Positions 1-64,000 of a stretch of DNA of 64,000 bases are shown here, in pieces. The position numbers and the translations under genes were made by a program. Numbering within the stretch: position 1 is the stretch's first letter; every line of letters starts with the position of its first letter. Origin of the DNA: Eggerthella sp. (GTDB taxonomy: Bacteria; Actinomycetota; Coriobacteriia; Coriobacteriales; Eggerthellaceae); the NCBI GenBank assembly GCA_030540085.1, contig JAUNWY010000001.1, positions 213,480 to 277,479 on the forward strand. The letters run 5' to 3'. Under the pieces are notes generated by a model that had not been told where the DNA came from, ran no database searches, and saw only the letters and a list, made by a program, of their open reading frames with translations.

Positions 1-62
1 CGGGTAGTGCCACGCTTCTGGTCGCTGGTGTATCGCTCGTTCATGGGGTTTCGCTGAGACAT
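1..62 (-). CDS. hypothetical protein, N-terminal fragment (runs off window)
   Basis: Only the first 20 codons are visible, beginning MSQRNPMNERY and rich in Arg, Thr and Ser. An AAGGAG sequence lies about 10 nt before the ATG. It follows purC by 34 nt on the same strand, so it is probably in the same transcript. From memory, short polar N-termini of this kind (NPMNERY) precede membrane segments in hypothetical proteins of Eggerthellaceae, but nothing here shows function. The gene continues beyond the left edge. Confidence 0.5.
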   Translation of the reverse strand, partial: MSQRNPMNERYTSDQKRGTT

Positions 63-96
63 CCCTTGATTCTCCTTGTTGTGTTTTCGTCGGGGC

Positions 97-972
97 CTAC
101 TGGGCTACAAACGTCTTGCCCGTGATTTTCTCGTAAGCCTGAATGTACTTTTCGCTGGTCTTCTTGATGATATCTTCGGGCAGACGCGGCGGATTGCCGG
201 TGCGGTCCCAGTTGGCGTTAAGCCAATTGCGCACGAACTGCTTGTCAAAGCTGGGCTGCTCTTCGCCAACCTTATAGGTGTCGGCTGCCCAGAAACGGGA
301 AGAGTCGGGGGTCAGAACCTCGTCGCCCAGGATGATCTTGCCATCGTATACGCCGAACTCGAATTTGGTGTCGGCGATGATGATGCCGCGCTCCTTAGCA
401 TGGGTTGCAGCCGTTTCGTACACCTTGATGGTAAGGTCGCGAATGGCAGCAGCATCTTCAGCGCCAATGAGCTTCTCGCACTGCTCGAAGCTGATGTTCT
501 CGTCGTGGTCGCCGATCTCAGCCTTCGTGGAAGGGGTGAAGATGGTTTCAGGCAGCTTAGAGGAATTTACCAGGCCTTCGGGGAGCTGAATGCCACATAC
601 AGCGCCCGTCTTCTGGTAGTCCTTCAAACCGGAACCGGTAAGATAGCCGCGCACAATGCACTCAACGGGGAACATGTTGGCCTTCTTAACCAGCATGAAG
701 CGGCCGGCGAGCTTATCGGCATAAGGCTTGAACTGCTCGGGAAGGTCGGCAACGTCGGCAGAGATAAGATGGTTGTCCACCACGTCGGACAAAAGGTCGA
801 ACCAGAAGCAAGAAAGCTGCGTGAGCACCTGGCCCTTATAGGGGATTTCGTCTTCCAAAATATAGTCGAAAGCAGAAATACGATCGGATGCAACCAGCAG
901 CAGCTTGTCGCCCAAATCGTACAGATCGCGCACCTTTCCCTGTGCATCGGGTTTGATGTCGATTACAGACAT
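97..972 (-). CDS. purC: phosphoribosylaminoimidazole-succinocarboxamide synthase (SAICAR synthetase)
   Basis: Joins aspartate to CAIR with ATP to make SAICAR in cytosolic de novo purine synthesis. The 291-residue product has the family's N-terminal nucleotide-binding part ([27 protein letters not shown]) and the signature region with [13 protein letters not shown] and [10 protein letters not shown]. The reading frame extends further upstream, but the ATG at 972 is preferred because GGAAGGA lies about 7 nt before it and the protein then starts where the family does. A CATAAT hexamer at 1009-1014 could be the -10 box, although no good -35 is visible. The same window holds purB, purD and purA as separate units. 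The family assignment is firm. Confidence 0.95.
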
Positions 973-1227
973 GACCGTCCTTCCGTCTGAGTTTGTTGAC
1001 AGAACTCTATTATGGAACATCTTGCGCAGCAACGCATGAAAAAGAAGCAGTACTCGTGCCGATTCACAACTACTGCGATTTATGCACGGCGAATGCACGG
1101 CGCCGAGCGCGCAAAAACCTCCGCAAATATCTAGTCTCGGAAGCGCAACCGCCTAGCCAGCGCCAGCCCAACTTTGCATGGCACCTCGTTGTTGCAGCGG
1201 TCCGCACAATCATTTTGCCAAGACCGG

Positions 1228-1337
1228 CCCAAGAAAGGCAGCTGCGATCCAAATCCAGCAAGAAAGATGCCCACGATCCAGGGCCAAGGCCAGAAAGAAA
1301 GACACCCACGATCCGGGGCCAAGCCCCAGCCAACAAG
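1228..1337. repeat. degenerate tandem repeat, about 3 units of about 35 bp
   Basis: Within the 410-bp gap between purC and the histidine-kinase gene, a unit of the form AAGAAAG-n-CCACGATCC-n-GGGCCAAG occurs clearly twice (1261-1293 and 1294-1330), with a more diverged copy from 1228 to 1258. No convincing small gene overlaps it. The rest of the gap (973-1227) carries the purC leader and nothing else I can support. Confidence 0.55.
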
Positions 1338-1361
1338 AAAGGCGCCCGTGCGGGCGCCTTT
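1338..1361 (-). terminator. intrinsic terminator of the histidine-kinase gene
   Basis: An 11-bp perfect stem (AAAGGCGCCCG paired with CGGGCGCCTTT) has a 2-nt apex. On the minus strand it is followed by TTCTTGTT. It lies 21 nt past the kinase stop codon. Confidence 0.7.
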
Positions 1362-1382
1362 CAAAGCTAGTTCGCTTTAAAA

Positions 1383-2870
1383 CTAATTCGTTCCGAAGCG
1401 AGGGCGGCTTCCCTTCTTCTTTTCGGATTCGCTGGTGTACAAGGGCACGTAGATGGTGAAGCACGCTCCTTCGTTAGGACGGCCTTCAACACGCACCCAG
1501 CCATTATGCTGGTCCACGATTTCCTTCACTACAGAAAGGCCAACGCCCAAGCCCCCCGTTGCGCGAGCGCGACCCGAATCGGCACGCCAGAAACGCTGGA
1601 ATACCATCTTCGCTTCTTCGGGAGTAAGGCCAATGCCCGTATCGCGAACGCTGATCTGCCCCATCAGCTCACCCTTGCGCGCTGTGATGGTGATGGTGCC
1701 ACCTTCAGGGGTGTAGCGAACAGCATTGGAAATCAGGTTCGCCGCCGCCTGGCGCAGCAAGTCGGCATCGCCGTACACGTACACGTGTGGATCGTACTCG
1801 AATTCCAGGTTCAAGCCCTCTTCGTTGATGTAGGCCTGGTGCGTTGCCACAACCGCCGACAGCATTTCGGTAAGGTCGACCTTCTGACGCTCGATGGGCT
1901 TGGTGCGGCTTTCCAGGCGCGAAAGTTTCAACAGCGCATCGACCAAACGGGAAAGGCGACGCACTTCGGAATTCAACGTTTCCAGACGCTCGGCATCGGG
2001 TTCGAACACGCCATCGATCATCGCCTCAACGGTAGACTGGATGGCCATAAGCGGCGTGCGCAGCTCATGGGCAACGTCGGTTACCAGCCTGCGCTCCAGC
2101 TTGCGGTTCTGCTCTACGGAATCGGCCATGGCGTCGAACATATTGCCCAAACGGGCAATCTCGTCGGTGCCCTTCATGCCGGTACGTGCCGAATAATCGC
2201 CCTCTTTCAGCGCCTTAGCCGTATTTGTGATGCGGCGAATGGGGGCGACAAGCGCGCGGGAGAACAGCACTCCCACAACAACCGAGATAGCCATCGCGAT
2301 GAACGCAGCGAAGATCATGGCCTGGTACGACTTTTCACGGAATTCGGCATCGGTCTGGGTTAACAGCGTATCGGAGCCGTGCACCCGCACGAACACGGTG
2401 CCAACCTGATTGCCGTCGACGTCGATGGCAGCCTTAGCCACATTGCCGCTCGATTCCTTCATGGCGGCAGCACCCAAAGCCTTGTCGGTTGAGTCGTCAT
2501 ACACGATGGAACCATTTTCGTCACGCACCTGCACGTTGATGGAATCGTACAGAATGCTTGCCGAAGAAGCAGCGTTCAGGGCGCCACTATACCAATCGCC
2601 ACGAGAAGCCTTGTAGCCCTGGGCGATAGAATCAGCCGTGGAATCGGCAACGCGCTGCACGTTTTCGCGCGTATAGGTTTGGAAATGCTGCTCCCATACA
2701 AAGGAAAGCACCGCAATGGAAGAAAGCACCGTGATAAGAGAAACCGCTAGCATTACCAGCACGATGCGCTTGTTGAAAGAAAGGTTCAGCCCCTTCTTCT
2801 TTGCCGACTTTCCGTCTGGCTCCTCGCTGTCCGCTTGACTCCAGGTGGCGTCGGTTGAATTTGCAGCCAT
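1383..2870 (-). CDS. sensor histidine kinase of a two-component system
   Basis: A membrane sensor kinase of 495 residues that would phosphorylate the response regulator encoded just upstream. Visible parts in order are a Lys-rich cytoplasmic N-terminus, TM1 (about 35-57), an extracellular sensing region (about 60-180), TM2 (about 183-208), a HAMP linker, a HisKA domain with H-box VAHELRTP (His about 268), and a HATPase domain with N-box NLISNAVRYTPEGG and glycine boxes RDTGIGL and GLGVGLSVV. The ATG at 2870 is chosen over an in-frame start farther upstream because AAAGGAG lies about 7 nt before it. A strong terminator sits between the regulator gene and this one, so the kinase is expected to be made at a lower level or from its own promoter. 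The signal it senses is unknown. Confidence 0.9.
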   Translation of the reverse strand: MAANSTDATWSQADSEEPDGKSAKKKGLNLSFNKRIVLVMLAVSLITVLSSIAVLSFVWEQHFQTYTRENVQRVADSTADSIAQGYKASRGDWYSGALNAASSASILYDSINVQVRDENGSIVYDDSTDKALGAAAMKESSGNVAKAAIDVDGNQVGTVFVRVHGSDTLLTQTDAEFREKSYQAMIFAAFIAMAISVVVGVLFSRALVAPIRRITNTAKALKEGDYSARTGMKGTDEIARLGNMFDAMADSVEQNRKLERRLVTDVAHELRTPLMAIQSTVEAMIDGVFEPDAERLETLNSEVRRLSRLVDALLKLSRLESRTKPIERQKVDLTEMLSAVVATHQAYINEEGLNLEFEYDPHVYVYGDADLLRQAAANLISNAVRYTPEGGTITITARKGELMGQISVRDTGIGLTPEEAKMVFQRFWRADSGRARATGGLGVGLSVVKEIVDQHNGWVRVEGRPNEGACFTIYVPLYTSESEKKKGSRPRFGTN

Positions 2871-2898
2871 CAGCAACTCCTTTCTGTGGCAGCCCCAA

Positions 2899-2934
2899 TA
2901 AAAAAGCGCGCCCCGCCCGAAGGCAGAACGCGCT
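2899..2934 (-). terminator. strong intrinsic terminator between response regulator and kinase genes
   Basis: A 13-bp fully paired stem (including G-U pairs) closed by a TTCG tetraloop occupies 2905-2934. On the minus strand it is followed directly by six T residues. It lies between two genes that normally form one operon. Confidence 0.85.
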
Positions 2935-2950
2935 GCAGGTTCCAAGGAAA

Positions 2951-3670
2951 CTAGTTGGCCTTCGTGGGATCCTCAAAACGGTATCCTACGCCATGCACGG
3001 TATGAAGCCACTTTGGATTGCGCGGATTGTCGCCAATCTTGGCGCGAAGGTTCTTCACATGGGAGTCAATGGTGCGCTCGTAGCCCTCGAAGTCGTAGCC
3101 CAAAACCTTTTCAACCAATTCCATACGTGAGTACACGCGGCCAGGGTAGCGGCACAACGTGGTAAGCAGCTTGAATTCGCTGGCGGTAAGGTCAACCTCT
3201 TCGCCGCTTACGAGGATCTTATGACCCGAAATGTCGATGGTGAGCTCGCCGAATTCCAGCACTTCGCGCTGAGGCTCAGATTCGGAATGCACGCGGCGCA
3301 AAAGGGCACGCACGCGAGCAACCAACTCGCGGGGGCTGAAAGGCTTGATAAGGTAGTCGTCCGCGCCCAGTTCAAGGCCAATAATGCGGTCTTCCACTTC
3401 ACCCTTAGCGGTGAGCATGATGATAGGCGTGTCGGAGTTGTCGCGGATAACGCGGCATACGCGCTCGCCGGGAACACGAGGGAGCATCAGGTCGAGCACA
3501 ACCAAATCGAAGTGGTGCTTGGAAAACTCTTCCAGGGCTTCCTGGCCATCGCCCACGGCGGTTACCCAATAGTTCTCGCGTTCGAGATATGCCGCCACCG
3601 CATCGCGAATGGCTTTTTCGTCTTCCACGAGAAGGATACGACGAGTGCTTTCGTTCATTGAAGAAGTCAT
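2951..3670 (-). CDS. OmpR/PhoB-family response regulator
   Basis: A DNA-binding transcription regulator of 239 residues. The receiver domain (about 10-125) has the acidic pair in LLVEDE, a phospho-acceptor Asp near residue 60 in VVLDLMLP and the conserved Lys in MLTAKGE. The C-terminal winged helix (about 140-235) includes LTASEFKLLTTL and the SHVKNLRAKIGD recognition region ending VHGVGYRF. The ATG at 3670 has AGGAGG 5 nt upstream. It sits upstream of the histidine-kinase gene on the same strand, which is its presumed partner. The target genes cannot be read from this window. Confidence 0.93.
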   Translation of the reverse strand: MTSSMNESTRRILLVEDEKAIRDAVAAYLERENYWVTAVGDGQEALEEFSKHHFDLVVLDLMLPRVPGERVCRVIRDNSDTPIIMLTAKGEVEDRIIGLELGADDYLIKPFSPRELVARVRALLRRVHSESEPQREVLEFGELTIDISGHKILVSGEEVDLTASEFKLLTTLCRYPGRVYSRMELVEKVLGYDFEGYERTIDSHVKNLRAKIGDNPRNPKWLHTVHGVGYRFEDPTKAN

Positions 3671-3820
3671 CAATGCCTCCTGACAGGTATCGAAAAGCCC
3701 ATACGGGCTTTATCTGCACATGCAGCGCAGCCAAAATGCGAACAAGACGGCTGCGGACTCTGGGGCCAACGGCACGATGCGCTGCTGCACATAACGCGCT
3801 AGAGGCGCCCAGGCGCCATT

Positions 3821-3836
3821 TGCAATTATTGTATCA
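3821..3836 (-). promoter_or_regulatory. candidate extended -10 promoter for the response regulator
   Basis: On the minus strand TGATACAAT (3836-3828) matches an extended -10 element. No convincing -35 box is present. It would give a leader of about 150 nt before the regulator ATG. This is inference only. Confidence 0.3.
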
Positions 3837-3938
3837 ATTGCCAGAACAGGAGCCATAAGCGGACACCCAAATGTCACAATACCCCTCAGCAGTACCCGCC
3901 CAACCGTGGCGCGGGAAAGCACCACATCAGGAGAATAC

Positions 3939-5471
3939 GTGCCCACTAAACGCAGTCAAAATATTCCCGGCAAAGCCCCTCGCCCCTCTCGCAATTCGCA
4001 CAACCGCAGCGCAGGGGTTCGCGGAGGCAGCACGCGCGGCGCTCATTCCGCCCGCAAAGCAGCTCCACAGGGCTTTTCCACTTCTGCGCCCAGAAGCCGC
4101 TCGGCGTTCGGGCCATCTGCGAAAACGAAGGGCAAAGGCGGATTCTCAAACGCTTCCTCCCATGGCTTCGGCCCCGCATTCAACCAAGTTGCCAGCGGTG
4201 TTTCCGCAAAGAAGTCGGGCCCCGAAGTGCTGCTTACGCGCAGGAACCTGCTTATCGGAGCGGGCGCTATCGCGGGCGTTGCCGCTTTGGGCGGCGGGCT
4301 TTCGCTTGCCACCAACGCGCTGGAGGGCAAAAAAGAAACCACCGTGGATAGCATCAGCGTTCCCGAAGATGCGGTGAATGCCCTTTCGGATTACAGCCAA
4401 ACCGACTACACGCAGCACGTGAAGGCGGCAGGAAGCTACAAGCTCACGTACGGAACCCTGGTGTGGGCCGACAACGACACCGTTGCCGCCTGCCTGGTAC
4501 CCGGCGAATCGGCAAGCCCCCTGAACACGGTAAGCCTGCTGTACCTTTCAAGCGGCAAAACCGCTTCGATACTTTCCGCTGCTCAAGGCGCTGACGAAGG
4601 GTACGAAATCGTCGATGTGCGCTGCAGTGAAAACGGTCTTGTTTGGACGGAATCGAGCGCCTACGAATCTGCTTGGCGCGTATACACCGCGAAGCTATCC
4701 AACGGCAGCGCCACTTCCATCACTCAGGTTGACCAGGGCGATGGCAATTGGCTTATTCCTTCCATTGCCGCCGTGGGCGAAACCGCCTTCTGGCAAGTAT
4801 GCCCCAACACCTCAGGAGAATCTGCCGCCGAACGAAGCGCCCTCAAAAGCGCGCGCTTCGGCTCTGGCGACGTAGCTGTTCCCTACACCTCGAAAAAGGC
4901 CTTCGCCACACGCGTAACCGCAGCTGACGATGGCGTGGTAATCACACCGCGCGCCGAAGCACAGGGCACCTACTACCAGCTCACCAAGATTTCAGCCAAA
5001 GACAATTCCACCGTCGACCAGATGACACTCCCCTCTTCCATGACGCCCGACTTGGCCGGCTACGGCCGCAGCGGTTTTTCGTTTGGGTTCAGCAGCATCT
5101 ACAACTTCGGTGGCGGCATTGCCAACTTGGGCACTTACACGCCGCGTTCGGCAGCGAACGCCTACCACTACGACGACCTGCAGTGGTTCCGTTTCTCGCG
5201 CTCGCCCATTACCGCCCCCTGTTGGTCGGGCGAATGGTTTGTGGTGAAATCCACCACTGCCCTGTGCGGCGTTAATTTCGGCAGCAAGAGCTACTTCGCC
5301 ATCGACACGCCAAGCGGCTGCGACACCTACGGCGAGCACCTGGTTTCCACAGGCACTCGCTCTTCATTCGTGGGTCTCTCGCAAATCACCGACGACAACG
5401 ACAGCAACAACGACCACGCCCTCGTGCGCGTCTTCACGCCCATCAAGGGCAGCATCGACAACGCATTTTAG
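3939..5471 (+). CDS. putative Tat-exported protein of unknown function
   Basis: A 510-residue protein on the strand opposite its neighbours. The first roughly 90 residues are Ser/Arg/Gly-rich and disordered. A twin-arginine-like segment follows, LLTRRNLLIGAGAIAG, with a hydrophobic core and small residues, suggesting Tat export or membrane anchoring with an unusually long cytoplasmic n-region. The remaining roughly 370 residues are rich in aromatic, Ser, Thr and Gly residues with repeated short strands, which fits a beta-propeller-like extracellular domain, but I see no defined motif. The GTG at 3939 is chosen because AGGAG lies 6 nt upstream. Another GTG at 3906 has no such site. No functional call is justified. 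Confidence 0.7.
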   Translation: MPTKRSQNIPGKAPRPSRNSHNRSAGVRGGSTRGAHSARKAAPQGFSTSAPRSRSAFGPSAKTKGKGGFSNASSHGFGPAFNQVASGVSAKKSGPEVLLTRRNLLIGAGAIAGVAALGGGLSLATNALEGKKETTVDSISVPEDAVNALSDYSQTDYTQHVKAAGSYKLTYGTLVWADNDTVAACLVPGESASPLNTVSLLYLSSGKTASILSAAQGADEGYEIVDVRCSENGLVWTESSAYESAWRVYTAKLSNGSATSITQVDQGDGNWLIPSIAAVGETAFWQVCPNTSGESAAERSALKSARFGSGDVAVPYTSKKAFATRVTAADDGVVITPRAEAQGTYYQLTKISAKDNSTVDQMTLPSSMTPDLAGYGRSGFSFGFSSIYNFGGGIANLGTYTPRSAANAYHYDDLQWFRFSRSPITAPCWSGEWFVVKSTTALCGVNFGSKSYFAIDTPSGCDTYGEHLVSTGTRSSFVGLSQITDDNDSNNDHALVRVFTPIKGSIDNAF

Positions 5472-5992
5472 GTGATGCAAGCGGCGCGGTGCCGTCTCAG
5501 CATCCTGCCGTCATGCCCCGCCGCCCTTCAGTCCTGCCTCAGCATTCTGCAATTCTGCCTCAGCATCCTGCGGTCCCACCCCGTCAGCCCTCAATCCTCA
5601 CCCCGTCGTTCCTCAGTCCTGGCTCTCTGCTTCGATCAGCTTCTCGCTCCTTTCACGGAATCGACCCCGCCGGCAGCGGCGAAGTCTCACGCGCCCTTCA
5701 CGGGATCTGCCCCGTTGCTACCGCCGAAGCCCCAGTCGCCCATCGCCGGATTGCTCCGCTGCTGCCGCCGAAGTCTCACGTATCTTTTGCGGGATTTGCC
5801 CCGTCGAGGCGGTTTGCTCGTTGCAAAAAACAAAAATCCCGCCATTATCGATCCCGCACCTGCCTCCAGCCAAGCCTTCAGGGTGGTTCCGCGCGCGCTT
5901 TCGGCAAAGCCCTCGAATGTTCCCGCACGCGCTTCAGACTAAACCCTCGGGGCGGTCCCGCGAAGCGGCCGCTCGCAACATTGCAAAAACAA
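5472..5992. repeat. gene-free stretch with degenerate GC-rich repeats
   Basis: Roughly 520 bp without a credible gene. The first part repeats short units resembling CCTCAGCATCCTGC and CAGTCCTGCC. The second repeats units containing GCCGAAGTCTCACG and GGGATTTGCCCCGTCG. Similar poly-A-rich strings (TTGCAAAAAACAAAAA and TTGCAAAAACAAAAAG) occur at about 5821 and 5982. Reading frames crossing it encode only Pro/His/Ser repeats and lack ribosome-binding sites. Confidence 0.5.
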
Positions 5993-6028
5993 AAAGCGAG
6001 GGCATCCAACTTCGGATGCCCTCGCTTT
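5993..6028 (-). terminator. intrinsic terminator of purB
   Basis: A 15-bp perfect stem (AAAGCGAGGGCATCC and its complement) with a 6-nt loop. On the minus strand it is followed by TTTTTGTTTTTGC. It lies 45 nt beyond the purB stop. Confidence 0.85.
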
Positions 6029-6072
6029 GTTTTCAAACGATGTTGCGCCTACCCTAGCACTTACGCCCTACT

Positions 6073-7416
6073 CTAGAACTCAAGTTCCTTCAGGCGATCG
6101 AATACCACGTCTTTACGCGTTAGGAAGTCCCACGGGTCGAAGATCTCGTCGAGCGTTTCCTTGGAAAGCTTGGCCTCGGGATCGGCTTCCAAGTTCTCGC
6201 GATAGGTGGGGCCGTCAACAGCGTTCTGGATGTCGGCCCATACCTTCATGGCGTTACGCTGAACGATAACGTATGCGTCTTCGCGCGTGATGCCGGTCTG
6301 AACCAAGGCAAGCAGCACCTTCGAAGAGAAGATGAGACCCTTGGTGCGCCACAGGTTGTGCTCCATCTTGGCAGGATAGGTCTGCAGACCGTCAAGCATC
6401 CACTGCATCTTGCCGAACATATAATCCAGCGCGATGAAGCTATCCGCCATGGCAACGCGCTCTGCGCCAGAGTGGCTGATGTCGCGCTCGTACCACAGAG
6501 CAACGTCGTCAAGCGCTACCTGAGCGTTGGACTTAACCACACGGGAAAGGCCGCACACACGCTCCGCAGTGATGGGGTTGCGCTTATGGGGCATAGCGGA
6601 AGAACCCTTCTGACCCTTGGCAAACGGCTCTTCAGCCTCGATAACGTCAGACTGCTGAAGCAGACGAACCTGCATAGCAATGGACTCCAACGTGGAAGCG
6701 GTAACAGCCAACGCCGTCATAACCTGAGCATGGCGGTCACGTGCCAAAACCTGCGTGGAAAGCGGGTCGGGCGTAAGGCCAAGCTTTTCGCAGACATACT
6801 GTTCTACGAATGGGTCGATGCTGGAGTAGGTTCCAACAGCACCGCTGATTGCGCCCGTTGCTGCAACCTTGCGAGCCTCCTGCAGACGCGTCTGAGCGCG
6901 CTTCAGGGCCCAAGCCCAGCTGCCGAACTTCATGCCGAACGTCATAGGCTCAGCATGGATGCCGTGGGTGCGGCCCACGCACAAGGTTTCCTGGAATTCA
7001 AAAGCGCGGCGCTTGCAGGTTTCACCCAGCAGAGCAACGTCCTTCAGGATGATATCCAGCGCCTGGGTAATCTGATAGGAAAGAGCCGTATCGCCCAAGT
7101 CGGAAGAGGTCATACCGTAATGAACCCAACGGCTGGGAGGCTCGGTTCCCTCGGGAACGTCAGCATCGATGTACTCCGCCATGTTGGTGGTGAAGGCGAT
7201 TACATCGTGGTTGGTAACCTTTTCGATCTCGTCGATGCGCTCAACAGTGAAGTCTGCATGCTTGCGGATCCAAGCAGCCTCTTCCTTGGTGATGCCCGAT
7301 TTGCCCAATTCGGCCTGGGCTTCGCATGCCAGAACCTCGATTTCCTTCCAGATCTCGAACTTGTTCTGGAGCTCCCAAATAGCACCCATTTCGGGGCGGG
7401 TGTAGCGACCGATCAT
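6073..7416 (-). CDS. purB: adenylosuccinate lyase
   Basis: Acts twice in purine synthesis, releasing fumarate from SAICAR and from adenylosuccinate. The 447-residue protein carries the fumarase/aspartase superfamily signature SSAMPHKRNP (mobile loop with the catalytic Ser), the upstream TSSDLGDTA segment and the GRTHGIHAEP motif. Length is normal for the shorter bacterial PurB type. The ATG at 7416 has AGGGAGGA about 5 nt upstream. It stands alone between a terminator and the trkA pair, so it is probably monocistronic. Confidence 0.96.
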   Translation of the reverse strand: MIGRYTRPEMGAIWELQNKFEIWKEIEVLACEAQAELGKSGITKEEAAWIRKHADFTVERIDEIEKVTNHDVIAFTTNMAEYIDADVPEGTEPPSRWVHYGMTSSDLGDTALSYQITQALDIILKDVALLGETCKRRAFEFQETLCVGRTHGIHAEPMTFGMKFGSWAWALKRAQTRLQEARKVAATGAISGAVGTYSSIDPFVEQYVCEKLGLTPDPLSTQVLARDRHAQVMTALAVTASTLESIAMQVRLLQQSDVIEAEEPFAKGQKGSSAMPHKRNPITAERVCGLSRVVKSNAQVALDDVALWYERDISHSGAERVAMADSFIALDYMFGKMQWMLDGLQTYPAKMEHNLWRTKGLIFSSKVLLALVQTGITREDAYVIVQRNAMKVWADIQNAVDGPTYRENLEADPEAKLSKETLDEIFDPWDFLTRKDVVFDRLKELEF

Positions 7417-7505
7417 TCGATTCCTCCCTTTACATATGCCTTACCAGGCAACTGACTGAGACCATATTCTACCAACATAAAACACGCGAACGCCCACGGC
7501 AACCG

Positions 7506-8177
7506 TTACAACGAACGCACGATTTCGCGAGCACGAGCCAGAAGATCGGTATCCGCCGCAACGATAACCTGATCACCTGGGAAAATGCGCGTTTCGCTAT
7601 TCACTACCTCCACGTCGTCTTGATGTGAAACAGCAATTATGCGAATACCTTCGTCGAATTCAATGTCGAGCGCTCGCACGCCTTTGTAGTTGTCGTGGTT
7701 GCGCATGGTGGGAACTTTGATGTCCAGCAAGCCAATCTGGTCGCTGGTAAGCGAAACGGCAACGCCCATAGATCCAAGCATGGCTTCTTCCTGAATCATG
7801 TTCGCGATCATTACTGTGGAAGAAACACTTTCAATGCCCATGCGGCGGAAAATTCGCAAATTCTTGGGACTGTTCACGCGAGCGATGCAGCGCGGCACAT
7901 CAAACACGCGCGAGGCAATCTCACACGCAGCAAGGTTGTCTTCATCTTGGCCGGTTGCCGCCACAAAAACATCGGCCGATTGCATCGCCGCATCTTCCTG
8001 GACGGAAGCCGAGCAGCCATCACCGCTGATAACCAGACAAGAACCATCGATGGTTTCCGCCAAACGGCGTGCTTGGGCATCGCATTTTTCAATCAAGGCA
8101 ACCTGGTTGTCTTCGCGCAAAAGGGTACCCGCAAGATATGCGCCGAGCTTGCCGCCGCCAACGATAACGATATACAC
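7506..8177 (-). CDS. TrkA-type potassium uptake regulatory protein (second copy)
   Basis: A cytosolic gating subunit for a Trk/Ktr potassium channel, 223 residues. The N-terminal Rossmann RCK_N domain begins IVIVGGGKLGAYLA with an NAD(H)/nucleotide glycine motif and continues through ISGDG and VFVAATGQDEDN. A C-terminal RCK_C domain (about 135-220) follows, with FPGDQVIVAAD near the end. The start is GTG with GGGGG about 6 nt upstream. It lies 9 nt after another trkA-like gene, and the two probably form a heteromeric regulator. No trkH/ktrB channel gene is visible in the window. Confidence 0.88.
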   Translation of the reverse strand: MYIVIVGGGKLGAYLAGTLLREDNQVALIEKCDAQARRLAETIDGSCLVISGDGCSASVQEDAAMQSADVFVAATGQDEDNLAACEIASRVFDVPRCIARVNSPKNLRIFRRMGIESVSSTVMIANMIQEEAMLGSMGVAVSLTSDQIGLLDIKVPTMRNHDNYKGVRALDIEFDEGIRIIAVSHQDDVEVVNSETRIFPGDQVIVAADTDLLARAREIVRSL

Positions 8178-8186
8178 CGCAACCCC

Positions 8187-8846
8187 CTAATCCTGTGCGT
8201 ACTTCGCGATAGCCGGAAGCATCGCATGCGAAACCACGGCAAGCACCGCATCTCCGTGATATAGGATGCTCGAAGGCGAAGGAATGGAACTTACCGTGCC
8301 GTCGGCGCGCTCGAAGGCGCATACGCGAATGCCATGGCGGCTTTCAAGGTCGGCAACCTTGATGGATTTCTGCCCCACTTCGGAAAGGTTAAGGGCGAAC
8401 TGAAGCACCTCGAAATCACCGAACGTGGCAATATGGTCGCCAATGCCCGATATAGCCTTTGAGAATATCTCCTCGGCAACCAACGTGGTGCCGCATACAT
8501 AGTCGATACCCAGCTGCAGGTAGGTTCGCTCGTGGCTGCTGTCGTACAAGCGCGCCACAGCGTGAGGCACATCGTACAAACGACGAGCAATTTCAACCAC
8601 CATGAGGTTCGCGTTGTCGCTCTGGGTTACTGCAGCCACAAAGTCGCATTCCTCGATGCCGGCGTTCACCAAAATCTCTTCGTCATAGCCCACGCCCACA
8701 AAGGTCGAGCCGTTGAAGTCGCGACCCAGCGCGGCGAAAGCCGAAGGGTCGCGGTCGATTACGCATACGTTGTTGTCATGCTCGGAGAGCATCAGGGCCA
8801 AACGCGAACCAACGCGGCCGCAGCCCACAATAATAATGTCGCTCAC
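8187..8846 (-). CDS. TrkA-type potassium uptake regulatory protein (first copy)
   Basis: A 219-residue RCK protein starting V/MSDIIIVGCGRVGSRLA, then VGVGYDEE, FVAAVTQSDNAN and a C-terminal RCK_C domain. The GTG start at 8846 is preferred because it aligns the Rossmann motif with the family's normal N-terminus. Longer starts at 8882 and 8912 would add an unrelated tail. The only good Shine-Dalgarno (GGAGG, 8880-8876) is too far away linearly but is brought to about 8 nt by a perfect 7-bp hairpin between the two. It probably forms an operon with the following trkA-like gene. Confidence 0.85.
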   Translation of the reverse strand: MSDIIIVGCGRVGSRLALMLSEHDNNVCVIDRDPSAFAALGRDFNGSTFVGVGYDEEILVNAGIEECDFVAAVTQSDNANLMVVEIARRLYDVPHAVARLYDSSHERTYLQLGIDYVCGTTLVAEEIFSKAISGIGDHIATFGDFEVLQFALNLSEVGQKSIKVADLESRHGIRVCAFERADGTVSSIPSPSSILYHGDAVLAVVSHAMLPAIAKYAQD

Positions 8847-8880
8847 ATCTATCGCGGCGCCTTGTGCGCGCCGCACCTCC
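8847..8880 (-). promoter_or_regulatory. ribosome-binding site separated from its start codon by a hairpin
   Basis: Reading the minus strand, GGAGG at 8880-8876 is followed by GCGGCGC, a 7-nt loop and GCGCCGC (8874-8854), then GATAGAT and the GTG start. Folding the hairpin shortens a 29-nt gap to 8 nt. If translation instead begins further upstream, this is simply coding sequence. Confidence 0.45.
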
Positions 8881-8939
8881 ATCTTAATCGCAGTGAAACC
8901 AGGTGAATCCATCACAGTGAACAGGCGTTATGTTCCTTG

Positions 8940-8959
8940 GGCTGAGCCATGGCTCAGCC
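8940..8959. promoter_or_regulatory. 20-bp perfect palindrome upstream of the trkA pair
   Basis: The sequence GGCTGAGCCATGGCTCAGCC is its own reverse complement. It lies about 95 bp upstream of the proposed trkA start in a 398-bp gap (8847-9244). It could be a repressor operator or an RNA hairpin. Nothing else identifiable is in this gap apart from the terminator at its far end. Confidence 0.45.
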
Positions 8960-9208
8960 ACCCGAACCTGCCTGCCCATCCAAAATCGGATGACACGCAC
9001 GGCTATTGCTAATTTCAGTTGTCCTTATTGCTCGGGCGGGCACTTCCATTGCGTACGCCAGCACACAGAAGAAAGCGCCCCGCTTAGAATGGCTCACCGC
9101 GAAAACAGCCGTTCCCGCAGCCACCGCTTCTGCTGGATAGTTTAGAAGATCAGAGAACTCAACTCAAAGCCCACGCATTCCAACGATTGAAAACCATGTG
9201 CTGGGGAA

Positions 9209-9239
9209 ACAAAAAAACGCCGGCCCGTAGGCCGACGTT
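9209..9239 (-). terminator. intrinsic terminator of the double-psi barrel gene
   Basis: A 10-bp paired stem with a TACG loop (9216-9239). On the minus strand it is followed by seven T residues. It starts 5 nt past the stop codon. Confidence 0.85.
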
Positions 9240-9244
9240 AACCA

Positions 9245-10006
9245 TTAAATGAATCGGTAATACACGTTTCGTGTGCCCCAGTCGGTGTAGCTGCTAGCAC
9301 CGAAGGCTTTGTAAACACCTGGTGCCAAGTCGAGCGCACGACCATACTTTGCAAAACCACCGGTATCGGTAACCGTAGCAATAACAACCTTGCCGTTGTA
9401 GCAAATCTCGCAAATGCTACCAACCAGATAAGACTTGTCTTCAGGAACGGCAACCGTAATGCTCTGATGCGTGAGCGCAATGCCTGAAGCAGTGTTGGTT
9501 ACGCCGAAGTTGCCCTGACCATCGTCGTTGGTTTCGATGGAATAAGCCGAGGCAACGCCGCTCTGCCAGGTGCCGTCGTTAACGTCGGGTGCAACGCGGG
9601 GCGCAGTAGGCAGCGGATCGAGCGTGCAAACCTCGTTCGCCTTCTGCTTTGCCAAGGCGTTGGTATCGTCTACCGCAATAGGCACCACAACCGGGTCGGG
9701 ATCTTTAACCGTGATAGAGCGCTGAGTTGCTTCCGTAGCATCTACTGCTTCCGTGACGGTTACCCCGTCAACGCTAGAAGAAGCATCGGCCACGCCAGAA
9801 GCACGCTGCGCCGAAGAAAGCTGCTGAGTATCAACGGCCTGCGCACGGGAGGAACCCAAGCCAAGAGTGGAAGAATCTTCCTGCTTGGAACCCTGTGCCT
9901 GGCCGACAGAGCAAAAGGCAACCACCGTCATGGCCATGATAAGCACGAAGCAAACCATGAAAAACGGAGCAACCCTTCTTTTGGTATGTACGCTGGCTTT
10001 AGCCAA
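9245..10006 (-). CDS. secreted double-psi beta-barrel (RlpA/3D-like) domain protein
   Basis: A 253-residue envelope protein. With the proposed TTG start it begins MAKASVHTKRR followed by a strong hydrophobic segment ending near GQAQG, a good signal peptide or anchor. A Ser/Thr/Asp-rich linker (about 40-150) leads to a C-terminal domain with GVASAYS, TASGIALTHQ, ATVTDTGGF and RALDLAPGVYKAFG, the pattern of RlpA-like or 3D double-psi barrels that bind or cleave peptidoglycan. A TTG at 10159 would give a longer frame, but it is the -35 box of a near-consensus promoter, so translation must start downstream. GGAG lies 4 nt before the TTG at 10006. Whether it is a lytic enzyme is not shown. Confidence 0.75.
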   Translation of the reverse strand: MAKASVHTKRRVAPFFMVCFVLIMAMTVVAFCSVGQAQGSKQEDSSTLGLGSSRAQAVDTQQLSSAQRASGVADASSSVDGVTVTEAVDATEATQRSITVKDPDPVVVPIAVDDTNALAKQKANEVCTLDPLPTAPRVAPDVNDGTWQSGVASAYSIETNDDGQGNFGVTNTASGIALTHQSITVAVPEDKSYLVGSICEICYNGKVVIATVTDTGGFAKYGRALDLAPGVYKAFGASSYTDWGTRNVYYRFI

Positions 10007-10130
10007 AAAACTCCAATGCCGAAGCTTCGCCGTTGCCCTTTGGGAAGCAAAGGGTGCGGGCCTTCTTGCTTGCAGAACCACCGATGTTGGAACCAACAGA
10101 CCGCAATAAGCGCACAAAAGCGCAAGGCCT

Positions 10131-10159
10131 ATTATACCCGCCCACGCGAAAGGCTCCAA
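10131..10159 (-). promoter_or_regulatory. promoter for the double-psi barrel gene
   Basis: On the minus strand TTGGAG (10159-10154), a 17-bp spacer and TATAAT (10136-10131) form a near-consensus vegetative promoter. The predicted transcript starts near 10124, downstream of the furthest possible start codon of the gene. Confidence 0.75.
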
Positions 10160-10231
10160 ATCAAGCCATCGGCAAACGGGCTCGAAGCACCTGGGACTAC
10201 CCTGTGTTGGAAGTTCTGAACTTGTTCCAAA

Positions 10232-11170
10232 TCAGCTTCTGAGCAGCGATAATGCGATATTGTGGTGGGAATATGATGAAAACGCCACCAAACGGTCGAA
10301 CACGCCAATATCGAGGTACGAAACCACCAAAGCAACTGCGATGAGCCCAACGCCCAGAGCCAAGAAATCAATGCGGTCAAAGGCACACGCAATAATGAGA
10401 CAAGCTGCCACCGAAAGCCATATCAACGCAGACAAATCAGTGAGTCGCCCTAAGCTGTGAGGCGGGCAAATGCCCAGGGAGAACGGAAGCAAGGCAATGC
10501 AGAGCTCGATGCAAACAACCAAACCGCACAGGCGAAGACGCAACGGTGCCTTATCTGCGAAGCACACCAGGAGGGTTGTGCCGGCAACAATCAGCAAGAC
10601 CGGCCAAAAGCCCCAAAAACTTACTCCGGGAATGCGGGAAACCCAGTAGTTGGCAAGAAAAACGAAGAAGAGCGTGGTCAGCGTCACCAGCGCCAAAACC
10701 ACCGGTGCGCGCTTACGCGCTTTGTTGCCGTCGTTAACCACCACGCTTTGCGTAGGCGCTGAAGGTATAGGGCGAGAAACCCCTGAAGACGCAGGCGGCA
10801 TGGGAGGTATATGGCCCGCATCGGCATGGATGCCATAATTGCGCAACGCTTCCACCCTTGCCACTCCAGCTTCAACCACACGGTGATAGCGATCGGAGCA
10901 TACGTCAAGCGGGCTGACATTTAAGGGCTTGCCCTCCCCGTCCGAAGAGGGAAGAAACGCCGCAAAGGCAATATAGGGAACAACAACCAAGCCGAAAGTG
11001 CAAATGAGCAACACCGCAGCCGTAACACGAACCAACACCGCATCGGCATCGATGCGCTCGGCAATACCAGAGCAGACGCCAGCGATAATCCGGTCTTCGC
11101 CGCGCGTTAGCGCTGGTCGAGACTTTGGCTGGTTAAACAGGGAATATCCCTTTTTTTCGTCCTTTGCCAC
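10232..11170 (-). CDS. PspC-domain membrane protein
   Basis: A 312-residue protein. Residues about 20-80 form a PspC domain (LTRGEDRIIAGVCSGIAERI, then a hydrophobic helix ending at PYIAFAAFLP). The rest contains about five more predicted membrane helices, including segments near FFVFLANYWV, LLIVAGTTLLVCF, IALLPFSLGI, LIWLSVAACLIIAC and LGVGLIAVALVVS. PspC domains occur in envelope-stress sensors and two-component accessory proteins, but the exact role here is unknown. The GTG at 11170 has AAGGAG 4 nt upstream and is preferred over an ATG 33 nt earlier. Confidence 0.8.
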   Translation of the reverse strand: MAKDEKKGYSLFNQPKSRPALTRGEDRIIAGVCSGIAERIDADAVLVRVTAAVLLICTFGLVVVPYIAFAAFLPSSDGEGKPLNVSPLDVCSDRYHRVVEAGVARVEALRNYGIHADAGHIPPMPPASSGVSRPIPSAPTQSVVVNDGNKARKRAPVVLALVTLTTLFFVFLANYWVSRIPGVSFWGFWPVLLIVAGTTLLVCFADKAPLRLRLCGLVVCIELCIALLPFSLGICPPHSLGRLTDLSALIWLSVAACLIIACAFDRIDFLALGVGLIAVALVVSYLDIGVFDRLVAFSSYSHHNIALSLLRS

Positions 11171-11250
11171 GCTGCTCCTTCCAACACCCCCATTTAACAG
11201 CACCCTGAGCCAAGGTAACTACTTCGTCAGGAAAATGTTAAAGGCGGCGA

Positions 11251-12009
11251 TTACAAAACGAACAGGCAGATGGAAAGGAACTGACACACTGAACCGGCAA
11301 GGATCCACACATGGAAGACGGAATGCATATAGGGGATCTTCTTCAGGACGTAGAAGATGCATCCAATGGAATAGCAGAGTCCGCCCGCAAGCAAAAGCCA
11401 GAAGCCTGGTGCGGGAAGCAGCGCCCAGAGCTGCGGTATAAACCATACAACCGACCAGCCCAAGCACAGGTACAGCACCGCCGAGATCCAGCGGGGACGG
11501 AACACCCAGAACGATTCGGCAATTACGCCGATAATGGCAACGGCCCAAACAAAGGCAAATAGGGCAACGCCATGGCAATCAACCAAAGTGACCAGACAAT
11601 ACGGGCTATACGAAGCCGCAATAAATAAGTAGATGAAGCTGTGGTCAAGCACCTTGAACACGCGCTTGGCCTTTTCAACGGCAATGGCGTGGTACAGCGT
11701 CGACATCACATATTCCAGCAGCATGAAGATGCTGTACACCAGCGCAGCGAGCAAGTGCAAGCCACCGCCCGAGTGAACAGCCGCCACAATGCAAAGCGGA
11801 ATGGCTGCGATAGCCAACAGCGCACCCACGCCGTGGGTTATCGAATTGGCAATCTCTTCTCCTAGCGAATAGGCGCGAATGGCCTTGCGGGAATCACGCG
11901 AACTAGCATCATCCTTCTTTTCGCGCTTGGAGCGCTTCGGATTATCCGAACCGTGCTTCTTGAACTGACGAGGCGTCCATTCCCTCGAGGGAGCCTGTGA
12001 TTGAGTCAT
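11251..12009 (-). CDS. hemolysin III (YqfA/PAQR-like) family membrane protein
   Basis: A seven-helix membrane protein of 252 residues. A charged N-terminus (about 1-50, Lys/Arg/Ser-rich) precedes the family start LGEEIANSITHGVGALLAI. The histidines typical of the family are present in SITHG, TLYHAI and in FHVWILAGSV near the C-terminus, and likely bind a metal. Despite the name, most bacterial members are not known toxins. The PAQR superfamily includes hydrolase-like and membrane-homeostasis proteins. GAAGGG lies 6 nt upstream of the ATG. It is a probable separate unit after the PH-domain genes. Confidence 0.85.
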   Translation of the reverse strand: MTQSQAPSREWTPRQFKKHGSDNPKRSKREKKDDASSRDSRKAIRAYSLGEEIANSITHGVGALLAIAAIPLCIVAAVHSGGGLHLLAALVYSIFMLLEYVMSTLYHAIAVEKAKRVFKVLDHSFIYLFIAASYSPYCLVTLVDCHGVALFAFVWAVAIIGVIAESFWVFRPRWISAVLYLCLGWSVVWFIPQLWALLPAPGFWLLLAGGLCYSIGCIFYVLKKIPYMHSVFHVWILAGSVCQFLSICLFVL

Positions 12010-12093
12010 TGCTATCCCTTCAACTGCCCCATTCGGGACGATACACTCGCTGCAACCTGGCAGCGAAACAGGTTCATAAGGTTAATGCTGCGA

Positions 12094-13881
12094 TTATACT
12101 GCGCGATTGTCTTTCGGCTGAGCCCAGTCAAGCCAATCGGATGCTTCTGCAATCGGAACGTCAATCAGACGCTCGTCGCAGCCACGCACACCTGCTGCGG
12201 TACGCACCAAAACGGTTGCAACACCAGCATGGCGCTGCAAAGGATTCGTACGAAGGCAGGCATACTGCATTTTTCTCCGTGGCACAATGACCGTATCCGT
12301 GGAGTAGCCGCCGTTCACCACAATGGTTCCCGAGCTGTCGAAACCGAACGCAGAACGACGGTGCCACAGAAACGCACCCACCACTTCGATAGTCGCAATG
12401 GCAACGCACAGCAAAAGGCCCGGCATCAGCGTCGCCGCAGCGAGACCGCCAAACTGAGCGTGCCCCCGAACAGCTGTTGCATCAGCGGCAAAGGCGGCAC
12501 ACAGCAGGAGCAGGCCCACGGCAAGCCAGAACCCAACACCCTTCAGCACCGCCCTTCGAGTAATGGCGCGGCGCAGGGCCACTTTCGGCATAGGGGTGCT
12601 TGCCACGGGAGCATGGGCGTATTCAGGGGTCAAACTTTGAACGACGTTCCAAGCTTCACCGATGGGCAAAAACGGATGCACCACCAGTTTGTCCGTCTCT
12701 GGCTGAGAAGAAGAGCCAGACGATTCTTCGCCAGAAGCAACACCCACCCTGCCATACGAAACCGAGCAGCAGTGCATAAGGCGCTGGAAGAAAGTCTGAT
12801 GGATGTGCACCGACTGGATTCGATCCACATCGATGCCGCTGAACATATGCGTTATAAGACCACGCTCAACTTCGATGCGGCTACCGCGACGGCGCGCTTG
12901 GAAGCCGCCGTAGGAAAGGCATACGCCAACCAGATAGGCAACCCACGTCATTGCCAAACAAGACAGCAGCAAGACACCCGTCAACCCGCATGCGAGCATA
13001 AGATCGCTCTTGAGTGCACCTGTTGCTGCAAAGAATGTTGAGCTGTCGACCAAAACCGCGAGGATGACCAAGGTTACCACGACAATGAGCACAACCATCG
13101 CTATTGCGAGAGCCAGCCCAAACGATGCCCTTCCGCACAGAGCGGAAAGCAGCAATTCCTTGTTGCCAAGACGGTATTCGCAGGCAACAACACCTGTATC
13201 CACTGCATCTTTCGCGAATATGCCTCGCATATCGTCCATAACGGCAGCAGCGCCATCAAGCACGTTGCCCTGCTCGGCAAAAGCGCCCTGAGCAGCGGTA
13301 ACAACGCGTTCCCCCTCGCCTTCGATGCTCTTGCGGCGGAAAAGCTCACGACGCAGATATTCTGCCGCGCTTCGCTCCACGTACGAAATCACCAGCGCCT
13401 TATTGTTGGCGCCACCCGCGGTATCGACGTTCACCGTGCACACGCCCGCCAAGCGCTGAAGAAGAGATGCGCGTTCGTTTACCGACTGAATCTTCGAATA
13501 CGGCACATGGGTGCGTCGTTTGTTCAAGATCCCCGAATAGAAGCTGAATTCCGTTTCGTCGAATTCGTACCAGGTGTAGCGGTACGTCCACGCGCGGACC
13601 CCTGTTACCACCCCGCAAATAAGCACCGTAGCGGCAAGGAGCAGAAGCACCGCGGCGAAAAACGCATCTACCGAGACGAAACCGAGCACTTCGGCTAATT
13701 TCGCAAGACCCGGCAACGAAGAAAGCCCGCATATGAAAATAATCGGCGCAACACGCAACGCATCCAGCCAGATATAGCAATGATGCAGCGAATGGCGCAC
13801 CCCTGCTTGCTCGGATTCGAAAGCCGAAGCACCCGACGACGTCGGGTTCATGCTGGGAGGAATCGGACCGTTGGAGCTCAT
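12094..13881 (-). CDS. PH-domain membrane protein (YdbT-like)
   Basis: A 595-residue protein with multiple bacterial PH (bPH2) repeats separated by pairs of membrane helices. Visible elements are a first helix pair (about 40-105), a PH repeat with FDETEFSFYSGILNKRRTHV and PYSKIQSV, a second helix pair (about 240-320), a PH repeat with SRIEVERGLITHMFSGIDVD and IQSVHI, a third helix pair (about 440-490) and a last PH repeat with PRRKMQYACLRTNPLQR. The architecture matches Bacillus YdbT. It starts 2 nt after the stop of the smaller PH gene, so the pair is co-expressed. Its molecular role is unknown; in Bacillus the pair has been linked to antimicrobial resistance. Confidence 0.85.
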   Translation of the reverse strand: MSSNGPIPPSMNPTSSGASAFESEQAGVRHSLHHCYIWLDALRVAPIIFICGLSSLPGLAKLAEVLGFVSVDAFFAAVLLLLAATVLICGVVTGVRAWTYRYTWYEFDETEFSFYSGILNKRRTHVPYSKIQSVNERASLLQRLAGVCTVNVDTAGGANNKALVISYVERSAAEYLRRELFRRKSIEGEGERVVTAAQGAFAEQGNVLDGAAAVMDDMRGIFAKDAVDTGVVACEYRLGNKELLLSALCGRASFGLALAIAMVVLIVVVTLVILAVLVDSSTFFAATGALKSDLMLACGLTGVLLLSCLAMTWVAYLVGVCLSYGGFQARRRGSRIEVERGLITHMFSGIDVDRIQSVHIHQTFFQRLMHCCSVSYGRVGVASGEESSGSSSQPETDKLVVHPFLPIGEAWNVVQSLTPEYAHAPVASTPMPKVALRRAITRRAVLKGVGFWLAVGLLLLCAAFAADATAVRGHAQFGGLAAATLMPGLLLCVAIATIEVVGAFLWHRRSAFGFDSSGTIVVNGGYSTDTVIVPRRKMQYACLRTNPLQRHAGVATVLVRTAAGVRGCDERLIDVPIAEASDWLDWAQPKDNRAV

Positions 13882-13883
13882 GG

Positions 13884-14378
13884 CTACACGTCCTCGCGGG
13901 CAAGGCGCGCAAATTCAGCAGCACGATCGCGAACATCGTCAGCCTGCGCGGTAAGCAAGCCGGGGATCTCCATTGACCCTGCAGCCGTTGAAACCGTCAC
14001 ACTCGCCAGGCCAAAAGCACGCAAAATGGGCCCTTGCTTCGTGTCGGTATTCTGCACACGGATGAAAGGAACCACGATGTGCTTGCGCCAAATGATGCCG
14101 TACTTCAGTTCCAAGAAATCAGGACGAAGCTCGTAGTGCCAGCGAATGTAGCGAAGCGGCGTTACCGCAAACAGGAATACGATCAGCAAAACCGCGTACA
14201 GAACGGTACATGCCAACACATAGGGTTCCGCCCAATACGCCTCCGACGCATCGACAAGCAACGCAATGGCTCCCGGCGACACCAGAATCAGCCACGCTGC
14301 GGTAAGCATCAATGCGTCGCTGATGCGCCACACCGCCTTGATGCGTGGATTCAGCTTTTCCTGAGGTTCTGCGTGCAT
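13884..14378 (-). CDS. PH-domain membrane protein (YdbS-like)
   Basis: A 164-residue protein with two membrane helices (about 22-42 and 50-75) followed by one bPH2 domain (YELRPDFLELKYGIIWRKHI, PFIRVQNTDTKQGP, FGLASVTVSTAAGSMEIPGL). This is the partner type of the larger PH protein encoded 2 nt downstream, an arrangement like ydbS-ydbT. The ATG at 14378 has only a weak GGAA upstream. Confidence 0.83.
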   Translation of the reverse strand: MHAEPQEKLNPRIKAVWRISDALMLTAAWLILVSPGAIALLVDASEAYWAEPYVLACTVLYAVLLIVFLFAVTPLRYIRWHYELRPDFLELKYGIIWRKHIVVPFIRVQNTDTKQGPILRAFGLASVTVSTAAGSMEIPGLLTAQADDVRDRAAEFARLAREDV

Positions 14379-14509
14379 GAGGTTCCCATTCCCTAGCTAG
14401 TCGTCAGTTTTGGCATTATTGTCGCATAGCGCACGCTGTACCGAAGCGCCCAATGCATGCACAAACAAGCCCGATCCGTGCTTTTAACAACATTTCAGCA
14501 AAGGAAAAC

Positions 14510-14568
14510 AAAACCCGCCTGGCAAATCGGGGAAAGAATCGGTCTTTCGCCGCTGCACGGGCGGGTTT
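14510..14568 (-). terminator. branched terminator after hypD
   Basis: Outer arms AAACCCGCC and GGCGGGTTT enclose an inner stem GAAAGA/TCTTTC. On the minus strand this is followed by TTGTTTTCC. It lies 52 nt past the hypD stop. Nothing else is seen in 14379-14619. Confidence 0.7.
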
Positions 14569-14619
14569 CACAAACATATTCATTTACCAGCAGCATCACA
14601 GATGCCACCAGCGAAACCG

Positions 14620-15696
14620 TTACAGGTACCTAAAGTAGGCAGCACAGGATCCTTCAGAGGAAACCATGCACGGACCTACGGGGTTTTCAGGCGTGCACAC
14701 CTTGCGGAACAAGGGGCATTCGTTTGGAGCCATCATGCCACGCAGCACATCACCGCAACGGCAGCCCTTCGGTTCTTGCGTGGGCTCAACCGCAGGCTCG
14801 AAGCGCTGGAATGCATCGAACTCGGCGAACTCAGGACGGATCGCATAGCCCGAACCGGGAATAACGCCCAAGCCGCGCCATGTTGCGTCCACGGTATGGA
14901 ACACCTCGTTGATGGCGGCAACAGCAACTGGATTACCTTCGGGTGCAACGCCGCGCGTGTAGGCGATCTCGATTTCAGCACGGCCTTCATGGAGCTGGCG
15001 CATAATCATGGCAATGCCCTGCAGCACGTCCACTGCTTCGAAACCGGTGATAACGCCAGGGATGCCGTACTTCTTTGCCAGGAACTCATAGGGCTTCATG
15101 CCAATGATGGTGCTCACATGACCAGGCAAAATGAGCGCATCAATCTGCAGTGAAGGATCGGAAACGATGGTTTCCAACGCACCAGGCATATTCTTATGCG
15201 CCACGAATACACTGAAGTTCTTAAGGCCCAGCGCTTTAGCGCGCTTGATTGCCATGGCCACCAAGGGGGTGGTGGTTTCGAACCCCACGCCCACGAACAC
15301 AATCTGCTGATCGGGGTTTTCCTGAGCAAGTTTCAGCGCATCAAGCGGAGAGTACACGATGCTTACCGAACGCCCTTCCGCCTGCTCTTTCAGCAAGCTG
15401 GAAGTTGAGCCCGGCACACGCGTCATATCGCCAAAGGTGGCAATGGTAACGCCGGGAACGCGCGAAAGCGCAATAACCGTATCGATGTCCTTGTTGCTGG
15501 TAACACACACCGGGCAACCAGGGCCCGATGCCAAACGAACGCCTTCGGGCATCATGGTACGCAGGCCGTTGCGGGCAATGGCAACCGTATGGGTGCCGCA
15601 CACTTCCATCAAGGTTGCATGCTCAGGCGCCCATTTCTCGATCGAGTGAATTAAGCCACGGGCCAGTTCTGGGTCTTTGAAAGAAGACAAGTCCAT
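14620..15696 (-). CDS. hypD: hydrogenase maturation iron-sulfur protein HypD
   Basis: With HypC it forms the scaffold on which the Fe(CN)2CO group of [NiFe] hydrogenases is built. The 358-residue product has all the family marks: CGTHTVAIARNGLR, SGPGCPVCVT, GFETTTPLVAMAI and a C-terminal iron-sulfur region with CRCGDVLRG, NECPLF, VGPCMVS and GSCAAYFRY. The ATG at 15696 is 13 nt after the hypC stop and begins MDLSSFKD. A longer frame would overlap hypC. It is the last gene of the pgi-hypF-hypC-hypD run and is followed by a terminator. No hydrogenase structural gene is in the window. Confidence 0.95.
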   Translation of the reverse strand: MDLSSFKDPELARGLIHSIEKWAPEHATLMEVCGTHTVAIARNGLRTMMPEGVRLASGPGCPVCVTSNKDIDTVIALSRVPGVTIATFGDMTRVPGSTSSLLKEQAEGRSVSIVYSPLDALKLAQENPDQQIVFVGVGFETTTPLVAMAIKRAKALGLKNFSVFVAHKNMPGALETIVSDPSLQIDALILPGHVSTIIGMKPYEFLAKKYGIPGVITGFEAVDVLQGIAMIMRQLHEGRAEIEIAYTRGVAPEGNPVAVAAINEVFHTVDATWRGLGVIPGSGYAIRPEFAEFDAFQRFEPAVEPTQEPKGCRCGDVLRGMMAPNECPLFRKVCTPENPVGPCMVSSEGSCAAYFRYL

Positions 15697-15709
15697 TGGA
15701 ATCGCCCGC

Positions 15710-15946
15710 CTACAATCCCTCGACGTCGGCAAGTTCGGGAATCTGTTTGATCAGATCGAGCGTTTCCTGAGCGTCTTCTTCGCTTACCACTTCAATGGCG
15801 AAGCCAGCGTGAACCAGAACAAAATCGCCCACCTGGGCGGAAGGGGTAAGGTCGAGCGCCACTTCGCGGGTAACACCCAGAATATCCACTACCGCCAAGT
15901 TGTTTTCGTTGATGGTACGAACCTGGGCGGGAATAGCTAAACACAT
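15710..15946 (-). CDS. hypC: hydrogenase assembly chaperone HypC
   Basis: A 78-residue chaperone that delivers the Fe(CN)2CO unit from HypD to the hydrogenase large subunit. It starts with the diagnostic MCLAIPAQV, where Cys2 is the essential ligand, and contains GDFVLVHAGFAIEVV. It lies 6 nt after hypF and 13 nt before hypD, so all three are probably translated from one mRNA. Confidence 0.95.
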   Translation of the reverse strand: MCLAIPAQVRTINENNLAVVDILGVTREVALDLTPSAQVGDFVLVHAGFAIEVVSEEDAQETLDLIKQIPELADVEGL

Positions 15947-15952
15947 ATTGCA

Positions 15953-18346
15953 TCACTCCTCATGTTGCGCCTGCAATCCTAGCACAGCCTGTCCATAGGA
16001 AATCGAAGCATCGTTGGGTGGCAGTTCTTTATTCAGTGCCACTGTAAAGCCGCGCTCCTGCAGGCGCGCAAGCGCGCGTTCCATCAGGTAGCGGTTCATG
16101 AACACGCCACCAGCAAGCGCCATAACCTCGATGCCGTAGGTGGCACGCACCAATTCGGCAACATTCACAATGGCTTCCACAAATGCGCCATGAAAACGCG
16201 CTGCAATAACGGAAACAGGAACCGACGCCTGCATATCGTCGAGCATGGCGGCAAATACCGGCGCTACATCCATCAGCAAAACCGAAGTGTCGGCAGCCGT
16301 GCTGTTTTCCGTTGCCGTGTTCTTGATGAAGGCGATGCGATAACGCTCGTCTTCCCCACGCCAACCCGCAGCCTCTACCTGGGCCCTATGCGCCGCGGCC
16401 TCCAAAAGAATAGCCGCTTCGCCCTCGTAGCGGGGGTGGGTGCACACGCCCAACAGCGCCGACGCTGCATCGAAGATACGCCCAACCGAAGACGTTTCGG
16501 GGGTGTTCAAACCCTTTTCGATCATTTGCTCGAACACTTCGGCATTGGGCACGCATTCGGATACGAACCTCTTGGCCTGTTCATGCTCCAGCAGATCAAA
16601 CGACCACAGGGTGCCGTAGGCGATGCGTGCAGGGTCCTTGATGGCAGCCGCGCCGCCTGGTAGGGGAATGTAGGCGAAGTTCACAAAGCGCTCATAGGCC
16701 TGAAGGTTCGAAAGCAGCACTTCGCCGCCCCAAATAGCACCATCGAGTCCGTAACCCGTACCGTCGAACGCAAAGCCGCATACAGGGCCTTCCAAGTTGT
16801 TTTCGCCCATGACGGAAAGAATGTGTGCATGGTGATGCTGCACGCGCGTTAGGGGCATACCCTGGTTCGTCGCCCATTTGGTAGAAAGATATTCAGGATG
16901 GTAGTCGCACACTATGCGCTTAGGCTCGAAATGCAGCAAGCTAGCATAGCGCTGGCGCGTTTCGTTCCATGCGTCGAACACCGCAGCACTTTCCAGATCG
17001 CCCACATGCTGGGAAACAAACGCCTTACCAGCGCGCGCGTAGGTTAGCGTGCTTTTCTGCTCGGGGCCTACCGCCAAAAGCTCTTCGCTTGCACCTTCGG
17101 GACACGGAGCCGAAACGGGAAGCGGGGCATAACCGCGAGCGCGACGGATGAACTGAACGATGTCGCCCGCAGCACCGCCATTGAGGATACGGATAACGGA
17201 ATCGTCATAGCGCCCTACAATTTCACGGTTGTTCACCAGGAAGGCATCGGCAACGCCAGCAAGCTGGGAAAAGGCCGTTTCTTCATCGATAACGATAGGC
17301 TCGTCGTGGATGTTGCCCGATGTCATAACAAGCATGCCACCACATTCGTGAAGCAGCAGGTGCTGTACGGGCGTGGTGGGCAGCATTACGCCCAGTTCGG
17401 GCAAGTTGTCAGCCAGACCCTTCGCAAGCATCGCATCGGAACGCTTTCGCAGCAACACAATAGGGCGCGCAGGGCTCGTAAGCTGACGCGCTTCGGCGTC
17501 GTTTACTTCACAAAGAGCGCGAGCCTCTTCCACTGAAGCAACCATAACGGCAAACGCCTTGCCGGGGCGATGCTTGCGCTGGCGCAATGCGGCAAGAGCC
17601 GCCTCGTTGGCGGCATCGCATACCAGGTGGTACCCACCCAAGCCCTTAACAGCAACGATACCGCCTTCCGCAATCAGCTTTGCGGCACGATGGAAGATCT
17701 CGTCGGATTCCTCGACGTTTTTCGCCCAGGAAATGCCTTCGAGCGAAAGGCCGTCCGCGGAACCCGATTCAATCCAGCCAATTTCAGGACCGCACTCAAA
17801 GCACGCATCGGGCTGCGCATGAAAGCGCCTGTCGGCGGGGTCGGAATACTCTTCTTGGCATGCTGGGCACATAGCAAACTGCGCCATAGATGTTTCGGGG
17901 CGGTCGTAAGGCAATTTGCGCATGATGGTAAAGCGCGGACCGCAGTTGGTGCAGTTGATGAAGGGATAATGGTAACGACGATTATTCGGGTCGAACAACT
18001 CTTTCACGCAAGCGTCACACGTTGCCAAATCAGGCGAAACAAGCGTGGTTTCGTCCTGCTCCGCCGCATCGGAAAAGCGAATCTCGAAAGTATCAAACCC
18101 CTGCACGGGAACTTCCGCAATCTCGATTTCGCTCACTTGCGCAGCAGCGGGCTCTTCTTCAGAAAGAGCCAACACAAACCTGTCGAGCGGCAGGGTTTCA
18201 CCTTCGGCGTGCACCTTCACGCCTTCAACATCGTTCAAAACCCAACCGGTAATATCTCGTTTTTTTGCCTCACGATAGACAAAGGGGCGGAAACCCACCC
18301 CTTGTACTACGCCAGATATTTTCAGATCAAGCGCTTCACGCGTCAT
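15953..18346 (-). CDS. hypF: carbamoyltransferase HypF (hydrogenase maturation)
   Basis: Uses carbamoyl phosphate and ATP to carbamoylate HypE, the source of the cyanide ligands of [NiFe] hydrogenases. The 797 residues show an acylphosphatase domain (GVVQGVGFRPFVYR), two zinc-finger units (CDACVKELF with CTNCGPRF; CPACQEEYS with CFECGPEIG), a YrdC-like domain (about 205-390; KGLGGYHLVCDA, RKHRPGKAFAVM) and a Kae1-like domain with HHHAHILSVMGEN, FDGTGYGLDG and GGVFMNRYL. Full length for the family. Its ATG overlaps the pgi stop as ATGA, so it is translationally coupled to pgi. The partners hypA, hypB and hypE are not in the window. Confidence 0.96.
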   Translation of the reverse strand: MTREALDLKISGVVQGVGFRPFVYREAKKRDITGWVLNDVEGVKVHAEGETLPLDRFVLALSEEEPAAAQVSEIEIAEVPVQGFDTFEIRFSDAAEQDETTLVSPDLATCDACVKELFDPNNRRYHYPFINCTNCGPRFTIMRKLPYDRPETSMAQFAMCPACQEEYSDPADRRFHAQPDACFECGPEIGWIESGSADGLSLEGISWAKNVEESDEIFHRAAKLIAEGGIVAVKGLGGYHLVCDAANEAALAALRQRKHRPGKAFAVMVASVEEARALCEVNDAEARQLTSPARPIVLLRKRSDAMLAKGLADNLPELGVMLPTTPVQHLLLHECGGMLVMTSGNIHDEPIVIDEETAFSQLAGVADAFLVNNREIVGRYDDSVIRILNGGAAGDIVQFIRRARGYAPLPVSAPCPEGASEELLAVGPEQKSTLTYARAGKAFVSQHVGDLESAAVFDAWNETRQRYASLLHFEPKRIVCDYHPEYLSTKWATNQGMPLTRVQHHHAHILSVMGENNLEGPVCGFAFDGTGYGLDGAIWGGEVLLSNLQAYERFVNFAYIPLPGGAAAIKDPARIAYGTLWSFDLLEHEQAKRFVSECVPNAEVFEQMIEKGLNTPETSSVGRIFDAASALLGVCTHPRYEGEAAILLEAAAHRAQVEAAGWRGEDERYRIAFIKNTATENSTAADTSVLLMDVAPVFAAMLDDMQASVPVSVIAARFHGAFVEAIVNVAELVRATYGIEVMALAGGVFMNRYLMERALARLQERGFTVALNKELPPNDASISYGQAVLGLQAQHEE

Positions 18347-20073
18347 GCGTTGATTGCCTCCTTGAACGCCTTAACCAAGGCACGAATAGACACTGCGGAG
18401 TTGTCAGGCAAATGCACCTGGACGCAGCGGCGGCCACGGTCGGAAAGAATTGCAAAGTCGCCCGAAGCCTGAGCCTTTGCAAGTTCGCCCAAACTCTGTG
18501 CGCGGGGGTCTTCAATGGCGATATCCTTCGGCTCTTCTGCCGAGATAATCAGGAACACCCCTTCGTTCGGACCGCCCTTATGGAGCTGACCGGTGGAATG
18601 CAGGTAGCGCGGACCGATTTCCAAGCACGACGCCGCACCCAAGCGGTCGGCAACCGAGTGGCGGATTTCTTCCAACGCTTCACGGCGACCTTCGCCCGTG
18701 AAGGGGAGGAACGCATTCAAGCTGAAGTAATCGCCGGGCTCAATGCTGCCGAACAGAGCGCGCAATGCGGAAACGAGCGATTCGTCTGCAACGGATTCGC
18801 GAAGAGCTTCGGACACATGCACCTCAACGTCTCCGATAGGAATGCCGGCAAGGCCCTTTTCCACGAATTCGGGATCGCGGGCGCCATTGGCAAGAATGCT
18901 GAGCACTTCCTTCTTGGCAACCGCCACGTCGGGCTGGTCGAAGGGGCACACCTTCATAAGGTAGCCAACCATGGCAATAGCATACTCCCACATAACGAAG
19001 TGAGCCGCCACTTCCTCCACGTTCAGAACTTTGAAGCTCATACGCGGAATGGCGGGATCGATGAACTCGAGCGCATGGCTGAAGTTCTGACGATCGTCCC
19101 ACAAATCGGTTTTGGTGTTGTAGGTGATAACCGTGCGGTCGTGCGGATCTTCGCGCAGAACCAGCGAGTCAACCTCGATGTTGGGCAGGATGCCGAAGCC
19201 GTTCTTGCCCAAGCTTTCGGCTACGAGCTGCTCAATCCACAAACCAAGTACGCGGCCGCGCTTTGGCGTGAAGAACGAAAACTTGTCGCGCCCGTTCTTA
19301 TAGTTGTCGAACAGGAACGCCGCCAAATTCGATGCGGGGTTGTCCAGGTCGTCAGTAGAGCACAGCTCCTCGGCGTTGCGTGCGCTTTCCATAACCTTTT
19401 TGATGTCGATGCCCACCAAAGCGGCAGGAACCAAACCGAAAACGGAAAGCGCAGAGTAGCGCCCGCCAACCGTAGGCTCGCCAGAGAATACCTTAGCCCA
19501 GCCTTCTTCCTTGGCACGCGCCTCAAGCTCAGAGCCAGGATCGGTGATGGCGATCAGGTGGGAAGGAATTTCCTCTTCCGGCAAGCTTTCCGCCAAAATG
19601 GTGCGAACCGCTTTCATAACCAAGGTGGGCTCGATGGTGCCACCCGACTTGGAAGACTGGATGATAAGCGTGGTTTTGGGGTCGCATTCGGCCAAGATGG
19701 TACGAACACGCACCGCCGATACCGAATCGAGCGTCTTAAACGTAATAAGCGACGAATCAGGCTTGTTGTACTTGGTAAGCGTCATCGGAGCCTGGGTAGA
19801 ACCACCCTGGCCGATGAGGATAACCGTCTTCAAGCCGCGAGAAATCATCTCGTCGGCAAAATCCTGGATCTCGTCGATAGGGCACGGTGGCTCGCTGGCC
19901 AGCGTTGCCCATCCCATATATTCAGTGGCACATTGCTGCGCTTCTTCGGAAAAGCCATAAAGAGAGCTGTCCTTGCATCTAACTCGACTAGCAACCTTGC
20001 CGTCGACCAGAGCCTGGAGCGAGGGAGGGTAGATCCCCTGAATGGCAAAATCGATCATTTGTCCTTCTTTCAT
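18343..20073 (-). CDS. pgi: glucose-6-phosphate isomerase
   Basis: Interconverts glucose-6-phosphate and fructose-6-phosphate. The 576-residue product has SIS-type sugar-phosphate sites (GQGGSTQAPMTL, IIQSSKSGGTIEPT, ITDPGSELEARA) and GRYSALSVFGLVPA. It resembles the isomerase part of the transaldolase/isomerase-type proteins more than the short E. coli enzyme. Two starts are possible: ATG 20073 with GAGGG about 5 nt upstream (chosen) and ATG 20058 (MIDFAIQG) with GAAGGA very close. It overlaps hypF by four bases, an unexpected coupling of glycolysis and hydrogenase maturation. Confidence 0.88.
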   Translation of the reverse strand: MKEGQMIDFAIQGIYPPSLQALVDGKVASRVRCKDSSLYGFSEEAQQCATEYMGWATLASEPPCPIDEIQDFADEMISRGLKTVILIGQGGSTQAPMTLTKYNKPDSSLITFKTLDSVSAVRVRTILAECDPKTTLIIQSSKSGGTIEPTLVMKAVRTILAESLPEEEIPSHLIAITDPGSELEARAKEEGWAKVFSGEPTVGGRYSALSVFGLVPAALVGIDIKKVMESARNAEELCSTDDLDNPASNLAAFLFDNYKNGRDKFSFFTPKRGRVLGLWIEQLVAESLGKNGFGILPNIEVDSLVLREDPHDRTVITYNTKTDLWDDRQNFSHALEFIDPAIPRMSFKVLNVEEVAAHFVMWEYAIAMVGYLMKVCPFDQPDVAVAKKEVLSILANGARDPEFVEKGLAGIPIGDVEVHVSEALRESVADESLVSALRALFGSIEPGDYFSLNAFLPFTGEGRREALEEIRHSVADRLGAASCLEIGPRYLHSTGQLHKGGPNEGVFLIISAEEPKDIAIEDPRAQSLGELAKAQASGDFAILSDRGRRCVQVHLPDNSAVSIRALVKAFKEAINA

Positions 20074-20268
20074 AGGTCCCTCGATTTTACCAAATGGCAA
20101 TACGTATGACACCTTTACCCTGTCGCTGTATATAAAATGCCATTTAAGCGATCTTATTGCCGCTGGTCAGATGAATGCGCCTAAAAGAAAAACCCAACAG
20201 CGGCACATGCTACGATCCAAGCAAACGTAGCGCTTAGCGCAATCCCGTTCAGGGCAGGAGGAACAGGC

Positions 20269-21036
20269 ATGTCCATCACGTACGATTTCTCAGGGAAAAC
20301 AGTTGTCGTCACTGGCTCGGCGCGCGGCATCGGGCGACGCATTGCAGAACGATTCTACGAAGCAGGTGCCAACGTTGCCTTGTGCAGCATTTCACCAAAC
20401 GGCAAAGAAGAACTGATGCAGGAAATCGCTGGCGATGATCGTAGTCGCATCATGGCAAAGCCCGTCGACGTGACGCAGGTCGAGCAGATCAAGACATTCT
20501 TCGAAGCGGTAGTGGAAAAGTTCGGTTCGTTCGACGTCCTGGTGAACAACGCAGGAATCTTTACGAGCGAGACCATCGAAACCGTTACTGAAGCCGATTG
20601 GGAACACGTAATGGACACGAACCTGAAGTCGACGATCTTCGCCAGCCAGTGGTTTACGCGCCACAACCAGGAACACGGCACAGGCGGCAGCATCGTGAAC
20701 ATCGCTTCGGTTTCCAGCGTTACCTATATCCCACACAACTTGCTGTACAACATCAGCAAGGCGGGCGTGGTCGCGCTTACCAAAACGCTCGCACGCGGCC
20801 TGGGTCCTTCCAACATCCGCGTGAATGCCGTGGCCCCTGGCAGCATTCCCACTGACTTGAATGCAGCACTGTACGCCGATAAGCAACGCGAGATTGATTT
20901 GTGCAAAAAGATCCCGCTCGGCCGCCGCGGCACCAAAGACGATATTGCCAACTACGTGCTGTTCCTGGCAGCTGATGAATCCTCGTACCTGACAGGACAG
21001 GTTATATTCGCCGAAGGGGGCTGGTTGTTGGCTTAG
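20269..21036 (+). CDS. SDR-family oxidoreductase (FabG-like)
   Basis: An NAD(P)-dependent dehydrogenase of 255 residues with the Rossmann motif TGSARGIGRR, the structural NNAG, a catalytic Ser within NIASVSSV and YNISK (Tyr/Lys pair), then the PG motif VAPGSIPTDL. Length and motifs fit 3-oxoacyl-ACP reductase or another classical SDR. The substrate cannot be read. AGGAGGA lies about 6 nt upstream of the ATG. It is divergent from pgi and isolated on the plus strand. Confidence 0.85.
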   Translation: MSITYDFSGKTVVVTGSARGIGRRIAERFYEAGANVALCSISPNGKEELMQEIAGDDRSRIMAKPVDVTQVEQIKTFFEAVVEKFGSFDVLVNNAGIFTSETIETVTEADWEHVMDTNLKSTIFASQWFTRHNQEHGTGGSIVNIASVSSVTYIPHNLLYNISKAGVVALTKTLARGLGPSNIRVNAVAPGSIPTDLNAALYADKQREIDLCKKIPLGRRGTKDDIANYVLFLAADESSYLTGQVIFAEGGWLLA

Positions 21037-21116
21037 GTCGTCGCCTTCGGGCGAGGCTCCACGGTGCGCATTAAGTTCTCTTTTAGAAGCGTCTTACCGC
21101 AATCGCGTTTACGGCG

Positions 21117-21147
21117 AAAAAAAAAGACCCGCCATAGGCGGGTCTTT
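21117..21147 (-). terminator. terminator of tRNA-Phe
   Basis: An 11-bp perfect stem (AAAGACCCGCC, 21123-21133, with its complement 21137-21147) and 3-nt loop. On the minus strand it is followed by nine T residues. It may also stop plus-strand transcripts from the SDR gene. Confidence 0.85.
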
Positions 21148-21153
21148 GAATTG

Positions 21154-21229
21154 TGGTGGTCGGGGCGGGACTTGAACCCGCGACACGCGGATTTTCAATC
21201 CGCTGCTCTACCAGCTGAGCTACCCAACC
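21154..21229 (-). tRNA. tRNA-Phe (GAA)
   Basis: A 76-nt cloverleaf on the minus strand. The acceptor stem is GGTTGGG with one G-U pair, the anticodon stem GCGGA/TCCGC encloses loop TTGAAAA (anticodon GAA), the T arm contains GGTTCAA, and the CCA end is encoded. Confidence 0.96.
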
Positions 21230-21412
21230 GAAAGCATCACATCTGACGCGAGTTGTTATATTACCGATAGGTCTTCTGTACGTCAAGCCTTTTATGCAAC
21301 AAATATTTCAAGCTTTGATCAAGGCCCGCAACAACCCGTAGATGGATTTCCAGATCATTCCGTTTTCCCTGATAAACACGGGTAGAAGATAATAGCTTCC
21401 GCGAAAGCGGGT

Positions 21413-21441
21413 AAAAAAGAGGCACCCACAATAGGTGCCTC
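21413..21441 (-). terminator. terminator of purD
   Basis: Stem GAGGCACC/GGTGCCTC (21419-21441) with a 7-nt loop. On the minus strand it is followed by CTTTTTTA. It is 17 nt past the purD stop. Confidence 0.8.
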
Positions 21442-21457
21442 GATTCGTTAAAACAAC

Positions 21458-22750
21458 TTATTCCCAAGCGGAGCGGCCCTGCAGTGCACGGCGACCGATA
21501 TCGGAACGGTACTGAACGCCCTCGAATTTGATAAGCTCACATGCCTCATAAGCACGGTTTCGAGCCTCTTCGAACGTATCGCCCAGAGCAACTACGTTCA
21601 AAACGCGACCACCAGCGGTAATGAGCTCGCCGTCGGGGTTCAATGCCGTACCAGCATGGAAAACGATAACCCCGTCGAGCTCTTGAGCCTCTTCCACACC
21701 AAGGATAACCTTGCCCTTTTCGTAGGACCCTGGGTAGCCTTCACTTGCCAGAACAACGCTCACTGCCCATTTATCGGACCAGGAAAGAACGATATCCTCG
21801 GGACGACCTTCTGCAACAGCAAGCATGATGTTTACCAGGTCGCCTTCAAGGCGAGGCAGTACCACCTGGGTTTCAGGATCGCCAAAGCGCGCATTGAACT
21901 CCAGCACCTTCGGGCCTTCGGGTGTAAGCATGAACCCGCCATACAGGCAGCCGCGATAGTCGTTTTCGAACGGTTCCTTTGCCGTAGCGGCAGCCGATTG
22001 CTCCATGATGGAAACCATGGTTGCCATTTCTTCTTCGGTAACAATAGGCACCGGGGAATATACACCCATGCCACCCGTATTGGGGCCAAGGTCGCCATCG
22101 TAGGCACGCTTATGGTCTTGCGCAGGAGCCATGCAGAATGCCTTGCCGTTGGAAACAAAAGCCAAAAGCGAGCACTCGGGGCCAGTCAGCATTTCCTCCA
22201 CAACAACAGTCTGACCTGCGTCGCCGAAGCTGCCATCAAAGCAAGCCTCAACAGCATCGAGCGCCATATCAAGCGTTTCGGCAACCACAACGCCCTTGCC
22301 TGCAGCAAGGCCGTCAGCCTTAACAACCAATGGAGCGCCTAGCTCTTCGCAGTATGCACGAGCCGAAGCAGCGTCGGTAAAGCTCTGGTAGCGTGCCGTA
22401 GGAATACCGTTTGCATCCATGAAGCGCTTGGAATAGGTCTTGGAACCTTCCAGCTGAGCGCCTTGCGCATCAGGGCCGAACACGGGAATGCCCGCTTCGC
22501 GAAGAACATCGGCAACACCAGCCACGAGGGGAGCCTCAGGGCCGATTACCACCAATTCGATGTTGTGAGCCTGGGCAAATGCGAGTACCGCCTGAGCGTC
22601 TTCAGCATTGAGATCCTTAACGTTGCGAGCAATGTTTGCCGTGCCGCCATTACCGGGAGCCACGTACAGCTCGGTGCAACGAGGCGATTTCGCAAGCGCC
22701 CACGAAATAGCATGCTCACGGCCACCGCCGCCAAGAACCAGAATGTTCAT
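21458..22750 (-). CDS. purD: phosphoribosylamine-glycine ligase (GAR synthetase)
   Basis: The ATP-grasp enzyme for the second step of de novo purine synthesis, joining glycine to phosphoribosylamine. The 430 residues begin MNILVLGGGGREHAISWALA and contain IGPEAPLVAG, the ATP-grasp VVKADGLAAGKGVVV, EEMLTGPECSLL and the GARS signature RFGDPETQVVLPRL. Normal length. AAAGG lies about 8 nt upstream of the ATG. A terminator separates it from purA upstream, so it is likely independently transcribed. Confidence 0.96.
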   Translation of the reverse strand: MNILVLGGGGREHAISWALAKSPRCTELYVAPGNGGTANIARNVKDLNAEDAQAVLAFAQAHNIELVVIGPEAPLVAGVADVLREAGIPVFGPDAQGAQLEGSKTYSKRFMDANGIPTARYQSFTDAASARAYCEELGAPLVVKADGLAAGKGVVVAETLDMALDAVEACFDGSFGDAGQTVVVEEMLTGPECSLLAFVSNGKAFCMAPAQDHKRAYDGDLGPNTGGMGVYSPVPIVTEEEMATMVSIMEQSAAATAKEPFENDYRGCLYGGFMLTPEGPKVLEFNARFGDPETQVVLPRLEGDLVNIMLAVAEGRPEDIVLSWSDKWAVSVVLASEGYPGSYEKGKVILGVEEAQELDGVIVFHAGTALNPDGELITAGGRVLNVVALGDTFEEARNRAYEACELIKFEGVQYRSDIGRRALQGRSAWE

Positions 22751-22777
22751 GGTTCAAACCTTTCTTGTTTGATGCCA

Positions 22778-22815
22778 AAAAGCACCCCCGCGGGTTATTT
22801 CGCGAAGGTGCTTTG
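22778..22815 (-). terminator. terminator of purA
   Basis: Outer stem AAAGCACC/GGTGCTTT with an inner CGCG/CGCG pair (22780-22815). On the minus strand it runs into TTTTTGG. It lies between purA and purD. Confidence 0.75.
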
Positions 22816-22848
22816 CTTGTTTTGCTTTACTGGGTGAAGCCCATATTG

Positions 22849-24144
22849 TTAGCGGCTCTCCCAGCCATTGAAGATAGTCTGGTTGCGATCGGGACCAACA
22901 GCGATGATGGAAGCCTTTACGCCAGAAACCTCTTCAAGGTACTTAACGTAGCTCTGCGCATTTGCGGGCAGGTCTTCGAACTTCTTGCAATCGGAGATAT
23001 CGACGCCCTCCCAACCAGGAAACTCTTCGTAGATAGGCGTTACGTTCTTCGGATAGATAACCGAATGCTGCATGGGGAAGTAGTCGTAACGTTGACCGTC
23101 TGCCTCATAAGCAACGCAAACCTTGATGCGGGGAACGCAGGAAAGAACGTCGAGCTTGGTAAGAGCCATGTCGGTCATGGAGTTAACTTCTACCGCATAG
23201 CGAGCCTGAACCGCGTCGAACCAACCGCAACGGCGCTTACGACCGGTGGTTACACCGTATTCGCCACCCGTCTTGCACAGAAGCTCGCCGGTTTCGTCGT
23301 GAAGCTCTGTGGGGAACGGACCGGAGCCAACACGCGTGATGTAGGCCTTAGCAATGCCCAAAACCTTGCCGATCGCCTTCGGGCCCACGCCAGAACCAGT
23401 GGGTGCACCGCCAGCGCAGCAAGAAGAAGAGGTTACGAACGGGTAAGTACCGTGGTCAACGTCGAGCATGGTGCCCTGAGCGCCTTCGAACAGCACGTTC
23501 TTGCCAGCACGAAGCTCTGCATTCAGCAGCTGCGTGGTTTCGGCCATATGCTCGCGCATTACGTCAGCGTAGGGGAGATACATCTCGCAGATCTGATCAA
23601 CCGTGTAGGGCTCAAGATCGTAGATCTTGGTAAGAACCTGGTTCTTCAAGAACAGGGCCGCTTCAACCTTTTCGCGGAAGATCTTTTCATCGAGCAGATC
23701 CTGAACGCGAATGCCGCAACGAGAAATTTTATCTTCGTAAGCAGGGCCGATACCACGCTTGGTGGTGCCGATCTTGTGCTTGCCCAGATGACGCTCAGAT
23801 GCACCATCGAGATCGATGTGATACGGCATGATGATGTGAGCGTCGCAGGAAATGCGCAGGCGATCGCAGGAGAAACCTTCGCCCTGCAGCATGTTCATCT
23901 CTTCAACGAGAACCTTCGGGTCGATAACGCAACCGTTGCCGATAACAGGCGTGATGTGATCGTACATAACGCCGGAAGGAATCAGGTGAAGCGCCAGCTT
24001 GGTATCGCCGTGGATAACCGTGTGGCCTGCGTTGTTTCCGCCCTGATAACGAACAACGTAATCGTAGTCGCTCGCAATAAGGTCAGTGATCTTGCCTTTG
24101 CCCTCGTCGCCCCACTGAGCGCCAAGGAGAACCGTGCTTGGCAT
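22849..24144 (-). CDS. purA: adenylosuccinate synthetase
   Basis: GTP-dependent conversion of IMP and aspartate to adenylosuccinate, the first committed step to AMP. The 431 residues start [20 protein letters not shown], the diagnostic GTP-binding N-terminus, followed by GGNNAGHTV, the [20 protein letters not shown] region and [11 protein letters not shown]. The ATG at 24144 has AAAGGA about 7 nt upstream and gives the family start. A longer frame upstream is not credible. Its position downstream of dnaB echoes the dnaB-purA order seen in several Gram-positive lineages. Confidence 0.97.
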
Positions 24145-24225
24145 GAAAGGTCCTTTCGATGTTTTAATAATTAGCCAGGTACAACGCACCAAAGCGCGCA
24201 ACAAGCCCTAGCAACCAAAATCATA

Positions 24226-26436
24226 CTACAGTTGAATCAATTTGCTTCGCGGATCAACAGTTCCCATCAAGGCTGCAACGTCTGAATGGCATGTAAACAA
24301 AATTACTTGCCGATACTGCGCCAATTCCGCTAAAGCGCGAGCGGCTTGCGCGCGCCGCTCGTCGTCGAAATTGACCAATATGTCGTCGCACAGCACAGGA
24401 AGCCCGCGACCAACATTGGCAGCCGAAAGAAGAAGGGCAATGCGCAGACTCAAATACAACTGCTGACGCGTACCCAGCGAAAGAAGATGGGGCGGGCGCA
24501 CGGTTTTAACCGCGTCAATCACCTCCAGTTCGCCTTGGGCATTCATGCGCACCTGCTGCCAGGCGCCATCGGTCATCTGTGAGAACAGTCGCGAAGCGGT
24601 GCGGTATACCTCAGGTTGGCTTTTACGTTCCCATTCGGCAATTGCCGCCTCGAGGGACCGTTTGGCAATGAACAGAACCGAGAGCCTACGGTACGTTTCC
24701 CGCAGGCGCGCCTCCACCTCTTCGCATTTGAACTTTGCCTCGTCGAAATCGGTTGAGCTACGAGCAGCAGCCAAACGTTCCGACAGCTCCCCATACTGAC
24801 GATCGGTTTCGGCAGCCGTAGCCGCCGTCTTAGCGCGGTCCTGCTCTTTACGCTCAATCGCTTGGGATATCACCTCTACCGATGCGCCATCGTCGAAGCC
24901 TGCCTTGCGGCACAGCTCCACACGTTGATTCTTGCATTCGGCTAATTCCTTGCGAAGACTTGCACACTGAAGGGAACGCGCCTGATGGTTCAGGCTCTCC
25001 GTTGCGCATGAGGTGCGGTAATCATCAAGCTGGTCCAGCAATCGGCGAGCACGGCGAAGAGAACCAGCAGCGGCTTTCAATCCGTTCGCCTCTAAGAAGC
25101 TCACAACTTGGGCATCGAAATCACGGAGAGACCGTTCGCAAGCTTCCACCGTTTTTTTGTCCTGCTGAACCACCCAATTGCGCTTCTTCAGCTCTTCGTC
25201 AAGCTCGTCTTCTCCAGGAATCGGCTTCAACGCCATCGAAATGCCCGCCGCGCCTATTACCAAGGCAAACGCAACCAATGCCACTCCAGCAATCAGGTAA
25301 GAGACACCACCATGATCGGGGGCGCTGTACAAAACGAAAGAACCGCCGAACGCCATAAGCAGCGTTAACGCCAAAGCCAATCCGAGCTTCACTTTGCGCT
25401 GCGAAGCAAACTGATTCTTGCTATCAGCGGCCTTAGCCCGTTCGGCGAAGACTTCGTAATCAGACTGAGAGCGAACAGCATCCATACGTGCGGCATCCAA
25501 AGAATGCTCCAGTTTCGCGCGACGACGCTCAAAATCATCGAGGCTGTCCGCAAGCCGATACCGATCTTCCCTGCTCAAGCCAACCAGCCCGGCAAGCTCG
25601 AGCGGCGGCTCCCCCTCATCCCTGGAAGCTTCATCTTCCAGGCGCAGCGCCTCATGGAGCGATGCGCGCGATTCTTCGATGGAATGATCGATTTCTTCCA
25701 CGCGAGCGCGGAGCGTTTTCAGCCCTTCGATTTCCGCATTAAGTTGCTGCTGCGTTTGTGCAAGCAGGTCTCTCCGCGGACCCCATGAGGCAAGCGTCTT
25801 CTCCTGTGCACGCAGTGCATCAGCCTCTTCACGGCCCCGATGGACCAACTCACGCAGACGAAGCCGCTCTTCCGTTAGGTTAGGCACCGAATTCGGGTTC
25901 TTGGCAGAACGGGAAAGCTCCTGTTTAATGCGCTCATTCACTTCATCAAGCGCATGAGCGGGGGAAGCCCCCGTACCGGAACCAGCAGTAAGCAAATGAG
26001 CTGTTACTTCGTTATGGCGATCAAGGCGCAAAAGCTCATCGCTCGTTAACGCGAAAATAGTGTTGTAGGTTTCCTGATCGATGTCGGCAAGCAATCCTGC
26101 GGGAACGGTTATCCCTTCGCTGTTCTTGGTACGCTTAACCTCGGACACTTCACCAGTCGAGCTATCGCGAAAGAAGAGGCTCCCCACACGTTCCGCCGAT
26201 TCGGGACGATACGGATTACCCTGACCTCTAGAGCTCGGCCAACCGAATAAAACGCCCTTCACCAATTCATTGAGCGTGGTTTTGCCGGCTTCGTTGGGGC
26301 CGTACACCACATTCAGGCCAGGAGAAAACGGGCCCACGATGGTGTTCGAGAACTTCCCGAAACTCGACATCTTCACATGCTCAAGAAACAAGGGGCTGAT
26401 GCGCGTCTCGACACTGATATTTTTCTTTTTACCCAT
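24226..26436 (-). CDS. YhaN-like AAA ATPase (SbcC/Rad50 type)
   Basis: A 736-residue SMC-like ATPase expected to act with the nuclease encoded upstream in DNA end processing or repair. The N-terminal Walker A is YGPNEAGKTTL (about 45-55) preceded by MSSFGKFSN. Long coiled-coil segments flank two adjacent membrane helices (near GLALALTLLMAFGGSFV and LIAGVALVAFALVIGA), a hallmark of the YhaN branch rather than SbcC. The C-terminal half has LSLGTRQQLYLSLRIALLL (signature), LCDDILVNFDDER (Walker B and D-loop) and ILFTCH. Its ATG overlaps the nuclease stop by one base (TAATG), so the pair is translationally coupled. Confidence 0.87.
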   Translation of the reverse strand: MGKKKNISVETRISPLFLEHVKMSSFGKFSNTIVGPFSPGLNVVYGPNEAGKTTLNELVKGVLFGWPSSRGQGNPYRPESAERVGSLFFRDSSTGEVSEVKRTKNSEGITVPAGLLADIDQETYNTIFALTSDELLRLDRHNEVTAHLLTAGSGTGASPAHALDEVNERIKQELSRSAKNPNSVPNLTEERLRLRELVHRGREEADALRAQEKTLASWGPRRDLLAQTQQQLNAEIEGLKTLRARVEEIDHSIEESRASLHEALRLEDEASRDEGEPPLELAGLVGLSREDRYRLADSLDDFERRRAKLEHSLDAARMDAVRSQSDYEVFAERAKAADSKNQFASQRKVKLGLALALTLLMAFGGSFVLYSAPDHGGVSYLIAGVALVAFALVIGAAGISMALKPIPGEDELDEELKKRNWVVQQDKKTVEACERSLRDFDAQVVSFLEANGLKAAAGSLRRARRLLDQLDDYRTSCATESLNHQARSLQCASLRKELAECKNQRVELCRKAGFDDGASVEVISQAIERKEQDRAKTAATAAETDRQYGELSERLAAARSSTDFDEAKFKCEEVEARLRETYRRLSVLFIAKRSLEAAIAEWERKSQPEVYRTASRLFSQMTDGAWQQVRMNAQGELEVIDAVKTVRPPHLLSLGTRQQLYLSLRIALLLSAANVGRGLPVLCDDILVNFDDERRAQAARALAELAQYRQVILFTCHSDVAALMGTVDPRSKLIQL

Positions 26437-27692
26437 TAAGCCTCACGCCCCAACAAATCAAGCACAAGCGTTTCGGCTTCATCGCACAAGGAGGGCATCG
26501 CGCGACCAAGCGTTTTGGGCAAAGGAAGGTCGCGGCTACAGAATTCGTCTTCCATACCCTGAAGCGCTGCCGCATCACCTTTGCGATATTCATCGAGCGC
26601 ACCAAGGTATGCTGCGGGGAACAGCCCTTCGGCACGAAGAGCCTCTTTGTCGAAAGGCGCCGAAGTACGGCCTTGGATATCGTCGATGAAGAAAAACGGG
26701 TACGAGTCGTTCACTGCCTGGCGAAGATCATCAAGCACATGAGCGTCAAGGCGCGAATGGAGGCTTGTCTTGCCGGTAAGAATCACGCGAAATATCATGC
26801 GCTGGCAGCACGCATCGGCATTGGCGGCAAACTGCGCAGAAACGATGCGCTCCTGAACATCAGCAACCGTGGGGCATTCGGACACATCCACCTCCAAACG
26901 ACACCATTCAACCTGTGCCATGGGAAGGAAGTCTGCCTGGACAGGGGATCCCTGCGAAAGCGTAATTTGATACACCCCATGAGGGCCGGTTTCCACCACG
27001 CTCCTGCCCTGAGGGCACCCGGAAAAGGCAATGCGCGGATCTTGAGGTGTGGGCAGCAGGCGCGGCTGATGAACATGACCGCACGCCCAATAATCAACAT
27101 CTCGCGAAAGCAGGGTTTTGGGTTGCACTGGCGAGCGCGTGGGATCGATATCAAGGCCTGTATGCAGAATGCCAACCATAAAAGGCGCCTGAATGCCCAG
27201 TTCACGTTGGGCAGTTTCACGTGAAACCCCTCCAGAAATATCAACGCCGGCAGGCCAAGACTGACTGAAGTATCCGCGTCCGCCAATCAACGCAAGGGGC
27301 TCACCCCCACGTTCATACAACGCAAAACTAGGCTTGCCCGCGCCCAGCAAATGAGCGTTTTCCGGCAAAGAGGAAAAGCCGTTATCCCACGACGTAAAAG
27401 GATCATGATTACCCGTTACAAAGTACACGGGAATACCCGCGTCGTTGAGCCTTTCCAATCCCGATACGAACAAAGAAAAATCGGCATACGAAGGGCGCGA
27501 ATCGTCAAAGATATCGCCCGCAACCACCACAAAATCAACCTGCTTTTCTATAGCAGTGTCAATAATGCGCCGATACGCATCCGGAATGGCCTTCAGCAGC
27601 ACGTCAGCCCATAGGGGAGAACTTGCGCGGAGCCCCTTAAACGGTGCCCCCAAATGCAAGTCGGCTGCGTGTATGAACGTAATCGTGCTCAA
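26436..27692 (-). CDS. YhaO/SbcD-like metallophosphoesterase (DNA exonuclease)
   Basis: A 418-residue calcineurin-like phosphoesterase, predicted nuclease partner of the YhaN-like ATPase. Metal-binding motifs are HAADLHLGAPF, VVAGDIFDD, FVTGNHDP, GILHTG and ACGHVHQPRLL. The start is TTG at 27692 (MSTITFIHAADLH). Only a weak purine-rich ribosome-binding site is present. It lies 21 nt downstream of dnaB. A perfect 14-bp parS core lies inside the gene at 27214-27227 and is read as Val-Ser-Arg-Glu-Thr. Confidence 0.87.
   Translation of the reverse strand: MSTITFIHAADLHLGAPFKGLRASSPLWADVLLKAIPDAYRRIIDTAIEKQVDFVVVAGDIFDDSRPSYADFSLFVSGLERLNDAGIPVYFVTGNHDPFTSWDNGFSSLPENAHLLGAGKPSFALYERGGEPLALIGGRGYFSQSWPAGVDISGGVSRETAQRELGIQAPFMVGILHTGLDIDPTRSPVQPKTLLSRDVDYWACGHVHQPRLLPTPQDPRIAFSGCPQGRSVVETGPHGVYQITLSQGSPVQADFLPMAQVEWCRLEVDVSECPTVADVQERIVSAQFAANADACCQRMIFRVILTGKTSLHSRLDAHVLDDLRQAVNDSYPFFFIDDIQGRTSAPFDKEALRAEGLFPAAYLGALDEYRKGDAAALQGMEDEFCSRDLPLPKTLGRAMPSLCDEAETLVLDLLGREA
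27214..27227. promoter_or_regulatory. parS site inside the YhaO-like gene
   Basis: GTTTCACGTGAAAC, the perfect 14-bp core of the ParB-binding site. It lies about 23 kb from dnaA and is the farthest site on the left of the origin in this window. Flanks are not symmetric. Confidence 0.8.
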
Positions 27693-27713
27693 TCCAGCCT
27701 GCCTCTCGTAAGA

Positions 27714-29081
27714 CTAGTAACGCGAATCGTCGAAGTGATTGGTGAACTTGGTGAATTCGGGGATGAACGTGAGCGGGATATCCCGCGTCGGGCCGCTACG
27801 ATTCTTCGCCACAATAAGCTCCGCCATGCCCCAGTCGGGGCGACTGTCCGATTCAGCCTCGGCTTCCGTAGTGCTTCGGTCGATGAACATAACGATGTCG
27901 GCGTCCTGTTCGATGGAGCCCGATTCGCGAAGGTCGGAAAGCATCGGGCGCTTATCGGTACGAGACTCAACGCCACGGGAAAGCTGCGAAAGCGAAATGA
28001 TGGGCACTTCGAGTTCCTTTGCTAGGACCTTCAGGCCACGTGAGATTTCAGCAACCTCGACGGCGCGGTTGTTGGGATGAGGGATTACCGGCTGCATAAG
28101 CTGCAGGTAGTCAACGATGATCAGGCCATTCTTCTTGTTGCGCATCATGCGGCGCGCCTTGGTGCGCAGCTCGACGATGGAAAGACCAGCCGAGTCGTCA
28201 ACGTACAGCTCGCAGTTGGAAAGGTCGCTGGAAGCCTGGATAAGCTGGCTCCAGTCCCCTTCGGTGAGCTGACCATTGCGCATGCGCGAAAGCGCAAGGC
28301 CCGCTTCCGCAGCCAAAAGCCTCTGCGTGATTTCGTTGGAGCTCATTTCCAAGCTGAAAAACGCCACAGGTGCGCCGGACTTAGCGGCATTGGCCGCAAG
28401 GTTCATAGCGAACGACGTTTTACCAACAGCAGGGCGAGCAGCCAGGATAATAAGGTTGCCCGGGCGCAAGCCGCAAAAGAGCTTGTCCACGTCGATGAAA
28501 CCGGTAGGCACACCTTGGAGCATGCCTTCACGGTTGCCCATTTCGGCGATTTCCTCATTCGCTTCTACGAGCAATTCCTGAATGCCCTTAAAGCTGGAAT
28601 TTACCGTTTGCTCGGTAACCCCGAACAGCGCCGCTTCCGACTGAGAAATGAGTTCTTTTGGATCGGCGGGGGAATCGTAGGCAAGCGACGTGATTTGAGC
28701 CGCACTCATAAGGAGTTCGCGACGAATGGCGTCGCGGCTCACAATTTCAGCATGATGCTGCCAGCTGGTAAACGCAAACGTGTTGTCGGCGAGCTCCAGC
28801 AGATACTGCTGGCCACCAACCGCTTCCAACTGGCCCGCTGCCTTCAGGCTGTCAGAAACGGAAATAACATCGATTGGGATGGAACGCGCGTTCATTTCGC
28901 GCATTGCCTCGAAAATCATCTTGTGAGCTGGACGGAAGAAGCTTTCAGGCTTCAGCTTCAAGGACACTTCCTCGAACACGCCCGTCGACAAAAGACATGC
29001 CGCTAAAACCGTTTGCTCAGCCTCAATGTTCTGAGGCAAAGACTTGCGCGCTTCAGAAGCTGGCTGATTGTTTTCAGGCAT
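27714..29081 (-). CDS. dnaB: replicative DNA helicase
   Basis: The hexameric 5'-3' helicase that opens the replication fork. The 455 residues contain an N-terminal DnaB domain (LPQNIEAEQTVLAACLL) and a RecA-like domain with Walker A ARPAVGKTSFAMN, FSLEMSS, VDYLQLMQP and LSQLSRGVE. The ATG at 29081 is chosen because AAGGAG lies about 9 nt upstream and the protein then matches family length. A frame reaching 29312 is only an upstream extension. It probably heads a dnaB-yhaO-yhaN operon. It normally neighbours rplI, but here the redox module lies between them. Confidence 0.97.
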   Translation of the reverse strand: MPENNQPASEARKSLPQNIEAEQTVLAACLLSTGVFEEVSLKLKPESFFRPAHKMIFEAMREMNARSIPIDVISVSDSLKAAGQLEAVGGQQYLLELADNTFAFTSWQHHAEIVSRDAIRRELLMSAAQITSLAYDSPADPKELISQSEAALFGVTEQTVNSSFKGIQELLVEANEEIAEMGNREGMLQGVPTGFIDVDKLFCGLRPGNLIILAARPAVGKTSFAMNLAANAAKSGAPVAFFSLEMSSNEITQRLLAAEAGLALSRMRNGQLTEGDWSQLIQASSDLSNCELYVDDSAGLSIVELRTKARRMMRNKKNGLIIVDYLQLMQPVIPHPNNRAVEVAEISRGLKVLAKELEVPIISLSQLSRGVESRTDKRPMLSDLRESGSIEQDADIVMFIDRSTTEAEAESDSRPDWGMAELIVAKNRSGPTRDIPLTFIPEFTKFTNHFDDSRY

Positions 29082-29181
29082 GAGGGTCTGCTCCTTGGTG
29101 TTTCGATGACTAGCACCCTCATAATACCCGCTTTGTTGCCAGGGCTCGGTCAAGACTCGGCAACAACACCAAATAGCAAGA

Positions 29182-29209
29182 CCCTGTCGAGGAAGTGTCC
29201 TCGACAGGG
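29182..29209 (-). terminator. hairpin terminator after the redox module
   Basis: A 12-bp perfect stem (CCCTGTCGAGGA and complement) with a 4-nt loop. On the minus strand only a mixed T tract (TCTTGCTATTT) follows. It lies 29 nt past the stop of the last module gene and upstream of dnaB. Confidence 0.7.
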
Positions 29210-29238
29210 CCGCAATCTGGCTCCACTCAACTCGGCAA

Positions 29239-29772
29239 TTAGAACAGTGGTGGACAAGTTTTGTAGGAGTCCAAGTTGGGGAGCACTTCTTTATATTGGT
29301 TGAGACGTGCACGAATGATGGGTCGGATATTGGACAGCTGCCTGCCCGTTACTGTTTCCTTTTCAGCATAAGGCCGCAAGGCTTCGGCAAGGTCGGTATC
29401 GCCCACGGTATCTCGTATCCAGTCAGCGTAATACTCAACCCCAATCAGGTTGACTTCCCCATGCACTTGATAAGCAACATACGGGCTTATGGGCTTCAGA
29501 AACTCAACACTGTCGGGAAAACTGCGCAGGTGCTTTGGCTGCGCGCCGCCGCAGCGGGAAAACAAAACTCCAACCGCAGACTCATCAAGCGGCAAAAAAC
29601 GACTCCAATGACGAACCTGATTCTCGTTGGGAAGGGGGAGGGCTTCGACGTTTTTCACTTTCTCCCGCTCGATCTCTTCTTGCATCAGTTGGCTTTTGAT
29701 GGGATTCAACGCCTCTTTTTCCCAAGAACGGGCATCAACAGAATCGCTGCCGGTCTTTTTTCCGCTGTCCAT
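29239..29772 (-). CDS. hypothetical protein of the AOR-like redox module
   Basis: I do not recognise the family of this 177-residue soluble protein. It has a charged N-terminus (about 1-50), no signal peptide or membrane helix, few cysteines and a Pro/Arg-containing C-terminus. It starts 6 nt after the stop of the AOR-like gene, with a purine-rich site (GAGGATGAG) overlapping that gene's last codons, so it is tightly coupled. By position it could be an assembly chaperone or the counterpart of E. coli YdhW or YdhT, which are small unknown proteins of the similar ydh operon. That is positional inference only. Confidence 0.75.
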   Translation of the reverse strand: MDSGKKTGSDSVDARSWEKEALNPIKSQLMQEEIEREKVKNVEALPLPNENQVRHWSRFLPLDESAVGVLFSRCGGAQPKHLRSFPDSVEFLKPISPYVAYQVHGEVNLIGVEYYADWIRDTVGDTDLAEALRPYAEKETVTGRQLSNIRPIIRARLNQYKEVLPNLDSYKTCPPLF

Positions 29773-29778
29773 CGAGCA

Positions 29779-31896
29779 TCACTCATCCTCTTCCTGCCCG
29801 AGCACGCCGTGAGCTTCGAGCTCATCGGCTACATACCCAAGGCCTTCAGCCTCCAAAGCCGAACGCTTCAACCAGCCGTGAGCAACGTCGCATCCTTCCA
29901 GACGATAGAAATGGCTTTTCAGCTCTTCAGTCTTTCCCCTGTCAAGCTGACGCCCTGAAACATCCTTGTAGGCCCATTCATGCGTTTCCTCGTTGTAGGT
30001 TGGCAGGCAGTAGGCAATCTCGTACGAGGTTTGGGGCACCTTCGGATTCTGAGGCTGGTCGTAGACGTAATCCGAGAATATCTCCACCTCTCGTGTGCGC
30101 CCTTGAAGCTGCCAAATTGCGCGATCGAGGTCGTAGACTTTCTTCCCCAACCAAATAACGTCTTCGAAGCTCTTGTTCCACCCCGTGCAAGCGTTAAGGA
30201 ATTTCGGCTCTCCATCAGGCGTCATTCCCTCGAAGTCCTTGCCATACGGATTCACCAGGTCAGTCCACGCCCAATCGCACAAGCCAACCGTGTTTTTCCA
30301 AGAACGGTTGTAATAAATAGTCCAGGCTACCGCCTTCGCGCAGGGCTCCTTGTAAATCCCCTCATCTGAATAGTCGATCATTTCGGGATCGCAGAAGGGA
30401 ACCAGTTTCTTGCCCATAATTTCCGCCAAACGAGCAGCCGATACATCAGGTTCCCTTCCCTGAGCGTAGTTCTGAGAGGGAGTCCAGTAGCAGGGGAAAT
30501 CCAGGTCGTGGCTGTTGATGTCGCGATCGGTAAGAATGGAAGCGAAGCCCCAGTCGGCCGAAGTGCGCGGATCGTAATGGTGCCCATAGCTGTACTGAAG
30601 TACGGGCAGCATGCCAGTAGACGAATCCTCCTCCCAGCGCCCCCACTTTTCAGCACACGGCTGCAAGCCCAATGCGAGGTCGGCTCCGATGTCGGTCAAA
30701 TTTACGATTGACGAGAGAAGGGCGTTGGCAAATTCGATGGTGCCCATCTTCTCGAATGGTAAGTTTGAATCGATTTCCTTGCCTGGTCCAATCAGCCCCT
30801 TTTCATAAAGCCTCATCAACCAGAAGGTGATGGGCATAAACGAATTAGCGTTCATGCCAACACGGTTAAGCAAGGTTGCCGCCTTGGCGGTGTTTTCCGT
30901 GATAACCCCATCATGCGCTGCCTTGTCCTGGGGAGTAAACCAGTGGAAGCCGATGCACATCGCTTCGTTTCCGTAATAGTTCGAGGTCCTTCCCCTGCAT
31001 GCACGGACACAGCCTACGCAGCCATAGGGTCTGCTCGATACTCCCGTTCCGTAAAAGCGAGTCGAATTGCCCGGAGGAGACGAGATATCCTGCATGCCGA
31101 TGTAGTTGTTGGGATTGTCGGCATGACCGCCCCAGGTATATTGCTGAGCCCACAGACGTGCATCCATCATCGCTTGAGGGTCCGCTATCTCGATGCTCTT
31201 TGTGCCCAAAAACCCTATTGCCTTCAGGTTCTTAGCCGCCCACACACCACCAAAACCACCTTGGCCGATAACGTGAGCCATGTCGGATACGAGCGAAGAA
31301 AGCGGACCGTAATTCTCTGGGTTCGGGCCTGTGGTTAGAATCGCTGGACGCTGGGTAGTTTTTCCCGCATCACGCCATCCGGATGCAATGGTGTTCCAAT
31401 CGCCCGCATGGTAATCGTGGACCATCTGAGGCATCAAGGTTTCCTGCGTTTCCTGCGTATCGAGACCCCAAAGAGATTCCGCGTCGTTGAAGGTTACCCG
31501 GTCATTGACAACGCTGATCCATACCTTGCGCTTGGCCTGCCCCAAAAGGACAAAAGCATCGTATCCAGCATGCTTCATCATTGGCCCGAAACGTCCACCC
31601 ATGTTCGAGCGCGTAAACCAAGGCGTGGGATACCCCTGCGTGCCAACTGCCACCATTTCAGCGCGGCCGCCTCCTGAAGGAGTTGGCGTGCCCGCAATAG
31701 GAGACGTTGCCAAAGCGCATACGTTCTTCGGGTCGGCAGGATCAGTGATAGTTTTGTCCTCGCAATAATCCCAGAACAACGCTGCCGCCATTCCGTGACC
31801 ACCGATCCATTCTTCATACTTGGACGTCGGAACGGTTTCATATGTTTCCTCATCGAGGTGCAAGATCAAGATCTTACCCGCAAATCCATTTGCCAT
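29779..31896 (-). CDS. aldehyde ferredoxin oxidoreductase-family enzyme (YdhV-like)
   Basis: A tungsten- or molybdenum-bis-pterin oxidoreductase of 705 residues, close to the length of E. coli YdhV and longer than classical aldehyde ferredoxin oxidoreductases. Marks include GGHGMAAALFWDY, ALATSPIAGTPTPSGGGR, a CxxCxxxC cluster at about 293-300 in YGCVGCVRAC, and a late cysteine in GLCDWAWTD expected to complete a 4Fe-4S site. There is no signal peptide. It is encoded between a Tat-type ferredoxin subunit and a small unknown, with a membrane cytochrome b farther upstream. The substrate is unknown, and family members act on aldehydes, aromatic acyl-CoAs or undetermined substrates. Confidence 0.88.
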   Translation of the reverse strand: MANGFAGKILILHLDEETYETVPTSKYEEWIGGHGMAAALFWDYCEDKTITDPADPKNVCALATSPIAGTPTPSGGGRAEMVAVGTQGYPTPWFTRSNMGGRFGPMMKHAGYDAFVLLGQAKRKVWISVVNDRVTFNDAESLWGLDTQETQETLMPQMVHDYHAGDWNTIASGWRDAGKTTQRPAILTTGPNPENYGPLSSLVSDMAHVIGQGGFGGVWAAKNLKAIGFLGTKSIEIADPQAMMDARLWAQQYTWGGHADNPNNYIGMQDISSPPGNSTRFYGTGVSSRPYGCVGCVRACRGRTSNYYGNEAMCIGFHWFTPQDKAAHDGVITENTAKAATLLNRVGMNANSFMPITFWLMRLYEKGLIGPGKEIDSNLPFEKMGTIEFANALLSSIVNLTDIGADLALGLQPCAEKWGRWEEDSSTGMLPVLQYSYGHHYDPRTSADWGFASILTDRDINSHDLDFPCYWTPSQNYAQGREPDVSAARLAEIMGKKLVPFCDPEMIDYSDEGIYKEPCAKAVAWTIYYNRSWKNTVGLCDWAWTDLVNPYGKDFEGMTPDGEPKFLNACTGWNKSFEDVIWLGKKVYDLDRAIWQLQGRTREVEIFSDYVYDQPQNPKVPQTSYEIAYCLPTYNEETHEWAYKDVSGRQLDRGKTEELKSHFYRLEGCDVAHGWLKRSALEAEGLGYVADELEAHGVLGQEEDE

Positions 31897-31912
31897 TTAT
31901 CTTCACCTACCC

Positions 31913-32737
31913 TTATTTCTTCGCAGAGCTGCCTTCGCTACCAGGATTGCCAGTAGCGCCAACGGCATACGTCATCATCGATGGCCAGCTTGTTCCCGTT
32001 CGTAAATCCACGTCATATTGGGATCCGCCGGTTTCCTTGGGAAGTTCTTTAACGAATTTAATGGCGCGTTCCGGACATACCGATTCGCAGGCGCGAACGC
32101 CATCGGGTCCGACTTCGTGCTCCCAAAACGGCGTATTGGTGCAGAGATCGCATTTCTGAGAATGCTTATCTTCGCTGTTCCACTGCAACCGAGAGGGGGA
32201 ATTCGGACATGCAGAAATGCACTGCATACACCCAATGCACTTGTCAGGGTCAACAACACGCACGTTATCGTTCTCTTCATCGATGTGGCAAGCTCCAGTA
32301 GGGCATACCGAAACGCACTTTGGCTCTGCGCATTGATGACATTGGAAAATGGTCATGTCGTAGGGAAAATGCTGGAACGAATCGCCTACGATCTGGATTC
32401 GTGCAAGGCCAGGGTTTGTTACCCCGTAATGAGTCATTGCGCACGCCATCATGCAATTCTGGCACCCGCAGCATCTCATGCTGTCCACGATGAGGTATCC
32501 ACCTGAAACCGGGAATGCCACATCGATATTGTTATCGCGCGCGAATGCCATGATGCCGCTCGTACCCAACGTTGTAGCAGCCAGCAACGTACCAGCCAAT
32601 GCAACAAACTTACGGCGTGTTACCCCTTCGGGTTTTTGATTCCCTGACGCTTCGGAGGCCAGGTCCTCTTCGTTGTTCTCCGGCATGCTGCAAGGGGAGT
32701 CTTTCTGCAGCTCGGAGTCTTCATACTGCTTTGACAT
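31913..32737 (-). CDS. Tat-signal 4Fe-4S ferredoxin subunit (YdhX/YdhY-like)
   Basis: A 274-residue electron-transfer protein. Residues about 38-66 form a twin-arginine signal (VTRRKFVALAGTLLAATTLG). The mature part carries several CxxCxxxC clusters (CCGCQNCMMAC, CHQCAEPKCVSVCP, CIGCMQCISACP, CDLCTN, CESVCP), enough for four 4Fe-4S centres as in DmsB/HybA-type subunits. The ATG at 32737 is preferred over a frame opening at 32848 because AAAAGG lies about 8 nt upstream. The start of the AOR-like gene is 16 nt after its stop. It would pass electrons between that enzyme and the cytochrome b. Confidence 0.87.
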   Translation of the reverse strand: MSKQYEDSELQKDSPCSMPENNEEDLASEASGNQKPEGVTRRKFVALAGTLLAATTLGTSGIMAFARDNNIDVAFPVSGGYLIVDSMRCCGCQNCMMACAMTHYGVTNPGLARIQIVGDSFQHFPYDMTIFQCHQCAEPKCVSVCPTGACHIDEENDNVRVVDPDKCIGCMQCISACPNSPSRLQWNSEDKHSQKCDLCTNTPFWEHEVGPDGVRACESVCPERAIKFVKELPKETGGSQYDVDLRTGTSWPSMMTYAVGATGNPGSEGSSAKK

Positions 32738-32952
32738 TATGTCTGCCTTTTCATTTCGAGCAATTCCCTGGGGGGAGGGAATCTCAAAATCTATTACGAG
32801 CAGACCGCCATACCGACATACCCATGCAAGGCAAAATATATGGGTCAAGCATTCAGGATCTATGGGTTAACTATCGAATGGCGGATGCTGCTCGGCGAAT
32901 AGGGAATTGTTCTTGATCAAGGCGAATCGGTGTCGCCTAACTACCTAAAGCA

Positions 32953-33723
32953 TTACTTGGTTTTTTGTTCTTCGGAAACAATGTCCTCATACCAACCAGG
33001 GTGTTCCTTCTTCGCTTCCTCTTCCGGCATCCAGCCATGGATCATTGAAGGGAAAGTCCTCCACGACCAAGGAACCAGAACCGCAAAGAACACATGGGCA
33101 AGAAGGAACAGAAGCATGGCGACCGTGCCGATATCGTGCAACAGCGTTGCGCCTGAAACCAAAAATCCAGGAAGATCGATGGAATGCTGGATCGACTTGA
33201 TAATGCCCGTGAAGGCCATCAACGCGCCTACAAAGATCGCGAAGACGTAGGCCATGTTTTCGCTCTGAAAGTACTTCTTTTCTTTGGGGTACTTTGCTTT
33301 CTTGAATCCAAGCTGAGCGCCGTAGTGGTTCAACGTCGAAGAGAGTGCATCCTTATTGGGAAGATGCTCTTTCATACGCGCGGGCTCAGAAATAGCATTG
33401 CCGATGTAATAGAACGTCCCGAATAGAAATGCGCACGCAGCTACGAAATGGACGTTTAGGGCAATTATCGCTTCTTCGCTAGTCGAAACAAAGCTGATAA
33501 AAAAGCTCAATCCCATGATGATGCCCGAAATCAGTAAAAACAACGTCCCCAAAGCATGAGGCCAGTGTTCCACGCGAGCAGCAACGTCGTGACGATAGAT
33601 CTTTCCATTCTTACGGTAGGGCTTCGTTCTCTTGGTGAAGTAGGTCAGTATCAACCCTAAGCAAGGCATCAGAAGAAGCAGCCACAAACAATGGTCGAAT
33701 AGAAGGGAGCTTGATACGCTCAT
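32953..33723 (-). CDS. cytochrome b561-type membrane subunit (YdhU/FdnI-like)
   Basis: A 256-residue integral membrane protein with five predicted helices and likely haem-b histidines at about 53 (ARVEHWPHAL), 92 (NVHFVAA), 196 (TLLHDIG) and 210 (LLAHVFF). This is the layout of formate dehydrogenase gamma and thiosulfate reductase PhsC-type subunits that exchange electrons with menaquinone. AAAGGAG lies 6 nt upstream of the ATG. It is the first gene of the redox module. The 215-bp gap to the ferredoxin gene holds several ATGGGT-like half-sites (about 32816, 32837, 32865) but no clear promoter. Confidence 0.85.
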   Translation of the reverse strand: MSVSSSLLFDHCLWLLLLMPCLGLILTYFTKRTKPYRKNGKIYRHDVAARVEHWPHALGTLFLLISGIIMGLSFFISFVSTSEEAIIALNVHFVAACAFLFGTFYYIGNAISEPARMKEHLPNKDALSSTLNHYGAQLGFKKAKYPKEKKYFQSENMAYVFAIFVGALMAFTGIIKSIQHSIDLPGFLVSGATLLHDIGTVAMLLFLLAHVFFAVLVPWSWRTFPSMIHGWMPEEEAKKEHPGWYEDIVSEEQKTK

Positions 33724-33841
33724 AACGATCTCCTTTCGCTATAAATCGCTTTGCATGGGAACGCGATATGGAGATCTGTTTTTTATCAGGTTAGCACCGC
33801 CAGCAATTTGCCCGAAACAAAGCTACCTACTGGCCTTATTA

Positions 33842-33871
33842 ACTATGTGAACATGTTATAAATTATTTCAA
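33842..33871 (-). promoter_or_regulatory. promoter of the redox module
   Basis: On the minus strand TTGAAA (33871-33866), an 18-bp spacer containing AACATGTT, and CATAGT (33847-33842). The predicted start is near 33835. The modest -10 and adjoining palindrome suggest an activated promoter. Confidence 0.5.
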
Positions 33872-33872
33872 A

Positions 33873-33897
33873 GAATCATTTATTGAATAAATGATTC
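33873..33897. promoter_or_regulatory. 25-bp palindromic operator upstream of the redox module
   Basis: Two perfect 12-bp arms (GAATCATTTATT and its complement) flank one central base. The site abuts the -35 box and is centred about 50 bp upstream of the predicted transcript start, a position suited to an activator. Confidence 0.7.
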
Positions 33898-33963
33898 GAC
33901 GCGGCGTGCGGGGGTAGCGGGGTTTGAGCCACCTGATGCTGCTGTCAAAGCGGATTCAGTGGG

Positions 33964-33990
33964 CTGTGCTGTGGCGATGGCACAGCACAG
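33964..33990. other. 10-bp hairpin in the gap between rplI and the redox module
   Basis: Arms CTGTGCTGTG and CACAGCACAG with a 7-nt loop and no T tract on either side. It may be an operator or a remnant. The rest of 33898-34080 shows nothing identifiable. Confidence 0.4.
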
Positions 33991-34080
33991 AAATATAGCA
34001 GCATCTGACAAGCATATTTATACAAAGAGCAGGCATGAGCGCTTGTTGGAAAGCACCGCATGTCGTTATTGTTCGCGATA

Positions 34081-34114
34081 AAAAAAAGAAAGGCCACCCA
34101 AATGGGTGGCCTTT
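34081..34114 (-). terminator. terminator of the rpsF-ssb-rpsR-rplI operon
   Basis: An 11-bp perfect stem (AAAGGCCACCC, 34089-34099, with 34104-34114) and 4-nt loop. On the minus strand it is followed by TTCTTTTTTT. It lies 19 nt past rplI. Confidence 0.88.
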
Positions 34115-34133
34115 CAAAAAAGCAGATAAGAAA

Positions 34134-34658
34134 TTACTCAGCAGCTTCTTCAGTTGCCTCTTCTGCCTCTACTGCTTCTTCAACAGCTTCCTCAGCAGGA
34201 GCAACGAAGGTTGCCTCGTCACCTACGAGCAGAACGAGGTTAGCCTTGATGTCGCGATAGAGAGACACAACGACAGTGTGCTCACCAGCGGACTTGATGG
34301 CATTCTTGATCTCAACGCGACGACGGTCGATGTCAAGGTCAGCCTGAGCCTTAACAGCGTCAGCTACCATCTGAGCGGTTACGGAGCCAAAGAGAACGCC
34401 CTCTTCGCCTACGCGAACCTCAACCTTAACGGTGAGAGCCTCGAGCTGAGCCTTCATCTTGTTAGCATCAGCAATGCGGTTCTCTTCGCGAGCAGCAATG
34501 TTGTGCTTGCGCTGCTCGAGCTGCTTCAGATTGCCCTTGGTTGCCAGAACGGCCATACCCTGGGGAAGCAGGTAGTTGTTAGCAAAGCCGGGAGCTACGT
34601 CTACAACGTCGCCTTCGCCGCCCTTGTTCTTAACTTCGGTAAGAAGGATAACTTTCAT
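34134..34658 (-). CDS. rplI: 50S ribosomal protein L9
   Basis: A 174-residue large-subunit protein with the diagnostic N-terminal domain MKVILLTEVKNKGGEGDVVDV and FANNYLLPQGMA, a long connecting helix and the C-terminal rRNA-binding domain. The last roughly 25 residues are an acidic Glu/Ala tail, longer than in most L9 proteins. It follows rpsR by 12 nt and is the last gene of the operon. Its usual neighbour dnaB lies 5 kb away, beyond the redox module. Confidence 0.97.
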   Translation of the reverse strand: MKVILLTEVKNKGGEGDVVDVAPGFANNYLLPQGMAVLATKGNLKQLEQRKHNIAAREENRIADANKMKAQLEALTVKVEVRVGEEGVLFGSVTAQMVADAVKAQADLDIDRRRVEIKNAIKSAGEHTVVVSLYRDIKANLVLLVGDEATFVAPAEEAVEEAVEAEEATEEAAE

Positions 34659-34670
34659 TTCATCCTCCTC

Positions 34671-34931
34671 TTAGCGATTACGGCGATCGCCGCGGCCGCT
34701 TACAGCAGGCACAGCGTAGGGCATGAGAGCCATTTCGCGTGCGCGCTTAACAGCATTGGCGATATCGCGCTGGTGCTGGGTGCAAGCGCCCGTAACACGG
34801 CGGGGCTTGATCTTCCCACGGTCAGTAACATACTTGCGCAGCATCTGAGTGTCTTTGTAGTCGACGTATTCCGCATGATCCTTGCAGAACTGGCAATACT
34901 TTCGACGAGGCTGCTTGGTGTAGTCAGACAT
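34671..34931 (-). CDS. rpsR: 30S ribosomal protein S18
   Basis: An 86-residue small-subunit protein with CQFCKDH (a zinc-type motif), [17 protein letters not shown] and [19 protein letters not shown], all diagnostic. The ATG at 34931 has AGAGG about 5 nt upstream. A frame reaching 34985 overlaps ssb and is not used. S18 partners with S6, encoded by the first gene of the operon. Confidence 0.97.
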
Positions 34932-34950
34932 GTTAACCTCTTTCGAATGA

Positions 34951-35403
34951 TTAGAACGGAATGTCGTCGTCGTAAACGGAGGCATCTACAACCGGCGCAG
35001 CCATTGGAGTTGTTGCCATCGGTGCCTGAGCCATAGGCGCCGCCATGGGAGCCGCGGCGCGAGGAGCACCATCGTTGCGGCTGGTCATGAACTCGATCTC
35101 GTCAACAATGACTTCGATCTTGCTACGCTTCTGGCCATCGCGTTCCCACTGGCTCCAACGAAGCTTTCCTTCGATGGCTACCTTGCTACCCTTGGAAAGG
35201 AAGCGAGAAACGCTCTGTGCGCGAGCACCAAACATAGTGCAATCAATGAAGTTGGGGTAATCTTCCCATTCACCCGTCTGCTGATTCTTGCGGCGATCGT
35301 TAACTGCGACGCCGAAGCCCAGAACAGGCATACCGCTTGCAGTGGAACGCAAATCGGGATCACGAGTAAGGTTTCCGCTGATTACAACTCGATTGATACT
35401 CAT
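34951..35403 (-). CDS. ssb: single-stranded DNA-binding protein
   Basis: A 150-residue protein with an OB fold ([57 protein letters not shown]) and a disordered linker made of Ala/Pro/Met repeats (APMA, TPMA), ending in the acidic protein-docking tail DDDIPF. It sits between rpsF and rpsR as in most bacteria. Confidence 0.96.
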
Positions 35404-35460
35404 ATCGATACCTCTTTCACAACGTGGACTAGTCCGTCCACCTTTTGATTTCCTTGAAAA

Positions 35461-35754
35461 TTAATCGCGATCGGTGCGAGCAACGATCATGTGACGCACA
35501 ACAGCATCGGAGATGCGGAGTACGCGGTCGAGTTCAGCAATGTTGCTGGGCTCTGCATGGAAATCGATAAGGGTGTAATCACCGTCGGTCAGACCGTTGA
35601 TTTCGTAAGCGAGCTTGCGCTTACCCCAGTTATCAACATTATCAACGACACCGTTACCTTCTGCGAGGGCGGTCTCGATACGCTTCATAACAGCGAGACG
35701 AGATTCTTCGTCGATAGACGGAGCTACAAAATACAAGAGTTCATAAGCCTTCAT
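35461..35754 (-). CDS. rpsF: 30S ribosomal protein S6
   Basis: A 97-residue small-subunit protein starting MKAYELLYFVAPSIDEESR, with GKRKLAYEINGLTDGDYTLIDF and VLRISDAVVRHMIV. GGAGGTGA lies about 6 nt upstream. It is the first gene of rpsF-ssb-rpsR-rplI. The leader contains two interleaved perfect helices that may control the operon. Confidence 0.96.
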   Translation of the reverse strand: MKAYELLYFVAPSIDEESRLAVMKRIETALAEGNGVVDNVDNWGKRKLAYEINGLTDGDYTLIDFHAEPSNIAELDRVLRISDAVVRHMIVARTDRD

Positions 35755-35778
35755 CAGTTCACCTCCTCTGGACTTACG

Positions 35779-35820
35779 GCTTCGGGTTTAAAGGCTACCC
35801 CGAAGCAGGAAATTAGCCTT
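35779..35820 (-). ncRNA. structured rpsF leader: H-type pseudoknot or two-state switch
   Basis: Reading the minus strand, AAGGCTA (35820-35814) can pair with TAGCCTT (35097+694 to 35097+700, i.e. 35791-35797), and GCTTCGGG (35106+700 to 35099+700, i.e. 35806-35799) with CCCGAAGC (35786-35779). The order is a-b-a'-b', so the 7-bp and 8-bp helices either form a pseudoknot or compete. The structure ends about 24 nt before the rpsF start. It may be an S6:S18 autoregulatory leader or an unrelated fold. Confidence 0.6.
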
Positions 35821-35825
35821 GTTAG

Positions 35826-35853
35826 GTTATCAAACAAGACAATGAAGAACCAA
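35826..35853 (-). promoter_or_regulatory. candidate promoter of the rpsF operon
   Basis: On the minus strand TTGGTT (35853-35848), a 16-bp spacer and GATAAC (35831-35826). The transcript would begin near 35819, so the leader helices would form at the very 5' end. Confidence 0.4.
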
Positions 35854-35945
35854 TGACTCTACGAGAACTCACGGTTTGCACACATTAGCCTTACGGATTT
35901 CCTGGGACCATCCTATTCCCGTTATCTGAAATTGATGCGAAAACA

Positions 35946-35991
35946 ATGCGAAAACCCTGGAAAAGCTGGGCAATGCCCTGGTTTCCGCATA
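35946..35991. repeat. imperfect inverted repeat with 11-bp tandem repeat
   Basis: The motif ATGCGAAAAC occurs twice in tandem (about 35935-35957), and the second copy pairs imperfectly with CCTGGTTTCCGCAT (about 35978-35991). There is no T tract. It lies in the gap between rpsF and the acidic hypothetical gene, which otherwise holds the rpsF promoter and leader. Confidence 0.35.
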
Positions 35992-36030
35992 GGCGTCATA
36001 CCTTCTTTTCAAACAACGAATTCAACGCAC

Positions 36031-36060
36031 AAAAAAGGAGCCAGCAGTGCTGCCGACTCC
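36031..36060 (-). terminator. terminator of the acidic hypothetical gene
   Basis: Stem GGAG/CTCC with inner GCAG/CTGC (36037-36060). On the minus strand it is followed by TTTTTTGTG. It lies 15 nt past the stop codon. Confidence 0.7.
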
Positions 36061-36074
36061 CTCGATTGAGTTCG

Positions 36075-36569
36075 CTATTCCTCAGTTGCTTCTTCCTGCT
36101 CTTTAGGATCGAGGGTTCCCTCCACCTCAAGCTCAAGTTTGAGGTTTTCCATAAAGTTAGGAGCAGGGCCGATGTAGACAACCTCTCGCTCGATGCCATC
36201 CTCATCGTAAAGGTAGCCAAATGCGTACCCCTGCTCTTCACCAGGCAAGCCACCTTCAGCGATAAGCGCGTCCTTCTGTCCTTCATCGGTGTCGACATAG
36301 CCGTCATAGCAGAAAGCGTATGCCGTTGCGCCTCGAGCACCTTGAACCTCTTTACGCGCAGCCAAGAAGCATTCCTCAGCATCGTCACCTGGGTGCGTCT
36401 CGATAAAGAGGTTCTCCTTTACCGCAAGACCAGTGAAGGGAATAACATCTTTCCCCTCCTCCATCTTATCGGCAGCTTCGTCCAAAACAGCGACGATAAC
36501 AGCCTTCAGCACGTCATCAACGTCTTCTACGGGGATATCGTTTTCGGGATCTACCACACGATCTACCAT
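36075..36569 (-). CDS. acidic hypothetical protein
   Basis: A 164-residue soluble, strongly acidic protein that I do not recognise. It begins MVDRVVDPENDIPVEDVDDV. A central part has mixed alpha/beta character (VIPFTGLAVKENLFIETHPG, TAYAFCYDGYVDTDEG) and it ends in an acidic Glu-rich tail. It has no membrane segment or metal motif. AAAGGA lies about 6 nt upstream of the ATG and a terminator follows, so it is an independent gene. No function is assigned. Confidence 0.75.
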   Translation of the reverse strand: MVDRVVDPENDIPVEDVDDVLKAVIVAVLDEAADKMEEGKDVIPFTGLAVKENLFIETHPGDDAEECFLAARKEVQGARGATAYAFCYDGYVDTDEGQKDALIAEGGLPGEEQGYAFGYLYDEDGIEREVVYIGPAPNFMENLKLELEVEGTLDPKEQEEATEE

Positions 36570-36885
36570 GGTCGTCCTTTCCCTTTTCTTCTAAACCAAT
36601 GCAGCCCAGTGTACCCTCGCAAGCAGAAAAGCCCAACCCAAACTCCGCCAACGAGCACAACCCATCCATGAAGGTTGGGCAGCGGAGTCCGATGGCCTGG
36701 CAAAAAACAGCACCGGTGCTTCCGCACGATGGGCACCTAAAGCTCGGAGGTTTTCCGCTATCCGCTCTTCCACCGGCACACTTCTCAGGCAAGACTCCCT
36801 TAGGGGCCTATCCCCTGTCTGTGCTCTTGCCACCCCAGGCTATCTTCGAAACGCTTTTCCTGCTCATATGCACTGGCTACATGTA
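36570..36885. other. gap without recognised gene
   Basis: About 315 bp between the acidic hypothetical gene and tRNA-Ser. A 12-bp palindrome AGCACCGGTGCT lies at about 36710-36721 and is followed on the minus strand by GTTTTTTG, which might form a weak hairpin. Overlapping frames on the minus strand show Cys pairs but no start signal. I see nothing firmer. Confidence 0.4.
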
Positions 36886-36915
36886 TAAAAAAAGGCCTGC
36901 CAAAGGCAGACCTTT
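36886..36915 (-). terminator. terminator of tRNA-Ser (CGA)
   Basis: An 11-bp stem with one G-U pair and a 3-nt loop (36891-36915). On the minus strand it is followed by seven T residues. Confidence 0.85.
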
Positions 36916-36921
36916 ATATGC

Positions 36922-37014
36922 TGGCGGAAGGGGAGGGATTTGAACCCTCGTTACCGGGAGTACCGGTAAAACGGTTTTCGAGACCGCCGCATTCAGCCGC
37001 TCTGCCACCCTTCC
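36922..37014 (-). tRNA. tRNA-Ser (CGA)
   Basis: A 93-nt minus-strand cloverleaf with a long variable arm. The acceptor is GGAAGGG, the anticodon loop CTCGAAA gives CGA, the T arm has GGTTCAA, and CCA is encoded. Confidence 0.95.
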
Positions 37015-37046
37015 AAGATATGTATCAGCCGCCAAAGGGGCTGGTG

Positions 37047-37076
37047 AAAAAGAAAGCGCCCAAAACAGGCGCTTTC
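37047..37076 (-). terminator. terminator of tRNA-Ser (GGA)
   Basis: A 9-bp perfect stem GAAAGCGCC/GGCGCTTTC (37052-37076). On the minus strand it is followed by TTTTTCACC. Confidence 0.82.
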
Positions 37077-37086
37077 GAAAAATCAC

Positions 37087-37179
37087 TGGCGGAGAGATGG
37101 GGATTCGAACCCCAGATACGCTTTTGGCGTATACACGATTTCCAATCGTGCTCCTTAAGCCAGACTCGGACATCTCTCC
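37087..37179 (-). tRNA. tRNA-Ser (GGA)
   Basis: A 93-nt minus-strand cloverleaf with acceptor GGAGAGA/TCTCTCC, anticodon stem CACGA/TCGTG with loop TTGGAAA (GGA), a long variable arm, T loop GGTTCGA and encoded CCA. Confidence 0.95.
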
Positions 37180-37224
37180 AGCTGCAGCGCTTCCCGCGCA
37201 TGCAAGGATGTACTTTACACCATC

Positions 37225-38019
37225 TTAGTACCGGCTGACAAGAGAAAAATAGCCATCTTCTGACAAGATTTTTAATGGAACATCAAAAAGGTCGGAAACA
37301 CACTCGATAGTAAGGGCTTCTTCCTTGGGCTTGTCCCCATAGAGCTTGCCGTCTTTGATCATTACCACACGCTTGATTTCGGGAATGATGTCTTCAGGAT
37401 AGTGCGTAACCAAAATAATCGACTTGCCAGCAGCAACCAAATCGCGCATTGCCTTGCGAACGAAATACATGCCTTCCGGATCAAGCGCGGTAGTTGGCTC
37501 GTCAAATACCAATACCTCAGGATCATGAACAAGCGCACGGGCAATAAGCACACGACGAGCCTGGCCAGAAGACATTGTCATGATGTCTCGATCGGCATGC
37601 TCTTTCATTCCCAGGAATTCCAGAGCACGCAAAGCCTTTTCCTTGCCTGCCTCGGTCATGTTGTGACGGCGGGGAACGCCAAGAACGCCAAACAGCCCGC
37701 CATACACCACATCAAGGGCCGGAAGATGGACGGTTATCTGATCCTGCATCGTTGAAGAAACAATACCCAAGCATTGTTTAACCTCTTCGAGCGTGACCAA
37801 CGACTTTCCCTTGAACAGCACCGGAGGCTCATCGCGATGAAGGGGGAACACTTCACGGGTTATGAGATGAATAAACGTCGATTTGCCGGCGCCATTGGGA
37901 CCAATAAGGGCAATGCTTTCGCCTTGCTGCAGGGTGAAGTCCCCCACATTCAAGATCTCTTTCCCCTTACGGCGAACTACGGCGTCATGAAGCTCAATTA
38001 GAGGCGGTTTCGTTTCCAT
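37225..38019 (-). CDS. ABC transporter ATP-binding protein (orphan)
   Basis: A 264-residue ATPase with Walker A IGPNGAGKSTF, Q-loop region VSSTMQDQI, signature MSSGQARRVLIARAL, Walker B VLVFDEPTTALD and a switch His in LVTHYPEDI. The MSSGQ signature and the tail resemble ModF/PhrA-like single-domain ATPases. No permease or binding protein lies nearby, so its partner is unknown and it might have a non-transport role. AAAGG is 6 nt before the ATG. Confidence 0.85.
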   Translation of the reverse strand: METKPPLIELHDAVVRRKGKEILNVGDFTLQQGESIALIGPNGAGKSTFIHLITREVFPLHRDEPPVLFKGKSLVTLEEVKQCLGIVSSTMQDQITVHLPALDVVYGGLFGVLGVPRRHNMTEAGKEKALRALEFLGMKEHADRDIMTMSSGQARRVLIARALVHDPEVLVFDEPTTALDPEGMYFVRKAMRDLVAAGKSIILVTHYPEDIIPEIKRVVMIKDGKLYGDKPKEEALTIECVSDLFDVPLKILSEDGYFSLVSRY

Positions 38020-38040
38020 TGCTTACCTTTCTAGATAAAT

Positions 38041-38068
38041 CAAGGCCACCTCATGCGAGGCGGCCTTG
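38041..38068 (-). terminator. hairpin terminator after the PrsA-like gene
   Basis: A 12-bp stem (one G-U pair) CAAGGCCGCCTC with a 4-nt loop, followed on the minus strand by ATTTATCT. The weak T tract may allow readthrough into the ABC ATPase gene. Confidence 0.65.
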
Positions 38069-38090
38069 GGAAAGCCTGATTAATTGGTTT

Positions 38091-39269
38091 TTACTGACCG
38101 GAATTCTCGGAATTCGAGCTCTGCTCATTGGAGGATTCCGACGAGCCCTCCGTAGCCGATGCATCGGCATTGGTATCGGCAGAAGCCCCATTGTTGGAGT
38201 CATCGGAGTTATCGCTCGACGAATCGCTGTTGTCGTACTTGGTCATATCAAGGTTATAAGGAACATTCTCGGGCATATCGTTGTTCTGGATGTCTGCCTG
38301 AGTCTTATAGTTGTTGAACCAATCGGAATATGCCGTGGACTTGTTCTGGTCCTTCACGATGTTCAAAATGTAGTCAACGAATTCCTGAGGATATGCAGAG
38401 AGGCTAGTTGCCTTGCCATCGCAGGTGAATTCATCAGTGCACTTGATGATGTGAATGCCGTAATCGCTCGTTACCAAACCAGACACCTGACCAACGGAAA
38501 GGCCGTCAAGAGCATCGGTGTAGTCGGTTACAAAGGAATTGATAGCGTCCCAGCCAACATTGCCGCCATCGGCCGCAGAGGCCGTGTCGGTGGAATACTG
38601 CTTGGCAGCTTCGGCGAAATCGAGCGTTCCAGCATTGATCTGATCGAGTACTTCCTGAGCTTTTTCGGTGTCGCTCGAAGCGAACAAGATATGGGAGGAC
38701 TTCTTAGCGCCATTGAACATGGTGTAGTACGTGTTCAGCATTTCAAGTACCTTGGAATCATCAGCAGTGGCTGCATCTCCCGCAACTGCATCTTCCAAGG
38801 CCTTATCAAGCAAACCAGCTTCAACGGACTCGCGGTACTGATCCTCGGTCAAGCCAGCAGAGGAAAGAGCTTGTTTCCAAGCGTCATCGCTGTCGTAATT
38901 GGCCTTCATGTTGTTGATCTCGTCATCAACCTGAGACTGCTCGACCGTGATGCCCTTTTCGTCACACGCCTGCTTCTTCAGCTCGTTTTCAACGTAGTAA
39001 TCGATCACCTGATCGCGAACCGTGGCGGGATCAAAGGAATTCTCCTTCATCCAATTGCCCCAGTCGTCGTCGCTGGTGAGGTCTGAGCTAGTGCGGAAGT
39101 CCTGAATGTACTTAGTGATGGTGTCTTCCTGAATCTCAGCACCATTTACCGTTGCTGCAACGCCGCCGGTATAGCCGTAATTCGTGCCACCACAACCAAC
39201 CAAGGCAATGCAGCAGGCAGCGGATACGCCGACAACAGAAATCTTGCGAAGAAGAGCTCCGTGCTTCAT
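38091..39269 (-). CDS. PrsA/SurA-like peptidyl-prolyl isomerase lipoprotein
   Basis: A 392-residue extracytoplasmic foldase. The signal peptide ends in the lipobox LVGCGG (lipidated Cys about 26). A SurA_N-like helical region (about 40-170; AATVNGAEIQEDTITKYIQD) precedes a parvulin domain (about 190-280; SSHILFASSDTEKAQEVL, FAEAAKQYSTD, GGNVGW, YGIHIIK). The C-terminus is a Ser/Asn/Asp-rich disordered tail. It would help fold exported proteins at the membrane surface. The family is clear; substrates are unknown. Confidence 0.87.
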   Translation of the reverse strand: MKHGALLRKISVVGVSAACCIALVGCGGTNYGYTGGVAATVNGAEIQEDTITKYIQDFRTSSDLTSDDDWGNWMKENSFDPATVRDQVIDYYVENELKKQACDEKGITVEQSQVDDEINNMKANYDSDDAWKQALSSAGLTEDQYRESVEAGLLDKALEDAVAGDAATADDSKVLEMLNTYYTMFNGAKKSSHILFASSDTEKAQEVLDQINAGTLDFAEAAKQYSTDTASAADGGNVGWDAINSFVTDYTDALDGLSVGQVSGLVTSDYGIHIIKCTDEFTCDGKATSLSAYPQEFVDYILNIVKDQNKSTAYSDWFNNYKTQADIQNNDMPENVPYNLDMTKYDNSDSSSDNSDDSNNGASADTNADASATEGSSESSNEQSSNSENSGQ

Positions 39270-39522
39270 GTATGTTCCTTTTTCCTACGGTACGAAACGA
39301 GGTCACACCCGATGAGCAGGTGCAACGCATGCTATTTTTGCACAACGTCAATTTCGTGATTTCGTTCGCACAATTTGCCCACGTATCACCGCTGTTTAAT
39401 CACACCCCCTCCATAAAAGACGCTTCCTTTAACGAGGTCGGCAAACGGGGATAGCCCTGGCACCCAAAATTCCCAAGCATCATGCCAACCATTCCGAAAT
39501 ACCCGATCCCGATGCAGCGCTC

Positions 39523-39537
39523 TGTTTCACGTGAAAC
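39523..39537. promoter_or_regulatory. parS site in a gene-free gap
   Basis: TGTTTCACGTGAAAC matches 15 of the 16 consensus positions, the last A being G. It lies in the 723-bp gap (39270-39992) between the PrsA-like gene and typA. Confidence 0.85.
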
Positions 39538-39599
39538 GAAATGCCTTGCACTCCACCCAGATAATTCGCTTCTTTATCGCAGGGTCATGCAGCTCCCCG

Positions 39600-39795
39600 T
39601 TGTGAAAACAAAAATCTCGGCTTTCTTGCAACTTTTTTGCGATTAGGGACTCCTTTCCTCATCCGAAAAGAGAAAAGGGACCGTTTCGTGGCTGATTTGC
39701 TGCGATTTCGGGCCGTGATTTACGCCTTGGCGCCCTGCGACAATCCCTAATCGCAAAAATGTTGCAGTCCAGGCGGATTTTCTGTTTTCAGGACC
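39600..39795. mobile_element. inverted-repeat element, MITE-like
   Basis: Inner arms 39627-39649 and 39744-39766 are 23 nt long and complementary at 22 positions. Flanking sequence stays loosely complementary out to TGAAAACA-like ends (about 39602 and 39788), giving an element of about 195 bp with no credible gene. No other copy was noticed in this window, so mobility is inference. Confidence 0.45.
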
Positions 39796-39883
39796 TCGGG
39801 GCAGCCTCAAGATGGCGCCATCAGACAAGGAGATCCATATCTGCCCTCTATCCGCATGTTTCTCATTGCAGACGGCACTTAAC

Positions 39884-39918
39884 AACAAAACGCCGGACGA
39901 CGAATCGTCCGGCGTTTT
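39884..39918 (-). terminator. terminator of typA
   Basis: A 14-bp perfect stem (AAAACGCCGGACGA and complement, 39887-39918) with a TTCG loop on the minus strand. The stem ends in TTTT, followed by GTTGTT. Confidence 0.85.
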
Positions 39919-39992
39919 AATCAGTCAGTCTTTTTGGGTTAATTCCTCCCCGAATACCCTATACAGGAGAATCCGGATTGGAATAAACCAGC

Positions 39993-41807
39993 CTATTTGT
40001 TCTTTGCTTCCTTACGGCGCTGAGTAGCGGAAAGGGTGCGCTTGCGGAGACGGATAGACTGAGGCGTTACCTCTACCAGCTCGTCGTCTTCGATGTACTC
40101 AAGTGCCTCTTCGAGCGTAAACGTGATAGGAGGCGTAAGGGAGATAGCCTTATCGGCGCCAGAAGAGCGCTGGTTACCCAGCTGCTTAGCCTTGGCAACG
40201 TTTACCACCATGTCGCCTTCCTTGGCGGATTCGCCAACGATCATGCCTTCATAGCAATCCTCGCCTGGACCAACGAACAGCTTGCCGCGCTCCTGCAGGG
40301 TATCAAGAGCGTATGCAACCGACTTCTCTGTTGCCATGGCAATCATGCAGCCGTTCTTGCGGCCAATCATCTCTCCGGAATAGGGGCCGTATTCACGGAA
40401 GTGGTGGAATAGCACCGCTTCGCCGTGGCTTACATTCAGAATCTTGGTCTTCAAGCCCATGGTGCCACGGGAGGGGATGGCAAACGTAAGGTGCGTCATG
40501 GTTTCGTCGGACACCATGTCTTCCATGATGCCGCCTGCCGTACCCATAACCTCAATTGCCTTACCGGAATAGTCGTTGGGAACATCGATAGTGGCTTCCT
40601 CGATGGGTTCGAGCTTGTTGCCAGCCTCGTCTTCCTTGTAAACAACCTGAGGACGGCCAACCTGGAATTCGAAACCTTCGCGGCGCATGGTTTCCATAAG
40701 AACGGAAAGATGAAGAACGCCACGACCGGCAACGCGAACGCCCGACTTATCTTCGGTTTCCTCGATGCGCATGGAGATGTTGCTCTCCTTTTCACGCATC
40801 AGGCGCTCCTTCAGCTGGCGAGCGCCAACAATATCGCCCTCTCGACCAACCAAGGGGCTCGTGGAAGCCTCAAACACAACAGCCATGGTGGGTTCCTCAA
40901 CGGCCAAAGGCTCCATCTCGACAGGATTCTCAGGGTCGGTGATAACATCGCCGATGTCGGTCTGCTCCACGCCGATAACAGCCACGATATCGCCTGCGCT
41001 GGCCTCAGGAACCTCGGCCTTACCAAGGTTCTCAAAGGTGTATACCTTGCGAATCTGCGCGTTGTAGCGGTTGCCGTCAGGCTGGATTACCAGAACCTGC
41101 TCTTTTTCATGAATAGTACCGCTCTGCAAACGACCAATACCGATTCGTCCCTCATAGCTGCTGTGGTCAACCGTGCAGACCTGAAGGGCAACAGGGCCTT
41201 CTACATCTACGTCAGGGCAGGGGATTTCCTTCAGGATGGTATCAAGCAGGGGAATCATGTCCATGTTGCCATCATTGACGTCGTAGCGTGCGTAGCCATT
41301 GACTGCGGAAGCGTAAACTACGGGGAAATCGAGCTGCTCGTCGCTTGCACCCAACTCAACCATCAAGTCGAATACCTTGTCAACAGCAGCATCGGGGTTA
41401 GCGTTGGGACGGTCGATCTTGTTAACCACAACAACGATGCGCAAACCACGCTCAAGGGCGTGAGAAAGAACGAAACGGGTCTGGGGCTTGGGGCCCTCAT
41501 AAGCATCAACAATAAGCAATGCGCCGTCTGCCATATTGAGAACACGCTCTACCTCGCCACCGAAGTCGGCATGGCCGGGGGTGTCGATAACGTTGATCTT
41601 GGTGTCCTTGTAGTGGATGGAGATGTTCTTAGAGAGAATGGTGATGCCGCGCTCGCGCTCCTGATCGTTTGAGTCGAGCACGCGCTCAGCGACTTCCTGG
41701 TTCTCGCGGAATACATGCGAGGACCAGAGCAGGCGGTCGACCAGGGTGGTTTTACCATGGTCAACGTGCGCAATGATTGCCACATTGCGGATGTTTTCCT
41801 GTTTCAT
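39993..41807 (-). CDS. typA: ribosome-associated GTPase TypA/BipA
   Basis: A translational GTPase of 604 residues related to EF-G and LepA, involved in ribosome assembly and stress adaptation. Motifs are NVAIIAHVDHGKTTLVDRLL (G1), RERGITI (G2), DTPGHADFGGEVERVL (G3) and VVNKIDRPNA (G4), then domain II and the BipA-specific C-terminal domain containing SHGEAVLFHHF. Full length. A purine-rich site (AGGAAGAAG) precedes the ATG. It is monocistronic with its own terminator. Confidence 0.96.
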   Translation of the reverse strand: MKQENIRNVAIIAHVDHGKTTLVDRLLWSSHVFRENQEVAERVLDSNDQERERGITILSKNISIHYKDTKINVIDTPGHADFGGEVERVLNMADGALLIVDAYEGPKPQTRFVLSHALERGLRIVVVVNKIDRPNANPDAAVDKVFDLMVELGASDEQLDFPVVYASAVNGYARYDVNDGNMDMIPLLDTILKEIPCPDVDVEGPVALQVCTVDHSSYEGRIGIGRLQSGTIHEKEQVLVIQPDGNRYNAQIRKVYTFENLGKAEVPEASAGDIVAVIGVEQTDIGDVITDPENPVEMEPLAVEEPTMAVVFEASTSPLVGREGDIVGARQLKERLMREKESNISMRIEETEDKSGVRVAGRGVLHLSVLMETMRREGFEFQVGRPQVVYKEDEAGNKLEPIEEATIDVPNDYSGKAIEVMGTAGGIMEDMVSDETMTHLTFAIPSRGTMGLKTKILNVSHGEAVLFHHFREYGPYSGEMIGRKNGCMIAMATEKSVAYALDTLQERGKLFVGPGEDCYEGMIVGESAKEGDMVVNVAKAKQLGNQRSSGADKAISLTPPITFTLEEALEYIEDDELVEVTPQSIRLRKRTLSATQRRKEAKNK

Positions 41808-41906
41808 CTACTTCTTCCTTCTTAAAGACGTTGTCTTGTTAACCCATAAGCGGTAAAAGCTTACCAGCGCGAATAAGCCCAAACAGGGCAGACCAGTCGC
41901 TCTACA

Positions 41907-41937
41907 CAAAAAAGAAGCCGTCCATTCGGACGGCTTC
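41907..41937 (-). terminator. terminator of tRNA-Ala
   Basis: A 10-bp perfect stem GAAGCCGTCC (41914-41923) with its complement (41928-41937) and 4-nt loop. On the minus strand it is followed by TTTTTTGTG. Confidence 0.85.
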
Positions 41938-41946
41938 GAAAATTCG

Positions 41947-42022
41947 TGGTGGAGCATAAGGGGATCGAACCCTTGACCTCAGGCTTGCAAAGCCCGCGCT
42001 CTCCCAGCTGAGCTAATGCCCC
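41947..42022 (-). tRNA. tRNA-Ala (TGC)
   Basis: A 76-nt minus-strand cloverleaf: acceptor GGGGCAT, anticodon loop TTTGCAA (TGC), T arm with GGTTCGA, encoded CCA. Confidence 0.96.
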
Positions 42023-42050
42023 ACGTAGGTTATGTGCGATTTCGTTATCA

Positions 42051-42094
42051 ATAAACGCTCCACCGGCAAACTCGGCTCACGGTGGAGCGTTTAT
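42051..42094 (-). other. 15-bp hairpin between tRNA-Ile and tRNA-Ala
   Basis: Perfect arms ATAAACGCTCCACCG (42051-42065) and its complement (42080-42094) enclose a 14-nt loop. No T tract follows on the minus strand, so it may be a processing stem of an Ile-Ala tRNA precursor rather than a terminator. Confidence 0.6.
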
Positions 42095-42106
42095 CAGTAA
42101 AAAAAA

Positions 42107-42183
<77 letters not shown>

Positions 42184-42433
42184 GAAATCGCGCTCAATTA
42201 ATATACTTCCTACCCCCATATGGGTCAAGAAGAATTTTGCATTTTCTTAAAAAAGTTTTCGCTAGGGTTTCCTTCGGCTGATTCATATCTGAATAACACC
42301 AGGTCAGAATAGTGTTTTCAATTCCAATAGCAAAACAAATTATTTTAAAAATTGACGGTAACACCGCCACTTCGGAAGAAAAAGCGCCCTCTTCTTGGAT
42401 AATTCCTTGCTTCAAATTAGCGAAAAAATTTTT
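42184..42433. other. AT-rich gap between tRNA-Ile and gyrA terminator
   Basis: About 250 bp, clearly more AT-rich than the surroundings. A minus-strand reading frame of 87 codons crosses it but lacks a ribosome-binding site and recognisable motifs. It may hold the promoter of the tRNA-Ile/Ala unit. No clear boxes seen. Confidence 0.4.
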
Positions 42434-42468
42434 GAAAAAAATTGGGACCCAGAGCATCTGGGTCCCAA
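42434..42468 (-). terminator. terminator of gyrA
   Basis: A 12-bp perfect stem TTGGGACCCAGA (42442-42453) with its complement (42457-42468). On the minus strand it is followed by TTTTTTTC. It lies 24 nt past the gyrA stop. Confidence 0.88.
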
Positions 42469-42492
42469 CATCGGAAATATTAGTGCTTACTA

Positions 42493-45021
42493 CTACTCTA
42501 CATCGAGCAGGCTTGCCTGATCTTTATGGGTGGCAGGAGCCGCCTTGGAAGATTTCTTTTCGGTTGTAGTGGAAGTAGCCACAGCAGAAACCTTGTCCTT
42601 GCCGGCAACATTCATCACATGAACGCCCTGAGTGGAGCGTCCCAGCTGCGACACGCCGGAAACCGGTGTGCGAACCACTACGCCCTCTTCGGTGATAATC
42701 ATGATCTCGTCGTCTTCCTCGACGATCTTCATGGCCGAGAGCAAGCCCTTTTTGGCCGTCATGGTGATGGTGTACACACCTTGGCCTCCGCGGTGGTGGG
42801 AAGGATATTCCTCTACCGGAGTGCGCTTGCCATAGCCGAGCTCGGTGATAACCAAGAGTTCGGTTCCCGGTCGCGCTATCTCCATGCCGAGCACGCGAGC
42901 GTCGGCGTTAACCGTCATACCGCGCACGCCCATGGTGTCACGACCCATAGCACGAACCTCGGATTCGTCCCACATAATGGCCTTGCCTGCAGAGGAGACC
43001 ATCATGACCTTTTCACCCTCAGCAACACGCTGAACACTAATAAGCGTGTCGTTTTCCTTCAGGTTGATCGCGATCAAGCCGTCCCGGCGCGTACGGTCGT
43101 AGAGCTTCATGGAAGTTTTCTTAACCATGCCGGACGAAGTCGCAAACATCAGGTACTCGTCTTCGGGGAAATCCTTGGTGGCGATAACCGCAGCGATGGT
43201 TTCACCCTTTTCCAGGGGCAGAACATTCACAATTGCGGTTCCCCGAGCATGACGAGACGCCTCGGGAATCTCGTAGGCCTTCAAACGGTATACACGTCCG
43301 CGAGAAGAGAAGAACAGTAGATAAGCATGGGTTGAGGAAATGAAGAGATGCTCGACGAAGTCGGCCTCTTTCAAATTCACTCCCTGCATGCCCTTACCGC
43401 CGCGCTTCTGCTGGCGATACGTGGCCACGGGAAGACGCTTCACGTAGCCAGCCTTGGTTACCGTGATGGCAACCTCTTCTTCAGCAATAAGGTCTTCTAC
43501 GTCGAGATCCTTCGCCTCGTCGGTAATCTTGGTGATACGAGCGGAGCTGTATTTTTCCTTGATCTCGGTAAGCTCTTCCTTGATCACCTGTTTTACCAGG
43601 TCTTTATCGGAAAGCAAACGCTTGTAGTAATCAATCTTCTCGCGCAGTTCCTTCAATTCGGCTTCGATCTTCTCGCGTTCCAAGCCGGTCAGGCGGCGCA
43701 GCTTCATTTCGAGGATTGCTTCGCTCTGCTTTTCGGAAAGCTTGAAGCGCTCCATCAACACGTCTTTCGCTTCGCGATCGGTGTTAGACGAACGAATGAT
43801 CTGGATTACCTCGTCGATATTGTCGAGAGCAATCACGAAGCCTTCCAAGATATGGGCGCGGGCCTCTGCTTTGGCCAAGTCGTAGCGTGTACGACGCTCC
43901 ACAACCTCTTCCTGATGCAGGATGTAGTAGTGGAGGATTTCTTTCAGGGACAATACGCGAGGAACACCATTAACCAGAGCCAGCATATTGCAGCCGAAAC
44001 CAACCTGCAGCTGGGTATGCTTGTACAGCTTGTTCAGCACAACCTGAGGAATAGCATTCTGCTTCAGCTCGATAATGATGTCGATGCCGTGGCGGTCAGC
44101 GCCGTCATGAACGTTTGAAATCTCAGGAAGCTTCTTGTCGCGAATCAGATCGGCGATCTTCTTCAAGAGATTAGTACGGTTCACCTGATAGGGAATCTCG
44201 GAAACAACGATTGAATGCTTGCCGTTCTTGCCCTCTTCGATGCGGCACTTCGAGCGAATGGTAAGGCTTCCTTTTCCTGTTTCATAAGCATCGCGGATGC
44301 CCTTGCGGCCCATGATGATGCCTCCTGTAGGGAAGTCAGGACCGGGGAGAACCTTCATCAGGTCGTCAACCGTGCAATCAGGATTGTCGATCATCATGCA
44401 GGTTGCGTCGATTGCCTCGCCAAGATTATGCGGGGGAATGTTCGTCGCCATACCAACAGCAATGCCCGAAGAACCGTTTACCAACAGGTTCGGGAAGCGC
44501 GAAGGCAAGACGACGGGCTCTTGCAGGCTCTCGTCGTAGTTAGGCTGGAAATCTACCGTTTCCTTGTCAAGGTCACGCAGCAACTCCATTGCTGGCTTGT
44601 CCAAGCGAGCCTCGGTGTAACGCATTGCAGCTGCCGAGTCGCCGTCGATCGAGCCAAAGTTGCCGTGGCCGTCAACCAGCGGAACACGCATGGAGAATGG
44701 CTGTGCCAAACGAACCATAGTGTCATACACGGCAGAGTCGCCATGCGGGTGATACTTACCAATTACGTCACCAACGGTACGAGCGGACTTAGCATGGGGA
44801 CGCTTTGGGGTGATGCCGCTTTCATTCATCGCATACAGAATGCGGCGATGAACAGGCTTCAAGCCGTCGCGAACATCGGGAAGCGCGCGCGAAACAATAA
44901 CGCTCATCGAATACTCGAGGAACGACGTGCGCATCTCTTTGCTGAGCTCAGCAGGAAGAACGTTTGCTGCAGCAGCTTGCTGCTCGTCCTTCTTGTCTGT
45001 CTCGTTCTTATCTTCTGCCAC
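42493..45021 (-). CDS. gyrA: DNA gyrase subunit A
   Basis: The DNA-cleaving subunit of gyrase, 842 residues. It shows [20 protein letters not shown], the catalytic tyrosine in [28 protein letters not shown] (quinolone-resistance region) and a C-terminal beta-pinwheel with repeated [12 protein letters not shown]-like blades and the GyrA box region QRRGGKGM (as QKRGGKGM). GTG 45021 is chosen because GAAGGAG lies 5 nt upstream. An ATG at 45066 lies inside a parS-like palindrome and lacks a site. It follows gyrB by 73 nt and is probably co-transcribed with it. Confidence 0.97.
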
Positions 45022-45049
45022 GAAGACTCCTTCTGTCTTGTTGCTTGAA

Positions 45050-45065
45050 TGTTTTACGTGAAACA
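45050..45065. promoter_or_regulatory. parS-like site between gyrB and gyrA
   Basis: TGTTTTACGTGAAACA differs from the 16-bp parS consensus at one base. It sits in the 73-bp gyrB-gyrA gap. Confidence 0.55.
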
Positions 45066-45094
45066 CTTCGCCGGGTTCCTACCCGGCAACCCTC

Positions 45095-47161
<2,067 letters not shown>

Positions 47162-47195
47162 CTACGGGTATAAAAGCTATCGTGTTAGGCATTTT

Positions 47196-47786
47196 TTATG
47201 AAGAAGACTCACTTCGACGCTTCTGAGCCGCCATAGCGCGTTGGAACGAGGCCCTCAAACGAGGATCCTCGATAGACGACGTCATCTCTTCAATTCGCGA
47301 CGATTCCTCTTCACTAAGATCTCGAACTCTAGGCTGGACATCTGAGCTAGGAGGTTCGGCAAAAGGGTGTTTCTCCTTGTACGGCCCCCTTGAGATACGA
47401 ATCTCGAAGACATCTATGGTCGTATTGAATCGATCGAGATACTCAAAGCGAAGCAACTCCCTGCGCGCATTCAGCTCGGCAGCACACGTTGAGTTGTCCA
47501 AATACACCACCAGATCGTACGCTCCCTCAACCGCCTGGCTTTTGAGCAGATACACCGAATTGGTGTGCTTGAGAATAAAAGGATCCACCAGTTCGGCAAA
47601 CTGGGCATGGGTTTTTTCTATTTTGCGTTGCACAAGAACGCGCTTCTTAACGTCCTCAGGCATCGACGAAGCAAAAGAAGAAAGCGAGGAAGAAACGGGG
47701 CGGAGGGAATTGTTTCGCTCGTTCATCGCAGCAATATAACGGCGAGGGTCACGCGACGACCCCCAATCGCTGTCGTATTCGACCAT
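47196..47786 (-). CDS. dciA: DciA-family (DUF721) helicase-operator protein
   Basis: A 196-residue protein with a DUF721/DciA core (about 55-130; LVQRKIEKTHAQFAELVDP, LKSQAVEGAYDLVVYLDNST, AELNARRELLRFEYL). DciA proteins interact with DnaB and are thought to help load it in bacteria lacking DnaC/DnaI, and no such loader is seen here. It lies between recF and gyrB, the standard actinobacterial position, and begins 2 nt after the recF stop. The N- and C-terminal tails are polar and likely disordered. Confidence 0.8.
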   Translation of the reverse strand: MVEYDSDWGSSRDPRRYIAAMNERNNSLRPVSSSLSSFASSMPEDVKKRVLVQRKIEKTHAQFAELVDPFILKHTNSVYLLKSQAVEGAYDLVVYLDNSTCAAELNARRELLRFEYLDRFNTTIDVFEIRISRGPYKEKHPFAEPPSSDVQPRVRDLSEEESSRIEEMTSSIEDPRLRASFQRAMAAQKRRSESSS

Positions 47787-47788
47787 AC

Positions 47789-48907
47789 CTATTCGCCGCC
47801 AATCTCTACAACACGCGCCAACGCGGAAAGCGCTGGGCTCACCTTTTCCGCATTGGTGGCAGTCACAAACGTCTGTACCTTGCCGGAGATCAGAGAAAGC
47901 AGCGCATCGCGGCGCATCTCATCAAGCTCACTCATCACATCGTCGAGCAGTAAAACGGGATTTTGCCCTAATCGTTCCGCAATAAGCGCAACCTGTGCCA
48001 TCTTGAACGCCAGAACCAAGCTTCGCTGCTGCCCCTGCGAGGCAAACTGCTGAGCGTTGAGTCCATCGAGGTAGAACTCTACCAGATCAAGCTGAGGGCC
48101 ATAAAGGGACATACGCCGCTCGTGCTCCCTATGGGCATCCTTTTCCATTGCACTAACGAGCCGCTCCTGTGCGGCAGTCCTGCCGAGCGCCTCAACCGAA
48201 GGAATACGGTCGAGATCGAATGACTTGCGAAGCCATGATGGAATGTACACCAGCTCAACCGATTCGCGTCCACCCGAAATCTCTCGATAGCATTCCTTCA
48301 GGTACGGGGAAAGCGCAGCAATCATCTCGCAACGCAAGCGGTACAGCTGAGAACCAACCGTAGCCACAACCTCGTTGATACTCTGAAGGAATAGAGGCGA
48401 AACGCTCTCTTTCAGATAACGGTTCTTCTGCCGAAGGATCTTTTCGTAGTCCTTTCGTACCGCATGGTAGTTTGCGCTCAGCTGGGCACCCATCTGGTCA
48501 ACCTGCGCTCGTTTAAACGACTGGGAGCCTTTCACCAGCTCCAAATCTTCAGGAGAGAACAGTACAGAAGGCAACGTGCCCCGGATATCACGAGGACGTT
48601 TCTTCTTCCCATTGACAAAATACTCGCGTGTTTCACGTGAAACACGCAATTCCACATCGAGACATCGACCATCGCCGCATATTTCCGCCGAAAACATGCC
48701 AGCACCTTGACCAGCGCGAACCAAGTGGCTGGGCGTCGAACTACGGAACGACGAGCAAGCCGTGACGAGTTGAATACCTTCAAGAAGGTTTGTTTTGCCC
48801 ACCGCATTAGGCCCAACAATTAAGGTTAGACCCCCGATACCGTCAAGTTCGAACTGTTTATACGACCTGAAATTACGACACGCGATTTTTTCGATAGCGA
48901 GCCCCAT
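47789..48907 (-). CDS. recF: DNA replication and repair protein RecF
   Basis: An SMC-like ATPase of 372 residues that helps load RecA at gaps. It has MGLAIEKIACRNFRSY, Walker A VGPNAVGKTNLLEGI, the signature region FASQGQQRSLVLAFKMAQV and Walker B PVLLLDDVMSELD. The ATG at 48907 is used since the longer frame overlaps dnaN. No strong ribosome-binding site is visible and it probably depends on coupling with dnaN 19 nt upstream. A full parS lies inside the gene (48628-48643), read in frame as Val-Ser-Arg-Glu-Thr. Confidence 0.95.
   Translation of the reverse strand: MGLAIEKIACRNFRSYKQFELDGIGGLTLIVGPNAVGKTNLLEGIQLVTACSSFRSSTPSHLVRAGQGAGMFSAEICGDGRCLDVELRVSRETREYFVNGKKKRPRDIRGTLPSVLFSPEDLELVKGSQSFKRAQVDQMGAQLSANYHAVRKDYEKILRQKNRYLKESVSPLFLQSINEVVATVGSQLYRLRCEMIAALSPYLKECYREISGGRESVELVYIPSWLRKSFDLDRIPSVEALGRTAAQERLVSAMEKDAHREHERRMSLYGPQLDLVEFYLDGLNAQQFASQGQQRSLVLAFKMAQVALIAERLGQNPVLLLDDVMSELDEMRRDALLSLISGKVQTFVTATNAEKVSPALSALARVVEIGGE
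48626..48645. promoter_or_regulatory. full parS site in recF within a 20-bp palindrome
   Basis: CGTGTTTCACGTGAAACACG contains the complete 16-bp parS consensus (48628-48643) plus two extra symmetric bases on each side. Confidence 0.9.
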
Positions 48908-48926
48908 GGAGTCAGAAATCCACAAT

Positions 48927-50024
48927 CTAAACGCGCACAGGCATGATGAGGTAAAGGAAGTTCTCACCTTCTGCGGCACGCAGGATGCCAGGCTTCATAG
49001 GCCCGAACAAGTCAAGATGAACCGCGTCAGTGTCGATGGAGTTCAAGCCATCGAGCATAAAGGTGAAGTTGAATGCAATATCAACCGATTCGCCATCGAC
49101 CTCGCAGATAAGATTCTCCTGAGCGTTGCCAATATCCTGAGAGTTGGTAAGCAGGGTCACCACTCCGGATTCAGCATCTACGCGAACCTGCACAGGAGAA
49201 ACCTTGTTACTCAGCAGAGAAACACGACGGACCGCATCAGTAAGCGCATGAGTTGAGAGCGTTGCACGGGTGGAATGACCCTCGGCAATCAACTGCTTAT
49301 AGTTTGGGAAGGTACCCTCGATGCGGCGGTTGATAAACGTGGTGTCACGATAGGTAACTACGATCTGGTTGTCGTTAAGCGCAATCGTAATAGGGTCTTC
49401 CGACTGAGGGAGGGAAGCAATGTCCTGGAGGAAAGAGCCAGAAATAACCGCCTCGAACTCTTCGGGGCATGGCGAATCGAGTTCAGTCTCGGAAACAGCC
49501 AGACGGTAGGAGTCGGTCGCCACCATCTTCAAAGTGGATCCCACGCAAGAAACAAGAACACCCGTAAGCACAATGCGCGTCTCGTCGTGAGAAACCACCT
49601 TAGCGGTGCGCTTTACCATCGAAGAAAACGCGTTGAAGGGGAACGAAGCTTCCTGATCGGCTTCGATTTCAGGGAAGGCGGGGAAGTCGAGGGGGTTGAG
49701 TGCCTTCAAGGAGAATGTGGTGCTATCGCAGAATACCGTTGCGGTAGTTTCGTCCGCCTCAACACGAACAGCCATATCGGGGAGATTCTTAATGATGTCA
49801 CCGAAGAGCTTTGCTGGTACCACTGTTTCACCGGGTTCTTCCACCATGGCGAAGCACGTTACCTTGATGGAGAGTTCGAGGTTGGTGGTTTGAAGGGTAA
49901 TCCTTCCCTCTTCAGCTTTGATATACACGCCGGCAAGAATGGAAAGCGTAGAACGGGTGGAGGATCCTTTAACTACAACCGCTAGGGCATTTTGAAGCTC
50001 CGATTGGTTAACGCTGAATTTCAT
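48927..50024 (-). CDS. dnaN: DNA polymerase III beta sliding clamp
   Basis: The ring-shaped processivity clamp, 365 residues with three similar domains. It begins MKFSVNQSELQNALAVVVKG, contains STLSILAGVYIKA, ATDSYRLAVSE (second domain) and ends LIMPVRV, all diagnostic. Its start lies just left of the DnaA-trio region of the origin. An in-frame ATG at 50024 with AGGAGCATTA-type purines upstream is accepted. Confidence 0.97.
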   Translation of the reverse strand: MKFSVNQSELQNALAVVVKGSSTRSTLSILAGVYIKAEEGRITLQTTNLELSIKVTCFAMVEEPGETVVPAKLFGDIIKNLPDMAVRVEADETTATVFCDSTTFSLKALNPLDFPAFPEIEADQEASFPFNAFSSMVKRTAKVVSHDETRIVLTGVLVSCVGSTLKMVATDSYRLAVSETELDSPCPEEFEAVISGSFLQDIASLPQSEDPITIALNDNQIVVTYRDTTFINRRIEGTFPNYKQLIAEGHSTRATLSTHALTDAVRRVSLLSNKVSPVQVRVDAESGVVTLLTNSQDIGNAQENLICEVDGESVDIAFNFTFMLDGLNSIDTDAVHLDLFGPMKPGILRAAEGENFLYLIMPVRV

Positions 50025-50103
50025 TAATGCTCCTGTCCTTTGTTTCTCTTGGCTATGATACCTGTTCTAGCCAAGCTGACCGTCGATCGGGAACGGAGTT
50101 CCA

Positions 50104-50338
50104 TGATCGAGTTTTCCTCCCCTTTAATTCCTTCTTTATTCTTTAATAAATAACTAATAGTAGAAGTAGTAATCAGGGTGGATATGTTGATAACTTCTCT
50201 ATTGCCTGATGAACATGGAAAAACACATGTCGGGAACCCTGTGGAAAAGCACCTTGGTTATCCACAGGGAAAACGTGGGGAAAACTTCTTCCACAAAGGT
50301 ACGGGGTAATCCCCACACTTTGTCACCGTTTATCAACA
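50104..50338. promoter_or_regulatory. oriC: origin of replication, unwinding part (dnaA-dnaN gap)
   Basis: The 318-bp gap holds DnaA boxes: TTATCAACA on the minus strand (50193-50185), an abutting ATATCCACC (50185-50177), TTATCCACA (50258-50266) and TTATCAACA (50330-50338), plus a weaker one at 50240-50248. Directly next to the first pair, reading the minus strand, a TTACTACTTCTACTATTAG run (about 50173-50155) matches the DnaA-trio pattern and leads into AT-rich DNA (50117-50160). The order box, box, trio, AT-rich is that of the Bacillus subtilis unwinding site. Confidence 0.85.
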
Positions 50339-50342
50339 GGTT

Positions 50343-51896
50343 TTAATACTGCTGGATGCGAATTTTTTCGCGCACCGCTTCCAGTTCTTCGCGCAGGTTT
50401 CGGTCTTCCTGCATCTGGCTTGAAATGAGCTCGCACGAGTGAAGCACCGTGGTGTGGTCGCGGTTGAACGCTTTGCCGATGTTGCTTAGCGTAGTCTCCG
50501 ACAAGTCACGGCACAGATAGATCGCAACCTGTCGTGGCCGCACAATGCTTCTTGCCCTTCCGCGCCCCACGATGTCCTTATGCGAAACGCCGTAAAAATC
50601 TTCAACGGCTGCTTGGATCATCTCTATCGTGATGCGTTTCTTGCCTCCGCCGATAAAGTGGTTGCCCAGAAGCTCCTTTACCTGACCCTCCGAAAGCGTG
50701 TGGTCCTTGTTCATCTTCATGGCGAATATCACGTTGGTGATAGCGCTCTTCAGCTCGCGGATGTTCGAGCTGGAATTGTCCACAATGTAGTCGAGGATTT
50801 CGTCTGTGATGACAAACGATGTGTTTTCCCGACTCTGGTAGTGGCGAATAAGGCTTTTGATGATGTTGCGCTTCGTCTCATCGTCGGGTGGTTGAATATC
50901 TATCGTGGCTCCCGAGTTGAATCGGGATACATAGCGTTCGTCGAGGTCGATGTTTTTCGGCGCTCGGTCTGCAGAGAACACAAACTGCTTACCCTTTGGA
51001 ATCATCGAATTGAAGATACGGAAGAGCGCATTGAGTGTGCCGGGCTTGCTTTGGAGTCCCTGAATATCGTCGATGAGCAGTACGTCCGCCTGCTGGAAAT
51101 AACCCTCAAAGTTCTTGAAGCTTTGTTTGTCGACGCTTTTTTCTATTGCAGCGTCTGAGTAGCGGTTTACCAGCTCCATCGAATCGATATAGCACACGTT
51201 GAGCTCTGGACGGGTTTCCTTGATGTAGTTTTGGATCGCGCACATAAGGTGCGTTTTGCCTACACCGGATCGTCCATATATAAACAGTGGGTTCAGCTCG
51301 GATGAGCCAGGGCGGTCTGCTACCTCTACTGCCATGTTGTAGGCCATGCGGTTCGACTCGCCAATAACGAAGGAGTCAAAGGTAAGCGCGGCTTCCCCTG
51401 TTGCTTCGTTGTCGTTTCCGCTCGTCTCGGTGTTCTGCGATTGCGGTTCGGACGTTTCCGCCTGCGTTGCCGGATGACTGGGCTGGGGCGCGGGTGCGCT
51501 AGTGGGCTGTGCGCTTGGAGCAGGTGCGCTCTGTGCGCTTGGCGCTGCGAGTGTCGGCTGCTGCTGGACCGCTTGCGGTGCGGCAGCAGGGGCGGAAGAG
51601 GTCGCGGCGGGTGCGGTCTGGGCCGAAGGCGCTGGTGTCGTCGCAGTGGGGTCGACCTCTATCAGTACCTGAAAATCCAGGTTGTATAGATCGTTGAGTG
51701 CTTTCTGGACATCTTTCAGGTAATGCCTCTCGATCCAATCTTTAATAAAGGCATTGTCCGAGGTGAGCATGATGAAACCAGGGCTTGCTGCCTGGATTTG
51801 AACGCGCGAGAAGAACGCATCGATTTGTGATGCGTTAATGGTGGGATACGACTTCAGCTGTCGCATCAGATCTGTCCACGTCTGTTCGATATCCAT
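50343..51896 (-). CDS. dnaA: chromosomal replication initiator protein DnaA
   Basis: The origin-binding AAA+ initiator, 517 residues. Domain I (about 1-80; WTDLMRQLKSYPTINASQID) is followed by an unusually Ala/Pro/Gln-rich disordered domain II (about 84-165), domain III with Walker A GRSGVGKTH (about 208-216), LLIDDIQGL and a sensor region, and domain IV with the DnaA-box recognition helix near FNRDHTTVLHSCELI. The gene lies 50 nt downstream of the GHKL gene on the same strand, with no obvious promoter between them, so the two are probably co-transcribed. Box clusters flank this pair. Confidence 0.97.
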   Translation of the reverse strand: MDIEQTWTDLMRQLKSYPTINASQIDAFFSRVQIQAASPGFIMLTSDNAFIKDWIERHYLKDVQKALNDLYNLDFQVLIEVDPTATTPAPSAQTAPAATSSAPAAAPQAVQQQPTLAAPSAQSAPAPSAQPTSAPAPQPSHPATQAETSEPQSQNTETSGNDNEATGEAALTFDSFVIGESNRMAYNMAVEVADRPGSSELNPLFIYGRSGVGKTHLMCAIQNYIKETRPELNVCYIDSMELVNRYSDAAIEKSVDKQSFKNFEGYFQQADVLLIDDIQGLQSKPGTLNALFRIFNSMIPKGKQFVFSADRAPKNIDLDERYVSRFNSGATIDIQPPDDETKRNIIKSLIRHYQSRENTSFVITDEILDYIVDNSSSNIRELKSAITNVIFAMKMNKDHTLSEGQVKELLGNHFIGGGKKRITIEMIQAAVEDFYGVSHKDIVGRGRARSIVRPRQVAIYLCRDLSETTLSNIGKAFNRDHTTVLHSCELISSQMQEDRNLREELEAVREKIRIQQY

Positions 51897-51946
51897 AAGG
51901 TTCTACGTAGTTCCATTCCGTTGGTGTGGGATGCGCCGTCTGTCGT

Positions 51947-53323
51947 TTACAAGGATAGGGCAACCTGCGTGCCTCGTGGGGTGAGCGTCCTTTTCTTATT
52001 CACCTTTTCCACGAGACCTGCTTCTTCCATTTTTGAAAAAGCGGTATGTACGCTAGCCACTGCAATATCGGTGGCCTTGCTGACTTCGCTTACGCCTAGG
52101 GTGTTATTCGGGAGAAGGGCTTTGAGCACGGCAACTTCGTTCTCGGTGAGGTCGGGAATCTGCGCCGTCTCAATTTCTTCGTCTGTTGTCCGCGACGCAA
52201 CCAGGCTGATGGTTACCACCGATCCCTGATTCACGTTGTCTTTGATTTCGATATGCCCGTGGGAGGTGCTTAGGTAGTCTTTCACGATAGGCAAGCCCGA
52301 CCCCACGCCTCGTATGTAGCGTTTCATCGGCTCTATGGCAGAGGAAAACCCGGGTTCCTGCACTAGGTCTTTGTGCTTGATGCCTGGGCCCTGATCTGCA
52401 AAACGAATAGTGTTGCCTTGATCGAAAATGGACACCACTACTTCGTTGAAATTGGCGTGGATGAAATTTTCGGATACTTCCCTGATTACGGTGTAGGGAA
52501 TCATCCCACCTGCTTCTTTGGCATTTTTGTAGGTCAAGGAGGCAATGTGCTCAATGTATTCGTGCGTGGGTCCTCCCTGCACTTGTATTACACGTGGAGC
52601 TGTTTTTAGCGAGTCGTATATAGCAATGCGTGCGGGCGTGGTTATGTGGTGGTAGTCGAAGCTCTGCGAGGGCGCAGCCTCTTCGACAGACTCGATGATG
52701 CCGCCATTCATTGTGTGGGCGTAGTCCTCGTCATACGTTGCTTGCTCCACGAAGGGGGGCACGAATGGCTGCTCATTCTGGTGGGTGTCAGGTCTTGGTT
52801 GTGGTACCGCTTGGGGGTAGGGCTGCGCCACCGCCGGCTGCATAACGTGAGGGTTCGCTGCGGGGGCGAACTGCTGAAACGCTTGCTGGGGATAGCTGGC
52901 CTGTGGCTGCTGGTACCCGACGGGGTAGCTCGGCCCCCCCTGGGCTCCAACCTGCGGCTCTGGGTTGTTGGCTATATTGGCAGAGGGCGGTTGCTCGTGT
53001 GGCGCTTGGCCGTTGACGCTTGCCATTTGCGTTGCGAAAGGCTGGTTGCCTGCCGGTACGGCGTAGCCAAGCTGTGGATAACCACCATAAGGCATGCCAT
53101 AGGGCATGCTTGGGTAAGGTTGTGCTTGAGCGCCCTGAGTGGGGTAGGGAGGAAATTGTCCTTGCCCGTACCCGTAGGGGGGAATGGATGTTTGGGCGGG
53201 CTGAGTGTTTGGCATCGCCGCTTCGGTTGCAGGCTGCCCCTCGTTGTAGGGAGGGTATGGCGCTGCCCCTTGTTCCCCCGCTTGTTCCATCGGCTGCATA
53301 TGTGGTGCGTTTTCTTGGTTCAT
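51947..53323 (-). CDS. GHKL ATPase with prion-like N-terminus and C-terminal winged helix
   Basis: A 458-residue protein I cannot assign to a named family. Residues about 5-190 are low-complexity, rich in Pro, Gln, Tyr, Ala and Gly with PYP, PYG and PQP repeats. Residues about 270-378 form a GHKL/histidine-kinase-like ATPase: N-box VIREVSENFIHANF, G1 DQGPGI, G2 GVGSGLPIV. There is no HisKA domain or phospho-His. Residues about 390-458 form a MarR-like winged helix (LTENEVAVLKALL, GVSEVSKATDIAVASVHTAF, TLTPRGTQVALSL). It has no membrane segment. The ATG at 53323 has GGAAAG nearby. An ATG at 53407 is possible and would give 486 residues. Placed between two DnaA-box clusters and directly upstream of dnaA, it may regulate initiation or dnaA expression. 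Confidence 0.85.
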   Translation of the reverse strand: MNQENAPHMQPMEQAGEQGAAPYPPYNEGQPATEAAMPNTQPAQTSIPPYGYGQGQFPPYPTQGAQAQPYPSMPYGMPYGGYPQLGYAVPAGNQPFATQMASVNGQAPHEQPPSANIANNPEPQVGAQGGPSYPVGYQQPQASYPQQAFQQFAPAANPHVMQPAVAQPYPQAVPQPRPDTHQNEQPFVPPFVEQATYDEDYAHTMNGGIIESVEEAAPSQSFDYHHITTPARIAIYDSLKTAPRVIQVQGGPTHEYIEHIASLTYKNAKEAGGMIPYTVIREVSENFIHANFNEVVVSIFDQGNTIRFADQGPGIKHKDLVQEPGFSSAIEPMKRYIRGVGSGLPIVKDYLSTSHGHIEIKDNVNQGSVVTISLVASRTTDEEIETAQIPDLTENEVAVLKALLPNNTLGVSEVSKATDIAVASVHTAFSKMEEAGLVEKVNKKRTLTPRGTQVALSL

Positions 53324-53420
53324 GATGCTTTCCGATTTTTTCAAAACATGAGAAAAAGAGCCCGACCGATATTCCTCTACAAGGCACAGATCGAGCTGAT
53401 TTTTCATTCATTCTAGACGG

Positions 53421-53826
53421 TTATTCACACTTTTTCAAACTTTCCACCGTCTTTTCCTCGTGTTTTCGGAGTTTTCAACATTCTTTCAATAAAATGTGGA
53501 AAACATTGAAAACGCCTGAAGAAAAATGTGAAAAACCTGAAAGGCATTTTGGAAAACTATTCTGGGAAAGTAGCTTTTGCACTTCCACTTTTAGCCGTGG
53601 AAGTCAAGGCGCTTAAACTGCTAAGCCGGTACGCATGCAGTGGGAAAATAAGACTGTTGATAACAATAAAAGACCAGTTGAAAGCCTGTATTTTATAGAG
53701 CCCGAACCTCTTTTCCACCTATATTCTGGAGGCAGATTATTGTTTCTGCAAAGGGTTGCTGCAGCCTCTGGGATAATGGTGGGAAAGTATCCTGAAACAC
53801 CTGGAAAGTTATCAACATTATCCACA
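53421..53826. promoter_or_regulatory. oriC: origin of replication, upstream DnaA-box cluster
   Basis: The 565-bp gap before the GHKL gene is AT-rich and contains TTATTCACA (53421-53429), TGTTGATAA (53655-53663) and two directly abutting boxes TTATCAACA and TTATCCACA (53809-53826). Weaker boxes occur at about 53472 and 53495. Between 53495 and 53556 the short motif GAAAAC/GAAAAA recurs about every 11-13 bp. It also must carry promoters for the GHKL-dnaA unit and the PEBP gene. Confidence 0.8.
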
Positions 53827-53888
53827 ATGCTATATAAACAAATTGTGCATAAGTTGCTTTCCTTGGGGAAAAGTTAGGTGGACAAGCT

Positions 53889-54398
53889 ATGAAGATCGCT
53901 ATCCCATTGGATGAAAACGGCATGCTTCCCGATCGTTTTGGAAAATATTCGTCTCCAGAACTGCGTCGTGACGGCAACAATATTTGTTCATTCCCTGTCG
54001 AGGTGTCAGATGTGCCGGAGGGGGCTAGGTCCCTTGCTCTTTCGTTCGTTGATTACGATTCCATCCCCGTATGCGGCTTTGCTTGGATCCATTGGGCTGC
54101 TTGCGGAGTGAGCCCCGATACCGCCTTGATTCCCGAAAACGCCAGCCATAGCGGCGAATTCTCCTTCGTTCAAGGTTCGAACAGCTGCCTGTCCCGTGCC
54201 GAGGAAACAAGCGAAGAAGTGATTCGCGGGTATATCGGACCGTGTCCACCCGACAAGGATCACCGTTATACGCTTACGGTGTATGCGCTTGATTGCGAAC
54301 TTGATTTGCAGCCTGGCTTTTATTTCAACGAGTTCCACTGGGCCTTGCAGGGTCACATTCTCGATAGCGACGAGCTGAATGCCGTTAGCAGGGCGTAG
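53889..54398 (+). CDS. YbhB/YbcL (PEBP) family protein
   Basis: A 169-residue cytosolic protein of the phosphatidylethanolamine-binding-protein superfamily. It shows DVPEGARSLALSFVDYD, a conserved Asp-Pro-like ligand site replaced by DYDSIP, GFAWIHWAA, GPCPPDKDHRYTLTVYALD and the closing LDL. The bacterial members have no settled function. AGGTGG lies about 7 nt upstream of the ATG. Its place between the origin and rpmH is unusual, as that interval is normally empty or holds only dnaA. Confidence 0.8.
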   Translation: MKIAIPLDENGMLPDRFGKYSSPELRRDGNNICSFPVEVSDVPEGARSLALSFVDYDSIPVCGFAWIHWAACGVSPDTALIPENASHSGEFSFVQGSNSCLSRAEETSEEVIRGYIGPCPPDKDHRYTLTVYALDCELDLQPGFYFNEFHWALQGHILDSDELNAVSRA

Positions 54399-54474
54399 CG
54401 TCGCCGTTTGCGTGTGCATTCTGTGATGACCTATAAAATAGGGTGTCTGTCTCTTTCTTTATTATTGACGCGCA

Positions 54475-54502
54475 GCTTCTTCATCGTATAATTTCGAAGT
54501 TA
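54475..54502 (+). promoter_or_regulatory. promoter of the rpmH operon
   Basis: TTGACG (54475-54480), a 16-bp spacer and TATAAT (54497-54502), a near-consensus vegetative promoter 24 bp before the rpmH start. Confidence 0.85.
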
Positions 54503-54525
54503 CTGTAAATCTGAAAGGAAAAGTA

Positions 54526-54660
54526 ATGAAGCGCACCTATCAACCGAACACCCGCAAGCGCGCAAAGACTCACGGCTTCCGTGCACGTATGGCTACCAAG
54601 AGCGGCCGCGCCGTTCTCTCTGCTCGCCGTGCAAAGGGCCGCAAGCGTCTCTGTGCCTAA
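54526..54660 (+). CDS. rpmH: 50S ribosomal protein L34
   Basis: A 44-residue ribosomal protein, [19 protein letters not shown] followed by [19 protein letters not shown], diagnostic for L34. GAAAGGAAA lies about 6 nt upstream of the ATG. It is the first gene of the rpmH-rnpA-yidD-yidC-jag-rsmG run. Confidence 0.97.
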
Positions 54661-54678
54661 CTTTCCTTGTGAGAAACC

Positions 54679-55002
54679 GTGTTAGGAACCATCAAATCCA
54701 GCACTGAGATCTCCTACCTGTTCTCGCACGGAAAAAGACATGCAACTCCCTGCGTAACTATGATCGTGTACCGGGGAGATACCCAACACGGCCCTAGTGG
54801 CCGTGTTGCTTTTATAGCGGGCAAGAAGAACGGTAATGCGGTGTGGCGCAATTCAGCGAAGCGCCGCTTGCGTGCCGTTTGCCACGATATCGGTGGCCCT
54901 TGGCCGGAGTTGAATGTCATTTTCATGGCTAACAGGAAAACAACGCGTGTTGAATACCAGAAGTTGGTTTCCACATGCAAGAAGATCATGGAATCGTATT
55001 AA
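54679..55002 (+). CDS. rnpA: ribonuclease P protein component
   Basis: A 107-residue protein subunit of RNase P that aids 5' processing of tRNA precursors. It contains FSHGKRHATP, RVAFIAGKKNGNAVWRN and the RNA-binding helix SAKRRLRAV (normally NRxKRRLRE). The GTG at 54679 lies 18 nt after rpmH with only a weak GAGAAA site, suggesting coupling. A 10-bp hairpin followed by CTTTTAT lies inside the gene at 54784-54814. Confidence 0.93.
   Translation: MLGTIKSSTEISYLFSHGKRHATPCVTMIVYRGDTQHGPSGRVAFIAGKKNGNAVWRNSAKRRLRAVCHDIGGPWPELNVIFMANRKTTRVEYQKLVSTCKKIMESY
54784..54814 (+). other. terminator-like hairpin inside rnpA
   Basis: Perfect arms CAACACGGCC (54784-54793) and GGCCGTGTTG (54799-54808), loop CTAGT, followed by CTTTTAT. 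It is embedded in coding sequence about 105 nt after the rnpA start. Confidence 0.5.
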
Positions 55003-55011
55003 GGCAAGTAT

Positions 55012-55272
55012 TTGGTCTTGAATGTCTGGTCGAAAATATCAGCTATCCCCAAAGGGATCCTGTTGTTGATGATCAAGTTCTACCGCCTTGCTATATCGCC
55101 CTTGCTCCCTGCAACTTGTCGGTTCATTCCCACTTGTTCGGAATATGGGCTTGTTGCGGTTCAGCGATTCGGTTTCCTTAAAGGTCTGTATCTCACATGC
55201 AAGCGCATTCTGCGCTGCAGACCAGGTGGAGGCCGTGGGTATGACCCCGTGCCGGATACCTTTCATCTTTAA
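55012..55272 (+). CDS. yidD: membrane protein insertion efficiency factor YidD
   Basis: An 86-residue amphipathic membrane-associated protein. It has the family pattern [22 protein letters not shown] (Cys residues conserved), [27 protein letters not shown] and [10 protein letters not shown]. The TTG at 55012 is chosen with TAAGG about 8 nt upstream, formed by the end of rnpA. It acts with YidC, whose gene follows after 35 nt. Confidence 0.92.
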
Positions 55273-55307
55273 TAATCAACCCCCGAACCGAGAGGACAAA
55301 GGTACAC

Positions 55308-56081
55308 ATGTGGGACGCGTTTAAAGACGCCATATTCTGGTGCATCGATGCCATGTATGGCTTCGTTGCTGACTGGGGTTTGGCGATCATCATCGTGACG
55401 CTTATTCTCCGTCTTATCCTGTTCCCCCTTATGCAGAAGCAGATCCGCTCTTCGTACCGAATGCAGCAGTTCACTCCTCGCATCCAGGAGATCCAGGAAA
55501 AGTATGCTGACGACCAGCAGCGTCAGGCTGAGGAAATGCAGAAGGTCTACGCAGAGATTGGCTTCAACCCCATTACCGGTTGCTTGCCTCTGTTCCTCCA
55601 GATGCCTATCTTCGTTGCTCTGTTCCAGGTATTGCAGGAAATGGGCTCCCGTACTGAAGGCATGACCTACTCCTTCTACAACATTCTGCCCTCGCTGCTT
55701 TCTTCGCCTTCCGCGATGCTTGGCCAGGGCTTCTTGGAGTTCTTGCCCTATGGCATCCTTCTCCTTCTGTTTGCATTCTGCACCTTCCTGCCCTCCTTGC
55801 TTCAGCAGATGGGCACGAACAGCCCGCAGAAGACCCAGACCATGGTTATGATGGGCATCATGTCCCTGTTCATGCTGTGGCTCGGCTGGGGCTCTCCTAC
55901 TGGCGTTTTGCTGTTCTGGGCAACTTCTTCCGTATTCGGTGTTCTACAGCAGGTAATCTCCACCAGGGTTATGAAGCACAAGGACGAAGAAGTCGAAGCT
56001 GAAAAAGTTGAGGTTAAGCCCGTGGAAGTTAACGTGGTTCGCAAGGAAAAGAAGCCTCGCCCTCACAAGAAGAGCAAGTAG
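55308..56081 (+). CDS. yidC: membrane protein insertase YidC
   Basis: A 257-residue insertase of the Oxa1 family. Five hydrophobic segments are visible (around 18-40, 95-115, 140-165, 185-200 and 205-225), the cytoplasmic hairpin with RMQQFTPRIQEIQEKYADD, NPITGCLPLFLQMPIFVALF, and a basic C-terminal tail (HKDEEVEAEKVE, KKPRPHKKSK) for ribosome contact. No lipobox or large periplasmic domain is present, as usual in Gram-positive types. Confidence 0.95.
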   Translation: MWDAFKDAIFWCIDAMYGFVADWGLAIIIVTLILRLILFPLMQKQIRSSYRMQQFTPRIQEIQEKYADDQQRQAEEMQKVYAEIGFNPITGCLPLFLQMPIFVALFQVLQEMGSRTEGMTYSFYNILPSLLSSPSAMLGQGFLEFLPYGILLLLFAFCTFLPSLLQQMGTNSPQKTQTMVMMGIMSLFMLWLGWGSPTGVLLFWATSSVFGVLQQVISTRVMKHKDEEVEAEKVEVKPVEVNVVRKEKKPRPHKKSK

Positions 56082-56162
56082 CGCTACTTCACATATTTTT
56101 TGCCGTCTCCTCCCCTTCGTGGTTCTACCGCGGAGGGGAGATTTGAATGTAAGGAGTTTTCA

Positions 56163-56696
56163 ATGGAAGAAGAGAACATGGTTCAGGATGAATCCTCATC
56201 TCGGGAGTACGAAGCTGAGGGTCAATACTCTGAAGAAGAAGTGGACAGGATTGCTGATACGGCTATTGAGGCCATTCAAGATATCTTGAAGTATTTCAAT
56301 GTTGGAGAAGTGACTATCGAAGAGTACGAAGGCGATGAAGGTGAGCTTATCCTCGACATCACCGGCGATGATCTGGCTGTTTTGATTGGTCGCCACGGCC
56401 GTACGCTCGACTCGCTCCAGTTCCTTATTTCGTCTATTACGTCCCGCATAGTTGGTCATCGCTATCCTATCGTGGTTGACGTTGAGGGCTATAAGGCTCG
56501 TCAGCGCCAGAAGATCGAGGACATCGCCTTGAATGCAGCCGATAAGGCGGTAGATCAGGATCGCAGCATCAAGCTCCGCCCCATGACTCCCTATGAGCGT
56601 CGCATTGTGCATATTGCCCTGCGTGGAGATGATCGCGTCGAGACCGTTTCCGAGGGCGAGGGTCGCGCCCGTCGTGTTGTGGTAAGCCCACGATAG
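56163..56696 (+). CDS. KH-R3H RNA-binding protein (Jag/KhpB/EloR)
   Basis: A 177-residue RNA-binding protein. An acidic N-terminal segment (about 1-35) replaces the Jag_N domain. A KH domain (about 60-120) has the GxxG loop LIGRHGRTLDSLQ, and a C-terminal R3H domain (about 125-177) has MTPYERRIVHIAL. In other Gram-positives KhpB controls small-RNA or cell-elongation functions. AAGGAG lies about 6 nt before the ATG at 56163. The frame extending upstream is in the yidC-jag gap and is not used. Confidence 0.9.
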   Translation: MEEENMVQDESSSREYEAEGQYSEEEVDRIADTAIEAIQDILKYFNVGEVTIEEYEGDEGELILDITGDDLAVLIGRHGRTLDSLQFLISSITSRIVGHRYPIVVDVEGYKARQRQKIEDIALNAADKAVDQDRSIKLRPMTPYERRIVHIALRGDDRVETVSEGEGRARRVVVSPR

Positions 56697-56707
56697 GGGA
56701 TTCTGGC

Positions 56708-57388
56708 ATGAGTGCTGAACAGCATGCGCCCAGCAAAAGGCAGAGGGAGCTACTCGACAAGCATCTCGAATTGGTTATCGAGGAAAACAAGGTAACGAAT
56801 CTCACTCGAATCGTTGATTGGGAGTCCGCCCAGATTCTTCACGTTGAAGATTCGCTCGCTGGCCTTCCCGAAGTCCAGGAGGCGATGGAGGGGCCGTACC
56901 TCGATATGGGCTCGGGTGCTGGATTTCCTGGTATTCCCCTGGCAATCATGACAGGAAGGGAAACCCTTCTTGCTGATTCCGTTGGGAAGAAGACGCGCGC
57001 TCTTGATTCATTCGCCGCTGAGCTTGGTATTGACGACATTGTTTCAACCTACCATGGGCGCATTGAGGATCTTGCATTGCAGCAGCCGAACCGCTTCTCG
57101 CTGATTACCGCCCGCGCGCTTTCCTCTCTGGCTTCACTGCTCGAACTTGCGTCGCCCTTGTTGGCTAAAGGTGGAAGCCTGGTATGCTACAAGACCCACA
57201 GTGAATCGGAAGAACTTGAGCATGCTCGGAATATTGCCTGTAAGTTGGGAATGGAGTTTGTTTCCTCAAGGGGCTTCACGCTTTCCGACGGGGAGACGAG
57301 TCGAGCTATTATCGTGTTTGGAAAACGATGCAACCCCTCGATGAAACTTCCGCGAAGGGTTGGCATGGCGCAAAAGAAGCCATTTTAA
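56708..57388 (+). CDS. rsmG: 16S rRNA (guanine527-N7)-methyltransferase
   Basis: Also called GidB. It methylates G527 of 16S rRNA using S-adenosylmethionine, 226 residues. Marks are VTNLTRIVD, HVEDSLAGLP, the SAM loop YLDMGSGAGFPGIPLAI and RALSSLASLLELASPLL. The C-terminus is basic (KLPRRVGMAQKKPF). It is the last gene of the rpmH operon and is followed by a terminator. Confidence 0.95.
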   Translation: MSAEQHAPSKRQRELLDKHLELVIEENKVTNLTRIVDWESAQILHVEDSLAGLPEVQEAMEGPYLDMGSGAGFPGIPLAIMTGRETLLADSVGKKTRALDSFAAELGIDDIVSTYHGRIEDLALQQPNRFSLITARALSSLASLLELASPLLAKGGSLVCYKTHSESEELEHARNIACKLGMEFVSSRGFTLSDGETSRAIIVFGKRCNPSMKLPRRVGMAQKKPF

Positions 57389-57389
57389 G

Positions 57390-57426
57390 AAAAGAGTCCT
57401 TGGAACAATTCCGGGGGCTCTTTTTT
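57390..57426 (+). terminator. terminator of the rpmH-rsmG operon
   Basis: An imperfect stem AAAAGAG-TCC/GGGGCTCTTTT followed by TTTTGTTC, immediately after the rsmG stop. Confidence 0.75.
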
Positions 57427-57860
57427 GTTCTCTGGGTGCCCTGAAGTATTCGATACCGAACCCATTACGCTAAATAGGCTTTGAGGCTTCTTGTGAGGGC
57501 CTGTTTTCTATATTCTGAATATCTAGTTGGGTTTGCTTCTGTTTGGCGGTTACAGAGCTTTGTGTGACCTCGTTTTTTCGGGTTCCATTTTTGAAACTGG
57601 GTTTTTGACACTCGATGTCTGTTTGATCGTTGTTTAGGAATGGAAATGCGGTGCTTCGAGGAAAAACCGTATGCCTTTCTATTTTCTAATGAGTATGGCA
57701 AGGGTATTATCGAATAACCGAAACAAAAGGGGCGTTTTGCTCTGCTTCTGGGCTATCCCATTATGCCGTCCGTCAAACGGAGTTGTGTTTCGCTGATTTT
57801 GTTGTATAGCGTCAATCTCATTTTATTCGATGGGATGTTGGGTGCTTTGTTATTTTTTGA
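57427..57860. other. AT-rich gap between rsmG and parA
   Basis: About 435 bp, lower in GC than neighbouring genes. Short frames on both strands lack ribosome-binding sites. It presumably contains the parA promoter, but I cannot fix it. The parS palindrome follows at its right end. Confidence 0.4.
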
Positions 57861-57890
57861 TGTTTGCTGTTTCACGTGAAACAGCAAACA
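57861..57890. promoter_or_regulatory. parS site within a 30-bp perfect palindrome upstream of parA
   Basis: The complete 16-bp parS consensus (57868-57883) is flanked on each side by seven further symmetric bases (TGTTTGC on the left). The palindrome lies 71 bp upstream of the parA start and could serve both segregation and autoregulation. Confidence 0.92.
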
Positions 57891-57961
57891 TTTGCTTACC
57901 CTTTGTGGGGTATTCAAGTGAAGCAATGGTTTGTCTGATAGGCAAAAAGAGAGGAGAGCTC

Positions 57962-59023
57962 GTGGGGCTGTTCGGTAGTCGAAAAAAAGCAAAAAATGTT
58001 CCCGTGACTTCCGTGACTGAGCGCAGTCAAAACCCTGAAGAGATCAAAGAAGAGGTTCTTCAGAGCAGCTATGACGAAATCAATGAACATGCAGAGGTGG
58101 TTGAGCGAACCTCCGAACATGAAGAAGCTGCAGAGGAAACTGATCCGGAAACGATGACCGCTTCCCAGGAAGACGGTGTTGAAGCCGAAGAAGAAGAGGA
58201 TGACGGTATTCGCACCTTTATTCCCTTCCGCGACAAGCCTAAGGTGGCTCATGCAATCGGGCAGACAAAAATCCTCGCTATCATCAACCAAAAGGGCGGT
58301 GTTGGTAAATCGACCACCGCGGTAAATCTTGCAGCTGCTTTAGGTGCTATGGGCAAAGAAGTCCTTTTGGTTGACCTCGATCCGCAGGGCAATGCAACAA
58401 GCGGTTATGGTATCGATAAACGAGCCCTCGATGGATGCGTTTATAACGTGCTGCTTGGCGAAACGCCTGTTGAAGAGGTAATTCTATCTTGCGTTGCTGA
58501 GGGTGTTGATATCCTGCCCTCTACTATCAGCCTGGCTGGCGCAGAGGTTGAATTGGTCAACGAGATGGCGCGAGAGAATCGCTTGAAGAATGCTCTAGGC
58601 AGTCTGCGCGGCCGCTATGATTACATCCTTATCGATTGCCCACCTTCCCTCGGTTTGCTCACCATCAATGCTTTGGTTGCTGCGGATAAGCTTCTGGTTC
58701 CCATCCAGTGCGAGTTCTATGCATTGGAAGGTGTGACAAAACTCCTTGATTCGATGAAACGTGTCAAAAGTATCCTGAACCCGAGCTTGGATATCTTTGG
58801 AATTGTTCTCACTATGTACGATTCCCGCACCAATCTTGCCAACCAGGTGGTTAATGAGGTCCGTTCGTTCTTCGGTGATGCGGTTTTCGAGACACTGATT
58901 CCCCGTACCGTTAAACTGTCTGAAGCTCCTAGTTATGGACAGTCGATTCTCGAATACGCTCCTGACAATAAGGGAGCCCTTGCCTATAACGATCTTGCCA
59001 AAGAGGTGATTGCTCGTGGCTAA
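57962..59023 (+). CDS. parA: chromosome partitioning ATPase ParA (Soj)
   Basis: A deviant-Walker ATPase of 353 residues that drives origin segregation with ParB. Catalytic motifs are INQKGGVGKSTTAVNLA (about 108-125), VLLVDLDPQGNATSG, YILIDCPPSLGLL and the C-terminal IPRTVKLSEAPSYG. The first roughly 105 residues form a Glu-rich acidic extension absent from B. subtilis Soj. GTG 57962 is chosen because GAGGAG lies 5 nt upstream. It overlaps parB. Confidence 0.95.
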   Translation: MGLFGSRKKAKNVPVTSVTERSQNPEEIKEEVLQSSYDEINEHAEVVERTSEHEEAAEETDPETMTASQEDGVEAEEEEDDGIRTFIPFRDKPKVAHAIGQTKILAIINQKGGVGKSTTAVNLAAALGAMGKEVLLVDLDPQGNATSGYGIDKRALDGCVYNVLLGETPVEEVILSCVAEGVDILPSTISLAGAEVELVNEMARENRLKNALGSLRGRYDYILIDCPPSLGLLTINALVAADKLLVPIQCEFYALEGVTKLLDSMKRVKSILNPSLDIFGIVLTMYDSRTNLANQVVNEVRSFFGDAVFETLIPRTVKLSEAPSYGQSILEYAPDNKGALAYNDLAKEVIARG

Positions 59024-60287
59024 GCAGAAAAGTGGCTTGGGGCGTGGCCTCAACGCCTTGTTCGACGATAGTCCCGCTTATACTCAGAAGCCATCTGCTT
59101 CTGAGGCTCCCAAAGAGCAGGAAAGGCGCGTGTCTGAACCGGTAAGCGAAGAGCCTGTTCAGAAGAAGCAGGAATCTGCAGGTGTTCTTCATCAAGCTCT
59201 TCAGGAGCGTACCGTTAAGCGTTCTTCGGGAAAGTCGGTTGATCCGTCTTCCGATATCTATATTTCTGAAGATGCACTCGAGAACGCCAAGGTTGTTTCT
59301 CGTGAAGCGCGTAAGCCCACCATGCGTGCCGGTTCTGGTACTTTCAGCTCTGCTGGTTCAGTGTCCATGAGGACTCCTGCTCCCAAGCCCCGCGTTGCAG
59401 CGGAGCGTCAGGTAAGAAAGCCCGCCAAGCCTGTTGTCGAGCCTGCGCCTGAAGTATCGAAAAAGGAAAACAAGCCGTTTGATTCCAAGGGACTCACGGC
59501 GACTGTCAAGCTTGACCTGATTCATCCCAACCCCGATCAGCCTCGTACCAATTTTAAGCCGGGCGAAATCGAGGAACTTGCAGGGTCCATTAAGAAGGAA
59601 GGCCTTCTTCAGCCTATTTTGGTCCGCAAGATTGGAAACCAGTATCAGATCCTGGCCGGCGAGCGTCGCTATCGAGCCTGCAAAAGCCTAGGAATGGACG
59701 AAGTTCCCGTTCGTTTCTGGGAAGCAGACAACGACAAAGCTCTCGAGCTTGCTTTGATCGAGAATATACAGCGATCCGACCTTAACCCCATTGAAGAGGC
59801 TTATGGCTATAAGCGTCTTATGGAGCGTAGGGGAATGACGCAATCAGAGGTTGCCCAGACAGTTTCCAAGGGGCGATCCACTATCGCTAATGCTCTTCGT
59901 CTGCTTGATTTGCCTGAGGAAGCCCAGCAGCTCTTGTTTGAGGAGAAGATTACTGCCGGCCATGCTCGCGCCATCCTTTCCGTTGATGACGCGGAGGGTA
60001 GGAAGAAGCTTACCGAAAAGCTTAAGAATGAAAAGTTGAGTGTTCGCGAAACCGAGGCGTTGGCTCGCCTGATGAATGGTCGCGAAAAGGCCGGTTCGGC
60101 AGCTACGAAGCGCGTTCCTGCTCCTCCGAGCTTCAAGAGGGCTGCGAAGGGGCTTACCCGCTTCCTTTCCGCCCCGGTTCGCGTTAAGACCGTTAAGGGA
60201 AAGAACAAAATCGAGATCCAGTTCAAGGACGAAGAAGAACTTCAGCGTATCCTGAGTCTTATCGAAGAGTCGCAAGTGGGAAAATAG
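59016..60287 (+). CDS. parB: chromosome partitioning protein ParB (Spo0J)
   Basis: A parS-binding CTP-dependent clamp of 423 residues, longer than typical (about 280-340). The N-terminus KSGLGRGLNALFDD would stimulate ParA. A disordered Pro/Ser/Lys-rich linker (about 20-160) follows, then the CTP-binding ParB/Srx domain (about 165-250; LDLIHPNPDQPR, GERRYRACKSLG, ALIENIQRSDLNP), an HTH domain (MTQSEVAQTVSKGRSTIANALRLL region) and a C-terminal dimerisation domain. GTG 59016 has GAGG about 9 nt upstream and overlaps the parA stop. The stop codon lies within an inverted-repeat element. Confidence 0.94.
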   Translation: MAKQKSGLGRGLNALFDDSPAYTQKPSASEAPKEQERRVSEPVSEEPVQKKQESAGVLHQALQERTVKRSSGKSVDPSSDIYISEDALENAKVVSREARKPTMRAGSGTFSSAGSVSMRTPAPKPRVAAERQVRKPAKPVVEPAPEVSKKENKPFDSKGLTATVKLDLIHPNPDQPRTNFKPGEIEELAGSIKKEGLLQPILVRKIGNQYQILAGERRYRACKSLGMDEVPVRFWEADNDKALELALIENIQRSDLNPIEEAYGYKRLMERRGMTQSEVAQTVSKGRSTIANALRLLDLPEEAQQLLFEEKITAGHARAILSVDDAEGRKKLTEKLKNEKLSVRETEALARLMNGREKAGSAATKRVPAPPSFKRAAKGLTRFLSAPVRVKTVKGKNKIEIQFKDEEELQRILSLIEESQVGK

Positions 60288-60408
60288 GGACAGGCACCAG
60301 ATCCCCACTTTTGTTATAGTGCACAAAAACAGGGCCCCGCTCGCGAGTTTCATCGCAAGCGGGGCCCTGCTTGTTGGGTGAGAATCTGGCACCTGTCCCC
60401 ATTTTCCC
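60278..60408. mobile_element. REP/MITE-like inverted-repeat element overlapping the parB stop codon
   Basis: Arms 60278-60302 and 60384-60408 are 25 nt long and complementary at 22 positions, carrying GGGACAGG and CCTGTCCC. The left arm contains the last three codons of parB (GTG GGA AAA) region and the TAG stop. Sequences with this GGGACAGG-CACC core are, from memory, common in repeats associated with REP-type transposases. No transposase is present here. Confidence 0.65.
60330..60369. terminator. bidirectional terminator between parB and rlmN
   Basis: A 12-bp perfect stem CAGGGCCCCGCT (60330-60341) with its complement (60358-60369) plus four inner pairs, nested inside the inverted-repeat element. 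T tracts are short on both sides (TTGTTGG; TTTTTGTGC on the minus strand). Confidence 0.7.
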
Positions 60409-60414
60409 GATTCT

Positions 60415-61461
60415 CTACATTTTGTTTTTCAGTTGACCGCAGGCTCCGTCAATGTCGCTTCCACGTGAATTGCGGATAGTGGCTTCCTTGCCTGCGCTCT
60501 TCAGTTCCTTAACCCAGCGCTGCTGTGTTGCGGTTAAGCTTGGCTTGTAGGGGCTTCCTTCAACTTCGTTTACTGAAAGAAGATTGACGTGACACAGGAG
60601 GCCATCGCAGAAGTCGATTAACGCTGCGAGACTTTCTTCCGTGTCGGTGATCCCCTTGATAAGGAGATACTCGAAGCTAACGCGACGGCCGGTTTTCTCG
60701 ATATAGGACTGAAGGGCATTTTTCAGATGCGGCAAGGGGATGCTGCTGCAACGCGGCATGATTTCGTTGCGAACATCCTGCAGTGCGGAATGGAGAGACA
60801 CGGCGAGCGTGAATTGTTCGGGTTCGTTCGCAAGGCGCTCAATTCCCTGAATGATGCCGCATGTTGAAACCGTTATATGGCGAGCACCTATTTCAAGGCC
60901 GTCTTTTGCGTTTGCGAAACGAAGTGCTTCTAGGGTTGCCTGGTAATTTTGGAATGGTTCGCCTTGCCCCATTGAGACCAGATTAGTGACACGACAGCCA
61001 AAATCGTTTTGTACGGCGATGATCTGACAGATCATTTCAGCGGAAGAAAGATTGCGGGTAAGCCCCTCATGTCCTGTAGCGCAAAAAGTGCACCCCATGG
61101 CGCACCCTGCCTGAGTGGAGAAGCACACGGTAAGGTGCTTAGGCTCGTCTCTGCGCTCTTTCTTGTCGAATGAGGGGATTCCGACGGCTTCGACCTTGGC
61201 GCCATCGGCATATTCGAATACATACTTACGAGTACCGTCGTTAGATACCTGCTTGTTAACCACGTGCGGCTCAATCAAGGGATATTCGTTTGACAGAACA
61301 TCTCGAAGGCTCTTGGGCAGGTTGGTCATTTCGTCATAGGAATGAGCTCCTTTCTGGTAAAGCCAGGAAGTGAGCTGCTTGGCGCGGAAGCGCGGCTGTC
61401 CGAGACTTTCCACAATAGCGGGAATCTCAGACAGGTTGAATGATTGGATTGCGTTATTCAT
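60415..61461 (-). CDS. rlmN: 23S rRNA/tRNA adenine-C2 methyltransferase RlmN
   Basis: A radical SAM enzyme of 348 residues that methylates A2503 of 23S rRNA and A37 of some tRNAs. It has the CxxxCxxC cluster motif CAMGCTFC, VSMGQGEPFQNY, HITVSTCGI, LAVSLHS and the methyl-carrying and catalytic Cys positions (one in DGACGQL near the C-terminus). The ATG at 61461 is preferred: it yields the family N-terminus (MNNAIQSFNLSEIPAIV) and lies 7 nt after a TATAAT box, which suggests a leaderless mRNA. It is on the lagging-strand orientation unlike its neighbours. Confidence 0.95.
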   Translation of the reverse strand: MNNAIQSFNLSEIPAIVESLGQPRFRAKQLTSWLYQKGAHSYDEMTNLPKSLRDVLSNEYPLIEPHVVNKQVSNDGTRKYVFEYADGAKVEAVGIPSFDKKERRDEPKHLTVCFSTQAGCAMGCTFCATGHEGLTRNLSSAEMICQIIAVQNDFGCRVTNLVSMGQGEPFQNYQATLEALRFANAKDGLEIGARHITVSTCGIIQGIERLANEPEQFTLAVSLHSALQDVRNEIMPRCSSIPLPHLKNALQSYIEKTGRRVSFEYLLIKGITDTEESLAALIDFCDGLLCHVNLLSVNEVEGSPYKPSLTATQQRWVKELKSAGKEATIRNSRGSDIDGACGQLKNKM

Positions 61462-61468
61462 GCTTAGC

Positions 61469-61474
61469 ATTATA
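61469..61474 (-). promoter_or_regulatory. -10 box implying leaderless rlmN mRNA
   Basis: TATAAT on the minus strand is followed by 7 nt and the rlmN ATG. No Shine-Dalgarno lies between. A good -35 box is missing. Confidence 0.4.
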
Positions 61475-61602
61475 CGCAACCAAGTGGTTACCGCATGGTG
61501 GTAGCAGAGTGGTAACGTGCGTTTGCTATACTCACTATCGGCTAACGTATCAAGCCTTTTGGTTGTAGCGCCTTGGGCTTTACTTGTATGAAAGCGAGAA
61601 CC

Positions 61603-62544
61603 ATGTCTTGTTCTTTCGATCCTAAACAAATTCGTGTTGCTCTGCTTGCGGGAGGCAAGAGCGGCGAGCGCTCCATTTCCCTTGCTTCTGGCGAAGGGGC
61701 GAAGGAAGCTCTGCTTGAGGCGGGCTTTCCAGTAACCGTTTTCGACCCTGCCAACAAAGAAGACTTGTTGGCTTTGATTCAGGGTGATTTCGACGTTGCC
61801 TTTTTGGCTCTCCATGGCAAGTATGGCGAAGATGGCACCATCCAGGGCTTCCTGGAAACCATTGGGCTTCCCTATATTGGCCCTGGTGTTTGGTCGAGCG
61901 CCACTGCTATCGATAAGCCTAAGACGAAGCTTTGCTATGAGCGCGCCGGTATCCCTACTCCGCGTTCTATGATGCTCGACTCTCGCCATATCGACATCCA
62001 GGCCATCATTGATGAGGTAGGTTCGCACTGCGTCGTGAAAGCCGCTACAGAAGGTAGTGCCCTGGGTGTGTATCTATGCGAAGGCGCCGAGGAGATTGCC
62101 GATGCAATCGATAAGGTGTTTCAGGTAGATACGTGCGCGTTCGTTGAGAGCTTCATTTCGGGTGAAGAATTTACCGTTGCCGTATTAGGCAACGAGGATC
62201 CATGCGCTCTCCCCGTCATTAAGATTGTTCCTTCCCATGAGTTCTACGATTTTGAGTCAAAGTACGCTCAGGGAGGTTCGCAGCATATCTGTCCCGCACC
62301 CTTATCCGAAGAAGATACCAAGCGAGCCATGGAGCTTGCGGTTGCTGCCCATAAGACGCTTGAGTGTTGTGGCGTTTCCCGCAGCGACCTCATCAAAGAC
62401 GGCGAAGGGAGTTTCTGGGTTTTGGAAACGAACACCATTCCCGGCATGACAGCAACGTCTCTTCTCCCCGATGCTGCTCGTGCAGCCGGTATGAGTTTTG
62501 CCGAGCTCTGCACCAAGCTCATTTCCTATGCTTTAGAAAAGTAA
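61603..62544 (+). CDS. ddl: D-alanine-D-alanine ligase
   Basis: The ATP-grasp ligase making the D-Ala-D-Ala dipeptide of peptidoglycan, 313 residues. It shows VALLAGGKSGERSISLASG, FLALHGKYGEDGTIQGFLE, IPTPRSMML, KAATEGSALGVYLC, SGEEFTVAVLG and LETNTIPGMTATSLLP. Three ATGs (61573, 61588, 61603) are possible. The last is used because it gives the family start, with only a weak GAGAA site. An extended -10 (TGCTATACT, 61524-61532) lies upstream, divergent from rlmN. Confidence 0.93.
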   Translation: MSCSFDPKQIRVALLAGGKSGERSISLASGEGAKEALLEAGFPVTVFDPANKEDLLALIQGDFDVAFLALHGKYGEDGTIQGFLETIGLPYIGPGVWSSATAIDKPKTKLCYERAGIPTPRSMMLDSRHIDIQAIIDEVGSHCVVKAATEGSALGVYLCEGAEEIADAIDKVFQVDTCAFVESFISGEEFTVAVLGNEDPCALPVIKIVPSHEFYDFESKYAQGGSQHICPAPLSEEDTKRAMELAVAAHKTLECCGVSRSDLIKDGEGSFWVLETNTIPGMTATSLLPDAARAAGMSFAELCTKLISYALEK

Positions 62545-62565
62545 ACGGCTATTTGCCGCGAACAT

Positions 62566-62667
62566 AAAACCCCTTGCCCGCGAAATGGACTACACCTTCA
62601 AATTTCGGATTGATAGAAATCCGAGTTCGAGAGGTGCGGTTCAGAATGCGGCAAGGGGTTTTCTTTA
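62566..62667 (+). terminator. large structured terminator after ddl
   Basis: Arms AAAACCCCTTGCC (62566-62578) and GGCAAGGGGTTTT (62650-62662) pair perfectly over 13 bp, followed by CTTT. The 71-nt interior folds further: CACCT/AGGTG and a 7-bp hairpin TCGGATT/AATCCGA. Confidence 0.7.
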
Positions 62668-62668
62668 T

Positions 62669-62694
62669 GGTGGTGTTTCACGTGAAACACCACC
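62669..62694. promoter_or_regulatory. parS site within a 26-bp perfect palindrome
   Basis: The complete 16-bp parS consensus (62674-62689) is flanked by five symmetric bases on each side (GGTGG/CCACC). It lies between the convergent ddl and the tail-anchored gene. Confidence 0.92.
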
Positions 62695-62727
62695 GGATGT
62701 CTATAGTGCGGTTGGGTAGAAGATGAG

Positions 62728-63372
62728 CTAGAACGCCCCGCAAGAATGAAGGCCGAAAACGATAAGGGCAACAACGGCGAGAAGGAAGATCCAGCTAACC
62801 ACCGTGCAACCCATGTTGCCCTTGCGCGCCTGCTTTACCAAACGCTCCGTTCCGGTACGTTGCGTTTTCACCCAAGCGGTGCCCTTGTTCTTGTTAGGGA
62901 AGGGGACGCGCCCCGAAGGGACCCATTCGCCATGAGTTTCGATGACCTTCTTAAGGGAATCGCGACCAAGGGAGACGTCGGGACGTATTCCTTCGCCAAG
63001 CTGTTTTCCCACATTTTCTATGAACGTAGAGAAGGCGACTTCATATTCTGGGTCATAGGAAATGATAAGAACCTGGCCCCAGTAAAGGCCCGGCTCGGGC
63101 TTTTCCGTGAAAGCAACGAGTGCGAGCAAAGCAACGGTGTTCCAGCCTTTGGCGTTGCAGAGATCAACCTTTTCAGCGGTTTTTTCGTCGATGGTGCCCA
63201 TACGCTTGCCGAAAGGATTCACGATCCATGCCGTGCGCTTGCCGTCAATGTATTCCTGCTCGATAGAAAAAGCGTCGCCAATTATGTTGTCTGCACCAAG
63301 AAATGCTGCAGCGTCTTCCTTGCTTTCGGTTTCGAAACGGGCGTACATGGAAAAATAGCCAATATCTGACAT
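62728..63372 (-). CDS. tail-anchored hypothetical protein
   Basis: A 214-residue protein I do not recognise. It is a mostly cytoplasmic alpha/beta region (MSDIGYFSMYARFETESKED, NAKGWNTVALLALVAFTEKP) followed by a basic stretch and a single C-terminal membrane helix (VVSWIFLLAVVALIVFGL) with the terminus HSCGAF. This suggests a C-tail anchor. The ATG at 63372 has TAGGAG 5-6 nt upstream and is preferred over one 27 nt earlier. It is convergent with ddl, and the parS palindrome lies in its downstream region. Confidence 0.75.
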   Translation of the reverse strand: MSDIGYFSMYARFETESKEDAAAFLGADNIIGDAFSIEQEYIDGKRTAWIVNPFGKRMGTIDEKTAEKVDLCNAKGWNTVALLALVAFTEKPEPGLYWGQVLIISYDPEYEVAFSTFIENVGKQLGEGIRPDVSLGRDSLKKVIETHGEWVPSGRVPFPNKNKGTAWVKTQRTGTERLVKQARKGNMGCTVVSWIFLLAVVALIVFGLHSCGAF

Positions 63373-63437
63373 GTTTTCTCCTAGAAGTGATTCAGGCATT
63401 AGAGATAAAGAATTCCATAAATGATAGTCTTACTAGT

Positions 63438-64000
63438 ATGGAAACACAAAATGCAGAAGCCGCATCAAGGCTTGACACTTATATTCTCGAAAACACCCCT
63501 CAGCGCATTTGCGATCGTTACCATTCGCTTAGCAGCTATGCGAAAGAGCACTCGTTTGGTGAGCTGGATGAAGACGTTGTTGTTATCGACACTGAAACAA
63601 CGGGCTTCTCGTTCAACCACGACGAGCTGATTCAAATTGCTGCAGCGCGTATGGTTCATGGCGAGATCGTCGGCTGGTACGTAACGTTCGTAAATCCCGG
63701 GAAACCAATTCCTGAAGAAGTTGCTCACCTTACCAACATCAGCGATGAAGATGTGGCGAATGCTCCTGACCCCAATACCGCCGTTGCGGGTTTGGTTGAG
63801 TTCGTTGGTTCTTCCGATGTGGTCGCCCATAATGCAAATTTCGATAGGACTTTCTGCACGAAGTACCCTACGGGTGAGGTGCTGAAGCAAAATTGTTGGA
63901 TCGACTCCCTTGATCTGGCGAAAATCGCGCTACCTCGACTAACCTCTCATCGCTTGCTCGATTTGGTGCGTGCGTTTGGTGGGCCCGATTCCACCCATCG
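63438..64000 (+). CDS. DnaQ-like 3'-5' exonuclease domain protein (runs off window)
   Basis: The first 187 residues of a protein truncated by the window edge. After an N-terminal helix region (METQNAEAASRLDTYILENT) comes an RNase H-fold exonuclease domain: ExoI VVVIDTETTGFSFNHDELIQ, then HLTNISDEDV and ExoII VVAHNANFDRTF. It could be a DNA polymerase III epsilon-type protein or the N-terminal exonuclease of a DinG-like helicase, since the fragment has no stop. No clear Shine-Dalgarno precedes the ATG at 63438. Confidence 0.8.
   Translation, partial: METQNAEAASRLDTYILENTPQRICDRYHSLSSYAKEHSFGELDEDVVVIDTETTGFSFNHDELIQIAAARMVHGEIVGWYVTFVNPGKPIPEEVAHLTNISDEDVANAPDPNTAVAGLVEFVGSSDVVAHNANFDRTFCTKYPTGEVLKQNCWIDSLDLAKIALPRLTSHRLLDLVRAFGGPDSTH

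Follow-up and report, generated by a model that had tools for sequence, protein, structure and literature searches.

The gene directly upstream of dnaA in this Eggerthella sp. genome encodes a GHKL ATPase joined to a C-terminal winged helix-turn-helix (wHTH), and it occupies this position, on the same strand as dnaA, in 82 of the 85 Actinomycetota genomes in which both genes could be placed. We refer to it as ghkl and regard it as a strong candidate for a controller of the timing of chromosome replication start. Its product may be an ATP-gated DNA-binding regulator of oriC/dnaA, a reading to which we give a probability of roughly 45%; an ATP-dependent, DNA-binding origin regulator is consistent with both the domains and the conserved active site.

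The ghkl gene and the replication origin

The longest ghkl open-reading frame spans 51947–53407 on the minus strand of the window (the whole 64-kb stretch of DNA analysed here) and would encode 486 aa. A preliminary description of this DNA had given the gene that extent, 50 nt from dnaA on the same strand. The reading frame is real and the spacing is exactly as described (51897–51946, with dnaA directly downstream at 50343–51896, both genes on the minus strand), whilst the start probably has to be moved to ATG 53323 (51947–53323, minus strand, 458 aa), because ATG 53407 overlaps the −10 of a promoter-like site, TTGAAA-17-TAGAAT (53410–53438, minus strand); ATG 53323 is preceded by GGAAAG. This site was the top-scoring candidate promoter before ghkl, carries a DnaA-box-like TTATTCACA within its spacer (53421–53429), and is likely the promoter of a ghkl-dnaA operon. 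The gene is single-copy in its own genome, and is followed on its side by dnaA, then dnaN and recF, with a PEBP gene, rnpA, yidD, yidC, jag, rsmG and parA upstream on the other strand. The PEBP gene (YbhB/YbcL, Raf-kinase-inhibitor-like; 53889–54398, plus strand) separates the origin from the rpmH-rnpA side, as an insertion that was not seen in the relatives tested. No Rfam RNA was found at 47–58 kb of the window.

DnaA boxes of the pattern TTWTCMACA are strongly enriched, with 12 matches in the window against 1.9 expected, a number reached by none of 100 shuffled windows. Nine of the 12 fall in two clusters, neither assigned to a strand, and one lies inside ghkl at 53073. The first cluster (50185–50338) holds four matches in the dnaA-dnaN gap, the second (53421–53852) lies between ghkl and the divergent PEBP/rpmH-rnpA side, with five matches at 53472–53826, so that ghkl does sit between two box clusters, as the preliminary description had it. 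The cumulative GC-skew reaches its minimum near 48–50 kb, and the region is therefore the replication origin.

Linkage of ghkl to dnaA

Profile searches detected ghkl homologues in 171 of 199 genomes of the class and in 118 of 296 genomes of the phylum, including 18 families outside the class; dnaA was detected in 285 of the same 296. Across the phylum the gap between the two genes has a median of about 60 nt (range 39–373). In two of the three exceptions among the 85 genomes the genes lie on separate contigs, and in the third dnaA occupies the first bases of a long contig and ghkl lies near its far end, the arrangement that a circular chromosome linearised at dnaA would give. Every locus from L121 to L180 that reaches dnaA has the order rnpA-yidD-yidC, origin, ghkl-dnaA-dnaN-recF. 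Homologues lying away from dnaA had been proposed as the observation that would count against a role at the origin; when this was checked, the gene stayed at dnaA/oriC phylum-wide.

Within the Eggerthellaceae, ghkl is followed by dnaA in 77 of 80 named loci (L041–L120), whilst in 30 of these 80 an inversion has carried dnaN across the origin, apart from dnaA; by this comparison the tie between ghkl and the origin is firmer than that between dnaN and dnaA. The remaining three loci (L059, L075 and L105) have a dnaA that diverges from ghkl or is inverted relative to it, and there ghkl still abuts the DnaA-box cluster, within ~200 nt. Lasting adjacency of this kind can also reflect shared transcription with no direct role, and the protein could be a regulator of distant genes, or a general growth-state sensor, kept at the origin solely for growth-linked dosage and expression, in the manner of recF, rpmH or jag, and without a direct part in initiation. 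This is an improbable account in our judgement: other non-initiator genes are conserved at the same origin, and losses of ghkl leave dnaA and oriC intact, as it would predict, but the linkage is tighter than that of dnaA and dnaN in the Eggerthellaceae and the rearranged genomes retain ghkl at the box cluster.

Conserved DNA elements beside ghkl and dnaA

Conserved among Actinomycetota origins, whether or not they carry ghkl, is a triple DnaA-box element of fixed spacing, TTTTCCACA-N2-TGTGGAAAG-N2/3-TTGTGGATAA (loci L122–L179 and L195–L227, e.g. L171, L130 and L133). In many lineages it precedes ghkl, and in those lacking the gene it stands immediately before dnaA, which places ghkl within the dnaA operon, between the element and dnaA. 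The shorter TCCACA-N2-TGTGGA is found in 26 of 58 ghkl-bearing loci and in 18 of 33 genomes without the gene, and never in 20 shuffles. We considered the palindrome TTTCCACA-NN-TGTGGAAAG, fixed in spacing at 26 of the 58 loci, as an operator of ghkl and dropped the idea, because it recurs in the 18 ghkl-less genomes and forms part of the triple element; it is best read as a DnaA site. The upstream regions compared yielded no DNA motif confined to ghkl-bearing genomes.

The Eggerthellaceae (L041–L120) lack the exact triple element, and their boxes read TTTTCCACA, TTTTCAACA or TTTTCCACT, not TTATCCACA. Their DnaA is strongly diverged and forms a long branch in the DnaA tree, and the wHTH of their GHKL protein has lost a recognition-helix Arg that is present in most other groups. 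That box spelling, DnaA divergence and Arg loss coincide on the same lineages is suggestive only.

Domain architecture and active site

Pfam places HATPase_c at residues 305–402 (E 1.7e-9, above the cut-off) and a wHTH at residues 419–474 (TrmB, E 5.6e-8, 33.0 bits against a cut-off of 25.6), with weaker matches of MarR_2 and IclR to the same C-terminal domain and a Csa3 wHTH profile match (E 1.7e-7). Together with the motifs, profiles and an AF2 model in which both folds are predicted (mean pLDDT 93.7), this gives a GHKL (Bergerat) ATP-binding domain at 52202–52633 and a C-terminal TrmB/IclR/MarR-like wHTH at 51950–52153, both on the minus strand. HATPase_c was present in all 84 members inspected, no HisKA or phospho-acceptor domain was found by Pfam in the window protein or these 84, and the stretch ahead of the GHKL fold is short in most members; the Pfam results thus agree with the preliminary description of a GHKL protein with a C-terminal winged helix and without a phospho-His domain. 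The motifs comprise an N-box, E310-x3-N314-x2-H317, a DQGPGI and a YIRGVGSGLP, the latter within GVGSGLPIV. Amongst 84 diverse homologues the N-box Glu (E310, long-ORF numbering) is kept in 83, and Asn314, His317, Asp338 and the G1/G2 glycines in all. By motif and model, the product belongs to the GHKL ATPase superfamily, with a predicted Bergerat fold and N, G1 and G2 motifs.

The low-complexity stretch, rich in Pro, Gln, Tyr and Gly and annotated at 52673–53323 (minus strand), is genus-specific as an N-terminus. It occupies residues ~30–245 of the long ORF, and a comparison of 139 members placed it at the N-terminus in four and between the two domains in 26 (Eggerthella, Adlercreutzia and some Coriobacteriales members), with none in the remaining 109. 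The Pro/Gln/Tyr-rich N-terminus noted in the preliminary description therefore exists in this protein but is not a conserved family feature, and a prion-like N-terminus as a family trait is rejected; the suggestion that the protein forms condensates loses its support, as the stretch shifts position or is absent in most members. The DnaA of the window has an ~80-residue Pro/Ala/Gln-rich domain II linker, and no protein in the 64 kb other than DnaA and the ghkl product has low complexity of this kind.

Profile searches against PDB sequences returned sporulation kinase B, BCKDK, CheA, MutL and SpoIIAB, and a fold search ranked DIP2311 (PDB 3lmm) first (E 5.7e-8), followed by histidine kinases. 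In a viral fold search the matches were confined to histidine kinases and generic wHTH proteins, and plasmids and phages gave only distant histidine-kinase-like ones.

These similarities bear on the main rival to an ATP-gated DNA-binding regulator, which places the product in the SpoIIAB/RsbT/BCKDK branch of GHKL proteins, as a protein kinase (serine/threonine or other) or a switch protein. It would phosphorylate a partner or sequester it, and the partner might be DnaA itself, with the wHTH as a docking or targeting module. The N-box E-x3-N-x2-H-A, the DQGPGI and the ‘PGFTSA...GVGSGLP’ resemble BCKDK and anti-sigma F factor, the BCKDK profile matches with E 5.5e-7 over its FTTA lid and GFGFGLP, and that of anti-sigma F factor with 2.6e-4. 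The conserved Glu would be the catalytic base, a residue not known to be conserved in HisKA kinases. In most groups the net charge of the wHTH is near neutral or acidic (−3 to +2), so that a protein instead of DNA could be its target, and the failure to find a ghkl-specific DNA site points the same way. We nevertheless consider a kinase unlikely, as neither the window protein nor the 84 members match the anti-sigma-type HATPase_c_2 in Pfam, the neighbours are dnaA/dnaN/recF and rpmH-rnpA-yidC with neither a sigma factor gene nor a STAS partner near ghkl, and histidine kinases make up most of the best matches by structure and by profile. The same Glu (83/84) is also of the MutL type, a position at which Hsp90 has Asp, and MutL N-terminal profiles match over the N-box/G1 part, which would suit a MutL/Hsp90-like ATP clamp acting as a loader or remodeller on DNA or DnaA at the origin; such a clamp is very improbable, however, as the transducer (S5-like) domain with which MutL, GyrB and Hsp90 ATPases are completed is absent and the GHKL fold is followed by a linker and the wHTH.

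Ancestry, loss and selection

Apparent absence within the class is mostly a matter of missing assembly, since 11 of 16 class genomes without ghkl also have no detectable dnaA. Genomes in which dnaA went undetected (G009, G226, G029, G035, G036, G041, G045, G085, G103, G150 and G154; protein query, E 1e-20) are 89–98% complete, one 99%, and either the origin region seems to be missing from the assembly or dnaA seems too diverged for the query. Genuine losses, in which both dnaA and dnaN remain intact, were found in G203, G064, G073 and G106, and ghkl is therefore not universally required. At the locus of one clean loss, L187 (G203, of the genus of Slackia piriformis), the origin (6650–8150) carries six TTTTCCACA boxes, against one at the origin of S. 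piriformis itself (L068). A sensitive re-search of ghkl-less origins recovered one missed member (L212, ghkl-bearing in the tree labels) and no divergent copies with a GHKL domain.

In a DnaA tree with E. coli as the outgroup, built by a quick method and with long branches, the deepest split in the phylum has ghkl-bearing lineages on either side, and there is one large ghkl-less clade (23 sampled rows) besides scattered losses; 11 changes were counted, one of them artefactual (the mislabelled window-genome locus L192). The tree suggests, as its simplest reading, that ghkl is ancestral to the phylum, with one loss in the large clade and several others outside it. Distances between GHKL cores correlate with those between DnaA proteins (Mantel r 0.73, 0/999), by which sequence comparison vertical inheritance of the gene is shown, and they are the smaller of the two (0.47 against 0.54). 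With a median dN/dS of 0.059 in the GHKL core, ghkl is under strong purifying selection and is conserved at least as well as DnaA.

A single-copy gene of the dnaA operon, conserved like DnaA and present in most early branches of the phylum, makes a candidate initiation regulator of a new class, and the early-branching hosts include gut Eggerthella, Gordonibacter and Collinsella as well as environmental lineages. The large ghkl-less clade we take to be Actinomycetia-like, with Streptomyces, Mycobacterium and Corynebacterium presumably placed in it, so that these model actinobacteria would not reveal the gene. It is possible, and we put it forward tentatively, that a GHKL ATPase was the ancestral direct controller of initiation in Actinomycetota, passing a nucleotide state or kinase signal to DnaA/oriC, and that the Actinomycetia-like clade lost it.

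A proposed mechanism

We propose that dnaA has in ghkl a dedicated partner gene, ancestral to the phylum. Transcription of ghkl, as the first gene of the operon, would start at a promoter lying within the DnaA-box cluster and run on into dnaA. Being first in the operon, its product would be made with DnaA, and probably under the same DnaA autoregulation, which is documented in Streptomyces and mycobacteria (PMC8203912). The GHKL domain would bind ATP, and its nucleotide state may alter how the two protomers of a putative dimer pair or are oriented. That change could control whether the C-terminal winged helices bind the DnaA-box-rich DNA of oriC or the operon promoter, and would thereby tune dnaA expression or orisome assembly to the ATP or growth state of the cell.

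Comparison with known systems

No paper linking a GHKL protein to dnaA/oriC in these bacteria was found in the open-access literature, and to our knowledge no bacterial initiation regulator of the GHKL ATPase class has been described. The domains are known, and it is the GHKL-wHTH fusion as a phylum-ancestral first gene of the dnaA operon that appears undescribed. SpoIIAB, RsbW and RsbT are likewise stand-alone GHKL proteins without HisKA, with an E-x3-N N-box and a D-x-GPGI-type G1; the ghkl product differs in its wHTH, in an extra N-terminal beta hairpin and in having no HATPase_c_2, and its gene sits in the dnaA operon without a sigma or STAS partner gene. The mitochondrial BCKDK/PDK kinases share the ATP lid (‘FTTA’ in theirs, ‘FTSA’ here) and the following glycine motif (‘GFGFGLP’ against ‘GVGSGLP’), and the N-box of BCKDK likewise reads E-x3-N-x2-(H/R)-A, whereas the ghkl product is bacterial, carries a wHTH and lacks their four-helix kinase domain. 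The best fold match in the PDB, DIP2311 (3lmm), is a distant one that likewise combines a GHKL-like domain with an HTH; its type is AlbA_2-HATPase-HTH (COG2865), and the ghkl product has no AlbA_2 by Pfam and a different domain arrangement, with 12% identity and an rmsd of 13 Å over both domains.

YabA is a lineage-specific regulator of DnaA. None of SirA, YabA, DiaA and HobA is a GHKL ATPase, and we know of no case in which one of these four is the conserved first gene of a phylum's dnaA operon. DiaA, HobA and SirA are lineage-restricted proteins likewise proposed to act on DnaA/oriC (PMC13270200). With the one-component regulators of the TrmB, IclR, MarR and Csa3 types the ghkl product has the wHTH in common, and here a GHKL ATPase takes the place of the ligand domain.
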